From assembly GCF_007570865.1 (NCBI RefSeq), contig NZ_VLPS01000001.1, positions 186,001 through 250,000 of the forward strand: DNA of 64,000 nt, given 5' to 3'. Source of the stretch: Atlantibacter subterraneus (GTDB taxonomy: Bacteria > Pseudomonadota > Gammaproteobacteria > Enterobacterales > Enterobacteriaceae). The position numbers were made by a program, and so were the translations under genes. The notes under the pieces were generated by a model. The model saw nothing but the letters and a program-made list of their open reading frames with translations. It was not told the origin of the DNA and did no database searches. Each line of letters opens with the position of its first letter. Within the stretch, counting starts at the first letter, position 1. Shown piece after piece: positions 1 to 64,000 of this stretch.

Positions 1-62
1 CGCAGGGTGGTGAGCCGATAGGGCAGCCCGTCAGGGGCGAGCGCCGTGGTTTCTCTTAGCAC
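1..62 (-). CDS. galM: Galactose mutarotase, N-terminal fragment (window edge)
   Basis: Only the first 20 or so codons are present; the rest lies beyond position 1. The peptide begins [12 protein letters not shown] and continues P-Y-R-L, which matches the start of enterobacterial GalM, the aldose 1-epimerase that interconverts alpha- and beta-galactose. The start is a GTG at 60-62 that overlaps the galK stop codon (GTGCTAA), so galM is translated as the last gene of the galETKM transcript. The identification rests on this short match and on its position directly after galK. Confidence 0.85.
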
Positions 63-1204
63 TGTCCGGCTCCTTCTGATGCTTTACACACGTAAAAGGT
101 TTCTTTGATGCCCGTTTTCGCTTCGTATTGAGTGGCGACCGCCTGTTTAACCGCAGGCACTAACGCTTCCGGCATCAGGGCCACGATGCAGCCGCCGAAG
201 CCGCCGCCGGTCATACGCACGCCGCCCTCATCGCCAATGACCGCTTTAACGATCTCTACCAGGGTATCGATCTGCGGTACGGTGATTTCAAAATCGTCGC
301 GCATTGAGGCGTGGGATTCCGCCATCAGCACGCCCATGCGTTTGAGATCGCCGCGCGCCAGCGCGTCTGCGGCTTCAACGGTACGGGCGTTTTCAGTCAG
401 CACGTGACGCACGCGTTTGGCCACCACCGGGTCCAGCTCATTCGCTACCGCGTTGAACTGCTCCAGCTTGACATCGCGCAGCGCTTTCTGAGTAAAGAAA
501 CGCGCCCCGGTTTCACACTGTTCGCGGCGGGTGTTGTATTCGCTGCCCACCAGGGTGCGTTTGAAATTACTGTTGATAATCACCACCGCCACGCCTTCCG
601 GCATCGGCACCGCTTTGGTGCCCAGCGAGCGGCAGTCGATCAGTAGCGCATGATCTTTTTTACCCAGCGCAGAGATCAGCTGATCCATAATCCCGCAATT
701 ACAGCCGACGAACTGGTTTTCCGCTTCCTGGCCGTTAAGGGCGATTTGCGCGCCGTCCAGCGGCAGATGATAAAGCTGCTGGAACACGGTGCCGACCGCC
801 ACTTCAAGCGATGCCGACGAGCTTAACCCCGCCCCCTGCGGCACGTTGCCGCTGATCACCAGGTCCGCGCCGCCAAAATTGCGGTCGCGCTGTTGCAGAT
901 GCTTCACCACACCGCGCACGTAATTGGACCACTGCTGGGAATCGTGGCTGAGGATCGGCGCATCCAGAGAAAACTCGTCGATTTGGTTGTCATAATCGGC
1001 GGCAATCACCCGCACCTGACGGTCATCACGCGCCGCGCAGCTAATCACGGTTTGATAATCAATGGCGCAGGGCAGCACAAAACCGTCGTTATAGTCGGTG
1101 TGCTCGCCAATCAGGTTGACGCGACCCGGTGCCTGAATGGTGTGAGTGGCAGGGTAGCCGAACGCGTCAGCAAACAGGGATTGGGTTTTATCTTTCAGAC
1201 TCAT
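56..1204 (-). CDS. galK: Galactokinase
   Basis: Phosphorylates galactose to galactose-1-phosphate with ATP, the first committed step of the Leloir pathway in the cytoplasm. The 382-residue protein has the length of E. coli GalK. It carries the galactokinase signature [16 protein letters not shown] near residues 27-42, the GHMP-kinase ATP loop [11 protein letters not shown] near 122-132, a catalytic-Asp region [13 protein letters not shown] near 170, and the C-terminal GHMP motif GGGFGGC. It follows galT by 2 bases and overlaps galM, so it is third in the galETKM operon. Nothing is unusual in it. Confidence 0.98.
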
Positions 1205-1206
1205 TG

Positions 1207-2253
1207 TTATTCTCCGGACTCGCGAAAGTGGATGTCGCTGACTGCGCGCAGGCGCTCGGCTGCTTGCTCAGCGGTTAAATCACGCTGGGTTTCGGCCAGC
1301 ATTTCATAGCCCACCATAAATTTACGCACCGTGGCGGAGCGCAGCAGCGGCGGGTAGAAATGGGCATGCAGCTGCCAGGGCGTAGCATCGTCTGCGGTAA
1401 ACGGCGCGCCGTGCCATCCCATGGAATAGGGAAAGGAGCATTTGAACAGGTTGTCATAGCGGCTGGTGAGTTTTTTCAGCGCCAGCGCCAGGTCGCGGCG
1501 CTGATCGTCGCTCAGCTCGTTGATACGCGTGACGTGCGCTTTCGGCAGCAGCAGCGTTTCGAACGGCCAGGCCGCCCAGTAAGGCACCACTGCCAGCCAG
1601 TGATCGGTTTCTACTACGGTGCGGCTACCGTCCGCCAGCTCGCGCTCAACGTAGTCCACCAGCATCGGGCGGCCATGTTCGGCGAAATACTCGCGCTGTA
1701 GTTTATCTTCCCGCGCCGCTTCGTTGGGCAGGAAGCTGTTCGCCCACACCTGGCCGTGCGGATGCGGGTTGGAGCAGCCCATCGCTGCACCTTTGTTCTC
1801 AAACACCTGCACCCACGGGTAGGTTTTACCCAGCTCTTCGGTCTGCGCCTGCCAGGTGCTGACCACCTCTTCCAGCGCCGCAACGGTCAGTTCCGGCAGC
1901 GTTTTGCTGTGGTCCGGCGAGAAGCAAATCACCCGGCTGGTGCCGCGCGCGCTTTCCAGGCGCATCAGCGGATCCTGGGTTTCCGGCGCGTCCGGCGTAT
2001 CGGTCATCAGCGCCGCAAAGTCGTTGGTAAAGACGTAGGTGCCGGTGTAATTGGGGTTTTTATCGCCCGTTACCCGGACGTTGCCCGGGCACAGGAAACA
2101 GTCGGGATCGTGGGACGGCAGCACCGTGCTGGATGGCGTCTCCTGCGCGCCCTGCCATGGGCGCTTGGCGCGGTGCGGCGAAACCAGGATCCATTGCCCG
2201 CTCAGCGGGTTATAGCGGCGATGTGGATGATCGACCGGGTTAAACTTTTCCAT
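1207..2253 (-). CDS. galT: Galactose-1-phosphate uridylyltransferase
   Basis: Transfers UMP from UDP-glucose to galactose-1-phosphate, giving UDP-galactose and glucose-1-phosphate. The 348-residue length is the family norm. The active-site histidine triad is visible as [10 protein letters not shown] near residues 160-170, where the middle histidine takes the uridylyl group. The N-terminal FLCPGN and the histidine-rich HPHR segments fit the HIT-like fold with metal sites. It lies 9 bases after galE and 2 bases before galK, so the three are surely co-transcribed. Confidence 0.98.
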
Positions 2254-2262
2254 CTGCGTTCC

Positions 2263-3279
2263 TTAATCTGCATAACCTTGCGGATGACGCGATTGCCAGC
2301 GCCAGGTGTCCTGGGCCATTTCATCCAGCGTGCGCGTCACGCGCCAGTTCAGCTCTTTGTCCGCTTTGCTGGCGTCGGCCCAGTAGGCCGGAAGGTCGCC
2401 GTCGCGGCGCGGCGCAAAGTGGTAATTCACTGGCTTGCCGCAGGCTTTGCTGAAGGCGTTGACCACGTCCAGCACGCTGCTGCCGACGCCTGCGCCGAGA
2501 TTGTAAATATGCACGCCCGGTTTGCCCGCCAGCTGCTGCATGGCGGCGACGTGGCCGTCGGCCAAATCCATCACGTGGATATAATCGCGCACGCCGGTGC
2601 CGTCTTCAGTCGGGTAGTCATTGCCGAAAATCGCCAGCGAGTCGCGACGGCCCACCGCCACCTGGGCGATGTACGGCATCAGGTTATTCGGGATGCCCTG
2701 CGGATCTTCGCCCATATCCCCTGACGGATGCGCGCCGACCGGGTTGAAATAGCGCAGCAGCGCAATGCTCCATTGCGGATTGGCTTTTTGCAGGTCGGTA
2801 AGAATTTGCTCAACCATCAGCTTGCTTTTGCCGTACGGGCTCTGCGGCGTGCCGGTCGGGAAGCTTTCCACATAGGGGATTTTCGGCTGGTCGCCGTACA
2901 CCGTGGCAGACGAGCTGAAAATAAAATTGGTGACGTTGGCGGCGCGCATGGCGGAAATCAGGCGCAGCGTGCCGTTGACGTTATTATCGTAATACTCGAG
3001 CGGCTTCGCGACGGATTCGCCCACGGCCTTCAGCCCGGCGAAATGGATCACGGTATCGATAGCGTGATCGTGCAGAATTTCGGTCAGCAGGCTTTCGTTG
3101 CGGATATCCCCTTCGATAAACATCGGCTGTTTGCCGCCCAGGGTTTCAATAACCGGTAACACGCTGCGTTTACTGTTGCAGAGATTATCAAGGATGATGA
3201 CGTCGTGGCCATTTTGCAGCAGTTGCACGCAGGTATGACTGCCTATGTAACCGCTACCACCCGTTACTAACACTCTCAT
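2263..3279 (-). CDS. galE: UDP-glucose 4-epimerase
   Basis: Interconverts UDP-galactose and UDP-glucose using tightly bound NAD, closing the Leloir pathway and supplying UDP-galactose for surface sugars. The start at 3279 gives MRVLVTGGSGYIGSH, 338 residues, the E. coli length, with the Rossmann GxxGxxG at the N-terminus; a GGAG ribosome-binding site lies just upstream. A longer in-frame reading from 3321 would run into the promoter and is not used. The short-chain dehydrogenase triad includes S-S-A-T-V-Y-G-D and the YGKSK motif with the catalytic Tyr and Lys. First gene of the operon; its 5' end contains the internal gal operator. Confidence 0.97.
   Translation of the reverse strand: MRVLVTGGSGYIGSHTCVQLLQNGHDVIILDNLCNSKRSVLPVIETLGGKQPMFIEGDIRNESLLTEILHDHAIDTVIHFAGLKAVGESVAKPLEYYDNNVNGTLRLISAMRAANVTNFIFSSSATVYGDQPKIPYVESFPTGTPQSPYGKSKLMVEQILTDLQKANPQWSIALLRYFNPVGAHPSGDMGEDPQGIPNNLMPYIAQVAVGRRDSLAIFGNDYPTEDGTGVRDYIHVMDLADGHVAAMQQLAGKPGVHIYNLGAGVGSSVLDVVNAFSKACGKPVNYHFAPRRDGDLPAYWADASKADKELNWRVTRTLDEMAQDTWRWQSRHPQGYAD
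3245..3260. promoter_or_regulatory. Internal gal operator (OI), GalR/GalS site
   Basis: Read on the minus strand the 16 bases are GTGGTAGCGGTTACAT, the sequence I know as the E. coli internal operator, and it lies inside the first codons of galE as in E. coli. With the external operator about 113 bp away it would allow GalR to form the repression loop. Confidence 0.85.
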
Positions 3280-3316
3280 ATCAGGCTCCATTACGCTTAT
3301 GGTATGTATTAACCTT

Positions 3317-3322
3317 AGCATA
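3317..3322 (-). promoter_or_regulatory. gal promoter -10 element (P2-like)
   Basis: On the minus strand the segment TATGCT matches the -10 of the E. coli galP2 promoter at the same relative place. The adjoining P1 -10 (TATGGT in E. coli) reads TAAGGT here, which would weaken P1. A TATCACAG half-site upstream, near 3338-3346, is the expected CRP contact. The transcription start has not been mapped here. Confidence 0.55.
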
Positions 3323-3357
3323 ACAGACGGCAGGAAACTGTGATATCGGATAAATTA

Positions 3358-3373
3358 GTGGAATCGTTTACAC
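3358..3373. promoter_or_regulatory. External gal operator (OE), GalR/GalS site
   Basis: The 16 bases GTGGAATCGTTTACAC are the complement of the E. coli external operator GTGTAAACGATTCCAC with no mismatch. The site is upstream of the CRP-like sequence and the -10 element, as in E. coli. Confidence 0.88.
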
Positions 3374-3425
3374 TAAATTACCACGCGGATTAACTTCCCT
3401 GGTAAATGATTTTAAAACAGGGGGT

Positions 3426-3474
3426 TAGCCGCAGGAAGATGCGGCTAGTCCGAAAATGGGCGCAGGTCGCGCCC
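3426..3474 (-). terminator. modF terminator region, two hairpins
   Basis: Reading on the minus strand just after the modF stop, GGGCGC-GACCT-GCGCCC is followed by ATTTTCGG, a reasonable intrinsic terminator. A second stem, TAGCCGCA paired with TGCGGCTA (3426-3447), follows it. Together they insulate modF from the gal promoter. Confidence 0.5.
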
Positions 3475-3483
3475 CGGTAAACG

Positions 3484-4953
3484 CTATTTCACTGCGTCGA
3501 ATTGATAACGGTAAATTTCGCCGTCCGGGACAAAGGTCAGGCGGTGGGTAATACAGTCTGGTGCGTCTTCGGCGTGGTGCGAGACAAACAATAACTGGGT
3601 GCTGCCTTCGCCGATCAGCACATCAACAAAGCGCCGCACCAGCTGGCGGTTAAGCGGATCGAGCCCCTGCAACGGCTCATCAAGGATCAGCAGGGTGGGG
3701 TGCTTGACCAGCGCGCGGGCAATCAGTGCCAGCCGCTGCTGCCCCCAGGAGAGGCTCTGGAATGGCGCATCGGCCACTTTATCGCTGATGCCGAGAATAT
3801 CCAGCCACTGGCGGGTGAGCTTGCGCTGGCGATCCGACACCGCCTGATAGATGCCGATGGAATCAAAATAGCCGGAGAGGATCACGTTGCGCACCGTGGT
3901 GCTGACCCGGTAATCAAGATGCAGGCTGCTGCTGACATAGCCAATGTGCTTTTTGATATCCCAGATGGTTTCACCGCTGCCGCGACGGCGGCCAAACAGC
4001 GTGAGATCGTTGCTGTAGCCCTGGGGATGATCGCCGGTAATCAGGCTCAGCAGGGTGGATTTGCCCGCGCCGTTCGGCCCGACAATTTGCCAGTGCTCGC
4101 CGGAATTTACCGTCCAGCTCAGCCTGTGCAGGATGGGGCGATCGTTATACGACACCACGCCATCGCGCAGGACGATACGCGGGGCATCAGGAGCCAGGGT
4201 CACCGGCGTGACCACATCCGGTTCGGGAAGGGTAGTACCCGCCAGCTTTTCGCTGTGCGCCAGCTGGGCGATCAACGCCTGCTCCAGCAGCTGCGCTTTT
4301 TTGCCCACCTCGGTCAGCACGCAGTCCGCCAGCACGCCGACGTTTTCAACAAACGCCGGGATCTCATCAAAGCGGTTTAATACCAGCGCCAGGGTGTGGC
4401 CTTCCTGGTTTAACTGGCCCAACAGCAGGGCTAGCTGTTCCCGGGAGTGCACGTCCAGTCCGTCGAAAGGTTCATCAAGGATCAGTAGATCGGGGCTGGG
4501 CATTAATGCCTGGCACAGCAGGGTTTTGCGGGTTTCTCCGGTCGAGAGATATTTAAAGCGCCGTTCCAGAAGATGAGTAATGCCGAAGCGTTCCGCGAGC
4601 GCCTGGCAGCGGGCAGGATCGTGGATCTCTTCCTGAATAATTTGCGCGGTGGTGCGGCCGGTATCGTCTTCACCGGGGCCGAGTAAATCGGTGTTATTGC
4701 GTTGCCACTCTTCGCTCACCAGCTTCTGCAACTGCTCAAACGACAGGCGCACGATGCGCTGGAACCCGCATTCGCGCTGGCCTTTCAACAGCGGCAGCTC
4801 CCCCGAGAGCGCCCGGGCCAACGCCGATTTTCCGCTGCCGTTGGCACCGACAAACGCCCAGCTTTCACCCGTGCGCAGGGTTAGCCCGGCAAGCTCAAGG
4901 GTGCGGGTATCGCCAATACGAAACGTGCCTTGCGAAATTTGCAATACTGACAT
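3484..4953 (-). CDS. modF: Double-domain ABC ATPase ModF (molybdate-region PhrA-like)
   Basis: Cytoplasmic ABC protein of 489 residues, matching E. coli ModF (about 490). It holds two nucleotide-binding domains in tandem. The first has Walker A GANGSGKSALA near residue 36, a signature LSTGETRKTLL and Walker B LLILDEPFDGLD. The second has [11 protein letters not shown] near residue 290, signature SLSWGQQRLALIARAL and LLILDEPLQGLD. There are no membrane segments. It lies downstream of modE on the same strand, 77 bases away. Its role in molybdenum metabolism is assumed from this linkage; the transporter's own ATPase is ModC. Confidence 0.93.
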   Translation of the reverse strand: MSVLQISQGTFRIGDTRTLELAGLTLRTGESWAFVGANGSGKSALARALSGELPLLKGQRECGFQRIVRLSFEQLQKLVSEEWQRNNTDLLGPGEDDTGRTTAQIIQEEIHDPARCQALAERFGITHLLERRFKYLSTGETRKTLLCQALMPSPDLLILDEPFDGLDVHSREQLALLLGQLNQEGHTLALVLNRFDEIPAFVENVGVLADCVLTEVGKKAQLLEQALIAQLAHSEKLAGTTLPEPDVVTPVTLAPDAPRIVLRDGVVSYNDRPILHRLSWTVNSGEHWQIVGPNGAGKSTLLSLITGDHPQGYSNDLTLFGRRRGSGETIWDIKKHIGYVSSSLHLDYRVSTTVRNVILSGYFDSIGIYQAVSDRQRKLTRQWLDILGISDKVADAPFQSLSWGQQRLALIARALVKHPTLLILDEPLQGLDPLNRQLVRRFVDVLIGEGSTQLLFVSHHAEDAPDCITHRLTFVPDGEIYRYQFDAVK

Positions 4954-5030
4954 GTGTTATCCCATTTTTTGCAGCAAATAAGCATCAGGGATACGTCGCG
5001 CGCCCGAAATTGTCAACCGGGCGCGGGGTT

Positions 5031-5822
5031 TTAGCACAGCGTGGCGACGATCAATGAATCGGCATTAAAAAATGCTGTGACCTCAGCACCTTCTTCTGGA
5101 TTGAGCGCCGCGACCTGTGCAGCCGTTAGCGTGGCGCATACCCGCTGCCCACCGGCTACGGTGACGACCACTTCACTCTGGTCCTCGGCGTGCTCAATGG
5201 CGCTGATGACGCCAGCGAGCTGGTTGTCTGCACCTGCCGCCTGGGCAGCGTCGCGGGCGATGTGTACCCAGGGCGCTTTCAGCAACACCAGCACTTCCCG
5301 GCCCGTCTCCAGCCCGAGCCGTTCCGCGCTGCGCGCGGTAATCGCCGCGTTTAACCGGGTGACGCCATCCGCCAGCAAAATGGTGAGATGTTCCTGCACC
5401 GAGTGACGATCGCGATGGGTAACGGTGCCGAACCACTGGTTACGGGCGCTGGTTTGCAGAGAAAACCGCGAGATCGCCGCCAACAAGCTATCCAGCGGCA
5501 GGCTGTCATCGCTCAGCACGTCAAAGGCTTTCTGCTGAATTTGCCCCAGCAGATCGTAAAGCTGGATCAGGCGCTTGCCGTACGTTGTCACCACCGCGCC
5601 GCCGCCGCCTTTGCCACCGGTCGCCCGGTCCACCAGCGGCTGATCGCTGAGCTGGTTCATCTCGTTGATGGCGTCCCAGGCGCTCTTATAACTGATGTTA
5701 GCGAGCTTCGCGCCCTGGCTAATTGAACCGGTATGTTCTATTTGTTTAAGCAGCGCAATGCGTCGCGGGTCAGCAAACAGGCGCTGCTGAAGTTTAAGAG
5801 TAAGAAGAATTTCCGCTTGCAT
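5031..5822 (-). CDS. modE: Molybdate-responsive transcriptional regulator
   Basis: Dimeric repressor/activator that binds DNA when loaded with molybdate. The 263 residues divide into an N-terminal winged helix (roughly 1-120, including GSISQGAKLANISYKSAWDA as the helix-turn-helix) and two C-terminal Mop domains (from about TSARNQWFGTV) that bind molybdate. The start at 5822 is preceded by CAGGAG. It is divergent from acrZ-modABC. Two sites in this window fit its operator: upstream of modA (6185-6208) and upstream of moaA (28666-28689). Confidence 0.96.
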   Translation of the reverse strand: MQAEILLTLKLQQRLFADPRRIALLKQIEHTGSISQGAKLANISYKSAWDAINEMNQLSDQPLVDRATGGKGGGGAVVTTYGKRLIQLYDLLGQIQQKAFDVLSDDSLPLDSLLAAISRFSLQTSARNQWFGTVTHRDRHSVQEHLTILLADGVTRLNAAITARSAERLGLETGREVLVLLKAPWVHIARDAAQAAGADNQLAGVISAIEHAEDQSEVVVTVAGGQRVCATLTAAQVAALNPEEGAEVTAFFNADSLIVATLC

Positions 5823-5947
5823 ATCCGGCTCCTGGTAAAACGGCTATTGTGACTGAAAGCCGGACGGCGACGCAAATGGCACAAAAAGGAGAGTGCGTTT
5901 TTTATGAGGGACGTTAAAATAACGCTCCCTGTATTCTGGAGGCTACC

Positions 5948-6097
5948 ATGTTCGAGTTGTTGAAAAGTCTGGTGTTTGCCGTAATCATGGTGCCCGTGGT
6001 GATGGCTATCATCCTGGGTTTGATTTATGGCCTGGGCGAAGTGTTTAACGTCTTCTCCACTATCGGTCACAAAGACCGCTCAAAGCAGCAGCACTGA
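5948..6097 (+). CDS. acrZ: AcrAB-TolC pump accessory small protein
   Basis: A 49-residue protein beginning [20 protein letters not shown], with one transmembrane helix (about residues 8-30) and a short charged tail ending KDRSKQQH. Length and sequence match E. coli AcrZ (YbhT), which binds AcrB in the inner membrane and alters its export of some drugs. The ATG at 5948 follows a GGAGG ribosome-binding site. As in E. coli it sits between modE and modA, with its own terminator. Confidence 0.95.
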
Positions 6098-6105
6098 TTC
6101 CCCCC

Positions 6106-6132
6106 AACGCCCGGTTTGTCCGGGCGTTTTCT
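6106..6132 (+). terminator. acrZ terminator
   Basis: AACGCCCGG and CCGGGCGTT form a perfect 9-bp stem around TTTGT, followed by TTTTC. It ends acrZ transcription before the modA promoter. Confidence 0.85.
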
Positions 6133-6184
6133 CTCAAGTCCCCTCACATTTTGCCGATTAATGCTTTGAATATCTGATGTGCAC

Positions 6185-6208
6185 CGTTATATTGCTCGAT
6201 ACATAACG
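6185..6208. promoter_or_regulatory. ModE operator of modABC
   Basis: A 24-bp inverted repeat with arms CGTTATATTG and GATACATAACG, the arrangement of the E. coli modA operator, whose outer CGTTAT/ATAACG arms are the same. It ends about 20 bases before the modA ATG, so bound ModE would block transcription when molybdate is plentiful. Confidence 0.85.
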
Positions 6209-6227
6209 ATGCTCAATGGAGAAGCAC

Positions 6228-7001
6228 ATGGCGACTAAATGGTTGAAACTAACGGCGGGTATTGCCCTCTCTCTGGGTCTGGCAACGCAAACGCTGGCGG
6301 CTGACGGCAAAATCACCGTATTTGCAGCGGCGTCCCTGACTAACGCGATGCAGGACATCGCGACCCAGTATAAAAAAGAGAAGCAGGTGGACGTGGTGTC
6401 CTCGTTTGCTTCGTCATCGACCCTGGCGCGTCAGATTGAAGCGGGCGCACCGGCGGACCTGTTTATCTCCGCCGATCAGAAGTGGATGGATTACGCCAGC
6501 GATAAAAAATCCATCGACGCCGCCACTCGCGAAACGCTGCTGGGCAACAGCCTGGTGGTGGTTGCGCCGAAAGCGAGCCAGCAGGGCGATATTGCGATCA
6601 ACCAGAAAACCGACTGGCAGAGCCTGCTGAAAGGTGGCCGTCTGGCGGTGGGCGATCCGGAACACGTTCCGGCAGGTATTTACGCCAAAGAAGCGCTGCA
6701 AAAACTGGGCGCGTGGGATAAAGTCAGCCCGAGCCTGGCTCCGGCGGAAGACGTACGCGGCGCGCTGGCGCTGGTGGAGCGTAACGAAGCGCCGCTGGGC
6801 ATTGTTTACGGTTCTGACGCGGTCGCCGGTAAAGGCGTCAAAGTGGTAGGCACCTTCCCGGAAGATTCCCACAAAAAAGTGGAATACCCAATGGCCATCA
6901 TCGACGGGCATAATAACGCCGACGTGAAGGCGTTTTACGATTACCTGAAAGGGCCGCAGGCGGCGGCAATCTTTAAACAATACGGATTTACGACCCACTA
7001 A
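6228..7001 (+). CDS. modA: Molybdate-binding periplasmic protein
   Basis: Substrate-binding protein of the ModABC importer. The start at 6228 gives 257 residues (the E. coli length), with GGAGA eight bases before it; an upstream in-frame ATG at 6216 would overlap that ribosome-binding site and is rejected. A Sec signal peptide covers about residues 1-24 (MATKWLKLTAGIALSLGLATQTLAADG, cut after ALA). The mature part starts KITVFAAASLTNAM and has the type II periplasmic fold with oxyanion-binding serines (FASSSTLARQIE). Its stop overlaps the modB start (TAATG). Confidence 0.97.
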   Translation: MATKWLKLTAGIALSLGLATQTLAADGKITVFAAASLTNAMQDIATQYKKEKQVDVVSSFASSSTLARQIEAGAPADLFISADQKWMDYASDKKSIDAATRETLLGNSLVVVAPKASQQGDIAINQKTDWQSLLKGGRLAVGDPEHVPAGIYAKEALQKLGAWDKVSPSLAPAEDVRGALALVERNEAPLGIVYGSDAVAGKGVKVVGTFPEDSHKKVEYPMAIIDGHNNADVKAFYDYLKGPQAAAIFKQYGFTTH

Positions 7002-7690
7002 TGATCTTAACGGAACCCGAATGGCAGGCCGTGTTGCTGAGCCTCAAAGTCTCATCGATTGCAGTATTGATTAGTTTGCCCTTCGGGATCTTGTGCGCCT
7101 GGGTGCTGGTAAGATGCAGCTTCCCGGGCAAATCGCTGTTCGATAGCCTGATCCACCTGCCGCTGGTGCTGCCGCCGGTGGTGGTGGGTTATTTACTGCT
7201 GGTGGCGATGGGGCGGCGCGGGTTTATCGGACAGTGGCTGTACGACTGGTTTGGTCTCACCTTCGCTTTTAGCTGGCGCGGCGCGGTACTGGCCGCTGGC
7301 GTCATGTCATTTCCGCTGATGGTGCGCGCGATCCGCCTGGCGCTGGAAGCGGTAGATTTAAAGCTTGAGCAGGCGGCGCGCACCCTTGGCGCAGGCCGCT
7401 GGCGGGTGTTTTTCACCATCACCTTGCCGCTGACCTTACCCGGCATTATTGCCGGTACGGTGTTAGCCTTTGCGCGATCGCTGGGCGAGTTCGGCGCGAC
7501 CATCACCTTTGTTTCCAATATTCCTGGCGAAACCCGCACCATTCCCTCCGCCATGTACACCCTGATCCAGACGCCGGGCGGTGAAAGCGCGGCGGCGCGG
7601 CTGTGCCTGATTTCCATCGTGCTGGCGGTGATGTCACTGATGATCGCTGAATGGCTGGCGCGGATTAGCCGTAAGCGGATGGGGAACTGA
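7001..7690 (+). CDS. modB: Molybdate ABC transporter permease
   Basis: Inner-membrane channel subunit of 229 residues with five predicted helices (for example residues 15-35, 47-67, 87-107). The permease-to-ATPase coupling loop reads [21 protein letters not shown], the EAA motif of importers. The ATG overlaps the modA stop codon and modC starts 3 bases after the stop, so translation is coupled. Confidence 0.97.
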
Positions 7691-7692
7691 TT

Positions 7693-8751
7693 ATGCTGGA
7701 ACTCAATTTTTCCCAGACGCTGGGCAGCCATCACCTGAAGGTCAATGAAACCCTGCCGGGGCAGGACGTGACGGCGGTTTTCGGCGTCTCCGGCGCGGGT
7801 AAAACCTCGCTGATTAACGCCATTTGCGGGCTGACTCGCCCGGAATCCGGGCGGATTGTGCTTAACGATCGGGTGTTGAGCGACGCGGAACAAAAGATTT
7901 TCCTGCCGCCGGAAAAGCGCCGGGTCGGCTACGTTTTTCAGGACGCGCGCCTGTTCCCGCACTATAAAGTGAGCGGCAACCTGCGCTACGGCATGGCGAA
8001 ATCCATGGCCGGGCAGTTCGATAAGCTGGTGGCGCTGCTGGGCATTGAACCTCTGCTGGATCGCTTGCCCGGCTCGCTGTCCGGCGGCGAAAAGCAGCGG
8101 GTGGCGATTGGCCGCGCGCTGTTAACCGCCCCGGAGCTGCTGCTGCTGGACGAGCCGCTGGCCTCGCTGGATATCCCGCGCAAACGCGAACTGCTGGCCT
8201 ATCTCCAGCGGCTGACGCGCGAGATCCAGACCCCGATGCTCTACGTCAGCCACTCGCTGGAAGAGATTGTCCAGCTTGCCGATAACGTGCTGGTGCTGGA
8301 CAACGGCAGCGTGAAAGCCTTTGGCAGCCTGGAATCGGTATGGGGCAGCGCGGTGATGCACCCGTGGCTGCCGCGCGAACAGCAGAGCAGCGTGCTGAAA
8401 GTCAGCGTGCTGGAGCACCATCCGCATTACGCCATGACCGCGCTGGCGCTCGGCGATCAGCATATCTGGGTCAACCGCATCGATAAACCGTTGCAGTCAG
8501 CGCTGCGAATTCGCATTCAGGCGTCGGACGTGTCTTTGGTGCTGCAACCGCCGGTTAACAGCAGCATTCGCAACGTGCTGCGGGCGAAAGTGGTCAATCT
8601 GCTGGATGATGATGGGCAGGTGGAAGTGCAGCTGGACGTCGGCACCCGGACGCTGTGGGCGCGTATCAGCCCCTGGGCGCGGGACGAACTGAGTATCAAA
8701 CCGGGCCAGTGGCTGTACGCGCAGATCAAAAGCGTGTCGATTACCGCCTGA
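7693..8751 (+). CDS. modC: Molybdate ABC transporter ATPase
   Basis: The 352-residue cytoplasmic ATPase drives ModB. Walker A is [10 protein letters not shown] near residue 31, the signature is [15 protein letters not shown] near residue 128, and Walker B is [12 protein letters not shown]. The last 60 or so residues form the Mop/TOBE domain that senses oxyanion in this family ([22 protein letters not shown]). The stop codon abuts the stop codon of the convergent ybhA gene with no spacer. Confidence 0.97.
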
Positions 8752-9570
8752 TCACAGCAGGTGCTGATAAATCGCCTCGGCGATGCTCGGTTCGGTATTC
8801 AGGCCAATCACCGTGTTGACGCGATCTTTAATCGCCTGGTCGGCGTTGCCCATGGCGATGCCCAGCCCGGCGCGCTCCAGCATGCTTAAATCGTTATAGT
8901 TATCGCCGAACGCCACCACGTCCTGCATGGTCATGCCCTGGGACTCCACCCATTGCGCCAGGCGGTTGCCTTTGCTGTTGCCCGCCAGCGCTACGTCCAC
9001 CTGATCGTGCCACGACCATTCGCAGGCAAAGCCGAATTTTTCTTCAATGTGCGCCACCACCTCATGCAGCCTGCCGAGATCCGCATCGGTGAGCGCGAAT
9101 TTCCAGATGGCGTCGGCCTGCTGCGCCGCGTCGCGCAGGGAAGGCACCTGCAAAAACACCGGACGCTGATGCTCTGGCAAGCTGCGCGCCCAGTTTTCGG
9201 TGCGCAGTACGTGCCCGGTCGGCAGCTGGTACAGCATGGCGTTGTCTACGTACATCAGGCCGTGAACCTGGTGTTGCTCCAGCACATCAATCAGCTGCTG
9301 GGCTTCAACGGCAGGCATCGGGTTGGATGCCAGCACGTTTTTTGCATGATAATCATACAAATAAGTGCCATTACAACAAATAGCAGGTGTATCCAGCGCC
9401 AGCGCCTGATAAAAAGGGTGAATGGCGACATGATGGCGACCGGTGACAATCAGCACCTGATAACCTGCTTCGCGCGCGCGCTTTAGCGCCTCCAGCGATT
9501 CCGGCAAGATGGTTTTTTGCGGCGTGAGCAGGGTTCCGTCTAAATCAAGGGCGATGACACGATAGGGCAT
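8752..9570 (-). CDS. ybhA: HAD-family sugar/pyridoxal phosphate phosphatase YbhA
   Basis: Cof-type haloacid dehalogenase hydrolase of 272 residues, the E. coli length. Motif I is ALDLDGTLLTP near residue 8 with the nucleophile Asp and acid/base Asp; motif II is IVTGRHH; motif IV is VAFGDNYNDLSML near residue 215. E. coli YbhA acts on pyridoxal phosphate and sugar phosphates in vitro; the in vivo substrate here is not shown by sequence. Single gene, convergent with modC and divergent from pgl. Confidence 0.93.
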   Translation of the reverse strand: MPYRVIALDLDGTLLTPQKTILPESLEALKRAREAGYQVLIVTGRHHVAIHPFYQALALDTPAICCNGTYLYDYHAKNVLASNPMPAVEAQQLIDVLEQHQVHGLMYVDNAMLYQLPTGHVLRTENWARSLPEHQRPVFLQVPSLRDAAQQADAIWKFALTDADLGRLHEVVAHIEEKFGFACEWSWHDQVDVALAGNSKGNRLAQWVESQGMTMQDVVAFGDNYNDLSMLERAGLGIAMGNADQAIKDRVNTVIGLNTEPSIAEAIYQHLL

Positions 9571-9724
9571 GGGCAGATTCCCGTCAGGTATTGTTCAGAA
9601 AAGGTTCGGTTGATGGTACACCGCAACCGCGCCGGGTCAAAATCACCGTTTCGCCTTCGGCACATTGCGACAAAACACGCTACCCTTTTGAAGACTTAAC
9701 GCTCACGTGAGGAAAGGAGTATTC

Positions 9725-10720
9725 ATGAAACAAACCGTTTATACCGCCAGCCCGGAAAGCCAGCAGATCCACGTCTGGCGTCTTAACCCAACGGGCGAGC
9801 TCACGCTGTTGCAGGTGGTCGATGTGCCAGGCCAGGTGCAGCCGATGGTCATCAGCCCGGATAAGCGTTACCTCTACGTTGGCGTGCGCCCGGAATTTCG
9901 CGTCATCGCCTACCGCATCTCCCCGGACGAGGGCACATTAAACTTTGAGGCGGAAGCGGCGCTGCCCGGTAGCCCGACTCATATTTCCACCGATCATCAC
10001 GGCAAATTCCTGTTCAGCGGCTCTTACGGCGCAGGCTGCGTCAGCGTGACGCCGCTTAACGACGGCATCCCCGGCGAAGTGGTTGACGTGGTGGAAGGGC
10101 TGGATGGCTGCCACTCGGCGAACATCTCCCCGGATAACCGCACCCTGCTGGTGCCCGCCCTGAAGCAGGATCGCATCTGCCTGTTTACCGTGAGCGATGA
10201 CGGCAACCTGATCGCGCAAACCCCGCCGGAGCTCAATACCGTCGAAGGCGCAGGTCCGCGCCATATGGCGTTCCACCCGAACCATCAGTTTGCCTACAGC
10301 GTGAACGAGCTGAATGGCACCGTGGACGTCTGGGCGCTGCAGTCGCCGAACGGCAAAATTGAATGCATCCAGACGCTGGACATTATGCCGCCGGACTTTG
10401 CCGACACCCGTTGGGCGGCAGATATTCATATCACCCCGGATGGCCGCCACCTGTATACCTGCGATCGTACCGCCAGCATTGTGACGGTGTTCAGCGTCTC
10501 CGAAGACGGCAGCGTGCTGGCGGTGGAAGGGTACCACCCGACCGAAACCCAGCCGCGCGGTTTTAATATCGATCATAGCGGTAAATACCTGATCGCCGCC
10601 GGGCAGAAGTCGCACCATATTTCTGTGCATGCGATTGAAGGCGCTCAGGGGCTGCTGCGTGATGTCGGGCGCTATGCCGTGGGTCAGGGCCCGATGTGGG
10701 TGGTGATCGACGCGCGTTAA
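9725..10720 (+). CDS. pgl: 6-phosphogluconolactonase (lactonase type)
   Basis: Hydrolyses 6-phosphogluconolactone in the pentose phosphate pathway. The start at 9725 gives 331 residues ([12 protein letters not shown]), as in E. coli, and a strong AGGAAAGGAG lies upstream; an earlier in-frame start at 9707 would overlap it. The sequence is a seven-bladed beta-propeller with repeating strands of the type [16 protein letters not shown] and [16 protein letters not shown]. It is monocistronic. In E. coli ybhD and ybhHIJ follow; here ybhC follows directly. Confidence 0.96.
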
Positions 10721-10726
10721 GGGCGA

Positions 10727-10759
10727 AAAAAAAGCGGACAGGCCTGAGGCGTGTCCGCT
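10727..10759 (-). terminator. ybhC terminator
   Basis: AGCGGACA and TGTCCGCT form an 8-bp stem. On the minus strand the stem is followed by a run of eight T, so it suits ybhC. It lies back to back with the pgl terminator. Confidence 0.75.
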
Positions 10760-10767
10760 CAATAATC

Positions 10768-10794
10768 AGGCGCATTTTTCATGCGCCTTTTTTA
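10768..10794 (+). terminator. pgl terminator
   Basis: AGGCGCA and TGCGCCT pair around a T-rich loop and are followed by TTTTTTA on the plus strand, ending just before the ybhC stop codon. Confidence 0.75.
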
Positions 10795-12102
10795 TTACTG
10801 TTTCGGCTCGGCAACCACCTGGCTACCCAGACCGCGGTTATTGAACTCCCACATGCGGTTGAAGTTGTTGTCGTTCAACTCGCGCTGCAGTTTGTCATCC
10901 GCCATGGTGCCGGTATTGCCCGCGAACGGACGTTTGGAACCCAGCGCATCGCCCCACGGCCTGGCTTTGTTAAAGCCTTCGTTAATCACGCTGTCGCGGA
11001 TAACCACCTGACCGTTGGCGGTCTGGTTAGCGGTATAGCCGTTTTCAGACGCTTCGATATCCCACGCGCGGCCCAACTGCGCTACGCCGTCGCCGTTCGC
11101 CACAAAGCGGCTGTTGGTCGCCAGGAAGCCGTACCAGATGTTCGGCTGAGTCGCCGGGGCAAACACGTAGCCTTCCTGCTGGGTACGGGAATTCACCACC
11201 CGGAACTCGGTGTTGTCAAACACCACCGCGCCGCGACCAGCAACCAGATCCACGTCGCCTTCCACATAGCTGTTAGTTACCAGCGTGCGGGTCTGACGGT
11301 TGTTCACGATGCGGTTTTGCAGATCGCTGTTGGTCACGAAGAACGTGTTCTGACGGCCCAGAATGTTCACTTTATCGATCTGAACTTTGTCGCCATCGCT
11401 GCGCAGCGCGACCGCCTGATGATTACCGGCATCCACGCTGTCGCCCAGATTGTTCTCGATGGTCAGATTCTGCAATTGCAGCCCGTTGTTCTGTGACCAC
11501 ACCACGGCGGAACACATCAGGCCGACAGTGGCCTCGCGGCGGTTCTGGCAGTTATCGAACATATACCAGGCCGGTTTGCCCGGCATGTATTTGCCTGACG
11601 GGTTAACCGTATGACGCCAGGTCGCGCGATCCATTTCAGAATCCAGCGCCGCGCCGATTTTCACGTCTGCCGGGTTTTCACCCAGGCCGTACAGCGTCAC
11701 GCTGCCGGAGGCGGCAGGAATATACACGGTGCCTTCATACGTACCCGGCATAATCGCAATGTACTGACGGGTGCTGGTGTGCTTGATAATCGCCGCATCC
11801 ACCGCCGCCTGAATCGAGGTATGGGTCACGCCTGCGGTGCCTGCCGGGCCGACCACAAAGTCAGGCTGGGCGGGAACGGCGATTTTTACCGGTGACCACG
11901 GTGCCGCGTTCGGGTCCATGGCGGAGAAATAGCGTGAGGCGACAAAGTTCTGCGCTTCGTTAGCCGACAGGATCGGGCGCGATGCGGTGCCTGGCGCTGT
12001 TTGCTCGGACGGACGCTGGTCCGGCGGCGTTGAGCTACAGGCGGTCAGTGTCACGCCAACGGCAAAAGCCAGCGCCAGACGGGAAACCGAAAATCTGTTC
12101 AA
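10795..12102 (-). CDS. ybhC: Outer-membrane lipoprotein, pectinesterase-fold YbhC
   Basis: A 435-residue lipoprotein with a signal peptide ending LTACSS, where Cys22 is the lipidated residue. The mature part has the right-handed beta-helix of the carbohydrate esterase 8 family (IQAAVDAAI, then IMPGTYEGTVYIP, with the RQNTFFVTNSD and DLVAGRGAVVFDN segments around the expected Asp pair). E. coli YbhC is described as an outer-membrane lipoprotein of this fold with acyl-CoA thioesterase activity; pectin is not an obvious substrate. It is monocistronic. Confidence 0.9.
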   Translation of the reverse strand: MNRFSVSRLALAFAVGVTLTACSSTPPDQRPSEQTAPGTASRPILSANEAQNFVASRYFSAMDPNAAPWSPVKIAVPAQPDFVVGPAGTAGVTHTSIQAAVDAAIIKHTSTRQYIAIMPGTYEGTVYIPAASGSVTLYGLGENPADVKIGAALDSEMDRATWRHTVNPSGKYMPGKPAWYMFDNCQNRREATVGLMCSAVVWSQNNGLQLQNLTIENNLGDSVDAGNHQAVALRSDGDKVQIDKVNILGRQNTFFVTNSDLQNRIVNNRQTRTLVTNSYVEGDVDLVAGRGAVVFDNTEFRVVNSRTQQEGYVFAPATQPNIWYGFLATNSRFVANGDGVAQLGRAWDIEASENGYTANQTANGQVVIRDSVINEGFNKARPWGDALGSKRPFAGNTGTMADDKLQRELNDNNFNRMWEFNNRGLGSQVVAEPKQ

Positions 12103-12145
12103 GGGATGCTCCTTGCTGTGTCAAAAAGGATGAGTGCTGAAATAG

Positions 12146-12167
12146 CCTGCTTTTTTAACCTAACTTG
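12146..12167. other. Lambda attB-like sequence
   Basis: The 15-bp core GCTTTTTTAACCTAA (12149-12163) differs at two positions from the lambda common core GCTTTTTTATACTAA. The flanks CCT on the left and CTTG on the right match the E. coli attB arms, and AACGGGAAG follows as in E. coli. It also sits in the same place, just upstream of ybhC. I read it as the orthologous attachment site, unoccupied here. Confidence 0.7.
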
Positions 12168-12240
12168 ATCAAAACGGGAAGCTAAAGCGCTAAAAAGTTA
12201 ATTTTATCCGCGCTTTCGTGAACTGTGAATGGCGGGCAGG

Positions 12241-12278
12241 TTGACAAGTCCGACAGGTTGCCAATAAATGTATAGACA
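12241..12278 (+). promoter_or_regulatory. hutIGC promoter and HutC operator
   Basis: TTGACA at 12241-12246 and AATAAA at 12263-12268 form a plausible promoter with a 16-bp spacer. TGTATAGACA at 12269-12278 would lie over the start point. The same ten bases occur, inverted, upstream of hutU (15333-15342), which supports a HutC site at both places. The promoter is inferred. Confidence 0.55.
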
Positions 12279-12298
12279 ACCCATGACAAGCGAACATC

Positions 12299-13540
12299 AT
12301 GACCACAACCCTGCTTCCCGGTGATGTTATCTGGCGTAACGGGCGACTCGCCACGCTCGACCCGGCTATCGATACGCCCTATGGCCTGCTGGAACATCAC
12401 GATCTTATTGTCCGCCACGGCAAGATCCTGGCCGTGACGCCCGCGCTGGCTAACCCCGGGTGTGAAATCATCGACCTGCAGGGGCGGCTGGTGACGCCGG
12501 GGCTGATCGACTGCCATACCCATCTGGTTTACGGCGGCAACCGCGCCCAGGAGTGGGAACAGCGGCTGAACGGCGTGTCCTACCAGCAAATCAGCGCCCA
12601 GGGCGGCGGGATTAACGCCACCGTTAAAGCTACCCGCGCCGCGTCTGCCGTACAGCTGCAGCACATGGCGCAGCAGCGGCTGAACGCGCTAATGCGTGAA
12701 GGGGTGACGACGATTGAGGTGAAATCGGGCTATGGTCTGAATCTGGACGACGAACAGAAAATGCTGCGGGTGGCGCAAAGGCTGGCGCAAACCAATCCGG
12801 TAGAGATCGCCGCAACTTTACTGGCGGCCCACGCCACGCCGTCGGAGTATAAAGGCGATCCTGACGGCTATATCGACTACGTCTGCGACACGATATTGCC
12901 CGCGCTATGGGAGCAAAAATTGTTCGACGCCGTGGATGCGTTTTGCGAAAACGTCGGTTTCAGCGTGGCGCAGACCGAACGGGTGTTCGCCGCGGCCCAG
13001 GCGCTGGGCATCCCGGTGAAAGGGCACGTAGAACAGCTCTCTAATCTGGGCGGGTCGGCGCTGGTGGGGAAATACCACGGCCTGTCCGCCGATCATATTG
13101 AATATCTGGACGAGCAGGGCGTGATGGCGCTGCGACAGGGTGGCAGCGTCGCGGTGCTGCTGCCCGGCGCGTTCTATTTCCTGCGCGAAACCCAGCGTCC
13201 GCCGGTGGATCTGCTGCGCCAGCACAACGTGCCGATAGCGGTCGCCACCGACATCAACCCCGGCACCAGCCCGTTTGCCAGCCTGCATCTGGCGATGAAT
13301 ATGGCCTGCGTGCAGTTTGGCCTGACGCCGGAAGAGGCGTGGGCAGGCGTAACGCGCCATGCCGCGCGGGCGTTAGGTAAACAACACACTCACGGCCAAC
13401 TTGCCGCCGGGTTCGTCGCCGACTTTATCGTCTGGGATGCCGAACAGCCGGTGGAAATGGTCTACGAACCCTGCCGTAATCCGCTGCACTGCCGGGTTTA
13501 TCGCGGCGAAGCCCAATTTTTAGAGGGGAAATCCCTGTGA
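12299..13540 (+). CDS. hutI: Imidazolonepropionase
   Basis: Opens 4-imidazolone-5-propionate to N-formimino-L-glutamate, step three of histidine degradation. The 413-residue protein is an amidohydrolase: the metal-binding [12 protein letters not shown] near residue 67, [10 protein letters not shown], the KGHVEQL histidine near residue 240, [10 protein letters not shown] and the metal aspartate in [11 protein letters not shown]. The chosen ATG has only a weak ribosome-binding site; the conserved region begins within a few residues, so the start is roughly right. Its stop overlaps the hutG start (GTGA). Confidence 0.96.
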
Positions 13541-14505
13541 CGCTCTGGCAACCTGCTCGCGCCGCGCTATGGCAGGGGCGCAACGATCTGGCGGAAGCCG
13601 ACAACGCGCTGCGCGTGTTTCAGACCCTCCAACACCGCACGGTATTCGAACCTGAAGCCGAAGGCATCGCGCTGCTGGGCTTCGCCTGCGACGAAGGCGT
13701 GAAGCGCAATCACGGTCGGCCCGGCGCACAAAAGGGGCCGGATACGTTACGCAGCGCGCTGGCGAATATGGCCAGCCATCGCGGCCACGACCGTCTGGTG
13801 GATCTGGGAAATATTCACGCGCAGCCGGACGCGCTGGAAGCCGCGCAGGATGCGCTGAGTGACGCGGTAAAACAGTGCCACCAGGCCGGGATGCGCACCC
13901 TGGTATTTGGCGGCGGCCATGAAACCGCCTTTGGCCACGGGCGCGGCGTACTCGACGCCTGGCCCGACGCGCGCATTGCCATTATCAATATCGACGCCCA
14001 TCTCGATTTACGTCGCGCCGCCCAGGCGACCTCCGGCACACCGTTCCGCCAGCTGGCGCTGCACTGCGAGCAGCAGGGGCGCGAGTTCAATTACACCTGC
14101 ATTGGCGTTAATCCCGCTGCCAATACCCAGGCGCTGCTGGACGAGGCCGCCCGGCTTAACGTCAGCATCATTTGGGATACAGACTGCCAGCGCCCGGAAC
14201 AAACCGCGGCGGCAACCCAGATTGCCGCGCTATTGGCGTGGGCGGATAAAATCTATTTAACCATCGATCTGGACGCGCTGCCGGGCTGGCAGATGCCTGC
14301 AGTATCGGCACCCGCCGGGCTCGGCATTCCGCTGGACAGACTGCTAACCCTGCTGGAACCGCTGTGCCGCAGCCCGAAGCTTCAGGCCGTCGACCTGGTA
14401 GAATTTAACCCGGAATTTGACCGCGACAGTCTTGGCGCGAAGGTGGCGGCGCGGCTGGCGTGGCAAATCGTCCACCAGTGGTCTGATGCGGATAATCACG
14501 GATAA
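13537..14505 (+). CDS. hutG: Formimidoylglutamase
   Basis: Manganese hydrolase of the arginase/ureohydrolase family that cleaves formiminoglutamate to glutamate and formamide, the last step of this hut route. The 322 residues contain the metal ligands in [19 protein letters not shown] and [10 protein letters not shown]. The GTG start at 13537 overlaps the hutI stop and follows GAGGGG. It lies between hutI and hutC in one transcription unit. Confidence 0.96.
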
Positions 14506-14521
14506 GGAACGCTTACTCACT

Positions 14522-15259
14522 ATGTTTTCATCTCAACCCCGTATGGCTGCGGCGCAGGAACCGGTGCCGTTTTACGAAAAAGTGAAACAGTCCATCAGCA
14601 GCAACATTCATGCCGGTGTCTGGAAGCCCCACGACCGCATTCCCTCCGAAGCGGAGCTGGTGCAGCAGTTCGGTTTTAGCCGCATGACCATCAACCGGGC
14701 GCTGCGCGAGCTTACCGATGAAGGGCTGCTGGTGCGTTTGCAGGGGGTCGGGACCTTTGTCGCCGAGCCGAAAGGCCAGTCGGCGCTGTTTGAAATTCGC
14801 AGCATTGCCGATGAGATCGCCGCGCGTAATCATCGCCACCGCAGCGAGGTATTACTGCTGGAGCGGATTAACGCCGATGCCCGCCAGGCCACGGCGCTGG
14901 GGCTGACGGAAGGCACGCCGGTGTTTCACTCGCTGCTGGTGCATTATGAAAACGACGTGCCGGTGCAAATTGAGGATCGGGTAGTGAATACCCACGCGGC
15001 CCCGGACTATCTGGCGCAGGATTTCACCCTCACCACGCCGCATGCCTATCTGTCGCAGGCCGCGCCGCTAACCGAAGGCGAGCATATCGTCGAAGCGGTG
15101 CGCGCCAGCCAGCAGGAGCGCGACTGGCTCAGTATCGATGCCGACGAGCCGTGCCTGCTGATCCGCCGCCGCACCTGGTCGGTCAACCATATTGTCTCCC
15201 ACGCGCGGCTGCTGTTTCCCGGTTCCCGCTACCGCCTGCAAGGGCGATTCATGTCCTGA
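14522..15259 (+). CDS. hutC: Histidine utilisation repressor
   Basis: GntR-family repressor of the hut genes, released by urocanate. Starting at 14522 gives 245 residues beginning MFSSQPRMAAAQEP. A longer frame reaches back into hutG but reads as its shadow. The N-terminal winged helix includes FYEKVKQSISSNIH, PSEAELVQQFGFSRMTINRALRELTDEG and GVGTFVAEPK; the C-terminal half is a UTRA effector domain ending RYRLQGRFMS. The true start could be a few codons away because AAGGA is 13 bases upstream. Confidence 0.92.
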   Translation: MFSSQPRMAAAQEPVPFYEKVKQSISSNIHAGVWKPHDRIPSEAELVQQFGFSRMTINRALRELTDEGLLVRLQGVGTFVAEPKGQSALFEIRSIADEIAARNHRHRSEVLLLERINADARQATALGLTEGTPVFHSLLVHYENDVPVQIEDRVVNTHAAPDYLAQDFTLTTPHAYLSQAAPLTEGEHIVEAVRASQQERDWLSIDADEPCLLIRRRTWSVNHIVSHARLLFPGSRYRLQGRFMS

Positions 15260-15279
15260 TGATGTAACCATTTTGTTAA

Positions 15280-15351
15280 TTATGTGATGGCCTGCACAGG
15301 GTCATCACTCAGGTACGGCTAAATTTTTTAAATGTCTATACAAGTATAGTC
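15280..15351 (+). promoter_or_regulatory. hutUH promoter: CRP-like site and HutC operator
   Basis: TGTGA at 15283-15287 and GCACA at 15294-15298 with six bases between form a one-mismatch CRP site. TGTCTATACA at 15333-15342 is the inverse of the ten-base motif before hutI and fits a HutC operator. TATAGT at 15345-15350 is a possible -10 without a good -35, as expected for an activated promoter. The hut genes of Klebsiella and Salmonella are known to need CRP or NAC; I did not find a clear NAC site. Confidence 0.55.
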
Positions 15352-15386
15352 CTCTACATTCTGTCACCCTGTTTAAGGAGCTGGTC

Positions 15387-17072
15387 ATGCAGCACGATAA
15401 ATACCGCGAAGGCGAAATTCGCGCCCCACGAGGCACCACGTTGAATGCCAAAAGCTGGCTGACTGAAGCCCCGCTGCGCATGTTGATGAACAACCTCGAT
15501 CCTGACGTCGCGGAAAACCCTAACGCGCTGGTGGTGTATGGCGGTATTGGTCGTGCGGCGCGCAACTGGGAATGCTATGACGCCATCATCAAAGCGTTAA
15601 AAGAGCTGGAAGACGATCAGACTCTGCTGGTGCAGTCCGGCAAGCCGGTCGGGGTATTTACCACCCACAGCAACGCGCCGCGCGTGCTGATTGCTAACTC
15701 CAATCTGGTGCCGCGCTGGGCCTCCTGGGAACACTTCAACGAACTCGACGCCAAAGGCCTGGCGATGTACGGGCAGATGACCGCTGGTAGCTGGATCTAC
15801 ATCGGCAGTCAGGGCATCGTGCAGGGCACTTACGAAACCTTTGTGGAAGCCGGTCGCCAGCACTATAACGGCAATTTACAGGGCCGCTGGGTGTTAACCG
15901 CCGGTCTGGGCGGCATGGGCGGCGCGCAGCCGCTGGCCGCTACCCTGGCGGGGGCCTGTTCGCTGACCATTGAATGCCAGCAAAGCCGCATCGATTTCCG
16001 CCTGCGCACCCGCTATGTGGATGAACAGGCCGACTCGCTGGATGACGCCCTGGCGCGTATCAAACGCTACACCGGCGAAGGCAAAGCGGTCTCCATCGCC
16101 CTGTGCGGCAACGCGGCGGAAATTCTGCCGCAGCTGGTAGAACGCGGCGTGCGCCCGGATATGGTCACCGACCAGACCAGCGCCCACGATCCGCTGCGTG
16201 GTTATTTGCCAGCGGGCTGGACGTGGGAGGAGTATCAGCAGGCCGGAACCCACGAGCCGGAGCGCGTCATCAAAGCGGCGAAACAGTCTATGGCGCAGCA
16301 CGTGCAGGCGATGCTGGCGTTCCATCAGAGGGGCGTTCCGACTTTCGATTACGGCAATAACCTGCGCCAGATGGCCAAAGAGAGCGGGGTGGAGAACGCC
16401 TTTGATTTCCCCGGTTTCGTCCCGGCGTTTATTCGCCCGCTGTTCTGTCGCGGCATTGGCCCGTTCCGCTGGGTGGCGCTGTCCGGCGACCCGGAAGATA
16501 TCTACAAAACTGATGCCAAAGTGAAGGAACTGATTACCGACGACGTGCATCTGCACCGCTGGCTGGACATGGCCCGCGAGCGCATCAGCTTCCAGGGCTT
16601 GCCGGCGCGCATCTGCTGGGTCGGGCTGGAATGGCGGCAAAAACTCGGCCTGGCATTTAACGAAATGGTGCGCAGTGGCGAAGTCAGCGCGCCGATTGTG
16701 ATTGGCCGCGACCATCTGGACTCCGGCTCGGTCGCCAGCCCGAACCGGGAAACCGAAGCCATGCGTGACGGCTCCGACGCGGTCTCCGACTGGCCGCTGC
16801 TCAACGCCCTGTTAAACACCGCCAGCGGCGCGACCTGGGTATCGCTGCACCACGGCGGTGGCGTGGGCATGGGCTTTTCGCAACATGCGGGCATGGTGAT
16901 CGTCTGCGACGGCACTGACGAAGCCGCCCAGCGTATCGCCCGCGTGCTGCACAACGACCCGGCCACCGGCGTGATGCGCCATGCCGATGCGGGCTACCCG
17001 AGCGCCATCGACTGCGCGGTGGAGCAGGGGCTGAATTTACCGATGGTTCCGGCAACCCAGGAGAAAAAATAA
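15387..17072 (+). CDS. hutU: Urocanate hydratase
   Basis: NAD-dependent urocanase that hydrates urocanate to imidazolonepropionate. The 561-residue length is typical. Visible landmarks are the N-terminal [20 protein letters not shown], the NAD-binding [18 protein letters not shown] near residue 172, the active-site region [22 protein letters not shown] with its cysteine near residue 410, and [22 protein letters not shown] precedes the ATG. Its stop overlaps the hutH start (TAATG). Confidence 0.97.
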
Positions 17073-18592
17073 TGCGTACCCTTCGACTGACGCCGGGCCA
17101 ACTGAGCCTGGCGGATCTGCGCCAGATTTACAGCGCGCCACTCAAGCTGGAGCTGGATAACGGCGCGTTTGACGACATCAACCGCAGCGTGCAGTGCGTT
17201 AACGATATTCTTGCCGAAGGCCGCACCGCCTACGGCATCAACACCGGTTTTGGCCTGCTGGCGTCAACGCGCATCGCCAGCGAAGATCTGGAAAATCTCC
17301 AGTGTTCGCTGGTGTTGTCCCATGCGGCGGGCGTCGGCGAGGCGCTGGACGACGCGCTGGTACGCCTGATCATGGTGCTGAAAATCAACAGCCTGGCGCG
17401 CGGCTATTCCGGTATCCGGCTGGAAGTGATTCAGGCGCTGCAGGCGCTGGTCAATGCCGAGGTTTATCCGCGTATCCCGGCCAAAGGCTCGGTAGGTGCC
17501 AGCGGCGATCTGGCCCCGCTGGCGCATATGTCCCTGACGCTGCTGGGCGAAGGGCAGGCGCGCTACCAGGGCGAGTGGCTGCCCGCCGTCGAGGCGCTGT
17601 CCAAAGCCGGACTCACGCCGATCACCCTGGCGGCGAAAGAGGGCCTGGCGTTGCTCAACGGCACCCAGGCATCCACGGCATTTGCGCTGCGCGGCCTGTT
17701 CGAGGCGGAAGAGCTGTTCGCCTCCGCCGTGGTCAGTGGGGCGTTAACCACCGAAGCGGTGCTGGGATCTCGCCGTCCGTTTGATGCCCGGATCCACGCG
17801 GTTCGCGGTCAGAAAGGGCAAATCGACAGCGCGGCGCTGTTCCGCCACGTGCTGACCGACGACAGTGAAATCTCCCAGTCCCATCACAACTGTGAAAAAG
17901 TGCAGGACCCGTACTCGCTGCGCTGCCAGCCGCAGGTGATGGGCGCGTGCCTGACGCAAATGCGCCAGGCGGCGGACGTGCTGCTGGTGGAAGCTAACGC
18001 GGTATCCGATAACCCGCTGGTGTTTGCCGAGCAACAAGAGGTGATTTCCGGCGGCAATTTCCACGCCGAACCGGTGGCGATGGCGGCCGATAACCTGGCG
18101 CTGGCGCTGGCGGAAATCGGCGCGCTGTCCGAGCGGCGCATCGCGCTGATGATGGATAAACATATGTCGCAGCTGCCGCCGTTCCTGGTGAAAAACGGTG
18201 GGGTGAACTCCGGATTTATGATCGCTCAGGTTACCGCAGCGGCGCTGGCCAGCGAAAACAAAGCGCTGGCGCACCCGTCGAGCGTGGACAGCCTGCCGAC
18301 TTCGGCCAACCAGGAAGACCATGTTTCGATGGCCCCCGCCGCCGGGCGTCGGCTGTGGGAGATGGCCAGCAACACCCGTGGCGTGTTAGCGGTGGAGTGG
18401 CTGGCGGCCTGTCAGGGGATAGATTTGCGTGAAGGGCTGAAATCCAGCCCGACTCTGGAAAAGGCGCGCCATATTCTGCGCGATAAAGTGACGTACTACG
18501 CTCAGGATCGCTACTTCGCGCCGGATATCGAGGCGGCAATATCGTTGCTCAGCCAGCGCCGACTGGCGGCATTACTGCCTGATTTCCTGTAA
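17072..18592 (+). CDS. hutH: Histidine ammonia-lyase
   Basis: Removes ammonia from histidine to give urocanate, the entry step of the pathway. The 506-residue protein carries the Ala-Ser-Gly triplet ([12 protein letters not shown], near residue 143) that cyclises to the MIO electrophile. The enzyme's Tyr-bearing loop (GINTGFG) and the [14 protein letters not shown] segment are present. It is translationally coupled to hutU. With no HutD and only HutG as the last enzyme, the pathway ends in glutamate plus formamide. A histidine transporter gene is not part of this cluster. Confidence 0.97.
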
Positions 18593-18597
18593 AACAG

Positions 18598-18621
18598 ACG
18601 GCGGCGCAAGGCCGCCGTTTC
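18598..18621. terminator. hutH/ybhB bidirectional hairpin
   Basis: ACGGCGGC and GCCGCCGT form a perfect 8-bp stem around a short loop between the converging hutH and ybhB stop codons. The T-tracts are short on both strands, so termination may be partial. Confidence 0.6.
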
Positions 18622-18622
18622 A

Positions 18623-19099
18623 CTACACGTAAATCGCGGTCAGCGAGGCGCTACCCAGGCTGTGGAAATGCACGTTAAAGCCTACCATTGCGCCGCTGGC
18701 CTCTTCGTCCACATCGATATGCTCCACATCCAGCGCATACACCGTAAAGATATAGCGGTGGGATTCGCCCTTCGGCGGGGCCGCGCCGCCGTAGCCTGTC
18801 TTGCCGAAATCAGTACGGGTCTGTACCGCGCCTTCCGGCAACGCCGCCTGGCCTGAACCCGACCCCTGCGGCAGCACCCGCGTATCCGCCGGTAAATTCG
18901 CCACCACCCAGTGCCACCAGCCGGAACCGGTTGGCGCGTCGGGATCGTAGCAGGTTACGACAAAACTTTTGGTGCCCGGCGGCACCTCGTCCCAGGCGAG
19001 ATGCGGGGAGATATTATCGCCTTCGTATCCCATGCCGTTAAACACATGGCGGAGCGGGAGTTTTTCGCCGTCCGTTATGTCCCGACTGAATAATTTCAT
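18623..19099 (-). CDS. ybhB: PEBP-family protein YbhB
   Basis: Cytoplasmic phosphatidylethanolamine-binding protein/Raf-kinase-inhibitor-like protein of 158 residues, as in E. coli. The family anion pocket is seen as YDPDAPTGSGWWHWVVANLP near residues 51-70 and GGAAPPKGESHRYIFTVYALD. No signal peptide. Its function is unknown; E. coli YbhB belongs to the same structural family. In E. coli it adjoins ybhC across the lambda attachment region; here the hut genes separate them. Confidence 0.92.
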   Translation of the reverse strand: MKLFSRDITDGEKLPLRHVFNGMGYEGDNISPHLAWDEVPPGTKSFVVTCYDPDAPTGSGWWHWVVANLPADTRVLPQGSGSGQAALPEGAVQTRTDFGKTGYGGAAPPKGESHRYIFTVYALDVEHIDVDEEASGAMVGFNVHFHSLGSASLTAIYV

Positions 19100-19163
19100 A
19101 GGCGCTCCTTAAGCAGTTTTGAATGAATTTCACTTCACGAAGTGTAGTGCATTCGGCCTGGGA

Positions 19164-20453
19164 TCAGCGAAACAGCGCAGGGTCGTTTATGGCCTTCGCC
19201 ACGGTGGCGGTTAACCGGCTCAGCTGTTCGGCGGAAATCACATACGGCGGCATCAGGTAAATCAGCCGGCCAAACGGCCTGATCCACACCCCATGTTCGA
19301 CAAAGAATTTCTGGAGCCGCGCCATATCGACGGGGGTGTGGGTCTCCACCACGCCAATTGCGCCCAGTACCCGCACGTCCGCCACCTGCGGCGATTCCCG
19401 GCAGGGGGCCAGTTCGGTGTTTAGCTGTTTTTCAATCGCAGCGACCTGTTCGCGCCATGCGCCGGTTTCCAGAATTGCCAGGCTTTCCGTCGCTACCGCA
19501 CAGGCCAGCGGATTGCCCATAAACGTCGGGCCGTGCATAAAGCAGCCCGCTGCGCCGTCGCTGATGGTATTCGCGACGTGGCGGGTGGCCAGCGTGGCGG
19601 AAAGTGTCATGGTGCCGCCGGTAATGGCTTTGCCGAGGCATAAAATATCCGGCGTGATGCCCGCATGTTCGCAGGCGAACAGCTTGCCGCTGCGGCCAAA
19701 GCCGGTGGCAATCTCATCGGCAATCAGCAGGATGCCTTCGCGGTCGCACATCTTGCGGATGCGCCGCAGCCACTCTGGATGGTAAAAGCGCATCCCGCCC
19801 GCGCCCTGAACGATCGGCTCAAGAATAACGGCGGCGATATCGTGGCGGTGGGCCGCCATCAGCCGGGCGAACGGCGCGATATCCCGCTCGTCGAATTCCC
19901 CATCAAAACGGCTGGCCGGAGCCGGAGCGAACAGGTTTTCCGGCAGGTAGCCTTTCCACAAGCTGTGCATTGAATTATCGGGATCGCACACCGACATCGC
20001 GCCAAACGTGTCGCCATGGTAGCCGTGACGGAAGGTCAGAAACCGCTGGCGCGACTCGCCTCTGGCGTGCCAGTACTGCAACGCCATTTTCATCGCCACT
20101 TCCACCGCTACCGAACCGGAATCCGCCAGAAACACGCACTCCAGCGCGGCGGGCGTCATCGCGACCAGCTTGCGGCACAGCGCAATGGCGGAAGGATGTG
20201 TGATGCCGCCGAACATCACGTGGGACATCTGGTCAATCTGGTTTTTCATCGCCGCGTTAAGGCGCGGATGGTTATAGCCGTGGATCGCCGCCCACCAGGA
20301 TGACATGCCGTCCACCAGCCGCTCGCCGCTTGCCAGCTCCAGCTCGCATCCTTCGGCCCGCACCACCGGATACACCGGCAGCGGCTGGGTCATCGAGGTA
20401 TACGGATGCCAGATATGCTGTTGGTCAAAGGCGATGTCCTGTTGCGTTATCAT
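19164..20453 (-). CDS. bioA: Adenosylmethionine-8-amino-7-oxononanoate aminotransferase
   Basis: PLP enzyme that converts KAPA to DAPA with S-adenosylmethionine as amino donor in biotin synthesis. The 429 residues include WHPYTSM at the substrate site, [16 protein letters not shown], the PLP aspartate in [13 protein letters not shown] and the Schiff-base lysine in [21 protein letters not shown] near residue 274. The ATG lies only 3 bases from the BirA operator and no ribosome-binding site is apparent. It is transcribed divergently from bioBFCD. Confidence 0.96.
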
Positions 20454-20456
20454 GAC

Positions 20457-20490
20457 TTGTAAACCATTTTAAAAAGAATTAGGTTTACGA
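20457..20490. promoter_or_regulatory. BirA operator (bioO)
   Basis: TTGTAAACC and GGTTTACGA are separated by 16 bases, the arrangement bound by the BirA-biotinyl-AMP dimer. One arm has a single change from TTGTAAACC. The site lies between the divergent bioA and bioB genes and would shut off both when biotin is sufficient. Confidence 0.9.
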
Positions 20491-20536
20491 GTATAAACCG
20501 AACCGATAAGAAGCAACACCCTTTTGGAGAAGCAAG

Positions 20537-21577
20537 ATGGCTGATTCCCCACGCTGGACACTGTCGCAAGTCACTGCACTGTTTGAAAAACCGCTCCTCG
20601 ATCTGCTGTTTGAGGCGCAGACCGTCCACCGTCAGCACTTCGATCCGCGCCAGGTGCAGGTCAGCACGCTGCTGTCGATCAAAACCGGGGCCTGCCCGGA
20701 AGACTGCAAATACTGCCCGCAAAGCTCGCGCTACAAAACCGGCCTCGAAGCCGAAAAACTGATGGAAGTGGAGCAGGTGCTGGATTCGGCGCGCAAGGCC
20801 AAAGCCGCCGGATCGACCCGTTTTTGCATGGGCGCAGCCTGGAAAAACCCTCACGAGCGCGATATGCCCTATCTGGAGCAGATGGTGCAGGGCGTCAAAT
20901 CCATGGGGCTGGAAGCCTGCATGACGCTGGGTACCCTGTCGGATAATCAGGCCCAGCGCCTGGCCTCGGCGGGGCTGGATTACTACAACCACAATCTTGA
21001 TACCTCCCCGGAATTCTACGGCAACATCATCACCACCCGCAGCTATCAGGAGCGCCTCGATACTCTGGATAAAGTGCGTGACGCCGGGATCAAAGTCTGT
21101 TCCGGCGGCATCGTCGGGCTGGGTGAAACCGTTACCGATCGCGCCGGGCTATTGTTGCAGCTGGCGAATCTGCCCACCCCGCCGGAAAGCGTGCCGATCA
21201 ACATGCTGGTGAAGGTGAAAGGCACGCCGCTGGCGGACAACGACGACGTCGATGCGTTTGACTTTATCCGCACCATCGCGGTAGCGCGCATCATGATGCC
21301 GACCTCGTTTGTACGCCTTTCCGCCGGGCGTGAGCAGATGAACGAGCAGACTCAGGCGATGTGCTTTATGGCAGGCGCCAACTCGATTTTCTATGGCTGC
21401 AAGCTGCTGACCACGCCAAACCCGGAAGAGGACAAAGATCTGCAACTGTTCCGCAAGCTGGGGATTAACCCGGAGCAAACGGCGGTGCTGTTGGGAGATA
21501 ACGAGCAGCAGCAGCGGCTGGAAGCGCAGCTCCAGACGCCGGATACCGATGATTATTACAACGCGGCGGTGGTATGA
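20537..21577 (+). CDS. bioB: Biotin synthase
   Basis: Radical SAM enzyme that inserts sulfur into dethiobiotin. The 346-residue protein has the 4Fe-4S motif Cys53-x3-Cys57-x2-Cys60 ([10 protein letters not shown]) and the further cysteines that hold the sacrificial 2Fe-2S cluster. GGAGAAGC precedes the ATG. The stop codon overlaps the bioF start (ATGA). It is first in bioBFCD. Confidence 0.97.
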
Positions 21578-22719
21578 GCTGGCAACAGCGCATCGCAGCC
21601 GCCCTTGACGAACGCCGGTCGGTAAACGCCCTGCGTACCCGGATCGTCGGGGAAAGCGACGCCACCGGGTTTATCCACCAGGGCCAGCGCTACCGCAATT
21701 TTTCTGGTAACGACTATCTGGGATTAAGCCGCCATCCGGCTATCGTTGAGGCCTGGCAGCAGGGCGCGCAGCGCTACGGCGTGGGCAGCGGCGGCTCCGG
21801 GCACGTGACCGGCTTCCATCAGGCGCACCATCGGCTGGAGCAAACCCTGGCGGAGTGGCTGGGCTATTCGCGCGCATTGTTGTTTATCTCCGGGTTTTCG
21901 GCGAATCAGGCGGTAATAGGCGCGCTGATGCAAAAAGAGGATCGCATCGTCGCCGACAGGCTGAGCCACGCTTCGCTGCTGGAGGCCGCCAGCTTAAGCC
22001 CGGCGACCCTGCGCCGCTTTCACCATAACGACGTTGATTCGCTACAAGCGCTGCTGGATAAACCCCTGACCGGTCAGCAGCTGGCGATCACCGAAGGCGT
22101 ATTCAGTATGGATGGCGACCGCGCGCCGCTGGCAGAGATCGCGGCAGCGAAGCGCAACGCGCTGCTGATGGTGGATGACGCCCACGGCATCGGCGTGATG
22201 GGCGAGGGCGGGCGCGGCAGCTGTGCGGCGGCAAACGTCAAAGCGGATATTCTGGTGGTGACGTTCGGCAAAGCCTTTGGCCTGAGCGGCGCGGCGGTAC
22301 TGTGCAGCGACGATCTGGCGGATTATCTGTTGCAGTTCGCCCGGCACCTGATTTACAGCACCGCCATGCCGCCCGCCCAGGCGCACGCGCTGCAAACCGC
22401 CGTCACGGTGATCCAGCAGGCGGAGGAACAACGTGCCACGCTGCAACGCCATATCGCGCGTTTTCGCCGTCAGATGGTGCATATTCCGCTCCAGTTAGCC
22501 GATTCTCAGACCGCCATTCAGCCGATTATCGTCGGTGACAATCAACGTACCCTGCAACTGGCCGCCAGCCTGCGCGAACGCGGGCTGTGGGTGACCGCCA
22601 TTCGTCCGCCGACGGTGCCGACTGGCAGCGCCCGCTTGCGTATTACCCTGACGGCGGCCCATACCGAAAGCGATATCGACGCACTGCTGGAGGCGCTCCA
22701 TGACGTCACCCGTGAATAA
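21574..22719 (+). CDS. bioF: 8-Amino-7-oxononanoate synthase
   Basis: PLP-dependent condensation of pimeloyl-ACP (or CoA) with alanine to KAPA. The 381 residues show the alpha-oxoamine synthase pattern: [22 protein letters not shown], the PLP aspartate in [12 protein letters not shown] and the lysine in [12 protein letters not shown] near residue 236. Start overlaps bioB and its end overlaps bioC by 20 bases. Confidence 0.96.
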
Positions 22720-23458
22720 AACTGCCGTTGCCGCCGCCTTTGGCCGCGCCGCCGCGCACTATGACAGGCATGCCGCGTTTCAGCGTGAAAGCGGCGAGCG
22801 GCTGTTGCGGCTGCTGGATAAAACGTCGTTTGCCCGGGTGCTCGACGCGGGGTGCGGCACCGGCTACTTCAGCCGCTACTGGCAGCAGCAGGGGAGTGGC
22901 GTGACGGCGCTGGATCTCTCCGACGCGATGCTCAGCGCCGCCGAGGCGAATCAGGCGGCGCAGCGCTATCTGCAGGGTGATATTGAAAACCTGCCGCTGG
23001 CAGCGGAAAGCGTCGACTTAGCCTGGAGCAACCTGGCGGTGCAGTGGTGCAGCGATCTTGCTGATGGGGTCCGTGAGCTTTGGCGCGTAACGCGCCCCGG
23101 CGGACGTATCGCCTTCAGCACCCTGGTGGCCGGATCTCTCGACGAGCTGCACCAGGCATGGCGCGGCGTGGATAACGCCTGCCACGCCAATACGTTTTTG
23201 CCCGTCGAGACGGTGCTGGAAGCCTGCGCGCCATATCCGCTGCACTGGCAGCAAAGCCCGTTGACGCTGAATTTCGCCGATCCGCTCAGCGCCATGCAGT
23301 CGCTGAAGGGCATTGGCGCAACCCACCTTCATCGCGGGCGCGAAAATCGGGTATTGACCCGCAGCCAGCTACAGCAGCTGGCGCTGGCCTGGCCGCAGCA
23401 GGGCGGACGTTATCCGCTGACCTATCAACTTTTTTGTGGAGTCATAATCCGTGAGTAA
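22700..23458 (+). CDS. bioC: Malonyl-ACP O-methyltransferase
   Basis: SAM-dependent methyltransferase that masks malonyl-ACP so that fatty acid synthesis can build the pimeloyl chain. The 252 residues contain the SAM loop [15 protein letters not shown] near residue 45 and [12 protein letters not shown]. The frame starts inside the end of bioF and overlaps bioD by 8 bases, typical of the tightly coupled bioBFCD operon. Confidence 0.94.
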
Positions 23459-24128
23459 ACGCTGGTTCATCACCGGAACCGATACCGAAGTGGGCAAAAC
23501 CGTCGCCAGCTGTGCGTTATTGCAGGCGGCAAACCGCGCGGGCTACCGCACAGCCGGATATAAGCCCGTTGCTTCCGGCAGCGACCTCACCCCTGAGGGC
23601 GTGCGCAACGGCGATGCGCTGGCGCTTCAGCGCAACAGTTCGCTGGCGCTGGGATATAGCGAAGTTAACCCGTACGTGTTTGAAGAACCCACTTCGCCGC
23701 ACCTGGTGAGCCGTACGACAGGCATCGCCATTGAACGCGCCGTGATATCACAGGGGCTGGCGGCGCTGGAACAGAAAGCCGACTGGGTGCAGGTGGAGGG
23801 CGCTGGCGGCTGGTTTACCCCGCTCAGTGAAACCTGGACCTTTGCCGAGTGGGTGAGGGAACAACAGTTGCCGGTGATCCTGGTGGTGGGCGTGAAGCTG
23901 GGCTGCATCAATCACGCCATGCTGACCGCCGCTGCGGTGCAAGCCGCCGGGCTGCGGCTGGCGGGATGGATCGCCAATGACGTTACGCCGCCTGGCGCAC
24001 GCCATCAGGACTATTTAGCCTCGCTGCAGGCGCGTATCCCCGCGCCGATGCTGGGCGAAATCCCGTGGCTTGACGACCCGTTTACCCAGGATACGGGCCG
24101 TTTTCTGGATATCTCCCTGCTGGATTAG
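23451..24128 (+). CDS. bioD: Dethiobiotin synthetase
   Basis: ATP-dependent carboxylation of DAPA to dethiobiotin. The 225-residue protein has the P-loop [13 protein letters not shown] near residues 8-20, the PVASGSD segment and the [12 protein letters not shown] motif. It starts with GTG inside the end of bioC. Its stop overlaps the stop codon of the convergent ABC ATPase gene by 4 bases. Confidence 0.95.
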
Positions 24129-24835
24129 CAGTGAATCAAGGGCAGCAGGCGCGGGTTATCAAGCTGCGCCACGCTGCCCTGGGCCACGCTTCTGCCCTTA
24201 TGCAACAGACAGAAGCGCTCGGCGACGCGGCGAATAAACGACATCCGCTGCTCCACCATCAATATCGACAGGCCGAAATCTCGGTTCAGCCGCAGCAGCA
24301 CATCCCCCAACTTGTGAATAAACCCGGCGCTGTTGCCGCGCGTCGGCTCATCGAGGATCAGTAATCTCGGTTGAATGACCAGCGCATTCGCCAGCGCCAG
24401 CCGCTGCTGATTTTCATCGCTCAACGCCGCGCCGCGCGTGTGGCGCAGCGGATAAAGCTCGGGAAACAGCGTAAAGGTTGATTCCGGGATCGCGCCGTGG
24501 GTTTCTCCGGCGGCGCGCAGGGCGATTTGCAGGTTCTCCTCCACCGTCAGGCCGGAAAAAATCCGCCGGTCGTGCGGCACGTAGCCGATGCCCAGCGCCG
24601 CGCGCATATCGGCGCTGGCGTCGTTCAGCTGCTGCGGCGCAAGCCCACCATGCCGCCAGACGATAGTGCCGCTCTGTACCGGCAGATGCCCGGTAATGCA
24701 GTTCAGCAGCGTGGTTTTGCCCATCCCCTGCGCACCGGTAATGCAGATGCACTCTCCCGGCAGCATCTCCAGATCTACATTCCATAAAACATGGCGTTCA
24801 CCATAAAACTGATTCACTGAATGCAAACTCAACAT
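24125..24835 (-). CDS. Lone UrtE/LivF-like ABC ATPase with altered Q- and signature loops
   Basis: A 236-residue nucleotide-binding protein closest in pattern to UrtE/LivF, the second ATPase of urea and branched-chain amino acid importers. Walker A is intact (GAQGMGKTT, residues 34-42), as are Walker B (LLILDEPTRG, near 158) and the LMVEQ switch region. Two loops deviate: the Q-loop reads IGYVPHDRRIF (His88 in place of the usual Gln), and the signature reads ALSDENQQRLAL (139-143) instead of LSGGQ. No permease, binding protein or second ATPase lies nearby. An AGGAG site precedes the ATG. A sigma54-like promoter and NtrC-like site lie upstream. It may be a remnant of an urt operon or a re-purposed ATPase. 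No function is assigned. Confidence 0.8.
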   Translation of the reverse strand: MLSLHSVNQFYGERHVLWNVDLEMLPGECICITGAQGMGKTTLLNCITGHLPVQSGTIVWRHGGLAPQQLNDASADMRAALGIGYVPHDRRIFSGLTVEENLQIALRAAGETHGAIPESTFTLFPELYPLRHTRGAALSDENQQRLALANALVIQPRLLILDEPTRGNSAGFIHKLGDVLLRLNRDFGLSILMVEQRMSFIRRVAERFCLLHKGRSVAQGSVAQLDNPRLLPLIHC

Positions 24836-24874
24836 AAGCGCTCCTGGGTTGTACCGCGGCGGATTCAGGGATGC

Positions 24875-24890
24875 TGCAATTCCTCTGCCA
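24875..24890 (-). promoter_or_regulatory. Sigma54-type promoter of the ABC ATPase gene
   Basis: On the minus strand the bases read TGGCAGAGGAATTGCA: the -24 GG and -12 GC have the exact sigma54 spacing and only one of the core consensus bases (TGGCAC-N5-TTGCA) differs. A start site about 12 bases downstream would leave a leader of some 28 bases with AGGAG before the ATG at 24835. Confidence 0.6.
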
Positions 24891-24985
24891 GGGTGGTGGC
24901 AGATGAGCCAGCAGAGGGAAAATTAGGACTAAACTCACATATTCGGCCTATTCCCGCTGTTGCGGGCGAGGGCGCAAGATAGCGC

Positions 24986-25023
24986 TGCACTTTAACAGTG
25001 CTTTAACATTCAGCGCTGGTGCA
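24986..25023. promoter_or_regulatory. NtrC-like sites upstream of the ABC ATPase promoter
   Basis: GCACT and AGTGC with a 5-base spacer (24987-25001) give the geometry of an NtrC dimer site. A GGTGCA half-site follows, its inferred centre 21 bp away. They lie roughly 120-150 bp upstream of the predicted start, a usual enhancer distance. Confidence 0.5.
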
Positions 25024-25181
25024 GCGAGAGTTTGCCGACCGGTACGGTTGCGCAACGATTTCCGTCAGCGTGCCAGGTTTGGCAAAAAACCACCAAAATT
25101 AGCGATAAATTTTTTTTTACCCCACCGGCGCACAAAAAACAGGGTTTCTGCTGGGCGGCAGGGCATCAGGGCTGCAACCAC

Positions 25182-25204
25182 TTATCCACTATTCCTGTGG
25201 ATAA
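25182..25204. promoter_or_regulatory. Facing pair of DnaA-box-like sequences
   Basis: TTATCCACT (25182-25190, one mismatch to TTATNCACA) faces TGTGGATAA (25196-25204, the complement of a perfect TTATCCACA) across 5 bases. They lie about 390 bp before uvrB. Confidence 0.5.
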
Positions 25205-25329
25205 CCTTGTGCATTAGAGTTAGAAAACTGGTGGGAAGCGAGAGAATACGCGGCTTGCGCATGAATTGACGCGAAAGGCGGCTGATAAAAATTTAGCTTA
25301 TTTTCCAATAGATTATATAAAAGCAATGG

Positions 25330-25368
25330 TTGTCAAAAAAGTGTCATCGGCTGCCATAAAACTTTCAT
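25330..25368 (+). promoter_or_regulatory. Tandem Pho-box-like sequences
   Basis: TTGTCAAAAAAGTGTCAT (25330-25347) and CTGCCATAAAACTTTCAT (25351-25368) resemble the PhoB box CTGTCATAWAWCTGTCAY; the second matches at 16 of 18. The four TGTCA-like units start at 25331, 25342, 25352 and 25363, close to the 11-bp period of PhoB binding. Confidence 0.4.
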
Positions 25369-25499
25369 TACCTTGCTTGACAACTGTTAAAAAACCGGTT
25401 CGTTTGGGGATAACCCCTGCCAGCCAGTGAAATGCCTGGTTTGCGACTTTTCAGCGGCTGGCAACCGCTAAATATTTGTCTTAACTCAAGTCTATCCGG

Positions 25500-25519
25500 T
25501 ACTGGTTTTTTATCCAGTC
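25500..25519. promoter_or_regulatory. LexA box of uvrB
   Basis: TACTGGTTTTTTATCCAGTC has CTG-N10-CAG with good flanks and sits about 70 bp before the uvrB start, as in E. coli. It makes uvrB inducible by DNA damage. Confidence 0.88.
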
Positions 25520-25588
25520 TTTTGCGTTGGCAAATTGACCGTGAGGGAGTAAAATTATCCATTCCCCTCGCAACGCGTCAGGTATCCC

Positions 25589-27610
25589 ATGAGCAAACCC
25601 TTCAAACTCAATTCCGCTTTTACGCCCTCCGGCGACCAGCCAGAGGCGATCCGCCGTCTGAAAGAGGGGCTTGAGGATGGCCTTGCCCATCAAACGCTGC
25701 TTGGGGTAACCGGCTCGGGGAAAACGTTCACCGTGGCGAACGTGATTGCCGATTTGCAGCGCCCAACCATGGTGCTGGCACCCAACAAAACCCTGGCGGC
25801 GCAGCTGTATGGCGAGATGAAAGAGTTCTTCCCGGATAACGCCGTGGAGTATTTCGTTTCTTACTACGATTACTACCAGCCTGAAGCCTACGTGCCGAGC
25901 TCTGATACCTTTATCGAGAAAGACGCCTCGGTGAACGAACACATCGAGCAGATGCGTTTATCCGCCACCAAAGCGCTGCTCGAACGCCGGGACGTGGTGG
26001 TGGTGGCGTCGGTGTCTGCCATCTACGGTCTGGGCGACCCGGATCTGTATCTCAAGATGATGCTGCACCTCACAAACGGCATGATTATCGACCAGCGCGC
26101 CATTCTGCGCCGGCTGGCGGAATTGCAGTACACCCGCAACGATCAGGCGTTCCAGCGCGGTACCTTCCGGGTGCGCGGCGAGGTGATCGACATCTTCCCG
26201 GCGGAATCGGATGACATGGCGCTGCGCGTGGAGCTGTTCGATGAAGAAGTGGAGCGGCTGTCGCTGTTTGACCCGCTCACCGGCCAGGTGGAAGGGGTGA
26301 TCCCGCGCTTTACCATCTACCCGAAAACCCACTACGTGACGCCGCGCGAGCGCATCGTGCAGGCGATGGAAGAGATCAAGGTGGAGCTGGCGGATCGCCG
26401 CAAGGTGCTGCTGGCCAATAACAAACTGCTGGAAGAACAGCGCCTGACCCAGCGCACCCAGTTCGATTTAGAGATGATGAACGAGCTGGGTTACTGCTCG
26501 GGCATCGAAAACTACTCGCGCTATCTCTCCGGGCGCGGGCCGGGCGAAGCGCCGCCAACCCTGTTTGACTACCTGCCTGCCGACGGCCTGCTGGTGGTGG
26601 ATGAATCCCACGTGACCATCCCGCAAATCGGCGGCATGTACCGTGGCGACCGGGCGCGTAAAGAGACCCTGGTAGAGTACGGCTTCCGGCTGCCTTCGGC
26701 ACTGGATAACCGTCCGATGAAATTTGAAGAATTCGAAGCGCTGGCCCCGCAGACCATTTACGTGTCGGCCACGCCGGGCAACTACGAGCTGGAAAAATCG
26801 GGCAGCGAGATTATTGACCAGGTGGTGCGTCCTACCGGGCTGCTCGATCCGGTTATCGAAGTACGACCGGTGGCGACCCAGGTGGACGATCTGCTGTCGG
26901 AAATCCGCAAGCGCGCCGCCATCAACGAGCGCGTGCTGGTCACCACCCTGACCAAACGCATGGCGGAAGACCTGACTGAATATCTCGAAGAGCACGGCGA
27001 GAAGGTGCGCTATCTGCACTCGGATATCGACACCGTGGAGCGTATGGAAATCATCCGCGACCTGCGTCTGGGCGAATTTGACGTGCTGGTGGGGATTAAC
27101 TTACTGCGCGAAGGCCTGGATATGCCGGAAGTCTCGCTGGTGGCGATTCTGGACGCCGATAAAGAGGGCTTCCTGCGTTCCGAACGCTCGCTTATCCAGA
27201 CCATTGGCCGCGCGGCGCGTAACGTTAACGGCAAAGCGATCCTCTACGGGGATAAAATCACCCCGTCGATGGCCAAAGCCATTGGCGAGACCGAACGCCG
27301 TCGCGAGAAGCAGCAGCGCTATAACGAAGAGCACGGCATCGTGCCGCAAGGGCTTAACAAGAAGGTGGTGGATATTCTGTCGCTGGGCAGCGGTATCGCC
27401 AAAACCCGCAACAAAGGCAAGGGGAAAGCACGCAGCGCCGCCGAGGTGGAAGCAGCAGAACTGGCGCTTACGCCAAAAGCGCTCCAGCAGAAAATCCATC
27501 AGCTGGAAGCGCAGATGCTGCAACATGCGCAAAATCTGGAGTTCGAAGAGGCTGCGGCTATCCGCGATCAGCTGCACCAGCTGCGCGAACTGTTTATCGC
27601 TGCCTCCTGA
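25589..27610 (+). CDS. uvrB: Excinuclease ABC subunit B
   Basis: The damage-verifying helicase-like subunit of nucleotide excision repair, loaded by UvrA and bound by UvrC. The 673 residues match E. coli UvrB. Walker A is [12 protein letters not shown] near residue 39, the beta-hairpin is [12 protein letters not shown] near 92-103, DESH is the helicase motif II, and TIGRAARN is motif VI. The C-terminal UVR domain ([28 protein letters not shown]) binds UvrC. CAGG precedes the ATG. It is convergent with yvcK, 9 bases apart. Confidence 0.98.
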
Positions 27611-27619
27611 TCGCCAGGT

Positions 27620-28528
27620 TTACCCCATCTTCTGGACCACTTTATCCAGTGCCGCCCGCAGCAAATGCCTGTCGTGGCGGTAAGGGATATCTTCCGCTTC
27701 CAGCGGCTCCTGAATAATCACCTTGTCTACCAGCCCGGAAACATCGACTTTCGGGCCAACCACCACGGCATCCACCAGCGGTTTACCCACATAACGTTCC
27801 ATAATGGCCAGTTTTTCCGGGATCGACAGCTGCGCTGCGGGGACGCTCAGCTCGCGACCTAAATTGCCAATGTAGACCACCGGCGCGGGAGTACGCCTCA
27901 GCGCCTGAGCCAGATCCGGCAACAGCAGCAGCGGCATCAGGCTGGTGTAAAAACTTCCCGGCCCCATTAGGATCAAATCCGCTTCGCCGATCGCCTGCAG
28001 CGCCTCGCGGGTCGCTGGCGCAGTGGGGTACAGCGACAGCTGCTGCGGCGGCTCGCGTAGCTGATCGATGTTAACCTCACCGTAGACATCGTTGCCTTCA
28101 GCATCGGTAGCCATCAAATCCACCGGTTGCTCAGACATCGGAATTAAAAACGCATCCACTTTCAGCAGGTTTCTTATTAAATTGATGGCCTCTAACGGCC
28201 TGACGCTTAAGTGATCTAAGGCCTTTAACATCAGATTTCCGAGGTTATGGCCGGATAATTCGCCATTACCGCTAAAACGATACTCAAACATCGCGGAAGC
28301 GACGCTCGGTTCGGTAATTAACTGGTTTAAGCAGTTGCGCATATCACCCCAGGCGATACCCCCTTCGGAGCGGCGAATACGGCCCGTAGATCCCCCGTTA
28401 TCGGTAGTGGTCACGATACCGGTCAGGCGGGAGCCCAGGGAGGAGAGCGAGGACATCACGCGTCCTAAACCATGCCCGCCGCCGAGCGCCACCACCCGGT
28501 CTAAATCCGCTAAGGTGCGATTACGCAT
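27620..28528 (-). CDS. ybhK: YvcK/CofD-like protein YbhK
   Basis: Cytoplasmic protein of 302 residues, the E. coli YbhK length. The N-terminal glycine-rich [17 protein letters not shown] binds a nucleotide-sugar or F420-like ligand in the CofD/UPF0052 family. The middle has [13 protein letters not shown] and [10 protein letters not shown]. Bacillus YvcK affects central carbon metabolism and cell shape and binds UDP-GlcNAc. For the enterobacterial protein the role is unknown. Monocistronic, divergent from moaA. Confidence 0.9.
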
Positions 28529-28665
28529 AGATGTTCCTTCATTCTGTTGATAAGCAATACGTTAGCTCAAACCATAAAAAAGACGAACCTTGCGGATTAA
28601 AATGATGCATGTCAAAACAAAACCGCGAGTTTTACGTATTCTGTAACGAAATCGCAGAATAACAT

Positions 28666-28689
28666 CGTTATATACAATTTTATACAGCG
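28666..28689. promoter_or_regulatory. ModE-type site upstream of moaA
   Basis: CGTTATATAC and TATACAGCG are the arms of a 24-bp imperfect inverted repeat of the same length and left arm as the modA operator. E. coli moaA is also ModE-regulated. The half on the right is weaker. Confidence 0.6.
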
Positions 28690-28759
28690 AAATTGAACAT
28701 GGCAGGCGCGTTTAATCCACGCTACTATGCCAGTAACCCGCTTCATAATGTGAAGCATA

Positions 28760-28866
28760 CACTCAAGCCTCTTTGCCTACGTCGATGATATGGCAGTTTG
28801 GCCGTGACAAACGTCACCAGGGTGCAGAAAGAAATGCCTGCATCTCCCGTATCTGGAAAGGTGTAC
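28760..28866 (+). ncRNA. Moco riboswitch in the moaA leader
   Basis: The leader before the moaA ATG carries the conserved blocks of the E. coli moaA Moco RNA: CTCTTTGCCTACGTC, the hairpin GTGAC-AAAC-GTCAC (28804-28817), the stem TGCAG/CTGCA (28823-28842), and GGAAAGGTGTAC, which contains the ribosome-binding site. In E. coli this RNA represses translation of moaA when molybdenum cofactor is plentiful. The 5' edge is approximate. Confidence 0.8.
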
Positions 28867-29856
28867 ATGGTCTCTCAACTTACCGATGCCTTCGCGCGTA
28901 AGTTTTTTTACTTACGTTTGTCGATTACCGATGTGTGTAACTTCCGTTGCACCTACTGCCTGCCGGATGGCTATAAGCCTGCCGGGCACACCAATAAAAG
29001 CTTTCTCAGCGTCGAAGAAATTCGCCGCGTGGCGCGCGCGTTCGCCAATATGGGCACCGAAAAAGTGCGCCTGACCGGCGGCGAGCCGTCGCTGCGTCGC
29101 GACTTCACCGATATCATCGCCGCTATCCGCGAAAACGAAAATATCCGCCAGATTGCCGTGACCACTAACGGCTATCGGCTGGCGCGCGACGTCGCCGCCT
29201 GGCGCGATGCCGGGTTAACGGCGATTAACGTCAGCGTCGACAGCCTCGACGCCCGCCAGTTTCACGCGATTACCGGCCAGGACAAATTCCATCAGGTGAT
29301 GGACGGCATTGACGCCGCCTTTGACGCCGGTTTCAGCAAAGTTAAAGTCAATACCGTGCTGATGCGCGACGTGAATCATCATCAGCTCGACACCTTCCTC
29401 AACTGGATCCAGCCGCGCCCTATCCAATTACGCTTTATCGAGCTGATGGAAACTGGCGAGGGCAGCGACCTGTTCAAAAAGCACCATATCTCCGGCATGA
29501 CGCTGCGCGATGAGCTGTTAAAGCGCGGCTGGATCCATCAGATCCGCCAGCGCAGCGACGGCCCGGCCCAGGTGTTCTGCCACCCGGATTACGCGGGCGA
29601 AATTGGCCTGATCATGCCGTATGAGAAAGATTTCTGCGCCAGCTGCAACCGGCTGCGGGTCTCTTCGCTGGGCAAACTGCACTTATGCCTGTTTGGCGAA
29701 GGCGGCGTGGATCTGCGCGATTTGCTGGAGGAAGATGCACAGCAAGCGGCGCTGGAAGCGCGTATCGCCGAGGCGCTGCACCATAAAAAACAGACGCATT
29801 TCCTGCATCAGGGAAATACCGGGATCACCCAGAATCTGTCATACATCGGCGGTTAA
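28867..29856 (+). CDS. moaA: GTP 3',8-cyclase, molybdopterin synthesis protein A
   Basis: Radical SAM enzyme that, with MoaC, turns GTP into cyclic pyranopterin monophosphate. The start at 28867 ([13 protein letters not shown]) gives 329 residues, the E. coli length; longer frames run into the riboswitch. The SAM cluster motif is Cys24-x3-Cys28-x2-Cys31 (CNFRCTYC); the C-terminal cluster is [11 protein letters not shown] with a later cysteine at HLCLF, and the protein ends in YIGG, the family's essential C-terminal GG. First gene of moaABCDE. Confidence 0.97.
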
Positions 29857-29877
29857 GCCGGTCCTCAGGAGAACACT

Positions 29878-30390
29878 ATGAGCCAGGTGAGCGCAGAATT
29901 TATTGCGACGCGTATCGCTATTCTTACCGTTTCCAGTCGTCGCGGCGAAGAGGACGATACCTCGGGCCACTATTTACGCGATGCGGCGCATGACGCCGGT
30001 CATCACATCGTGGATAAAGCGATTGTCAAAGAGAACCGCTACGCCATCCGCGCCCAGGTTTCTGCCTGGATTGCCGATGACAACGTGCAGGTGGTGCTGA
30101 TTAACGGCGGAACCGGCTTTACCGACGGCGATCAGGTGCCGGAAGCGCTGCTGCCGCTGTTCGATCGCGAAGTGGAAGGCTATGGCGAACTGTTCCGCAT
30201 GCTCTCCTTTGAAGAGATCGGCACCGCCATGATGCAGTCCCGCGCGGTGGCGGGAATTGCCAACCGCACACTGATTTTCGCGATGCCGGGCTCAACGCGC
30301 GCCTGCCAGACCGCCTGGGAACATATCATCTCCGGCCAGCTCGACGCCCGTAACCGCCCGTGCAACTTCCACCCCCATTTGAAGAAATAA
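29878..30390 (+). CDS. moaB: Molybdopterin biosynthesis protein MoaB
   Basis: A 170-residue MoCF-type protein related to MogA, which adenylates molybdopterin in other organisms; E. coli MoaB is thought to have little or no such activity because MogA does it. The MoCF motifs are visible: [18 protein letters not shown] near 76-94 and [17 protein letters not shown] near the C-terminus. GAG before the ATG. In the moa operon, 2 bases before moaC. Confidence 0.95.
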
Positions 30391-30392
30391 TC

Positions 30393-30872
30393 ATGTCGCA
30401 ACTCACTCATCTTAACGCCGCCGGCGAAGCCCATATGGTTGACGTCAGCGCCAAAGCGGAAACCGTGCGGGAAGCGCGCGCTGAAGCCTTTGTCACCATG
30501 CGTGCCGACACCCTTGCCATGATCGTCGACGGCAGCCATCACAAAGGCGATGTGTTCGCCACGGCGCGTATCGCCGGGATCCAGGCCGCTAAACGCACCT
30601 GGGAGCTGATCCCGCTGTGCCATCCGCTGCTGCTCAGCAAAGTGGAAGTGCAACTGGAGGCCGAGCCGGAACACAACCGGGTGCGCATCGAAGCGGTGTG
30701 CCGTCTGAGCGGCAAAACCGGGGTAGAGATGGAGGCGCTGACGGCGGCATCGGTGGCGGCATTGACCATTTACGACATGTGCAAAGCGGTGCAAAAAGAC
30801 ATGGTGATCGGCCCGGTGCGGCTGCTGGCGAAAAGCGGCGGTAAATCCGGTGATTTCAGAGTGGAGGTGTGA
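30393..30872 (+). CDS. moaC: Cyclic pyranopterin monophosphate synthase
   Basis: Acts with MoaA to convert the cyclised GTP product into cyclic pyranopterin monophosphate. The start at 30393 gives 159 residues, [19 protein letters not shown]; an earlier start at 30360 would overlap moaB. The substrate pocket shows [41 protein letters not shown] and GGKSGDF at the end. The stop overlaps the moaD ATG (TGATG). Confidence 0.95.
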
Positions 30873-31117
30873 TGATTAACGTGCTGTTTTTCGCGCAGGT
30901 GCGTGAACTGGTCGGTTGCGACCGCCTGGAAATTACAGAAGCCTTCCCGACGGTGGAATCCCTGCGTCAGCATCTCGAAAGCCGGGGAGGGCGCTGGGAG
31001 CTGGCGCTGGAGTCCGGCAAACTGCTGGCGGCGGTGAATCAGACGCTGGTGGCGTTCGATCATCCACTGAGCGAGGGCGATGAAGTGGCCTTTTTCCCGC
31101 CGGTCACCGGAGGCTGA
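30872..31117 (+). CDS. moaD: Molybdopterin synthase small subunit
   Basis: Ubiquitin-fold sulfur carrier of 81 residues starting [13 protein letters not shown]. The C-terminal Gly-Gly (PPVTGG) is thiocarboxylated by MoeB and donates sulfur for the dithiolene. GGAGGTG precedes the ATG at 30872; the GTG one codon earlier is less likely because E. coli MoaD also starts with MIKVLFF. Overlaps moaC by 1 base. Confidence 0.95.
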   Translation: MINVLFFAQVRELVGCDRLEITEAFPTVESLRQHLESRGGRWELALESGKLLAAVNQTLVAFDHPLSEGDEVAFFPPVTGG

Positions 31118-31118
31118 G

Positions 31119-31571
31119 ATGCAGGATACGAAAATTCGCGTGGGTCACGAGGGCTTTAACGTTGGCGAAGAATACCAGTGGCTGGCGGCCTGCGATGAAG
31201 ATGGCGCGGTCGTCACCTTTACCGGCAAAGTGCGCAATCACAATCTGGGCGACAGCGTTAGCGCGCTGACTCTTGAGCACTATCCCGGTATGACCGAAAA
31301 AGCGCTGGCGGAAATCGTTGCAGAAGCTCGTGAACGCTGGCCGCTACAGCGGGTTTCGGTTGTCCATCGTATCGGTGAACTGTGGCCCGGCGACGAAATT
31401 GTGTTTGTTGGCGTCACGGGCGCGCATCGCAGCCAGGCCTTTGAAGCGGCGCAATTTATTATGGATTATCTGAAAACCCGCGCGCCGTTCTGGAAGCGCG
31501 AAGCCACGCCGGAAGGCGACCGCTGGGTGGAATCCCGCGACAGCGACCATCAGGCGGCGGAACGCTGGTAG
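31119..31571 (+). CDS. moaE: Molybdopterin synthase large subunit
   Basis: Forms the catalytic dimer to which MoaD docks. The start at 31119 gives 150 residues, the usual length. The conserved lysines and arginines for precursor binding lie in GAVVTFTGKVRNHN near residue 28, HRIGELWPGDEIVFVGVTGAHR, and the C-terminal FWKREATPEGDRWVE. A longer in-frame reading from 31080 would lie inside moaD and is rejected. Last gene of moaABCDE. Confidence 0.96.
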   Translation: MQDTKIRVGHEGFNVGEEYQWLAACDEDGAVVTFTGKVRNHNLGDSVSALTLEHYPGMTEKALAEIVAEARERWPLQRVSVVHRIGELWPGDEIVFVGVTGAHRSQAFEAAQFIMDYLKTRAPFWKREATPEGDRWVESRDSDHQAAERW

Positions 31572-31633
31572 GACGGTTTTTCCAGGATCTGTTAACCTTT
31601 ATACAAGGCATTTGCCATTTTAAAGGAGGCATC

Positions 31634-32344
31634 ATGGATAGATTTGAACGTCCCGAACAAACCATTGTTCAACAGACCCGCAGCGGTCTACAAACCTATA
31701 TGGCGCAGGTTTATGGCTGGATGACCTGCGGCCTGTTATTGACCGCATTTATCGCCTGGTACGCCGCCAATACCCCGGCGGTGATGATGTTTGTGTTTCA
31801 AAGCCAGATCACCTTTTTTGGCTTGATCATCGCCCAGCTCGCGCTGGTGTTTATCCTGTCGGGTTTAGTGCATAAGATGAGCGGCGCATTAGCGACCACG
31901 CTCTTTATGCTCTATTCGGCGCTCACCGGCCTGACCATGGCGAGTATCTTTCTGGTCTACACCTCCAGCTCCATTGCCAGCACCTTCGTGGTGGCGGGCG
32001 GGATGTTCGGCGTGATGAGCCTGTACGGTTACACCACCAAACGCGACCTCAGCGGCTTCGGCAATATGCTGTTTATGGCGCTGATCGGGATTATTATCGC
32101 CTCGCTGGTTAACTTCTGGCTGAAGAGTGAAGCGCTGATGTGGGTAGTGACGTACATCGGTGTGATTGTGTTTGTCGGGCTGACGGCGTATGACACTCAG
32201 AAGCTGAAAAACATCGGCCAGCAGATTGATGTATCGCACCGGGAAAACCTGCGTAAATACTCCATCCTCGGCGCGCTGACGCTGTATCTGGACTTTATTA
32301 ACCTGTTCCTGATGCTGTTACGCATCTTCGGTAACCGCCGCTAG
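31634..32344 (+). CDS. ybhL: Bax-inhibitor-1 family membrane protein YbhL
   Basis: Inner-membrane protein of 236 residues with seven predicted helices (for example near residues 25-45, 55-75, 82-102) and a charged N-terminus. The BI-1 family acts as a calcium leak or stress modulator in some organisms; the role in bacteria is unclear. AAGGAGG precedes the ATG. E. coli has a paralogue, ybhM, next to it; here that gene is missing and ybhN follows. Confidence 0.9.
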   Translation: MDRFERPEQTIVQQTRSGLQTYMAQVYGWMTCGLLLTAFIAWYAANTPAVMMFVFQSQITFFGLIIAQLALVFILSGLVHKMSGALATTLFMLYSALTGLTMASIFLVYTSSSIASTFVVAGGMFGVMSLYGYTTKRDLSGFGNMLFMALIGIIIASLVNFWLKSEALMWVVTYIGVIVFVGLTAYDTQKLKNIGQQIDVSHRENLRKYSILGALTLYLDFINLFLMLLRIFGNRR

Positions 32345-32350
32345 ACCCAT

Positions 32351-32390
32351 AAAAAACCGCATCGGCAGTTTGCCTGATGCGGTTTTTTTT
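32351..32390. terminator. Bidirectional terminator between ybhL and ybhN
   Basis: An 11-bp stem with ACCGCATC and GATGCGGT around a short inner stem is flanked by an A-run on the left and eight T on the right. It would terminate ybhL on the plus strand and ybhN on the minus strand. Confidence 0.85.
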
Positions 32391-32402
32391 ATCCGCTTAC
32401 TC

Positions 32403-33368
32403 TCAACTGGTCCCCATCTTCTGCTCATTTTTGGCACGTAATTTCTTGGCCCGGCTTTCCAGCAGCACATAGCAAATCAGCGCCAGCAGCAGCGGGATAA
32501 AGAAATAGAGCACGCGATAGGCCAGCAGGGCGGCGATGATTTTCCCCTGGCTGGTATGTTCCCCCGCCAGCAGCGCGATAAACACCGCTTCCAGCACGCC
32601 AATTCCCGCCGGGATGTGGACGATGGCCCCGGCGATACTGCTCACCAGCAGCACGCCCAGCACGAAGAAGTAATTCACGTCCTGGCCGAGCAGGATCCAG
32701 ATAATCGCCCCCATCGCCATCCAGTTCAGGCTGGAAATGCCCATCTGCATCAGCGCGAAACGCCAGCCGGGCAACACCAGCTTTTGGCCTTTAATGGTGA
32801 TGTGACGGCGTTTGGCGAAGGCGCAGGCCCACAGGTACACCGCGCTCAGCACCAGCAGTACCGCGCCGATAATGCGCAGGGTGCCGTCTTCGATGTACCA
32901 GTGCGACGGCAACTCAACCACGCCAATGCTGAAAATCACCCCGCCCAACAGCACATAGCCCAGCCAGTTGGTGGTGATACTCAGGGAAAAAATGCGCGTG
33001 ATGGTGGCGCTGGGCAGCCCAAGCCGGGAGTAAAGCCGGTAGCGCATCCCAATGCCGCCCACCCAGGTGCTGAGCGTCAGGTTAAAGGCATAGCAGATAA
33101 ACGACACCAGCATCACCTGGCGCTTCGCCAGCTTATGGCCGCAGTACAGCCGCCCCAGCAGATCGTAACAGCCGTAAACCAGATAGCTGACAATCACCAG
33201 CCCCAGCGCGGCCAGCAGCGCGGTGTGGTTATAGTTGCGGATAACTTTCCACACCTCCTCCCAGTCGACATTGCGGGCATACACCACCAGCAACACCGCC
33301 ACCGCAATAAAGAAGACCCACGTAAGGATTTTTTTGGCTTTACGCCACTTCGGATGAGATTTCGCCAT
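32403..33368 (-). CDS. ybhN: Integral membrane protein YbhN (LPG-synthase TM family)
   Basis: A 321-residue protein with about eight membrane segments (for example residues 15-32, 46-68, 84-105, 126-150). It belongs to the family of the transmembrane part of lysyl-phosphatidylglycerol synthases (LPG_synthase_TM), without the transferase domain. In E. coli YbhN is a paralogue-type protein whose function is not settled. It lies 9 bases downstream of clsB in the unit ybhP-clsB-ybhN, which ties it to phospholipid metabolism. Confidence 0.9.
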   Translation of the reverse strand: MAKSHPKWRKAKKILTWVFFIAVAVLLVVYARNVDWEEVWKVIRNYNHTALLAALGLVIVSYLVYGCYDLLGRLYCGHKLAKRQVMLVSFICYAFNLTLSTWVGGIGMRYRLYSRLGLPSATITRIFSLSITTNWLGYVLLGGVIFSIGVVELPSHWYIEDGTLRIIGAVLLVLSAVYLWACAFAKRRHITIKGQKLVLPGWRFALMQMGISSLNWMAMGAIIWILLGQDVNYFFVLGVLLVSSIAGAIVHIPAGIGVLEAVFIALLAGEHTSQGKIIAALLAYRVLYFFIPLLLALICYVLLESRAKKLRAKNEQKMGTS

Positions 33369-33377
33369 GTGATGTCC

Positions 33378-34610
33378 TTACGCCTTATCCGTGGTTTCAA
33401 CCCGATCCTGGGTTTCAATTTCGGGCTGCACGGGCGGCTTTACCTGGGAAAGCCGTGGAGTATGCGCGGGCAACCAGCCCACCAGCGCAGGGAAGTGACG
33501 CAGGAAGTGGAACGCCAGCACGCTTTTGGTCAGGTTCCACCAGGTGCGTTTCGGCACCATGGTTTCATCCACCTGACGGCACTCTTCGGTGATCAGCCGG
33601 GTAAGGTTTTCATACAGTTTCTGGTTAAAGTTACGGTCGTGGATCAGCACGTTAGCTTCCAGATTCAGCGACAGGCTGAGCGGGTCGAGGTTACTGGAGC
33701 CCACCGTCGCCCAGTGATCGTCCATCACCGCCACTTTGCCGTGCAGCGGGCGCGTCAGGTATTCATACACTTCCACGCCGCCCTTCAGCAGGTAGTTGTA
33801 CAGCAGCCGCGCGCCGACGCGCACAATCGGCATATCCGGTTCGCCCTGCACGATTAAACGCACTTTAACACCGCGCCGCGCCGCATTGCGCATCGCGTGC
33901 AGCAGCCGGTAGCCGGGGAAAAAGTAGGCGTTGGCGATAATCACTTCCTGGCGCGCATTAGCCAGCATTTTGAGATAGTGACGTTCAATATCGTCGCGGT
34001 GCTCTTCGTTATCGCGCCAGATAAACAGCACCTGGGCTTCACCCGGCGTGGCGTTCTCGCTGGCGCGGGTGCGCCGCCGCCACCAGCGGCGTGGCGTTTC
34101 GTTTTCCGGCAGATTCGACAGCACAAACTGGCGGATATCCTCTACCACTGGCCCCTCGATACGCACCGAATAGTCCTGCTTGGCCTCCGGGCCGTAGTCG
34201 ATCATATGTTCGGCGGAGTAGTTGATCCCACCGACAAAGGCGATGCGATCGTCGATCAGCACGATCTTGCGGTGCATCCGGCGGAAAAGGTTAGTGCGCA
34301 TCCCGAAAATCTTCGGGCGCGGGTCGTAATAGCGGAAGATGACTCCCGCTGTGGTCAGTTCCGTAACAAACTCATCGCTGAGATCCGGCGAACCGTAGCC
34401 GTCGAGCAGCACTTCCACGCTGACGCCGCGCTTCGCCGCCGCCAGCACCGCCTTGTGCAGCTGGCGGCCCACGTTATCCTCGAACCAGATAAAGGTTTCT
34501 ACATAAACTTTGTGCTGTGCTTCATCGATGGCGCTAAATACGGCGGGGAAAAACATATCGCCGTTTTCCAGTAACTCGATCTGATTGCCATCGCGCCAGT
34601 TGGTTTTCAT
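33378..34610 (-). CDS. clsB: Cardiolipin synthase B
   Basis: Phospholipase-D-superfamily enzyme that makes cardiolipin from two phosphatidylglycerols and can also make phosphatidylglycerol. The start at 34610 gives 410 residues ([14 protein letters not shown]). The two HxKxxxxD motifs are [16 protein letters not shown] near residue 120 and [18 protein letters not shown] near residue 300. A longer in-frame reading to 34658 would lie within ybhP. Its ATG overlaps the ybhP stop (ATGA). Confidence 0.95.
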
Positions 34611-35368
34611 AAATGGATCTCCACTGCCAAAGGGGCATGATCGGAAAGGTGTCGCCATTCACGCAGCGGTAGCGCGGTCGGGCTGCTGGCTGACGCATGC
34701 TTTACATAGATGCGATCGAGGCGCAGCACGGGCATTACCGCCGGGAAAGTCCGCGCCGGACGGCCTCTGGCGCGGGTAAACACCTCATCAAGCCCGGCTT
34801 TTGTTTTAAGTATAGGGTTGGCTTTTTGCCGCCAGTCGTTGAAATCGCCCGCCACGACGATAGGTTCGCCATCCGGCAGGCTGTTGACTAAATCGCACAG
34901 CATCTGGAGTTGGTCGTGGCGATGGGCCTCCTGGAGGCCCAGATGCACGCAAATCACGTGCAGCGTTTTATTCACCTCCGCCAGGTTGATACGGCAGTGC
35001 AGCAGGCCGCGCTTTTCATGGCCGTTGTGTGAAACATCGAGATTTTCATATTCATTAATGGGAAAGCGCGACAGCACTGCGTTGCCGTGATGCCCCTCGG
35101 GATATACCGCGTTGCGCCCATAGGCGTAATCGCTCCACATGGTGTCGGCGATAAATTCGTAGTGGGTGGTATCCGGCCAGTTTTCGAAGTGCAGCGGATG
35201 CACCTCGTGTGCGCCCATCACCTCCTGAAGGCAGACGATATCGGCAGAAACGGTGCGCACGGCGTCGCGCAGCTCCGGCAAAATAAAGCGCCGGTTCAAC
35301 GCGGTAAAACCCTTATGTGTATTGATTGTGAGCAGTTTGAATGAAAATGCAGCTGTCTTACTGGCCAT
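34607..35368 (-). CDS. ybhP: Endonuclease/exonuclease/phosphatase-family protein YbhP
   Basis: A 253-residue protein of the EEP superfamily. Metal and catalytic residues appear in [29 protein letters not shown] and the C-terminal [13 protein letters not shown]. There is no signal peptide. The start at 35368 has AGGGGGAAC before it. Its substrate is unknown; the coupled clsB gene suggests a lipid or phosphodiester role. It is first in ybhP-clsB-ybhN. Confidence 0.9.
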
Positions 35369-35433
35369 GTTCCCCCTGCCTGTGTTTTTCCAATGAAAAT
35401 AAAGTGTAGTCTTAGTCACAAAAAGGTGCGGGG

Positions 35434-35464
35434 TTACGGAATTTTCCGTAAAGTGCGGTACTCT
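35434..35464 (+). promoter_or_regulatory. ybhQ promoter region with an 18-bp palindrome
   Basis: TTACGGAA and TTCCGTAA with TT between form a perfect inverted repeat at 35434-35451, just before a possible -10 (TACTCT, 35459-35464). It may be an operator over the -35 region. I do not recognise the regulator. Confidence 0.4.
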
Positions 35465-35498
35465 CAGTTACAGCGAGAAATTCCGAAGGAGAGAATTC

Positions 35499-35915
35499 AT
35501 GAAGTGGCAACAACGTATTCGTGTTGCAACCGGCCTGAGCTGCTGGCAGATTGTGCTGCATTTGGCCGTTATCGCGCTCCTGGTGATGGGATGGATGAGC
35601 GGCGCACTGGTGAAGGTAGGCATCGGTTTATGCCTGTTATACGGCGCAACGGTGCTGATGATGTTCGCCCTGCAGCGCGTCCACGAGGGGCGGCTGCGTG
35701 AACTGGGCGACTTCCTTGAAGAGCTCACCACCACCTGGTATTTTGGCAATGCCATTATCGCGCTGTGGTTGCTGTCGCGCATCGTGCACAACAACCTGAT
35801 CCTGGCGGTTGCCGGGCTCGCCATTCTCGCAGGCCCGGCCCTGGTGTCGCTGCTGGCGAAAGAGCGCAAACCGCGTTTAGGCGATCTTTCTTCTAAACAT
35901 AGCGTACGCCGCTGA
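35499..35915 (+). CDS. ybhQ: Inner-membrane protein YbhQ
   Basis: A 138-residue membrane protein (E. coli 136) with four predicted helices, starting [23 protein letters not shown] short cytoplasmic tail ends SKHSVRR. No domain with known activity is seen. AAGGAGAG lies before the ATG. Its last 39 bases overlap the end of ybhR on the other strand, an unusually long convergent overlap. Confidence 0.88.
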
Positions 35916-36983
35916 CCCCGTTGTGGCCGCAATCACCAACAGCGGCCACAAACTCCCCCAGACAATATCGAAGCTGGCATCCTTTAAATAAATCTGCTTG
36001 GTGATATCGGTGAAGTGCCGGATCGGATTCACCCAAGTCAGGTTTTGCAGCCACACCGGCATGTTCTCTACCGGCGACACATACCCCGACAGCAGTATCG
36101 CGGGCATCATAAACACGAATACCCCGATAAACGCCTGCTGCTGGGTGGAGCACAGCGAGGAAATCAGCAAACCAAAGCCGACCAGCGACAGGCCGTAAAT
36201 TAGCATGGTGAAGTAAAACAGGCTGAGCGAGCCGGAAAACGGAATGTCGTAGCCCCAAATCCCCACGCCCAGCACGATGCTGGCCTGGAACGTCGCCACA
36301 ATCAGCGCCGGAACCGCTTTACCCACAAATATCTGCCAGGTCGCCAGCGGCGACACTAACAGCTGATCCAGCGTACCCTGTTCCCGCTCGCGCGCCACCG
36401 ACAGCGACGTCACGATCATCACGCCGATGGTGGTGATCATGGCGATCAGCGACGGCACCACGAACCATTTGTAATCCAGATTCGGGTTATACCAGTTGCG
36501 CACCACCAGCTCGCTGTTGTTCGGTTTGGGTTTGCCGTCCAGCAAATCCTGCTGATATTCCTTCACAATCTGCTGAATGTAGTTAGCGGCAATCTGGGCG
36601 CTGTTGGAGTTACGTCCGTCGAGAATCAACTGCAGCGGCGCGGTTTCGAAGGTGTCCAGCTTGCGCGAAAAGTCCGCCGGGAAGCGGATCAGCAGCAGCA
36701 CCTTTTGGGTATCGATAGTGGGGCGGATCTCCGCTGAACTCTTCAGCAGGGTAATGTGGCTGAACGCGGTGGCTTTGGCGAAGCGCTGGGTCAGCTCTAC
36801 CGAGTGTTTGCCGTTGTCCTCGTTATAAATGGCGATGCTGGCGTTGGTTACTTCCAGGGTGGCGGCAAACGGGAACAGCAGCACCTGGATCACCACCGGT
36901 AAAATCAGAATGGCGCGGGTTTGCGGTTCGCGCAGCAGCGACTGTAGCTCTTTGCGGATCAGCGTCCAGAGACGATGTAGCAT
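35877..36983 (-). CDS. ybhR: ABC-2 type exporter membrane subunit YbhR
   Basis: Permease of the YbhGFSR efflux pump. The 368 residues have one N-terminal helix (about 25-45), a periplasmic domain of some 130 residues and five more helices, the ABC-2 pattern; the motif [19 protein letters not shown] marks the cytoplasmic coupling helix. It pairs with YbhS, encoded 10 bases upstream. E. coli YbhR is reported to export sodium, lithium and tetracycline-type compounds as part of this complex. Confidence 0.93.
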
Positions 36984-36993
36984 TTCTTTCTCC

Positions 36994-38124
36994 CTAATCC
37001 AGCCGACGTTTGGTTTTCAGCCACGTCAGGCCGATAAACATCACGGCGGAAGCAATCAAAAACAGCATATTCACGATCAGCACCGCCGGAATAGTCCCCG
37101 CCAGGAACAGGCTTTGCAGGGTGGTGACGAAATAGCGCGCCGGAATAATGTAAGTCACCGCACGGATCGCTGCCGGCATGCTGTCGATCTGGAAGATAAA
37201 CCCTGACAGCATCACCGACGGCAGAAACGCGGCGTTCAGTGCCACCTGGGCGGCGTTAAACTGGTTGCGGGTAATGGTGGAGATCAGCAGCCCCATGCCG
37301 AGGGTGCTGAGCAAAAACAGGCTGGTAATAATAAACAGCAGCCACAGCGAGCCCCGGTACGGCACGCCGAGAATAAACACCGACACCAGCATACACAGCA
37401 GCATCGCCAGCATCCCGAGGAAGTAATAGGGGATTAACTTGCACAGCAGCAGCTCGCTGCGCGTCACTTCGGTGGAGAGCAGCGCCTCCATGGTGCCGCG
37501 CTCCCATTCGCGGGCCACCACCAGCGAGGTTAAAATCGCGCCGATCACCGTCATGATGATGGTCACCGCGCCGGGGATAATAAAGTGCTGGCTGATGGCG
37601 GCGGGGTTAAACCAGTAGCGCGTCTGCACGTCGATCAGCGGCTCGAAGCTCTCGCCGTTATCCTCCGCGCGCTGCATCTGCCAGATTTGCCAGATACCTT
37701 CGATATACCCCTGTACGAAGTTGGCAGTATTGGGTTCGCTGCCGTCGGTGATCACCTGAACCGGCGCGGTATCGCCACTGCGCGCCATCCGCTGGTCGAA
37801 ATCCACCGGGATCACCACGATGCCGCGCACTTTCCCGGCCTGCATCCGCTGGATGAGATCCTGCCGGTCGGTACTGATTTTGGGGTCGATAAACGGCGAG
37901 GCGCTGATGGTATGGGCAAAGTCCAGCGCGTCGGCGCTCTGCTGCTCCAGCAAAATCCCCACCCGCAGACGGCTGGAGTCGAGGTTAATGCCGTAGCCGA
38001 AGATAAACAGCAGCAGCAGCGGGATCACCACGGCAATCAGCCAGCTGCTGGGGTCGCGAATAATCTGCCGCGTCTCTTTGACGCACAGCGCCCGCACGCG
38101 CCGCCAGGAGAGGTGCGTACTCAT
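36994..38124 (-). CDS. ybhS: ABC-2 type exporter membrane subunit YbhS
   Basis: Second membrane subunit of YbhGFSR, 376 residues, with the same plan: N-terminal helix, large periplasmic part, five C-terminal helices and the coupling motif [18 protein letters not shown]. The ATG overlaps the ybhF stop (ATGA). Likely a heterodimer with YbhR. Confidence 0.93.
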
Positions 38125-39860
38125 GATTCATGCTCCTTATCCCATTGCTGGATCAGCGTGATAAACGCGTGCTCCATGGTGGGGTCCGGGTTGTCGTCAT
38201 CGGCGGTTTTTTGCTTCAGGTCATCCGGCGTGCCGCTGGCAATCAGCTTACCGCGATAAACCAGCCCGATGCGGTCACAGTATTCGGCCTCATCCATAAA
38301 GTGGGTGGTGACCATCACCGTGACGCCTTTTTCCACCATGCTGTTGATATGCAGCCAGAACTCGCGCCGGGTCAGCGGATCGACGCCGGAAGTGGGTTCA
38401 TCGAGGAACAGAATGTCCGGCTCGTGCATTAACGCGCAGGCCAGCGCCAGCCGTTGCTTATAGCCCAGCGGCAGGGAATCGGTGGGCTGATTGAAAATGG
38501 CTTTAAGGCTGAACGCCTCGCTCATACGGCTGATTTTGTCGTTCTGGGCGCTGCCGCGCAGCCCGTAAACGCCGGAGAAAAAGCGCAGGTTTTGCTCCAC
38601 CGTCAGGTTGCCGTACAGCGAAAATTTTTGGGCCATATAGCCCAGATGCTGGCGGGCCTTGCCGGAACCGGTTTTTAAATCCATATCCAGCACCAGCGCT
38701 TTACCGGACGTCGGCACCAGCAGGCCGCACATCATTTTAAAGGTGGTGGATTTACCCGCGCCGTTCGGGCCGAGCAGGCCGAAAATCTCCCCGCGCTGCA
38801 CGGTAAAGTTCACGTCGTCGGTGGCGGCGAAATCACCAAATTTTTTGGTGAGCGACCGCGCTTCAATCACCGTTTCACCGGGCGTACCTTCCACGGTATG
38901 CAGGATCGCGCCGAGGGGCGATTCGTTGGTGGACGCGCCGCCCAGCAGGTCGATAAAGGCATCCTCAAAGCGCGGCGCGGTTTCGTTAACCTCAATATCC
39001 GCCAGTTCCTGCTGCTGGCGCAGGGTCTCGGGGCTGGCATCCTTGCGCAGGATCAGGCGCACCGAACGGCCCTGGATCATCCCGTCGCTGACGGCATGGG
39101 TTTTCAGCGCTTTCTGCAACAGCTGGCGGTTGTTCAGCGACGGGCTGGTCGCCAGCACGCTGCGCCCGGCCATTTGTTGGGTCAGCGCTTTAGGTTCGCC
39201 CTGATACAGCAGCTCGCCTTCGTTCATCAACAACACTTCGCGGCACTGCTCGGCTTCATCCAGATAGGAGGTGCTCCACAGGATCAGCATCCCTTCGCCC
39301 GCCAGCTCGTGAACCATTTGCCACAGCTCGCGGCGCGAGATCGGGTCAACGCCGACGCCGGGTTCATCCAGCAGCAGAACTTTCGGCTGGCCGACCAGGG
39401 TGCAGGCGAGACCGAGCTTTTGCTTCATCCCCCCGGAGAGTTTGCCCGCCAGCCGATCGGTAAATGGCCCCAGCGCGGTAAACTCCAGCAGCCGCTCAAA
39501 GGTGCTGCGGCGCGTTTCCCCGGTGACGCTGCGCAAATCGGCGTACAGGTTGAGGTTCTCCATCACGGTGAGATCTTCATACAGGCCGAATTTTTGCGGC
39601 ATATAACCTAAGATGGCGTGCAGCGCCCGGTCGTCGTTTACCGGATCGAGACCATTAACCCGCGCCGCGCCGTCATCCGGGCGCAGTAACCCGGCCAGCA
39701 TGCGCATCAGGGTGGTTTTGCCCGCGCCGTCCGGCCCGACTAAACCCGTCACCGCACCCGCGCGGATTTCGCTGTGCAGGCTGGCGACCGCCGGTTTATC
39801 CATGCCGGGAAAGCGTTTCATCAGCCCATCCAGGCGGATGATGCCGTCCTCAGCGCTCAT
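38121..39860 (-). CDS. ybhF: Tandem ABC ATPase YbhF
   Basis: Cytoplasmic ATPase of the pump with two nucleotide-binding domains in 579 residues. Domain one has [11 protein letters not shown] near residue 38, [13 protein letters not shown] and [12 protein letters not shown]; domain two has [11 protein letters not shown] near residue 358, [12 protein letters not shown] and [12 protein letters not shown]. The signature of the second domain (LPLGY) is the form found in E. coli YbhF. The start at 39860 overlaps the end of ybhG by 11 bases; the conserved region follows it at once. Confidence 0.94.
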
Positions 39861-40854
39861 TGCGCGCCTCGTTATCAAACTGTACGGTCACCGGCATCCC
39901 CTGGCGCAGCGAGGCGTCGGCATCGGTAACGATGATCCGCAGGCGGTACACCAGGTCGGTACGCAGGTCCGGGGTTTCTACGGTTTTCGGGGTAAATTCC
40001 GCCGTGGGCGACACAAAGCCAATCTGCCCTTTATATGGCCGATCCGGGCGGCCATCGGTATACAGCAGCACCTGCTGCCCCGGCTGCGCTTCGCCAAGGT
40101 GGCTCTCATCAATATAGGCGCGCACCCATACCGGATGGGTCAGGGACAGAGTGAACACGGTGCCGCCTGCATTCAGCATGGTGCCTGGCTCCACGGCGCG
40201 GGTCAGGATAGTGCCGTCAGAGGGGGCCAGCAGGGTGGTATCCTGCAAATCGAGCGTTGATTGCGCCAGCTGCGCCTGTGCCTGTTCCAGCGCGGCCTTC
40301 GCCTGGGCTATCTCCTGCGGGCGATTCCCGGCTTTGAACTGGCTGAGCTTATCCTGAGCGGCCTTCAGATTCGCCACCGCCTGATCCCGGGACGAACGGG
40401 CGTTTTCCAGGTCGTTAGCGGAGATGGTGCGGCTTTTCCACAGCCCCTGCTGGCGGCTATAGAAATTCTGCGCGTAATCGGCGGCGGCCTGGGACTGTTT
40501 CACTGCCGCCGCGGCCTGGGCGATCTCTTCGGAACGGTAGCCGTCCATCACCAAATCATATTTGGCCTGCGCCGCCGCCACGTTGGCTTCGGCCTGGCGC
40601 AGCGCGTTTTCATAGGGCGCTTTATCAATCAGCCCCAGCGTTGCGCCGGATTTAACCGCATCACCTTCATCAACATTCAGGCTGGCAAGACGTCCGCCGA
40701 CCCGAAAACTTAAATTCACGGTACGGATATCGACGTTGCCATACAGGGTCAGCGTCTGGTCCTGACGGCTTTGATACCACTTCCAGCCGCCGAAACAGGC
40801 CGCCAGTACCAGCACGACGATAACCACCAGCAGTACCGGTTTTTTATTCTTCAT
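39850..40854 (-). CDS. ybhG: Membrane-fusion protein of the YbhGFSR pump
   Basis: HlyD-family periplasmic adaptor of 334 residues. An N-terminal membrane anchor (about residues 6-22), a lipoyl/barrel-sandwich half ([13 protein letters not shown]), a long coiled coil rich in Ala and Gln (roughly 75-190) and a second lipoyl half ([17 protein letters not shown]) are visible. It links YbhR/S to an outer-membrane channel. Its ATG overlaps the cecR stop (TAATG), so it is coupled to the regulator. Confidence 0.94.
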
Positions 40855-41534
40855 TAATCGCTACTCCTTACAGATAAGCCTTGCAAAATAAAATCAATAT
40901 GACTGGAAACCACCTGGTGAATGCACTCGCTTTTTTGCTGGTCGAAGGCCGTCCAGCCGGTGCGTACCAGAATGGTTTCCCGTCCCAGGCGGAAGGCGAG
41001 GATTTCGCCGATCAGCGCATGGGTGTGCAAAATGGTGGTGACATCCCCTGGATCGCGCCCGGTGTAGCTGGCAACCAGATGGGTGAGATGGGTGTGCAGC
41101 GGTTCGATCACCTTGTCATGGATCAGTTGATAGGCCGGGGTGGGGGAGAGCTGTTCGCGGGAAATAAATTTGCTCAGGTTCAGCGTGTCATCGGCGGTCA
41201 TCAGCGTGACCATATGGCGGCTGGCGTCGTCGATCAGACGGCGGATTTCGGCTTTATCCGGCTGCGGTTGGGCTAAGATTAACTGGGCGGCTTCGGCGTG
41301 GGCCTGAAACTGGCTGCCGATAAAATCCGCCAGCGCCTGGGCGCAGGCCAGGTACAAATCCTCTTTTGAGCCAAAATAGTAGGTGATGGCGGCGATGTTT
41401 TGCCCGGCAGCGGCAGCGATGTCGCGGGTCGTGGCGTGCAAACCGTATTCGCCAAACTGCGCCGTGGCGGCCTGGATCAACTGGCTTCTGGCGTGTTCGC
41501 CCCGGCTGGTCAACGGACTGGTGATGTTAATCAT
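40854..41534 (-). CDS. cecR: TetR-family repressor of ybhGFSR and rhlE
   Basis: A 226-residue regulator; E. coli CecR (YbiH) has 223 residues. The helix-turn-helix is [28 protein letters not shown] near residues 36-63; the C-terminal half is the DUF1956-type ligand domain ([23 protein letters not shown]). I use the ATG at 41534; a GTG at 41543 in frame is also possible. In E. coli CecR controls ybhGFSR and rhlE and affects sensitivity to chloramphenicol and cefoperazone. A 36-bp perfect palindrome lies right upstream. Confidence 0.93.
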
Positions 41535-41543
41535 CACTGTCAC

Positions 41544-41579
41544 CCATAAAGTTAATCAATCGATTGATTAACTTTATGG
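41544..41579. promoter_or_regulatory. CecR operator, 36-bp perfect palindrome
   Basis: CCATAAAGTTAATCAATC is followed directly by its own complement, with no spacer and no mismatch. The inner TTAATCAATCGATTGATTAA resembles known CecR boxes. It lies between cecR and rhlE, where it could control both directions. Confidence 0.8.
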
Positions 41580-41762
41580 TTAAACTTTGAGCTTGTCCAG
41601 TCGCTGCGTGAAAATGAAATGGGTGACAGGGCGACAATTTATGCGCCACGTCACAAAAACTGCTACACTCCGCCCCCTTATGACATTGTGGTTTTGTCCC
41701 TGATTAGTGATAACTCCCCCTGAAACTACACCTTATCGGGTCGGGGCGAGTCTGGAGTTGTT

Positions 41763-43172
41763 ATGTCTTTTGATTCGCTTGGTTTGAACCCTGACATTTT
41801 ACGCGCCGTGACCGAACAGGGTTACAACGAACCTACCCCGATTCAACGCCAGGCTATCCCTGTGGTACTACAGGGGCGCGACCTGATGGCCAGCGCGCAA
41901 ACCGGCACCGGCAAAACGGCGGGCTTTACCCTGCCGCTGCTGCAACTGCTGACCGATAAGTCTCATCAGATGAAAGGCAATCGCCCGGTGCGCGCGCTGA
42001 TCCTCACCCCGACCCGCGAACTGGCGGCACAGGTGGGCGAGAACGTTCGCGAATACAGTAAATACCTGAATATCCGTTCGCTGGTGGTGTTTGGCGGCGT
42101 AAGCATCAACCCGCAGATGATGAAACTGCGCGGCGGCGTGGACGTATTGATCGCCACACCTGGCCGTCTGCTCGATCTGGAACATCAGAACGCCGTTAAG
42201 CTCGATAAAGTCGAGATTCTGGTGCTGGACGAAGCGGACCGGATGCTCGATATGGGCTTTATCCACGATATCCGCCGCGTGCTGGCGAAGCTGCCGCCGC
42301 GCCGCCAGAACCTGTTGTTCTCCGCGACCTTCTCCGACGACATTAAATCGCTGGCGGAAAAACTGCTGCATAACCCGGCAGAAGTGGAAGTGGCGCGCCG
42401 CAATACCGCGTCTGAACAGATCACCCAGTACGTTCACTTTGTGGACAAAAAGCGCAAGCGTGAGCTGCTGTCGCTGATGATCGGCAAAGAAAACTGGCAG
42501 CAGGTGCTGGTGTTTACCCGCACCAAGCACGGTGCTAACCATCTGGCGGAACAGTTGAACAAAGACGGCATCCGCAGCGCGGCGATCCACGGCAACAAAA
42601 GCCAGGGCGCGCGTACCCGTGCGTTAGCCGATTTTAAATCCGGCGATCTGCGCGTGCTGGTGGCGACCGACATCGCCGCGCGCGGCCTGGATATCGAAGA
42701 ACTGCCGCACGTGGTGAACTACGAGTTGCCGAACGTGCCGGAAGATTATGTGCACCGTATTGGCCGTACTGGCCGCGCCGCCGCGACCGGCCAGGCGCTG
42801 TCACTGGTGTGCGTTGACGAGCATAAACTGCTGCGCGACATCGAGCGTTTGCTGAAGCGCGAAGTGCCGCGCATGGCGATCCCGGGCTTTGAGCCGGACC
42901 CGACTATCCCGGCAGAGCCGATTCAGAATGGTCGTGACAGCCGTGGCGGCGGTCGTGGACGTGGACAGTCCCCGCGCGGTGGCCAGTCCGCCGGTCGCGG
43001 GCAGCCGCAGGGCCAGCGCCGTAGCGAAGGCGGCGCGCCGAAAGGCGATCGCCGTACCGGCGGTGATGCCGCAAAAGGCGAAAAACCGTCGCGCCGTCTC
43101 GGCGATGCGGCAAAACCCGCAGGCGACCGCCCGCGTCGTCCGCGCCCGAGAAAACCGGCCAGCGCGCAGTAA
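41763..43172 (+). CDS. rhlE: DEAD-box RNA helicase RhlE
   Basis: ATP-dependent RNA helicase acting on ribosome assembly and mRNA decay. The 469 residues carry all the motifs: a Q motif (TPIQRQAIP), [10 protein letters not shown] near residue 44, [26 protein letters not shown], and HRIGRTGRA. The C-terminal 80 residues are an Arg/Gly/Lys-rich tail with RGGGRGRG repeats that bind RNA; this end is longer than in E. coli (454). In the CecR regulon. Confidence 0.96.
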
Positions 43173-43175
43173 CAT

Positions 43176-43210
43176 CAACAGGGAGCCCTCGCGGCTCCCT
43201 TGTTATTTCT
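43176..43210 (+). terminator. rhlE terminator
   Basis: GGGAGCC and GGCTCCC form a 7-bp stem (43181-43199), extended by AACA/TGTT, with T-rich sequence after it. Confidence 0.75.
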
Positions 43211-43272
43211 GCGCGAGGTCTCGCGTAACGCCCGGCTTTTGCTTTGCGGCGGCGCGGTGAAAATGTCACAAT

Positions 43273-43292
43273 AGTGGCTGTTTATACAGTAT
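43273..43292. promoter_or_regulatory. LexA box of dinG
   Basis: TAGTGGCTGTTTATACAGTA aligns with the consensus TACTGTATATATATACAGTA; the right half (ATACAGTA) is perfect and the left half (TAGTG) has one change in the conserved CTG. The E. coli dinG box is similarly imperfect on that side. Confidence 0.75.
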
Positions 43293-43305
43293 TTATGGTT
43301 CTGTT

Positions 43306-45486
43306 ATGGCGTTATCCAGCGCACAAAAAACGCAAATCGCGGCGTGGTACAAGGCGCTGCAGCTGCAAATCCCCGACTTTATCCCCCGCGCCCCGCAGCG
43401 GCAGATGATTGCGGAAGTCGCTAAGACGCTGGCGGGTGATGAAGGGCGGCATCTGGCGATTGAAGCCCCTACCGGCGTGGGTAAGACCCTGTCGTACCTG
43501 ATCCCCGGCATCGCCATTGCCCGCGATGAGCAAAAAACGCTGGTGGTGAGCACCGCCAACGTCGCGCTACAGGACCAGATCTTCAGCAAAGATTTACCGC
43601 TGCTGAAAAAAATCATCCCAGATTTGCGCTTTACCGCCGCCTTTGGCCGTGGGCGCTACGTTTGCCCGCGCAACCTCAGCGCGCTGGCCAGCACCGAGCC
43701 TTCCCAGCAGGATTTACTGGCGTTTCTCGATGATGAGCTGACGCCCAACAGCCAGGAAGAGCAAAAGTTCTGCGCCACGCTGAAAACCGAGCTCGACAGC
43801 TACAAATGGGATGGCCTGCGCGATCACAGCCATAAGGCGATTGACGACGATCTGTGGCGGCGGTTAAGCACCGACAAAGCCAGCTGTCTGAACCGCAACT
43901 GCCACTATTATCGCGAATGCCCGTTTTTTGTCGCGCGGCGCGAAATTCAGGAGGCGGAAGTGGTGGTGGCTAACCACGCGCTGGTGATGGCGGCGCTGGA
44001 GAGCGAATCGGTACTGCCGGAGCCGAAGAATCTGCTGCTGGTGCTCGATGAAGGCCATCATCTGCCAGACGTGGCGCGCGATGCGCTGGAAATGAGCGCC
44101 GAGATCACCGCGCCCTGGTATCGTCTTCAGCTCGACCTGTTCTGCAAGCTGATCGCCACCTGTCTGGAGCAGTTCCGCCCCAAAACCACGCCGCCGCTGG
44201 CGACGCCGGAGCGGCTAAACGCCCATTGTGAAGAGCTGTACGAGCATATCGCCTCGCTGAATAACATCCTCAATCTTTATCTGCCGCCGTCCCAGGAAGC
44301 GGAACACCGCTTCGCCATGGGCGAGCTGCCTGAGGAGATTATGGAGATTTGCCAGCGGCTGGCGAAACTCACCGAGCAGCTGCGCGGCCTGGCGGAGCTG
44401 TTTTTAAACGATCTCAGCGAGAAAACCGCCAGCCACGACGTGGTGCGCCTGCATCGCGTGCTGCTGCAAATGAACCGCGCGCTGGGCATGTTCGAGAGCC
44501 AGAGCAAACTGTGGCGGCTGTCGGCGATGGCGCAGGCCTCCGGCGCGCCGGTGACCAAATGGGCGACCCGCGAGGTGCGTGAAGGCCAGCTGCATCTGTT
44601 TTTCCACTGTGTGGGGATCCGGGTCAGCGATCAGCTGGAAAAACTGTTGTGGCGTAGCGTGCCGCATATCGTGGTCACCTCCGCCACGCTGCGTTCCCTG
44701 AACAGCTTTTCACGGCTACAGGAGATGAGCGGCCTGAAAGACAAAGCCGGGGATCGCTTTGTGGCGCTGGATTCGCCGTTTAATCACGTCAAGCAGGGCA
44801 AGATCGTGATCCCCCAGATGCACTACGAACCGCTTATCGACAACGAAGAGCAGCATCTGACGGAGATGGCGGCGTTTTTCCGTCAGGAAGTCGAGAGTAA
44901 AAAGCACCTCGGGATGCTGGTGCTGTTTGCCAGCGGGCGCGCCATGCTGCGTTTTCTTGACCACGTTGCCGACCTGCGGCTGTTGCTGCTGGTACAGGGC
45001 GATAAACCCCGCTCCCGGCTGATTCAGCTGCATCGCCAGCGGGTGGAAAACGGCGAGCGCAGCGTGCTGATTGGCCTGCAATCCTTCGCGGAAGGGCTGG
45101 ATTTAAAAGGCGATCTGCTGACCCAGGTGCATATCCATAAAATTGCCTTCCCGCCTATCGACAGCCCGGTGGTGATCACCGAAGGGGAGTGGCTGAAAAG
45201 CCTCAACCGCTATCCGTTTGAGGTGCAGAGCCTGCCGAGCGCGTCGTTTAACCTGATCCAGCAGGTAGGGCGCTTAATCCGCAGCCACGAGTGCCGGGGC
45301 GAAGTGATTATTTACGATAAGCGGTTGCTGACTAAAAATTACGGTAAACGTCTGCTGGACGCGCTGCCGGTGTTCCCGATTGAACGGCCTGACGTGCCGG
45401 AGGTGAAGCCGCTGAAACCCGCCGCAGATAAAGCGCGGCGCAGCAAAGGCGGCGCGTACAGTCGGCGACGACGCGCCGGTAAATAG
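43306..45486 (+). CDS. dinG: Iron-sulfur DNA helicase DinG
   Basis: SOS-induced 5'-3' helicase of the XPD family that unwinds D-loops, R-loops and forks. The 726 residues (E. coli 716) have Walker A IEAPTGVGKTLSYL near residue 49, cluster cysteines at YVCPRN and SCLNRNCHYYRECPFF near 120 and 194-205, the DEGH box LVLDEGHHLPD, SATLRSL, and the motif VI region LIQQVGRLIRS. The last 20 residues are basic. A LexA box precedes it. Confidence 0.95.
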   Translation: MALSSAQKTQIAAWYKALQLQIPDFIPRAPQRQMIAEVAKTLAGDEGRHLAIEAPTGVGKTLSYLIPGIAIARDEQKTLVVSTANVALQDQIFSKDLPLLKKIIPDLRFTAAFGRGRYVCPRNLSALASTEPSQQDLLAFLDDELTPNSQEEQKFCATLKTELDSYKWDGLRDHSHKAIDDDLWRRLSTDKASCLNRNCHYYRECPFFVARREIQEAEVVVANHALVMAALESESVLPEPKNLLLVLDEGHHLPDVARDALEMSAEITAPWYRLQLDLFCKLIATCLEQFRPKTTPPLATPERLNAHCEELYEHIASLNNILNLYLPPSQEAEHRFAMGELPEEIMEICQRLAKLTEQLRGLAELFLNDLSEKTASHDVVRLHRVLLQMNRALGMFESQSKLWRLSAMAQASGAPVTKWATREVREGQLHLFFHCVGIRVSDQLEKLLWRSVPHIVVTSATLRSLNSFSRLQEMSGLKDKAGDRFVALDSPFNHVKQGKIVIPQMHYEPLIDNEEQHLTEMAAFFRQEVESKKHLGMLVLFASGRAMLRFLDHVADLRLLLLVQGDKPRSRLIQLHRQRVENGERSVLIGLQSFAEGLDLKGDLLTQVHIHKIAFPPIDSPVVITEGEWLKSLNRYPFEVQSLPSASFNLIQQVGRLIRSHECRGEVIIYDKRLLTKNYGKRLLDALPVFPIERPDVPEVKPLKPAADKARRSKGGAYSRRRRAGK

Positions 45487-45563
45487 CTTTCTCTGGTATA
45501 ACAATAATAAATCAGGCACTAATAGTGAATTCGTGTCCTTAACACATCGCGAGGAGAACTGTC

Positions 45564-46532
45564 GTGGACTACCGCAAAATAATTAAAGAAGTCGGACGGG
45601 GTAAAAATCACGCCCGGGATCTGGATAGCGAGACCGCCCGCGAGCTGTATACCGCGATGCTGAACGGCGAGGTGCCTGACCTGGAAATGGGCGGCATCCT
45701 GATCGCGCTGCGCATTAAAGGCGAAGGCGAGGCGGAAATGCTCGGCTTCTATGAGGCGATGCAGCAGCAGACCATTCAGTTGACGCCACCGGTTGCTAAA
45801 CCGATGCCCATTGTCATCCCCAGCTATAACGGCGCGCGCAAACAGGCCAACCTGACGCCGCTTTTGGCTGTTTTGCTGAATAAACTGGGTTTCCCGGTGG
45901 TGGTGCACGGCGTCAGCGAAGACCCGACGCGGGTGCTGACCCAGACAATTTTCGAGCTGATGGGCATTGAGCCGACGCTGCACGCCGGGCAGGCGCAGGC
46001 CAAACTGGAAGGCCATCAACCGGTGTTTATTCCGGTGAGCGCTCTGTGTCCGCCGCTGGAAAACCAGCTGGCTATGCGCTGGCGGATGGGTGTGCGCAAC
46101 AGCGCCCACACGCTGGCGAAGCTGGCGACGCCGTTTGCCGAGGACGCGGCGCTGCGCCTGTCGAGCGTGTCGCACCCGGAGTACATCACCCGGGTAGCAA
46201 ACTTTTTTAGCGATATCGGCGGTCGCGGCCTGTTGATGCACGGCACCGAAGGGGAAGTGTATGCCAACCCGCAGGGCTGCCCGCAAATCAATCTGATTGA
46301 TGCCCAGGGCGTGCGGATATTGACCGAACGCCAGAGCGCGCCGGGAGAAGAGCCGCTCTCACTGCCGTCAGCAAAAGATCCGGAAACCACCGCGCGCTGG
46401 ATTGAGCGCTGCATCGCCGGGAGCGAGCCGGTCCCGGCGGCGATTAAGCGCCAGCTCGCCTGCTGCCTGGTGGCGACCGGTGAAGCGCAGACCCTGGAAG
46501 ACGCGCTGGCGCGCGTCGCGCAAAGTTATTAA
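45564..46532 (+). CDS. ybiB: TrpD2-family nucleic-acid-binding protein YbiB
   Basis: A 322-residue protein with the glycosyltransferase family 3 fold of anthranilate phosphoribosyltransferase (GEVPDLEMGGILIALRIKGE and MRWRMGVRNSAHTLAKLATPF). E. coli YbiB is a TrpD2 protein that binds nucleic acids and lacks transferase activity. GAGGAG precedes the start. In E. coli it lies right after dinG, as here. Confidence 0.92.
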   Translation: MDYRKIIKEVGRGKNHARDLDSETARELYTAMLNGEVPDLEMGGILIALRIKGEGEAEMLGFYEAMQQQTIQLTPPVAKPMPIVIPSYNGARKQANLTPLLAVLLNKLGFPVVVHGVSEDPTRVLTQTIFELMGIEPTLHAGQAQAKLEGHQPVFIPVSALCPPLENQLAMRWRMGVRNSAHTLAKLATPFAEDAALRLSSVSHPEYITRVANFFSDIGGRGLLMHGTEGEVYANPQGCPQINLIDAQGVRILTERQSAPGEEPLSLPSAKDPETTARWIERCIAGSEPVPAAIKRQLACCLVATGEAQTLEDALARVAQSY

Positions 46533-46541
46533 TCCTTTCTG

Positions 46542-46561
46542 AGCCCGCCTGATGGCGGGCT
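46542..46561. terminator. Hairpin between ybiB and ade
   Basis: AGCCCGCC and GGCGGGCT form a perfect 8-bp stem between the two converging genes, without a strong T-run on either side. Confidence 0.5.
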
Positions 46562-46563
46562 GG

Positions 46564-48330
46564 CTACTCATCTACCGCCAGCCCGGTAAAACAGAAGCGC
46601 TCGCCGTCAAACAGCCCCTGGCTGGTAAGCTTCAGCGCCGGGATCACCGGCAGCGATAAAAATCCCATCTGGATGAATGGTTCATCGAGCATCACGCCGC
46701 ACGCCCGGCAGGCGGCTTTTAAGCTGTCGATTTGCTGCGCCAGCGCATCCGCCGTTTGGGTACTCATCAGCCCGGCGATGGGCAACGGCAGATGGCTGAC
46801 CACTTCGCCCCGCTGTGCCACGCACAGCCCACCGCCATCATCAATCACCTGATTCACCGCGCAGGCCATATCCACCGGATTACGGCCTATTACCACCAGG
46901 TTATGGCTGTCGTGGCTGACCGTCGAAGCCAGCGCCCCGTCGCGCAAGCCAAAGCCCATCAGCAGGCCCAGCGCGGCGGGCGTCTGGTGCCCGTAGCGCT
47001 CCAGTACCGCGATATAGCAGATATCCTCCCGCTCAAAGGCGTTTTCCGACCACTGGTACTCCCGGGCGCGGGTAATTAACTCGTTGGGAATAACCTCAAT
47101 CGCCCGATAATGCGCGCCGGAGGCCAGGCGCAGCGTAAGTTCCTCAGGCGCGACCGTTGCGCGTTGCACCGTATTGCCCAGCGGCGGCCGGGATTGATTG
47201 AGCCGCGCCGCTTCGTTGGCCTGCAACAGCTGCCCGCAAACCGGTTTGCCTTTGACAAACACGCTCTGCACGTCGACCCGGTGGGCATCCCGGAGCAACA
47301 CGATATCCGCCTGCTTGCCGGGCGCGATCAGCCCCAGGTGTTTAAAACCAAAGTGGCGCGCGGGCGACCAGGACGCCACGCGGTAGGCCACGTGCAGCGG
47401 GACATTATGCTGATTTATCAGCCGACGGATCAGCGCGTCGATATGGCCTTCATGAGCGATTTCCCATGGGTTGCGGTCGTCGGTACACAACATGCACTGC
47501 GGGCTGCTGAACTCAGATATCAATGGCGCGAGCGCATTAAGGTTGCGGGCAGCGGAGCCTTCGCGGATCATCAGCGCCATCCCGGCGGCCAGCTTTTCGC
47601 GTCCTTCCGCCAGCGTATGGCTTTCATGGCAATTTTCGATACCGGCGGCAATATAGGCATTAAGCGCTTTCCCCGATACGCCGGGGCAATGACCGTCCAG
47701 GGTGAGATGACGGAACGCATCCAGCTTCGCGAGGATGGCGTCGTCCCCCTTGATCACGCCGGGATAGTCCATCATTTCGCCCAGCCCGGTAATCAACGGA
47801 TGCGCGCGCCATTTTTCCATCGCGCTAAGGGGGAATTCCGCGCCGTTAATATCGCTGCCCGCCAGCGCCGGGACGCAGGAGCTGACCTGGATGTACTGGT
47901 TCTGCTGTGATTTCTCCGCGCAGCGTACAAACCATTCGAAGCCCGCTTCGCCCATCACGTTGACAATTTCATGGGGATCGCACACCAGCGTAGTAAGCCC
48001 GCGCGGCAGGGTAGCGGATTCAAAGGTGACCGGCGTCATCATGCTGGACTCAATATGCAGATGGGCGTCGATAAAACCGGGGACCGCTACGGCGTTTTGG
48101 GCATCAATGCGGCGCAGGGCGGGCGCATCACAATATTCAGGCCCGATACCGGCTATGGTTTTGCCTTTGATGACAATCGGCCCCGGAAATGTGCCGCCGT
48201 TGATCAAATCGAGAATGGCGACATTATCAATAATATAATCCGCCACGAGTTCACCGCGCGCGACGGCTAATACTTCCTGCAATGCATTTCGGGTAATTCC
48301 ATGATAGTTAGAAATTAAATTTGCGTTCAT
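46564..48330 (-). CDS. ade: Adenine deaminase
   Basis: Amidohydrolase that deaminates adenine to hypoxanthine with release of ammonia, so it serves purine salvage and nitrogen supply. The 588 residues match E. coli Ade (YicP). Landmarks: [19 protein letters not shown] near residue 90, [44 protein letters not shown] and [11 protein letters not shown]. It is divergent from the adenine permease adeQ, which also adjoins ade in E. coli, but there the pair is in a distant part of the chromosome. Confidence 0.95.
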
Positions 48331-48422
48331 TTATTTTCTCATTTTGATTTTATTAAAATGATAGGTTAATTATCATTTTTAATTTTTCGGTTAATTTTAG
48401 TTTAGCGGCAGAATAGCGATAA

Positions 48423-48444
48423 GGGTGTGATTACTATCACTGAA
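48423..48444. promoter_or_regulatory. CRP-like site between ade and adeQ
   Basis: TGTGA (48426-48430) and TCACT (48437-48441) with six bases between match the CRP consensus at 9 of 10 core bases. The site lies in the AT-rich divergent promoter region. Confidence 0.5.
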
Positions 48445-48525
48445 TAAACAGTGTCGAATGGATTACAAATAAGCGCATCGTTGTAAATATAAACGCTAAT
48501 CCATCCTCTTTTTGGGATATAAAAA

Positions 48526-49860
48526 ATGAATAATACGCTGGATGACATTAAGCCCGCCGAATCCGGTGGGCTGGCGAGTTTTTTTAAATTTAACCAACAC
48601 GGTACCACGGCACGTACTGAAATCATTGCCGGATTTACCACCTTTCTGACCATGGTTTATATCGTGTTTGTTAACCCGCAAATTTTGGGTGCGGCGCAAA
48701 TGGATACCAAAGTGGTGTTCGTGACCACCTGCCTGATTGCCGGGGTCGGCAGTATTGCCATGGGGCTTGTCGCTAACCTTCCGGTAGCGCTGGCTCCGGC
48801 AATGGGGTTAAACGCTTTTTTTGCCTTTGTGGTTGTGGGTGCCATTGGCGTGAGCTGGCAGGTGGGAATGGGGGCCATTTTTTGGGGCGCGGTCGGGCTG
48901 TTTTTACTTACCCTGTTTCGCATCCGCTACTGGATGATAGCCAATATTCCCATTAGTTTACGCATTGGTATAACCAGCGGGATTGGGTTGTTCATCGCGA
49001 TGATGGGTTTAAAAAATGCCGGGGTAATTGTTGCTAATAAAGATACTCTGGTTGCGATTGGCGATTTAAGTTCCCACGGCGTGTTACTGGGTGTATTAGG
49101 GTTTTTTATTATTGCCGTGCTCTCTTCGCGCCAGTTTCACGCTGCGGTATTAGTGTCTATCGTTATTACTTCGCTGTGCGGGCTGTTTTTTGGCGATGTC
49201 CATTTCACCGGCATTTATTCCACGCCGCCCAGCGTAATGAGCGTAATGGGGCAGGTGGATTTATCCGGCGCGTTATCGCTCGATCTGGCGGGGATTATTT
49301 TCTCGTTTATGTTGATTAACCTGTTCGATTCGTCCGGTACGTTAATTGGCGTCACCGATAAAGCCGGATTAATCGACAGCGAGGGAAAGTTCCCCAATAT
49401 GGATAAGGCCCTGTACGTTGATAGCTTAAGCTCGGTCGCTGGGGCGTTCATCGGTACTTCGTCGGTGACGGCCTATATCGAAAGCACCTCGGGCGTGGCG
49501 GTAGGCGGCAGAACCGGTTTGACCGCCGTGGTGGTCGGCGTGCTGTTTTTACTGGTGATGTTCTTTTCGCCGCTGGCGGAAATGGTGCCGGGTTACGCCA
49601 CCGCCGGGGCGCTGATTTTTGTTGGCGTGTTAATGACCGCAAGCCTGGCGCGGGTCGACTGGAATGACTTTACTGAATCGGTACCCACCTTTATCACCAC
49701 GGTGATGATGCCGTTCAGCTTCTCGATTACCGAAGGGATCGCGTTGGGCTTTATGAGCTATTGCGTGATGAAGGTGTTTACCGGCCGCTGGCGTGAGTTG
49801 AACTTATGCGTGGTGGTGGTGGCGCTGCTGTTTGCGCTTAAGATCGCGTTTATTGATTAA
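48526..49860 (+). CDS. adeQ: Adenine permease (NCS2 family)
   Basis: Proton-coupled nucleobase permease of 444 residues with about twelve or more membrane helices, same length as E. coli AdeQ (YicO). The family motifs LAPAMGLNAFFAF and FSFMLINLFDSSGTLIGV are present, together with the second reentrant segment ATAGALIFVGVLM. It imports adenine, which the divergently encoded Ade then deaminates. Confidence 0.94.
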   Translation: MNNTLDDIKPAESGGLASFFKFNQHGTTARTEIIAGFTTFLTMVYIVFVNPQILGAAQMDTKVVFVTTCLIAGVGSIAMGLVANLPVALAPAMGLNAFFAFVVVGAIGVSWQVGMGAIFWGAVGLFLLTLFRIRYWMIANIPISLRIGITSGIGLFIAMMGLKNAGVIVANKDTLVAIGDLSSHGVLLGVLGFFIIAVLSSRQFHAAVLVSIVITSLCGLFFGDVHFTGIYSTPPSVMSVMGQVDLSGALSLDLAGIIFSFMLINLFDSSGTLIGVTDKAGLIDSEGKFPNMDKALYVDSLSSVAGAFIGTSSVTAYIESTSGVAVGGRTGLTAVVVGVLFLLVMFFSPLAEMVPGYATAGALIFVGVLMTASLARVDWNDFTESVPTFITTVMMPFSFSITEGIALGFMSYCVMKVFTGRWRELNLCVVVVALLFALKIAFID

Positions 49861-49888
49861 AAAAAAGCCCGTCCAGGGCCGGACGGGC
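49859..49888. terminator. Terminator between adeQ and ybiJ
   Basis: GCCCGTCC and GGACGGGC form an 8-bp stem. Read on the minus strand it is followed by eight T, so it fits ybiJ best; it may also stop adeQ transcripts. Confidence 0.8.
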
Positions 49889-49942
49889 AAACAAGGGTAA
49901 CAGCAGAGTCAAAGTTGAGGGTAACTCGTTGGCAAAGCGTAA

Positions 49943-50203
49943 TTATTTGTAGAGGGTCGCAGTACCGTTGATTTTGTTGTTGGTGTTCGCAGAGGTGATT
50001 GCGTAGCTGGTTGCGCCAGCGGCTTCTGCTTTAGCGGCCAGTTTCGCTTCCAGACCATCCAGCGTGGTTGCGCCGTCAGCGGACACTACACCGATTTTGT
50101 CTAAACCGCTGGTATCAGCCGGGTTGATGGACTGCGCAGCAAAAGCGCCGAAAGATAAAGTTGAAAGAATCAGAGCGGCGGCAGCATATTTAGTGGTTTT
50201 CAT
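49943..50203 (-). CDS. ybiJ: DUF1471 periplasmic small protein YbiJ
   Basis: An 86-residue secreted protein of the YhcN/BhsA family. The signal peptide runs to about residue 22 (LSTLSFGAFAAQ). The mature part ends GTATLYK as in the family. The start at 50203 has GAGGAATACC before it; a longer in-frame reading to 50266 would use no ribosome-binding site. E. coli YbiJ has the same length. The function is unknown, though family members respond to stress and biofilm growth. Confidence 0.92.
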   Translation of the reverse strand: MKTTKYAAAALILSTLSFGAFAAQSINPADTSGLDKIGVVSADGATTLDGLEAKLAAKAEAAGATSYAITSANTNNKINGTATLYK

Positions 50204-50248
50204 CAGGTATTCCTCGTAGGTTATTCTGTAAATGTGACGTTGTTCCGT

Positions 50249-50270
50249 CGATGTGATAAGTATCACGGTT
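50249..50270. promoter_or_regulatory. CRP-like site upstream of ybiJ
   Basis: TGTGA-N6-TCACG at 50252-50267, 9 of 10 core bases of a CRP site, centred about 56 bases before the ybiJ start. A possible -10 follows at the class II distance (near 50223-50230). Confidence 0.4.
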
Positions 50271-50474
50271 TTTTACGAGAGAGAAAATCTAAACATATTG
50301 ACGGCGTCGTTCTAAAAATTTGAACATCCTCTAATTGGCTGATTTATATAATATATAATTCAGTAATCTGTCATTTTATCCGCCAGCAACACCCTGATGC
50401 CTCAAGAGCGCATTTATTGCCAACATGATTTCAAATATTGATGCGCTGAATAGCAATCGCTTGCGCAGCTGTAT

Positions 50475-50502
50475 AAAAAAAGCCCGCTGCGTCGCTCGGG
50501 CT
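50475..50502 (-). terminator. mcbA terminator
   Basis: AGCCCG and CGGGCT pair; on the minus strand the stem is followed by seven T. It lies about 105 bases beyond the mcbA stop. Confidence 0.75.
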
Positions 50503-50517
50503 TCTGAAGAGGGTTTA

Positions 50518-50552
50518 CCCTGAAATCTACAGTGCGGGTGTAGATTTCAGGG
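50518..50552 (-). other. 14-bp perfect hairpin in the mcbA 3' untranslated region
   Basis: CCCTGAAATCTACA and TGTAGATTTCAGGG pair perfectly around a 7-base loop. It is not a terminator itself because no T-run follows; the terminator comes 16 bases later on the minus strand. Confidence 0.7.
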
Positions 50553-50607
50553 CTGACTGAACGTCATGGGGAGGAGAAAACAGCCGACGTAGCGGGCTGA
50601 GTGACGG

Positions 50608-50868
50608 TTATTTGTAAATGGTGGCGGTGCCAAACATGGTGTTATCACCGCTGGCGGAATTAACGATGTACCCTTTCGCTCCCTCTTCACGCGCTTTTTC
50701 AGCCAGTTTATCTTCCAGATCGCTGAGGTCGCGCGCGCCGCTTGCCGAAACGGTACCGGCGGGACGGAGTTGGTTTGAGCTACTGTCCAGCATGACAGGC
50801 GCAGCGTGCGTCACAAAGGCGAAAGAAGAAAGGGCAAGGGCGGTAGATAACGCGAGCAATTTTTTCAT
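50608..50868 (-). CDS. mcbA: DUF1471 periplasmic small protein McbA
   Basis: An 86-residue secreted protein similar along its length to E. coli McbA (YbiM): signal peptide to about residue 22 (ALSSFAFVTHAAP), then NQLRPAGTVSASGARDLSDL and ending MFGTATIYK. E. coli McbA is linked to colanic acid overproduction and biofilm through McbR. Same family as ybiJ, 404 bases away. The ATG follows GAGGATGTA. Confidence 0.92.
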   Translation of the reverse strand: MKKLLALSTALALSSFAFVTHAAPVMLDSSSNQLRPAGTVSASGARDLSDLEDKLAEKAREEGAKGYIVNSASGDNTMFGTATIYK

Positions 50869-51246
50869 AATTACATCCTCTGGAGTGTCACAGCGCTGAT
50901 TTGATGATTCAGCTTTTTAAGTGTAGGAGGCTAATTATGTGACACAACGCAAAAAATTGACGGTCTTGTGCTTATTTTTTGAACAACATATCTTGACGAA
51001 GCATGACAGTAGGATGAAATATAATTAGTTGATTTTATGGATTAATTTTCAGTTATCTCGCCATGCCTGGTGAAACGCACCGTAAATGTGCAATTTTTGC
51101 TGGCGAACTTTGCATTTGCTGAACATTGACGTGGCGGTCATGCTTTGGTTCTGTAATTTTCACCAGCCTGAGCAGGAAAATAGCGTGGCGATATTTACCC
51201 TGCCTCAGCGAGCGGGTATTGTACGCGCCCACCAGGGAGAAAATCG
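50869..51246. other. Divergent promoter region of mcbA and rlmF
   Basis: AT-rich stretch of 378 bases without a gene. GGGAGA lies just before the rlmF start. Several TTGAC and TATAAT-like words occur but none is paired at a good spacing, so I name no promoter. Confidence 0.5.
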
Positions 51247-52176
51247 ATGACTACCAAACCCGGCCTGCATCCGCGCAACCGCCACCAAAACCGCTATGAC
51301 TTTACCGCTCTGCAACAGGCCAACCCTGAGCTGACGGCCTTTGTGCGCCGCTCGCCTGCCGGGGAGCCGACAATCGATTTTGCCGATCCGCTGGCGGTCA
51401 AAGCCCTTAACCGGGCGCTGCTGGCCCACCATTACCAGGTTAAAAATTGGGATATCCCCGACGGCTTTCTGTGCCCACCGGTGCCGGGACGTGCCGATTA
51501 TATCCATCACCTGGCGGATCTGCTGGCGCAAAGTAATGATGGCGAAATCCCGCGTAACGCCACGGTGCTGGATATCGGCGTCGGCGCAAACTGTATCTAT
51601 CCGCTGATTGGTCACCATGAATACGGCTGGCGTTTTACCGGCAGCGAAGTGAATGACGAGGCGTTAAAAAGCGCCAATGCGATTATTCTTGCCAATCCGG
51701 GGCTCAATAAAGCGGTTCGCCTACGCCGCCAGAAAACGCCCGGGGCGATCCTCAACGGCATCATCCATAAAAATGAGTTTTACGACGCCACAATCTGCAA
51801 TCCGCCGTTCCATGATTCGCAGGCCACCGCCGCAGCCAGCAGCGAGCGCAAACGCCGCAACCTGGGGCTGAATGACAACGCGCAGCTTAACTTTGGTGGG
51901 CAGCAGCAGGAGCTGTGGTGCGAAGGCGGGGAAGTGGCGTTTATCACCACGCTGATTGAGGAAAGCAAAGCCTTTGCCCGTCAGGTGATGTGGTTTACCA
52001 CCCTGGTCTCGAAAGGGGACAATCTCCCGGGACTGTATCGCGTTCTGCAACAGACGGGCGTCGAAAAAGTGGTGAAGGTAGAAATGGCGCAGGGCCAGAA
52101 GCAGAGCCGCTTTATCGCCTGGACTTTCCACAACGATGCCCAACGTTCCCGCCGGGCATCGTCCGCTGCTCGCTGA
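51247..52176 (+). CDS. rlmF: 23S rRNA m6A1618 methyltransferase
   Basis: SAM-dependent methyltransferase that makes N6-methyladenosine at position 1618 of 23S rRNA. The 309 residues (E. coli 308) have the SAM loop [14 protein letters not shown] near residue 107 and the catalytic N-P-P-F motif ([10 protein letters not shown]) near residue 182. Its stop codon abuts the ybiO stop codon with no spacer. Confidence 0.96.
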
Positions 52177-54438
52177 TTAAACCGTAGGATTTGCAGGCGG
52201 CAATGCGCTGCCTGCCGCCGCCTCACTGTTAATCGCCGCCGCGTCCGGCCCCGGTTGCATCACCTGGACGGTTTGCACCGGCGGCCGGATACCTGCTTTA
52301 TCAAAGTGCTTTTTCACCATACTGTCGAGCGCAAACCGCACCGTCCACTGCTTCAGCGGCTGGGTGGTGAAGGTGACGCGGATAGTAAATGCAGTATTAG
52401 TCAGGCCGACAATCCCGGCAAACGACGGCTGACCTATCACCAGTGGACGGATATCGTCGTTTTGCAGCACCTCATCCACCGCATCACGCAGAGCGCGGTT
52501 AGCCTTTTCAGCATCCTCGCCACGATCGACATCATAGTTTGCGACAAACGAGCCAATCCCCCGCACAAAGTTAGCGAAGGTGGTGATCGATGACCATGGG
52601 ATAATATGGTACGCGCCGGTATCCTGGCGCACGCCCACCGAGCGAATCGACATCCGCTCCACGGTGCCAGTAATCGGCCCGATGGTGACCAAATCGCCGG
52701 TATTCATCCCGTTCTCAAACTGGATGAAGATGCCGGTGATAATATCTTTCACCAGCGTTTGCGAACCGAATGACACTGCCAGCCCCAGCGCGCCTGCGCC
52801 CGCCAGCAGCGGGGCGATGTTCACGCCGATTTCCGACAGCACAATCATAATAGTGATGGTGCTGATCACCACCGCCAGGGCGTTACGGAACAGCGTCAGC
52901 AGCGTGCGGGTACGGGCGCTGGGCATCGGGCGGCCATGAATATCCGACGACAGGCGGTTTTCAATCAGGCTGGCCAGAATGGTCCAGCCAACGGCGGAGA
53001 AAAACAGGATCAGCAAAATGCGGATCAGAATATCCACGGTTTTCTCGCCAGCCCCCTGGGTGAGCCATTGCCACATGTCAAACAGCCCCCAGGCGTTGAG
53101 CAGCAACAGCATCGCTACTACCACCGTCAGGATCCGCGCCAGCTTCAGTGAAGCGGAAAGCCAGCCGTTGATGCGTTTTTGCAGCTCCGGATAATTGCGC
53201 TGCACCTCAGGCGACAGGGTGATGCGTTTGGCAATCCAGCGCGACAGCATCCCGGAAATAAACGCCGCCACGCTGATGATCGCCAGGCTTTTTAGCGTCG
53301 CGCCCATCATAAACTTCAGGCTATTACCCGGATCGAACAGAGAGAAAAACATCAGCACAATAAAGTAGGCGCTGGCAATCCAGTGCCATACCAGCGCGAA
53401 GGCGCGGATAAACAGGCTAAAAAACGCCAGCGAGCGGTCGGCAAGATGAATTAAATCCTCCTGGATCCGACGCTTATTTTTGAAAATTAGCGCCAGCGCC
53501 CAGACGGTGATGGTCAGCATGATCGCCACGTTGGCCAGCGCCCCCGCCTGGACGTTGATCTGATTCGAGATAATCGGCACCGCGACCAGTAAGCCGTAGC
53601 CAATCAGGCTGCTCAGGGCGCTGAGGCGCAAATTCCAGTAGCGGGCGCTTTCATCGCTGATATTGAAAGGGCGCAGCTGGGGAAAGCGCGGGCAGAAAAT
53701 CAGCCGCAGGATGGCCTTAAAGAATTCAATCAGCGCGAAGGCGTTGAGAAACAAGCCCTGCTGGCGTGCGATGGTGCGATTACCGGCGTTCATCATATCG
53801 CTAAGAATTTGCCCGACGAACAGCGTCAGCGACAGCAGCGCCAGGTCGATAATAAAGGCACCGATAATCATCAGCGGGAGATGGAACCAACTGCTGCGGT
53901 CGCGATTTCTGCGCCGCCCCCATTCGCCCATTTTGCGGTACAGCGGGCTTGCCGCCATCCGTACCAGCCAGTAAAACGCGAATACCGCCATCGCCAGCCC
54001 GATAAAGTGGGTAAAGGCGTTAATAAACGTTTGCTGATTGAAAGCCTTGTGCGGCGCGCCGGTGATATTGCGATGCAGCTGAGCGAAACGCGACACCAGT
54101 TCGCCGCCGTAATGGCGGGTGATGTCGGTGACGTTTTCCAGAACGGTTTTTTCTTCTTCCTCAATCGGCGGCGGGGTCAGCGTCGGCACGGGCTCTGGCG
54201 GTGGCGTGGCGGCAACCTGACGCAGCTGGTCGATAAGCTCGGCGCGCGACTGCTCGTTATCCAGCACGTCGGCCAACGCGCCGTAGGCGGCCTTTTTCTC
54301 GGCCAGGTCGGGTTCAGGAGGTGGCGCGTCGGTTTTATTTTCCGTGGTTGCCGCCGCACCCACCGCATCGGCGGGCAGCGAAACGGCCTGTAATGGGGCG
54401 CACACCAACATCAGCATCAGCAAAAGAATTCGCGACAC
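52177..54438 (-). CDS. ybiO: Mechanosensitive channel YbiO
   Basis: Large MscS-family channel with a long N-terminal extension, 753 residues from a GTG at 54438 that is preceded at 5 bases by a strong GGAGGA; the in-frame TTG at 54468 is rejected. A signal peptide covers about residues 1-18, then a periplasmic coil-rich part rich in Pro and Glu (30-110), many membrane helices and the pore segment IAPLLAGAGALGLAVSFGSQTLVKD. E. coli YbiO (MscM, 741) opens under hypo-osmotic shock. Nothing odd was seen. Confidence 0.92.
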   Translation of the reverse strand: MSRILLLMLMLVCAPLQAVSLPADAVGAAATTENKTDAPPPEPDLAEKKAAYGALADVLDNEQSRAELIDQLRQVAATPPPEPVPTLTPPPIEEEEKTVLENVTDITRHYGGELVSRFAQLHRNITGAPHKAFNQQTFINAFTHFIGLAMAVFAFYWLVRMAASPLYRKMGEWGRRRNRDRSSWFHLPLMIIGAFIIDLALLSLTLFVGQILSDMMNAGNRTIARQQGLFLNAFALIEFFKAILRLIFCPRFPQLRPFNISDESARYWNLRLSALSSLIGYGLLVAVPIISNQINVQAGALANVAIMLTITVWALALIFKNKRRIQEDLIHLADRSLAFFSLFIRAFALVWHWIASAYFIVLMFFSLFDPGNSLKFMMGATLKSLAIISVAAFISGMLSRWIAKRITLSPEVQRNYPELQKRINGWLSASLKLARILTVVVAMLLLLNAWGLFDMWQWLTQGAGEKTVDILIRILLILFFSAVGWTILASLIENRLSSDIHGRPMPSARTRTLLTLFRNALAVVISTITIMIVLSEIGVNIAPLLAGAGALGLAVSFGSQTLVKDIITGIFIQFENGMNTGDLVTIGPITGTVERMSIRSVGVRQDTGAYHIIPWSSITTFANFVRGIGSFVANYDVDRGEDAEKANRALRDAVDEVLQNDDIRPLVIGQPSFAGIVGLTNTAFTIRVTFTTQPLKQWTVRFALDSMVKKHFDKAGIRPPVQTVQVMQPGPDAAAINSEAAAGSALPPANPTV

Positions 54439-54530
54439 AGGCTCCTCCGGGTTGAGAAAGTGACACAAAAAACCTAAGTATAGTGTCCGGAGCGGGCCTG
54501 GCGGGAAATGGGGATTAATCCGGGGGTAAT

Positions 54531-54556
54531 AAAAAACCCCCTCGTATGAGGGGGTT
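54531..54556 (-). terminator. glnHPQ terminator
   Basis: AACCCCCTC and GAGGGGGTT form a perfect 9-bp stem around GTAT. On the minus strand it is followed by TTTTTTATT. Confidence 0.9.
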
Positions 54557-54560
54557 AGTA

Positions 54561-55283
54561 TCAGGAGACGTGCTGCAAAAATTCCTGCAAGCGCTGACTG
54601 GGTGGGTTCTCGATCAGCGTTTGCGGATTGCCGTCTTCGGCGATCCGGCCTTTGTCGATAAAGATCAGTCGGGATGCCACTTTTTCGGCGAAGCCGATTT
54701 CGTGGGTCACGATCACCATCGTCATGCCTTCTTCTGCCAGATCCTGCATCACTTTCAAGACTTCGTGGCGCAGCTCCGGGTCGAGTGCCGAAGTCGGCTC
54801 ATCGAACAGCATCATTTTCGGCTTGACCGCCAGCGCGCGGGCAATTGCCACGCGCTGCTGCTGGCCGCCGGACAGTTCGGAAGGATAGTGGTGGGCGCGT
54901 TCCGCCAGCCCCACTTTCGCCAGCAGCGACTGGGCCAGTTTTTCCGCTTCTGCTTTCGACGCGCCGCGCACCCGCAGCGGGCCGAACATCACGTTCTCAA
55001 GGGCAGTGAGGTGAGGAAACAGATAAAACTGCTGGAACACCATGCCCGCTTCCTGACGGATCAGGCGCTCATCAACTTTCGGGTCGTTGACTTTCAGACC
55101 GTCGACAATCAAATCGCCGCTGGTGATCTCTTCCAGTTTGTTAATGCAGCGCAGCAGGGTGGATTTACCGGAGCCGGACGGCCCGATAATCACCACCACT
55201 TCACCCTGGGTAATGTTCAAATCGATATTGTGCAGCACCTGGGTCGCGCCAAAGTGCTTGGAAACGTTTTTAAATTCAATCAC
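54561..55283 (-). CDS. glnQ: Glutamine ABC transporter ATPase
   Basis: The 240-residue ATPase of the high-affinity glutamine importer. Walker A is [12 protein letters not shown] near residue 34, the signature [15 protein letters not shown] near residue 135, Walker [14 protein letters not shown]. The ATG overlaps the glnP stop (ATGA). Last gene of glnHPQ. Confidence 0.97.
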
Positions 55284-55939
55284 AGGATTTTCATCCTTCT
55301 TTCAAGACGACGCAGTACGAAACTCAACACCAGGGTGATGATCAGATAGAACACCGCAACGGCGCTCCAGATTTCCAGCGCGCGGAAGTTACCGGCAATG
55401 ATTTCCTGGCCCTGGCGGGTTAATTCGGCGACGCCGATAACAATAAACAGCGAGGTATCTTTGATGCTGATAATCCACTGGTTGCCCAGCGGCGGCAGCA
55501 TACGGCGCAGCGCCAGCGGTAAAATCACGTGGCGAATGGTTTCGCGACGCGACAGTCCCAGCGCCAGGCCGGCTTCTTTGAATCCTTTATGGATAGACAA
55601 CACCGCGCCGCGGGTGATTTCGGCGATATATGCGCCGGAGTTGATCATGATGGTGACCACCGCCGCGCTGAACGGGTCGATGCGCAGGTCGGTAAACGCC
55701 ATGGGCAGGGCAAAGTAGATAAACATCACCTGCACCACAATCGGCGTGCCACGAATCACTTCGATAAACACCAGGGCGATGTGGTTGGCGATCCAGCCGC
55801 CGTACGTGCGGGCGAAGCCTGCAACCAGGCCGATAATCAGGCCGCCGACCAGACCGAGGATCGAAATCCACAAGGTCATTTTGGCGCCTTCAATCAGGAG
55901 GGGAATGGCGGGCCAGATGGCGCTCCAGTCAAACTGCAT
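55280..55939 (-). CDS. glnP: Glutamine ABC transporter permease
   Basis: Inner-membrane permease of 219 residues with five predicted helices and the importer coupling motif [25 protein letters not shown]. It belongs to the polar amino-acid HisM/GlnP family and works as a homodimer. The start is 100 bases after the glnH stop. Confidence 0.97.
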
Positions 55940-55972
55940 GATGATATCCTGTTGTACCGTGGTTCAAAATGA

Positions 55973-55994
55973 GAGGGGCGAATGGCCGCCCCTC
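55973..55994 (-). other. Hairpin between glnH and glnP
   Basis: GAGGGGCG and CGCCCCTC form a perfect 8-bp stem without a T-run, in the 100-base gap between glnH and glnP. Such a structure could stabilise the upstream glnH message, allowing more binding protein than permease. Confidence 0.6.
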
Positions 55995-56039
55995 AGAGTC
56001 GCGCCGACGCATCGGCGCTGTTATTAAGTCTGCGTATTA

Positions 56040-56858
<819 letters not shown>

Positions 56859-56928
56859 TTACAACCTGCTGATTTAAATGGAGTTGAAAAAGACGCCTTG
56901 CATGGCTTACGGAGCAAACCGCCCTCAA

Positions 56929-56958
56929 CGCACCATTTTGGTGCTCCAATTTGGTGCA
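56929..56958. promoter_or_regulatory. Overlapping NtrC sites upstream of glnH
   Basis: GCACC-N5-GGTGC (56930-56944) is a perfect NtrC dimer site; TGCTCC-N5-GGTGCA (56942-56958) overlaps it. Two overlapping sites are also present at E. coli glnHp2. Confidence 0.8.
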
Positions 56959-57103
56959 TCCACAGGATGAAAGGTTGAGAAGCCCTATTAAGCGGTCAAA
57001 CAGGCCAGAAAACAATCTTTCATTAACGATTGTGTGAGGTGATTATTACAAAAAAATAACGTTTCGCGGGAGCGGAAGGAAAGGGGGTGCGCCAAAACGG
57101 TGC

Positions 57104-57128
57104 AAAACCCCCTCGTGAGGGAGGGGGT
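57104..57128 (-). terminator. dps terminator
   Basis: CCCCCT and AGGGGG pair around CGTGAGGG just after the dps stop; on the minus strand TTTT follows. Confidence 0.75.
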
Positions 57129-57149
57129 GGAATAAGAAAAACGTCTGAC

Positions 57150-57653
57150 TTATTCGATGTTTGATTCAATGAACCACAGGAATTTGTCCAGGTCGCGCGA
57201 GGCGGCAGTGAAGATATCTGCGGTATCTTCGTCTTTCGCTTCTTCGATGGCTTTACGCACATCGTTTGCTACTACGGCGTAACGATCGGCCAGCTCTTTG
57301 AGGTGATCCTGAACGCTGTGGATGTCCAGCGGATAGCTTTTCAGCGCCGTTTTGCTGTTGATAACCTGGGTAGTGCCCAGTGCAACACCGCCGAGCTGTA
57401 CGGCACGTTCTGCAATGGTATCGAGGTGATCGGTAAGCGCTGTGCGGAAGCCATCAAGCATTTCATGAACGCCGATAAAGTTTGCGCCGCGCATGTTCCA
57501 GTGAGCCTGTTTGGTGATCAGAGACAGGTCGATGAACTGGACTAACTGGCGGTTCAGCAACTCAATAGTCGCTTTCTTATCGCTATCTGCCACATCGTTG
57601 CGGGTATATAGCAGATTAGAAGTTTTTGTTTTAACCAATTTAGCGGTACTCAT
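57150..57653 (-). CDS. dps: DNA-binding ferritin-like protein Dps
   Basis: The 167-residue starvation and oxidative-stress protein forms dodecamers that bind DNA and oxidise iron. The lysine-rich N-terminal tail ([13 protein letters not shown]) binds DNA. The ferroxidase residues are seen in [25 protein letters not shown] and the following [16 protein letters not shown]. coli Dps is also 167 residues. GAGGATATGAG lies before the ATG. Confidence 0.98.
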
Positions 57654-57701
57654 AATCTCATATCCTCTTGATGTTATGTCCCAATTGAATTACCGGAAAT
57701 A

Positions 57702-57708
57702 AGTATAG
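57702..57708 (-). promoter_or_regulatory. dps promoter -10
   Basis: CTATACT on the minus strand with the same flanks as the E. coli dps promoter; the extended CTATACT is typical of stationary-phase promoters. Confidence 0.7.
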
Positions 57709-57904
57709 CACCGGGTTTTGAGTCTGCTGTTTTGAATATACCTATCGGTCAAATAGCGAGAGACGCGTTGCGAAGTTTGATTGCAATAAAATCAATGGTT
57801 TATGATTGGATTGACGATTTTAAAATGAGACGTAAATAAATATGTAGCCGGCGGGTAATTATTCTCAATCGCAACCAGAACTGTGGCAGCAATAATCCTG
57901 ATAA

Positions 57905-57949
57905 AAAACTAAGATTATTCCGCACCCTATTTTAACGATGCGGAATAAT
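57905..57949 (-). terminator. rhtA terminator
   Basis: ATTATTCCGCA and TGCGGAATAAT form a perfect 11-bp stem; the minus strand continues CTTAGTTTTTT. Confidence 0.85.
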
Positions 57950-57954
57950 AGCCG

Positions 57955-58842
57955 TTATTTTATATCGACGCTTTTTATCTGCGGCTCACGCTTGATGGTG
58001 AGCGTGGAGCCAATCGAAGCGATCACGATCGAACACAGCGCCAGAAGCTGTGTCCCGGTCAGGGTTTCGCCGAGGAAAATCATCCCGGAAAACGCGGCCA
58101 GCGCTGGCTCCATACTCATTAAGGTGCCAAAAGTACGGGTGGGCAGACGGGTCAACGCGACCATTTCCAGCGAGTAGGGAAGAGCGGTAGACAGAATAGC
58201 GACCCCAATCCCTAATGGAAGCAGCGACCAGTGCCAGAGTGCATCGCCCGCCTGCCAGGCACCAATGGGCACAAACACAATCGCGGCGATTAGTGAACCC
58301 AGCGCGACCGTCGCCGGGCCGTGATCGGCCCCGGCGCGCTGGCCGGTAACGATATATAACGCCCAGCAGGCCCCAGCGCCTAACGCGCAGGCCGCGCCGA
58401 GCGGATCGACATGCGTCACGTCCTGGCCAAGCGGCAGCAAAAACCACATCCCCAGTACTGCCAGGATCACCCAAATAAAATCCACAGCGCGGCGGGAGGA
58501 AAACAGCGCCAGCGCCAGCGGGCCGGTGAACTCCAGCGCAACGGCAATACCCAGCGGAACGGTGCGAATAGACAGATAAAACAGGTAGTTCATGCCGCCC
58601 AGCGCCAGGCCATACATCAATAGCGGAATGCGTTGTTCACGGGAAAAGCGCAGCCGCCAGGGCTTGAAAATAATCACCAGAATCAGCGTTCCCAACGCGA
58701 GGCGCAGCGCGGTCACGCCCGGCGCGCCGACCAGCGGAAAAAGCGTTTTAGCCAGAGACGCGCCGCTTTGAATGGAAATCATGGCGATGAGTAGGGTTAC
58801 AACCGGAACCCAGATGGGCGTTTTACGGGACAACGTTGGCAT
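57955..58842 (-). CDS. rhtA: Threonine/homoserine exporter RhtA
   Basis: Inner-membrane exporter of the EamA/DMT family with ten predicted helices in 295 residues, the E. coli length. Two EamA repeats are visible (GAPGVTALRLALGTLILVI and the second half GTLMSMEPALAAFSGMIFLGE). It exports homoserine and threonine and gives resistance to analogues. Monocistronic with a good terminator. Confidence 0.95.
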   Translation of the reverse strand: MPTLSRKTPIWVPVVTLLIAMISIQSGASLAKTLFPLVGAPGVTALRLALGTLILVIIFKPWRLRFSREQRIPLLMYGLALGGMNYLFYLSIRTVPLGIAVALEFTGPLALALFSSRRAVDFIWVILAVLGMWFLLPLGQDVTHVDPLGAACALGAGACWALYIVTGQRAGADHGPATVALGSLIAAIVFVPIGAWQAGDALWHWSLLPLGIGVAILSTALPYSLEMVALTRLPTRTFGTLMSMEPALAAFSGMIFLGETLTGTQLLALCSIVIASIGSTLTIKREPQIKSVDIK

Positions 58843-59194
58843 CCTGCACCTGTCAATTTGTGTCAGCTATCAGTAAAGCTGGCAGTGTAATGTAAATAAT
58901 GAGTAATGGTTGAGCCTTTGTTGAAAAAAAACGGCGCGCCAGGCCCTAGAATGTAGGGAGATTGATGAGAAAAGCTACAGAATCTTTTAAGAATTATCTG
59001 GATGTCTGAAAGATTCGTTGGAGCCCATAATGAACCGGTTACGTTAACTAATTGTTTTATTAGTGAGATAAAGGATGTCGGAAACGTTCCGTTACATGAA
59101 GGTTCCCTTAGACAGCCTGAATCGCAAAGAGTTTCCCATCATTTTTTGGTATATTTAATACTTTAGTTTTACTTGAAGCACATTTGAGGTGGTT
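58843..59194. other. Region between rhtA and ompX
   Basis: A 352-base divergent promoter region. The plus-strand stretch TTTTTTGGTATATTTAATACTTTAG upstream of ompX is AT-rich and may hold the promoter. The last bases are the CyaR target (59186-59194). One 20-codon frame (59096-59158) has no ribosome-binding site, so I do not count it as a gene. Confidence 0.55.
59186..59194 (+). promoter_or_regulatory. CyaR small-RNA target in the ompX ribosome-binding region
   Basis: GAGGTGGTT, immediately before the ATG, is complementary over nine bases to the AACCACCUC seed of CyaR, the cAMP-CRP-dependent sRNA that represses ompX in E. coli and Salmonella. The sRNA gene is not in this window. Confidence 0.7.
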
Positions 59195-59704
59195 ATGAAA
59201 AAAATTGCATGTCTTTCAGCACTGGCTTGTGTTCTGGCCGTTTCCGTTGGTACAGCTAGCGCCGCAACCAGCACCGTAACCGGTGGTTATGCTCAGAGCG
59301 ATTATCAGGGCGTAATGAACAAAGCTAACGGTTTCAACCTGAAATATCGTTATGAAAATGACACCCCGCTGGGCTACATCGGTTCCTTTACCTACACCGA
59401 AAAAGACCGTTCCGACAGCGATGCATACCGTAAAGGCCAGTACTACGGCATCACCGCAGGTCCGGCTTACCGTCTGAACGACTGGGCGAGCATCTACGGC
59501 GTTGTGGGTGTTGGCTACGGTAAATACCAGGATCGTAACTACACCACCGCTGACAACAACACCAGCGACTACGGTTTCTCTTACGGCGCAGGTATGCAGT
59601 TCAACCCGATGGAAAACGTTGCACTGGACGTTTCCTACGAGCAGAGCCGCATTCGTAACGTTGACGTTGGCACCTGGATCGCTGGCGTGGGTTACCGCTT
59701 CTAA
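59195..59704 (+). CDS. ompX: Outer-membrane protein OmpX
   Basis: Small eight-stranded beta-barrel of 169 residues (E. coli 171) with a 23-residue signal peptide ending TASAATSTV. It has the OmpX pattern with alternating aromatic strands (FNLKYRYEND, GYIGSFTYTEK, YYGITAGPAYRLND), ending in YRF, the C-terminal outer-membrane signal. The start at 59195 has GAGGTGG before it. Some surface-loop positions (YQGVMNKANG, SDAYRKGQ) differ from E. coli. Confidence 0.97.
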   Translation: MKKIACLSALACVLAVSVGTASAATSTVTGGYAQSDYQGVMNKANGFNLKYRYENDTPLGYIGSFTYTEKDRSDSDAYRKGQYYGITAGPAYRLNDWASIYGVVGVGYGKYQDRNYTTADNNTSDYGFSYGAGMQFNPMENVALDVSYEQSRIRNVDVGTWIAGVGYRF

Positions 59705-59720
59705 TCACTTCGGTGATAAT

Positions 59721-59751
59721 AAAAAATCCGCCCGATGGGCGGATTTTTTTT
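59721..59751 (+). terminator. ompX terminator
   Basis: AAATCCGCCC and GGGCGGATTT form a perfect 10-bp stem around GAT with eight T after it. The reverse A-run would also help terminate opgE. Confidence 0.92.
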
Positions 59752-59766
59752 GCCTGATGCAAACCG

Positions 59767-61353
59767 TTAGCGGCTGCGGGTTTCAAATATATCGCTGCCC
59801 AGATGGTCGTAATCGACCTTATTAAGCTTGAAGTTAGTGATGTAGACCGGCCCGGCTTTTTGTTCTGACAGGAACCGGTAGCGGCTGGAGATTTCTTTGG
59901 TTTTTATCCCCGTCCACTGGGAGAAAAACGCCAGGAAATCGTTGGCGCTACGGCGCGCTTTAATAATCCGATGCGCTTTATCATCGCTGGACAGCACCAT
60001 AAACGGCACCTGGAAATTCTGCTGGAACTGGTCGTCATGGGCCAGATACTGCACCTCTTTACCGCGCTCCTTAAACGCCAGCCCGTGATCGGAGAAATAG
60101 ACCATCGAGAAACTCTGACCGCTGTTCTGCAACTGGCCGTAAAGCTGTTTCAACAACGCATCGGTTTGGGTCACAGTGTAGAGGTAGCACGACGTCTCTT
60201 TCGACTGCACGAAATCGGCGTATTTTCCCTGCGTCCGGTCGCAGGCCTGGGGATGCGAACCCATCAAATGCAGCACGATAAGCTGCGGCTGCGTGCGCTC
60301 GGTTGCCAGCACCTGGGCGGTCATCTTCAGCAGCGCTTCATCGCGGGTGTTTTTATCCGCTTCAAAATCACCGCTTTTCAGGAACTGCACTTCATCGGCG
60401 CGTTTAGCGATGCTGGCGATAGCGGTATCGTATTCGCCGATTTGCCCCTGGTTGGAGAACCACCAGGTCTGAAAGCCGGCGCGGTTGGCCAGGGTAACAA
60501 AGTTATCCTGAAACTGCGGTTTGCCGTCTACTACGCGATTTAACGTCAACCCGAGGGATTTCTGAGTAGAGCCGCTGGCGGCAATATAATCGGTGAACAG
60601 GGTGCCATTCACCGAACTGGCGAAAGGGCTGTTGTTCCAGTGGCCGCCGAAGGCACCCACCGCATCGCGCCGTTCGCTCTCGCCAATCACCACCACATAG
60701 GTGTGGTACTTCGGCTTAACGGCCAGCACGTTCCAGGAGTCTTTAATCTGCGACAGCTGCGCCATGCGCTGCTGCTCGTCGATCACTTCCTGATTGTTGA
60801 CCACCACATCTTTAACGAAGCGAAACACCGGGTAGCCGGTATCTTTTAACTTAAACACGCCGCCCCAGGCGAGGTTCTGCAACGGCGCAACAAACACCGC
60901 CGCCACGCTCACCGCTAGGCACAGGCTGTCAAAATGCCGCCAGGGCGGATTTTTGACGATGGCTTTACGGCGCAGCGCAAGCACGCCCAGCGCGAAAATA
61001 AACACCGACACCAGATAGCTGTACCACGGGAAGATGGTCAGGATCTCGGTGGACTCTTCCATATTGGTGGAGTGCATCGCCAGCAGCGTATTGAAGTTCG
61101 GCGCGCCGTAGGCCTGGCCGAAGGGGTAATACATCGCCGCCACCAGCGAACAGGCACCGATCAGGACTTTTTGCCCCACCGGCATCGCGCGCCACAGCAG
61201 GAGTAAAACGCAGGTAAACGCCACCGCATACAGCAGGCTGAACGGATAACCCAGCGCGTAATTAATCAGCAAGGATTGCAGGAAATAGAAAGCCATCCAC
61301 GGATCGGGCATGAATCCACGGGCGGTTAAGGATTTTTTCAGCGTTACATTCAT
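59767..61353 (-). CDS. opgE: Phosphoethanolamine transferase OpgE
   Basis: The 528-residue inner-membrane enzyme of the sulfatase/EptA type adds phosphoethanolamine to osmoregulated periplasmic glucans. The first 160 residues have five predicted membrane helices. The periplasmic catalytic domain starts with YVVVIGESERRDAVGAFGGHWN near residue 222 and contains the nucleophile Thr in AASGSTQKSLGLT, and the metal residues in FSDHGLAFKERGKEVQYL. E. coli OpgE (YbiP) is 527. The CAT at 61351-61353 gives the start. Confidence 0.93.
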   Translation of the reverse strand: MNVTLKKSLTARGFMPDPWMAFYFLQSLLINYALGYPFSLLYAVAFTCVLLLLWRAMPVGQKVLIGACSLVAAMYYPFGQAYGAPNFNTLLAMHSTNMEESTEILTIFPWYSYLVSVFIFALGVLALRRKAIVKNPPWRHFDSLCLAVSVAAVFVAPLQNLAWGGVFKLKDTGYPVFRFVKDVVVNNQEVIDEQQRMAQLSQIKDSWNVLAVKPKYHTYVVVIGESERRDAVGAFGGHWNNSPFASSVNGTLFTDYIAASGSTQKSLGLTLNRVVDGKPQFQDNFVTLANRAGFQTWWFSNQGQIGEYDTAIASIAKRADEVQFLKSGDFEADKNTRDEALLKMTAQVLATERTQPQLIVLHLMGSHPQACDRTQGKYADFVQSKETSCYLYTVTQTDALLKQLYGQLQNSGQSFSMVYFSDHGLAFKERGKEVQYLAHDDQFQQNFQVPFMVLSSDDKAHRIIKARRSANDFLAFFSQWTGIKTKEISSRYRFLSEQKAGPVYITNFKLNKVDYDHLGSDIFETRSR

Positions 61354-61602
61354 ATCGCAACTTCAACAGAACGCCATGCGTGAACCCTGGCGTCAAGGGT
61401 ATTGAGAGCCTGCCTGGGAGCTGGATAGAAGAGGGCGTGACCGCATCTGCGAGCCGCTTTGATTGCAGGGCTGCAAGAAGATAGAGCCTTGTCATAAGAA
61501 GATCAACAGGCGCTAACGGTTTGTTTTGCGAGACGGATTACAAAATAGCTAAACGGCAGGGCGCAAGCCTGATGCGGCAACAAAGGGAGAAACAAAACAG
61601 AC
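61354..61602. other. Region upstream of opgE
   Basis: No gene is supported in these 249 bases. On the minus strand it should hold the opgE promoter; I could not identify the boxes. It ends at the mntS terminator. Confidence 0.5.
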
Positions 61603-61635
61603 AAAAAAAATTACAAAATGATGACAACTTCATCA
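61603..61635 (-). terminator. mntS terminator
   Basis: TGATGA and TCATCA pair around a 5-base loop; on the minus strand a T-rich tail with eight T follows. Confidence 0.65.
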
Positions 61636-61668
61636 TCTGGGGCGCTGCCAGATAACAGCCTGACGCCG

Positions 61669-61791
61669 TTATTTGGCAGGGGTTTTCGGTTCCGGGCGCT
61701 TGAAATAATCACAGAGTAAATCAATCAGCAACAAGCGGACCTGAAATGGAGAGTGGCTAAACACGGATATGCACCTCTTGAATTCGTTCAT
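61669..61791 (-). CDS. mntS: Small manganese-regulated protein MntS
   Basis: A 40-codon gene: the protein starts MNEFKRCISVFSHSPFQVR, closely like E. coli MntS (42 residues, MNEFKRCMRVFSHSPFKVR). The C-terminal half differs (LIDLLCDYFKRPEPKTPAK). In E. coli MntS raises cytoplasmic manganese, probably by inhibiting the exporter MntP, and is repressed by MntR. GGAGGTAG precedes the ATG. An MntR-type palindrome lies 55-80 bases upstream. Confidence 0.93.
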   Translation of the reverse strand: MNEFKRCISVFSHSPFQVRLLLIDLLCDYFKRPEPKTPAK

Positions 61792-61845
61792 GGGCTACCT
61801 CCTCGGTTCCGACATCGGTAAATCCATCACTGATGCGAATACATA

Positions 61846-61870
61846 CAGATATAGCATAGGCTATATTCTA
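61846..61870. promoter_or_regulatory. MntR-type operator upstream of mntS
   Basis: GATATAGC-ATAG-GCTATATTC is an inverted repeat resembling the MntR box (ATAGC-AnnGCTAT). It lies between the divergent mntS and mntR genes, over the likely mntS promoter. Confidence 0.8.
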
Positions 61871-61895
61871 TAGCTATGGCTAATTCGTTAATTTT

Positions 61896-61923
61896 TTGTG
61901 CTGGCGAGGCTGTGGTTTACAAT
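61896..61923 (+). promoter_or_regulatory. mntR promoter
   Basis: TTGTGC and TACAAT with a 16-base spacer form a good sigma70 promoter. Start codon is at 61975 with GAGGAAG before it. Confidence 0.55.
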
Positions 61924-61974
61924 GAGCGTTACGATCGAGATAACCGTATCGCGCCACAGTAATGAGGAAGCACA

Positions 61975-62445
61975 ATGAGTCGTCGCGCAGGTAAGCAAAA
62001 CAGTAAAAAAGTGACGCAATTGGTCAATGTCGAAGAGCATGTTGAAGGGTTTCGCCAGGTTCGCGAAGCCCACCGCCGTGAACTTATTGATGATTATGTC
62101 GAATTGATCTCGGATCTTATCCGTGAAGTAGGGGAGGCCCGCCAGGTGGATATGGCGGCGCGGTTAGGCGTATCGCAGCCGACGGTGGCGAAAATGCTCA
62201 AACGGCTGGCAACGGTCGGGTTGATTGAGCAAATTCCCTGGCGCGGAGTATTTTTAACGCCGGAAGGGGAAAAACTCGCCCAGGCGAGCCGCGAACGGCA
62301 TCACATCGTCGAACAGTTTTTGCTGAATATTGGCGTTAGCCCGGATACCGCCCGGCGCGATGCCGAGGGCATGGAACATCACGTTAGTGAAGAGACCCTC
62401 GGGGTATTCCAGCGTTTCAACGAACAACACGGCCAGGGACACTAA
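61975..62445 (+). CDS. mntR: Manganese-dependent regulator MntR
   Basis: DtxR-family metalloregulator of 156 residues. An N-terminal winged helix ([27 protein letters not shown]) is followed by the metal-binding dimerisation part ([34 protein letters not shown]) with the His/Glu metal ligands. It represses mntS and mntH when manganese is high. Its stop is followed directly by the ybiR ATG. Confidence 0.96.
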
Positions 62446-63558
62446 ATGCTGCGGCAATTTCTCCGTCCCTTTTTACGCGACCGTTTCTTACACCTCTTAT
62501 TACTGATTGGCCTGATCGTTAGCTTTTTTGTTCCCTTTGCCCCCGTGCACTGGCCTGACGCGATTGACTGGCACACCATTATTACCCTGAGCGGATTAAT
62601 GATGCTGACCAAAGGCGTTGAACTCAGCGGCTATTTTGACGTGCTGGGGCGGCGCATGGTGAAAGGCTTTGCCAGCGAGCGTCAGCTGGCGATGTTTATG
62701 GTGTTCGGTGCGGCGCTGCTGTCTACTTTTTTAACCAATGACGTGGCGCTGTTCATTGTGGTGCCACTCACCATTACGTTGAAAAAACTGTGCGGCATTC
62801 CGGTTACCCGGCTGATTATTTTCGAGGCGCTGGCGGTAAACGCCGGTTCGCTGCTCACCCCCATCGGCAACCCGCAAAATATTTTGCTGTGGGGGCGCTC
62901 GGGGATCTCTTTTGCGGCGTTTATCTGGCAGATGCTGCCGCTCGCGGCGGTACTGGTGCTCAGCCTGCTGCTCCTGTGTTGGTTCTTTTTCCCGGCCAGG
63001 GCGCTGCATTACCAGGCGCGTGAACAGCAGCATCAGTGGAAGCCGCGCCTGGTGTGGACCTGCCTGGTACTGTACCTGGTGTTTCTGGCTTCGCTGGAGC
63101 TTCACGTCGAGCGCTGGGGATTGCTGGTGGTCGCGGCGGGCTTTTTGATCGTGGCGCGCAACGTGCTGGTGAACATCGACTGGAGCCTGCTGCTGGTGTT
63201 TGTCGTGATGTTTATCGATGTGCATCTGCTGATCCAGCTACCGGCGCTGCGCGAAAATCTGCCTGGCGTGACCCAGTTCTCTTCCGGCGGGTTATTTTTG
63301 CTGGGCGTTGGGCTGTCGCAGTTTATCAGCAACGTGCCCTCCACCATCCTGCTGCTGAACTATGTGCCGCCTTCCATGCTGCTGGCCTGGGCGGTGAACA
63401 TTGGTGGGTTCGGCCTGCTGCCGGGATCGCTGGCGAATTTGATTGCCCTGCGCATGGCGGGCGATCGCCGCATCTGGTGGCGCTTTCATCTCTGGTCGCT
63501 GCCGCTGCTGGCGTGGGGGATGCTGGTGGGGTGGGGGTTACTCACGCTGCTGCGCTAG
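62446..63558 (+). CDS. ybiR: Putative anion/sodium transporter YbiR (ArsB/NhaD family)
   Basis: Inner-membrane protein of 370 residues with about ten helices. The family motif NAGSLLTPIGNPQNILLW near residue 130 is typical of the IT superfamily (ArsB, CitM, NhaD types), and SNVPSTILLLNYVPP near the second half. The substrate is unknown; the gene adjoins mntR with no gap and may be co-transcribed, which might suggest metal or anion handling. Confidence 0.88.
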   Translation: MLRQFLRPFLRDRFLHLLLLIGLIVSFFVPFAPVHWPDAIDWHTIITLSGLMMLTKGVELSGYFDVLGRRMVKGFASERQLAMFMVFGAALLSTFLTNDVALFIVVPLTITLKKLCGIPVTRLIIFEALAVNAGSLLTPIGNPQNILLWGRSGISFAAFIWQMLPLAAVLVLSLLLLCWFFFPARALHYQAREQQHQWKPRLVWTCLVLYLVFLASLELHVERWGLLVVAAGFLIVARNVLVNIDWSLLLVFVVMFIDVHLLIQLPALRENLPGVTQFSSGGLFLLGVGLSQFISNVPSTILLLNYVPPSMLLAWAVNIGGFGLLPGSLANLIALRMAGDRRIWWRFHLWSLPLLAWGMLVGWGLLTLLR

Positions 63559-63570
63559 CGCAGGGCATAA

Positions 63571-63600
63571 AAAAAGAGCGGCTAATCAGCCGCTCTTTTT
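63571..63600. terminator. Bidirectional terminator between ybiR and ldtB
   Basis: AAAAAGAGCGGCT and AGCCGCTCTTTTT form a perfect 13-bp stem around AATC, suitable for both strands. Confidence 0.92.
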
Positions 63601-63613
63601 CGTTTCAGATGAA

Positions 63614-64000
63614 TCAGTTCAAACGTACCGGCATACCGGAACGGTTTTGCAGCGCCTGTTCAACGATGCTCTGATCGGAATCCGGCTGGGTGGTTACCGT
63701 CTGGACCGCCTGGGTCAGGGTGATCGGCACCACTTCGTTGTTTTCAATCTGAGATTCGCTGGTAGACAGCGGATTGTGAACCTCGATATAACGGCTGCCG
63801 TCCGGCTCAACGGTGGCTTTCACCGGCTCGTTGATAAACTGGACGCGAGTGCCGACCGGCACGTTCTCAAACAGGAATTTGATATCGTCGTTACGCAGAC
63901 GTACACAGCCGTGGCTCACGCGCAGGCCGATGCCGAAGTTAGCGTTGGTGCCGTGGATAGCATACAGGCGACCGATGTACAGCGCGTACAGACCCATCGG
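63614..64000 (-). CDS. ldtB: L,D-transpeptidase LdtB, C-terminal part (window edge)
   Basis: The last 128 codons of the gene; the rest lies beyond the window. The YkuD-type active site is present: [24 protein letters not shown], with the catalytic Cys. LdtB (YbiS) attaches the Braun lipoprotein to peptidoglycan. The tail ending RSGMPVRLN matches E. coli YbiS (306 residues in full). No fault in this part. Confidence 0.95.

Follow-up and report, generated by a model that had tools for sequence, protein, structure and literature searches.

ABC ATPases are thought to act as sandwich dimers, which need the LSGGQ signature. UrtE has UrtD as its natural partner, and LivF works with LivGHM. In TM287/288 and CFTR, degenerate-site NBDs keep intact Walker motifs beside a broken signature, and these domains are fused to or co-encoded with a partner NBD and membrane domains. 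As regards expression, glnA, glnK, nac and glnH are NtrC/sigma54 genes of E. coli, and the scavenging genes glnA, glnK-amtB and nac display an NtrC dyad upstream of a GG-N10-GC promoter. The gene considered here, found in the window (the whole stretch of 64,000 nucleotides that was analysed), shares this arrangement of motifs, but its product is an orphan ABC domain; we refer to it as the lone gene (Table 1).

Profile searches place the lone ATPase in the ABC superfamily (PF00005, 83.8 bits for a cut-off of 25). Among NCBIfam models, UrtE (TIGR03410) scores best, its 209.7 bits lying under the curated cut-off of 285.8, while the LivF model (NF008626) yields 121.6 bits for a cut-off of 441. The protein has the length of UrtE and keeps its A-loop, Walker A and Walker B; unlike UrtE, it has no LSGGQ and no urtABCD beside its gene, and its family shows a relaxed D-loop, Trp60 and a new Ser94-Gln95 pair. 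The AlphaFold2 model (mean pLDDT 92.4) has an NBD fold, which Foldseek matches to 1ji0 and LptB with E about 1e-22. This fold is shared with LivF and with 1ji0 of Thermotoga maritima, the best PDB match by both sequence and fold, although the latter is only about 32% identical. In contrast to TM287/288 and CFTR, no partner ATPase adjoins the gene, which lies between bioD and uvrB; the nearest other ABC-ATPase match in the window is ∼13 kb away. The sequence-only reading, which had described a complete ABC ATPase with intact Walker motifs, His88 in the Q-loop, SDEN at the signature and no partner ATPase nearby, was accurate on all these features of the window protein.

The host genome (4.6 Mb) carries a canonical urt operon on a different contig. 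Its UrtD scores over the TIGR03411 cut-off, the other subunits and a carboxylase-type gene behind the operon being named by gene order or reading, and a Liv-type cluster was likewise assigned by reading. The nearest named relatives at the lone gene are Atlantibacter records, 96–99% identical. An Rfam scan returned nothing useful, and the lone gene was not found listed in the open-licence literature searched, the main texts of PMC12316311 and PMC3415461 included.

Table 1. Features of the lone-gene locus in window coordinates
Feature	Position	Strand	Remarks
Lone ATPase gene	24125..24835	(-)	236 aa, UrtE-derived ABC ATPase; open frame of 236 codons
bioD	23451..24128	(+)	convergent neighbour; overlaps the 3' end of the lone gene by 4 nt
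uvrB	25589..27610	(+)	divergent neighbour
Walker A, GAQGMGKTT	24710..24736	(-)	residues 34-42
Q-loop position 88	24572..24574	(-)	His in window protein (YVPHDRR); from family comparison
ABC signature position	24410..24424	(-)	LSDEN for LSGGQ, residues 138-142
Walker B, LLILDEPT	24341..24364	(-)	residues 158-165, with catalytic Glu163
sigma54-type -24/-12 motif, TGGCAGAGGAATTGCA	24875..24890	(-)	score 10 of 11; starts 55 nt before the ATG
NtrC-type dyad, GCAC-N7-GTGC	24987..25001	(.)	starts 111 bp above the start of the sigma54 motif

A profile of the lone family, built from 33 proteins and searched against 392 genomes of the GTDB family, matched 144 of them at 258 bits or more, the next matches listed reaching at most 236 bits. 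Reading of the DNA at 245 loci put 166 rows, with 150 distinct proteins between them, next to bioD and/or uvrB and 78 next to urtC/urtD, and left one unassigned. Many of the carriers are bacteria of the gut or of plants. The lone class is defined by this bioD and/or uvrB adjacency (166/166); every match of at least 258 bits fell in it, and none of its rows was classed as urt-linked. LSGGQ is present in all 78 urt-linked rows, and SGG in none of the 150 distinct lone proteins. Wherever bioD was found it is convergent (147/147 loci), with an overlap in 76 of them. At the same place between bioD and uvrB, copies labelled 'ATP-binding cassette domain-containing protein' are found in Klebsiella pneumoniae (WP_004152853.1) and in Enterobacter hormaechei (UWA12369.1). 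The Klebsiella and Enterobacter records are deposited as plasmids, although a Klebsiella one of 5.4 Mb is probably a chromosome. In the record of K. pneumoniae strain 176, the gene aligns in two pieces with no CDS listed (L287:6001-6689), which may reflect a broken copy or a sequencing error; L288 has the gene intact. Outside the GTDB family, 46 genomes matched, and the eight with loci checked were urtD-linked with LSGGQ. E. coli K-12 is without the gene, 578 bases separating its bioD and uvrB, and a search of an E. coli collection with the lone-gene DNA, of limited sensitivity, gave no match. Several of the lone-negative genomes, among those listed, are small and symbiont-sized.

Regarding its origin, a tree of the 33 lone proteins, 28 UrtE from urt loci, the host UrtE, LivF and LivG was inferred by a quick method, the long LivF/LivG outgroup rows being flagged by the program. 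The lone proteins form one clade (SH-aLRT 100) nested in gammaproteobacterial UrtE (SH-aLRT 97), and the three enterobacterial UrtE rows branch off outside this group. Basal lone proteins have a median identity of 50–57% to other gammaproteobacterial UrtE and of 43–47% to enterobacterial UrtE. Most simply, an ancestral UrtE would have survived the loss of its operon, the present urt operons of these bacteria being of a different lineage. By descent, the lone ATPase belongs to the UrtE branch; by its features, it is not a UrtE. A recent duplicate of the host urtE, which the sequence-only reading had named as an argument against a new role, was rejected by the identity of only 36% between the two proteins and by their separate clades. 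The lone-gene tree agrees moderately with that of bioD plus uvrB: the two have 8 of 27 splits in common, with a single starred conflict and a Spearman coefficient of 0.61, so that vertical descent is likely rather than proven.

The pooled dN/dS of the lone gene is 0.115 over 133 close pairs, from which we conclude that the gene is functional. At the same loci, the ratio is 0.144 for bioD (131 pairs), 0.194 for bioC (118) and 0.025 for uvrB (132), a ranking that, as regards bioD and bioC, leans towards the lone gene, the close pairs having been picked by its own dN and dS. These pairs replaced a median of 0.33 computed over 1207 pairs, some of them distant and saturated. Within Atlantibacter, the ratio lies between 0.025 and 0.106 and is below that of bioD in nine of ten pairs. 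The open frame had been taken as an argument against a dead gene, and rightly so: it is intact, and decay, with a ratio near 1 as its expected mark, was rejected on the close pairs. Similarly, the proposed remnant of a lost urt operon is right about origin only, its origin within UrtE being borne out and the label of remnant being at odds with an intact, selected gene. A decaying remnant, which we hold to be scarcely tenable and already contradicted, would draw on UrtE ancestry, on the lost signature, on the absence of a convincing remnant in all 31 lone-negative loci examined (of 85; uvrB outside the locus in 4) and on the one K. pneumoniae record in two alignment pieces without a CDS. It is opposed by a dN/dS far below 1, by conserved promoter motifs and by the matches listed, none of which has an internal stop, save one that is the gene's own (the in-frame TGA in G476, rejected as a sign of decay).

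This selection acts at the level of the protein and is an argument against a reading based on the transcript, in which nitrogen-induced convergent transcription into bioD would dampen the biotin operon. The convergent arrangement at all loci with bioD and the frequent overlap would suit such an effect; however, ∼1 kb with other frames separates the two genes in some genera, and we regard this reading as very improbable. Selection also extends to the altered signature, whose dN/dS within genera (0.117) is like that of the remainder of the protein (0.114), with a dN about twice as high. The signature is thus constrained within genera, each lineage keeping its own version.

The residues that were kept and lost by the lone family were compared over 87 positions near-invariant in UrtE, using cis and trans sets that are the canonical motif positions and were fixed after the entropies had been seen. 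The cis ATP-binding residues have a mean entropy of 0.12 bits, a value as low being met in one of 20000 random sets of the same size, whereas the trans residues (variable Walker A positions, LSGGQ, D-loop and switch position) reach 2.18 bits, a value attained by none of the 20000. The conservation of a coupling-groove set was not unusual (P 0.135). Lys40, Asp162 and Trp60 are invariant (150/150 each) and Glu163 nearly so (149/150); the single exception, L233 (G491), reads LDQP, with a Gln for the catalytic Glu that follows Walker B. Among the two motif changes to which the sequence-only reading gave weight, and whose conservation it proposed to check, the loss of the signature holds for the whole family. 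His88 should carry no weight and was rejected as a family trait, position 88 being Gln in 138 of the 150 proteins, His in 4, Glu in 4, Arg in 2, Lys in 1 and Gly in 1; Gln88 is even found in G695 (L154), which belongs, with four other genomes, to the genus of the window. An acidic residue occupies one of positions 140-142 in 124/150 proteins, and Asp or Glu stands in 96/150 at position 141, which we take by motif alignment to be that of CFTR Gly551. The Walker A positions 35-36, which face the signature in a sandwich, are changed as well. Besides these losses, the family gained Asn45, Ser94, Gln95, Arg131 and Arg215, and the segment after the Q-loop is conserved (F93 and N101 in 99/99, S94 in 93/99, Q95 in 92/99).

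Upstream of the gene stands a putative sigma54/NtrC-type promoter, recognised from its motifs, that had been missed by the sequence-only reading; transcription would start near 24864. A sigma54 motif scoring at least 9 of 11 occurs in 148/150 loci within 400 nt and in 149/150 within 450 nt, vs 3.1% of base shuffles, 47 of 750 dinucleotide shuffles and 4/150 on the opposite strand. A perfect NtrC dyad at most 250 bp above it is found in 134/150 loci (0.5% of base shuffles), and one with no more than a single mismatch in 146/150, at a median distance of 111 bp. The shuffles for both motifs preserve base content, dinucleotide shuffles being run for the sigma54 motif. Over 95–98 anchored loci, the motif arms are near 2 bits and most flanking columns below 0.3 (highest 0.72). 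Positions that were not scored are also conserved, namely the G after TGGCAN (1.44 bits) and the A after GTGC (1.45 bits), both of which fit the consensus sequences. The two motifs are found together in 48 of 49 genera and are present in K. pneumoniae and E. hormaechei.

As a positive control, the same scan recovered both motifs at E. coli glnA, glnK and nac (with one mismatch in the nac dyad), missed glnH, and reported both at none of 12 other genes tested, which helps the promoter reading. Moreover, the joint motif is seen at 136/152 lone loci vs 3/85 lone-negative loci, where the -12 part is TCGC. A strict joint pattern has a single match in the window (0.02 in shuffles) and a single one in the 4.6-Mb genome, at the lone gene, with 0 in the reversed control. 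Being derived from the lone gene and finding no other NtrC promoter of the genome, this pattern is stringent, not calibrated, and it shows rarity, not regulon membership. Host urtA displays no good sigma54/NtrC site within 400 nt upstream of its start codon, whose position is uncertain, and a sigma70-type scan gave nothing useful. In 28 loci, 282–402 nt separate the sigma54 motif from the ATG; among these long-spacer loci (L107, L108, L168, L178, L189, L195 and others), several contain the inverted repeat TGTCAGAAATATGACA, and the long spacer could be an extra regulatory layer.

The idea of an ATPase re-used for another purpose agrees with purifying selection, a conserved place, a single clade and conserved promoter motifs. 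Our preferred reading, which we hold with moderate confidence, is that the gene is induced through NtrC/sigma54 and that its product, an ATP-binding protein derived from UrtE, serves nitrogen scavenging and has lost the ability to close the canonical NBD sandwich. A stand-alone ABC domain issued from gammaproteobacterial UrtE was retained at bioD-uvrB in Enterobacterales without adjoining urtABCD. At low nitrogen, phosphorylated NtrC on the dyad would activate sigma54 polymerase at the -24/-12 motif. The protein is expected to bind ATP via its intact pocket (A-loop Tyr, Walker A, Walker B and catalytic Glu). The canonical head-to-tail sandwich would not be closable, because the signature, the D-loop and the Walker A residues opposite have departed from those that it uses; an acidic residue often stands at the point where the signature contacts the gamma-phosphate. 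The lone ATPase might then take part in nitrogen scavenging, with urea as the best lead, as an accessory or switch subunit with ATP bound; its docking partner would either differ from a canonical NBD or provide the signature in trans. If nothing gives the signature in trans, the conserved Glu163 is hard to explain and counts against this reading. More tentatively, we propose an ABC-domain protein of a new kind, an ATP switch induced by nitrogen starvation that would operate without an NBD sandwich, through a non-transporter partner, across many Enterobacterales including Klebsiella and Enterobacter.

Glu163 is accounted for by an asymmetric pair, in which a full NBD of UrtD/LivG type would give its LSGGQ to the lone site; of the two sites of this heterodimer, seated on a urea or amino-acid permease, a single one would be live and the other dead. 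The natural pairing of UrtE with UrtD and the intact Walker B Glu beside a varying signature are in favour of this possibility, as is the presence of a UrtD or LivG-like match in 136 of the 144 carriers ('LivG-like' being assigned from E-value bands of a UrtD model). However, the facing Walker A positions are changed too, and eight of the 144 carriers have no such match at 1e-40, yet the lone gene there shows a dN/dS of 0.043–0.084 within groups (most dS values being saturated) and keeps its sigma54 motif. Since selection persists in these eight carriers, UrtD or LivG is unlikely as an obligate partner, a role for which both were rejected, and some other NBD may fill it. We consider the asymmetric pair unlikely on the whole. 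Alternatively, the lone ATPase could be a decoy that, in nitrogen starvation, competes with UrtE/LivF for docking on a permease and so tunes transport. The conserved segment after the Q-loop and the nitrogen-type promoter motifs would be compatible with this role, which has no need for Glu163 and hardly explains why the gene is kept where UrtD/LivG matches are absent; we judge it improbable.

Under the preferred reading of an ATP-binding protein of nitrogen scavenging, urea is the natural candidate. In Klebsiella oxytoca, nitrogen starvation raises the expression of the ure and urt operons, for which NtrC/sigma54 is suspected by the authors of the study (PMC8381380). Where UrtD or LivG-like matches exist (224 genomes), UrtD is present in 107/136 carriers vs 28/88 non-carriers (odds ratio 7.9, uncorrected for descent). 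A tree was available for a second set, the 224 genomes with a readable bioD, which holds 140 of the 144 lone-positive ones. In its 11 pairs differing in the lone gene, urt agrees in 6.2 and opposes in 0.5 (median p 0.0625), urease in 6.6 and 1.3 (median p 0.125), and urt or urease in 6.9 and 0.4 (median p 0.031); the tree-corrected association is thus only suggestive. In all five tree-set genera that vary for the lone gene, urease is present in the species with the gene and absent from those without it; urt follows in four of these genera and is absent throughout the fifth. Of the five nearest pairs, a single one differs in hutH and a single one in phnJ, the two controls. Among ten deeper greedy pairs, those agreeing and opposing number 4 and 2 for urt, 2 and 3 for urease, and the controls vary as much. 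Overall, the association of the lone gene with urease has a p of 0.15. Of the 140 carriers in the tree set, 36 are without UrtD, 100 without urease (the window's genome among these) and 28 without both, and 36 of the 84 lone-negative genomes have UrtD or urease. A sixth genus (g16) stands outside the tree because its member G739 has no true bioD; G739 has UrtD and no lone gene, an exception that hurts the urea lead. Beyond the five genera, the link to urea is weak.

The family offers a natural case for asking what an ABC domain does without the sandwich, as LSGGQ is gone from all its members, under selection, and the ATP pocket is kept. Besides, the lone gene is a candidate member of the NtrC regulon in Klebsiella and its relatives, one hidden from studies of E. 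coli K-12, since this strain is without the gene.

Finally, some minor features of the region deserve mention. A presumed LexA-type box, ACTGGTTTTTTATCCAGT, assigned by consensus, lies at 25501-25518 before uvrB, ∼670 bp from the lone gene, and is flagged by the scan as terminator-like. Two sequences that we take by consensus to be DnaA-box-like are found at 25188-25206 upstream of uvrB. In Cedecea and some relatives, the lone gene and bioD are separated by ∼1 kb that holds small frames (L014:5716-6509), and the same insert place is seen in genera g7, g166, g171 and g150. Where read, the small frames are of 172–175 aa, with a second one of about 86–99 aa, and by eye they could form a toxin-antitoxin-like pair.
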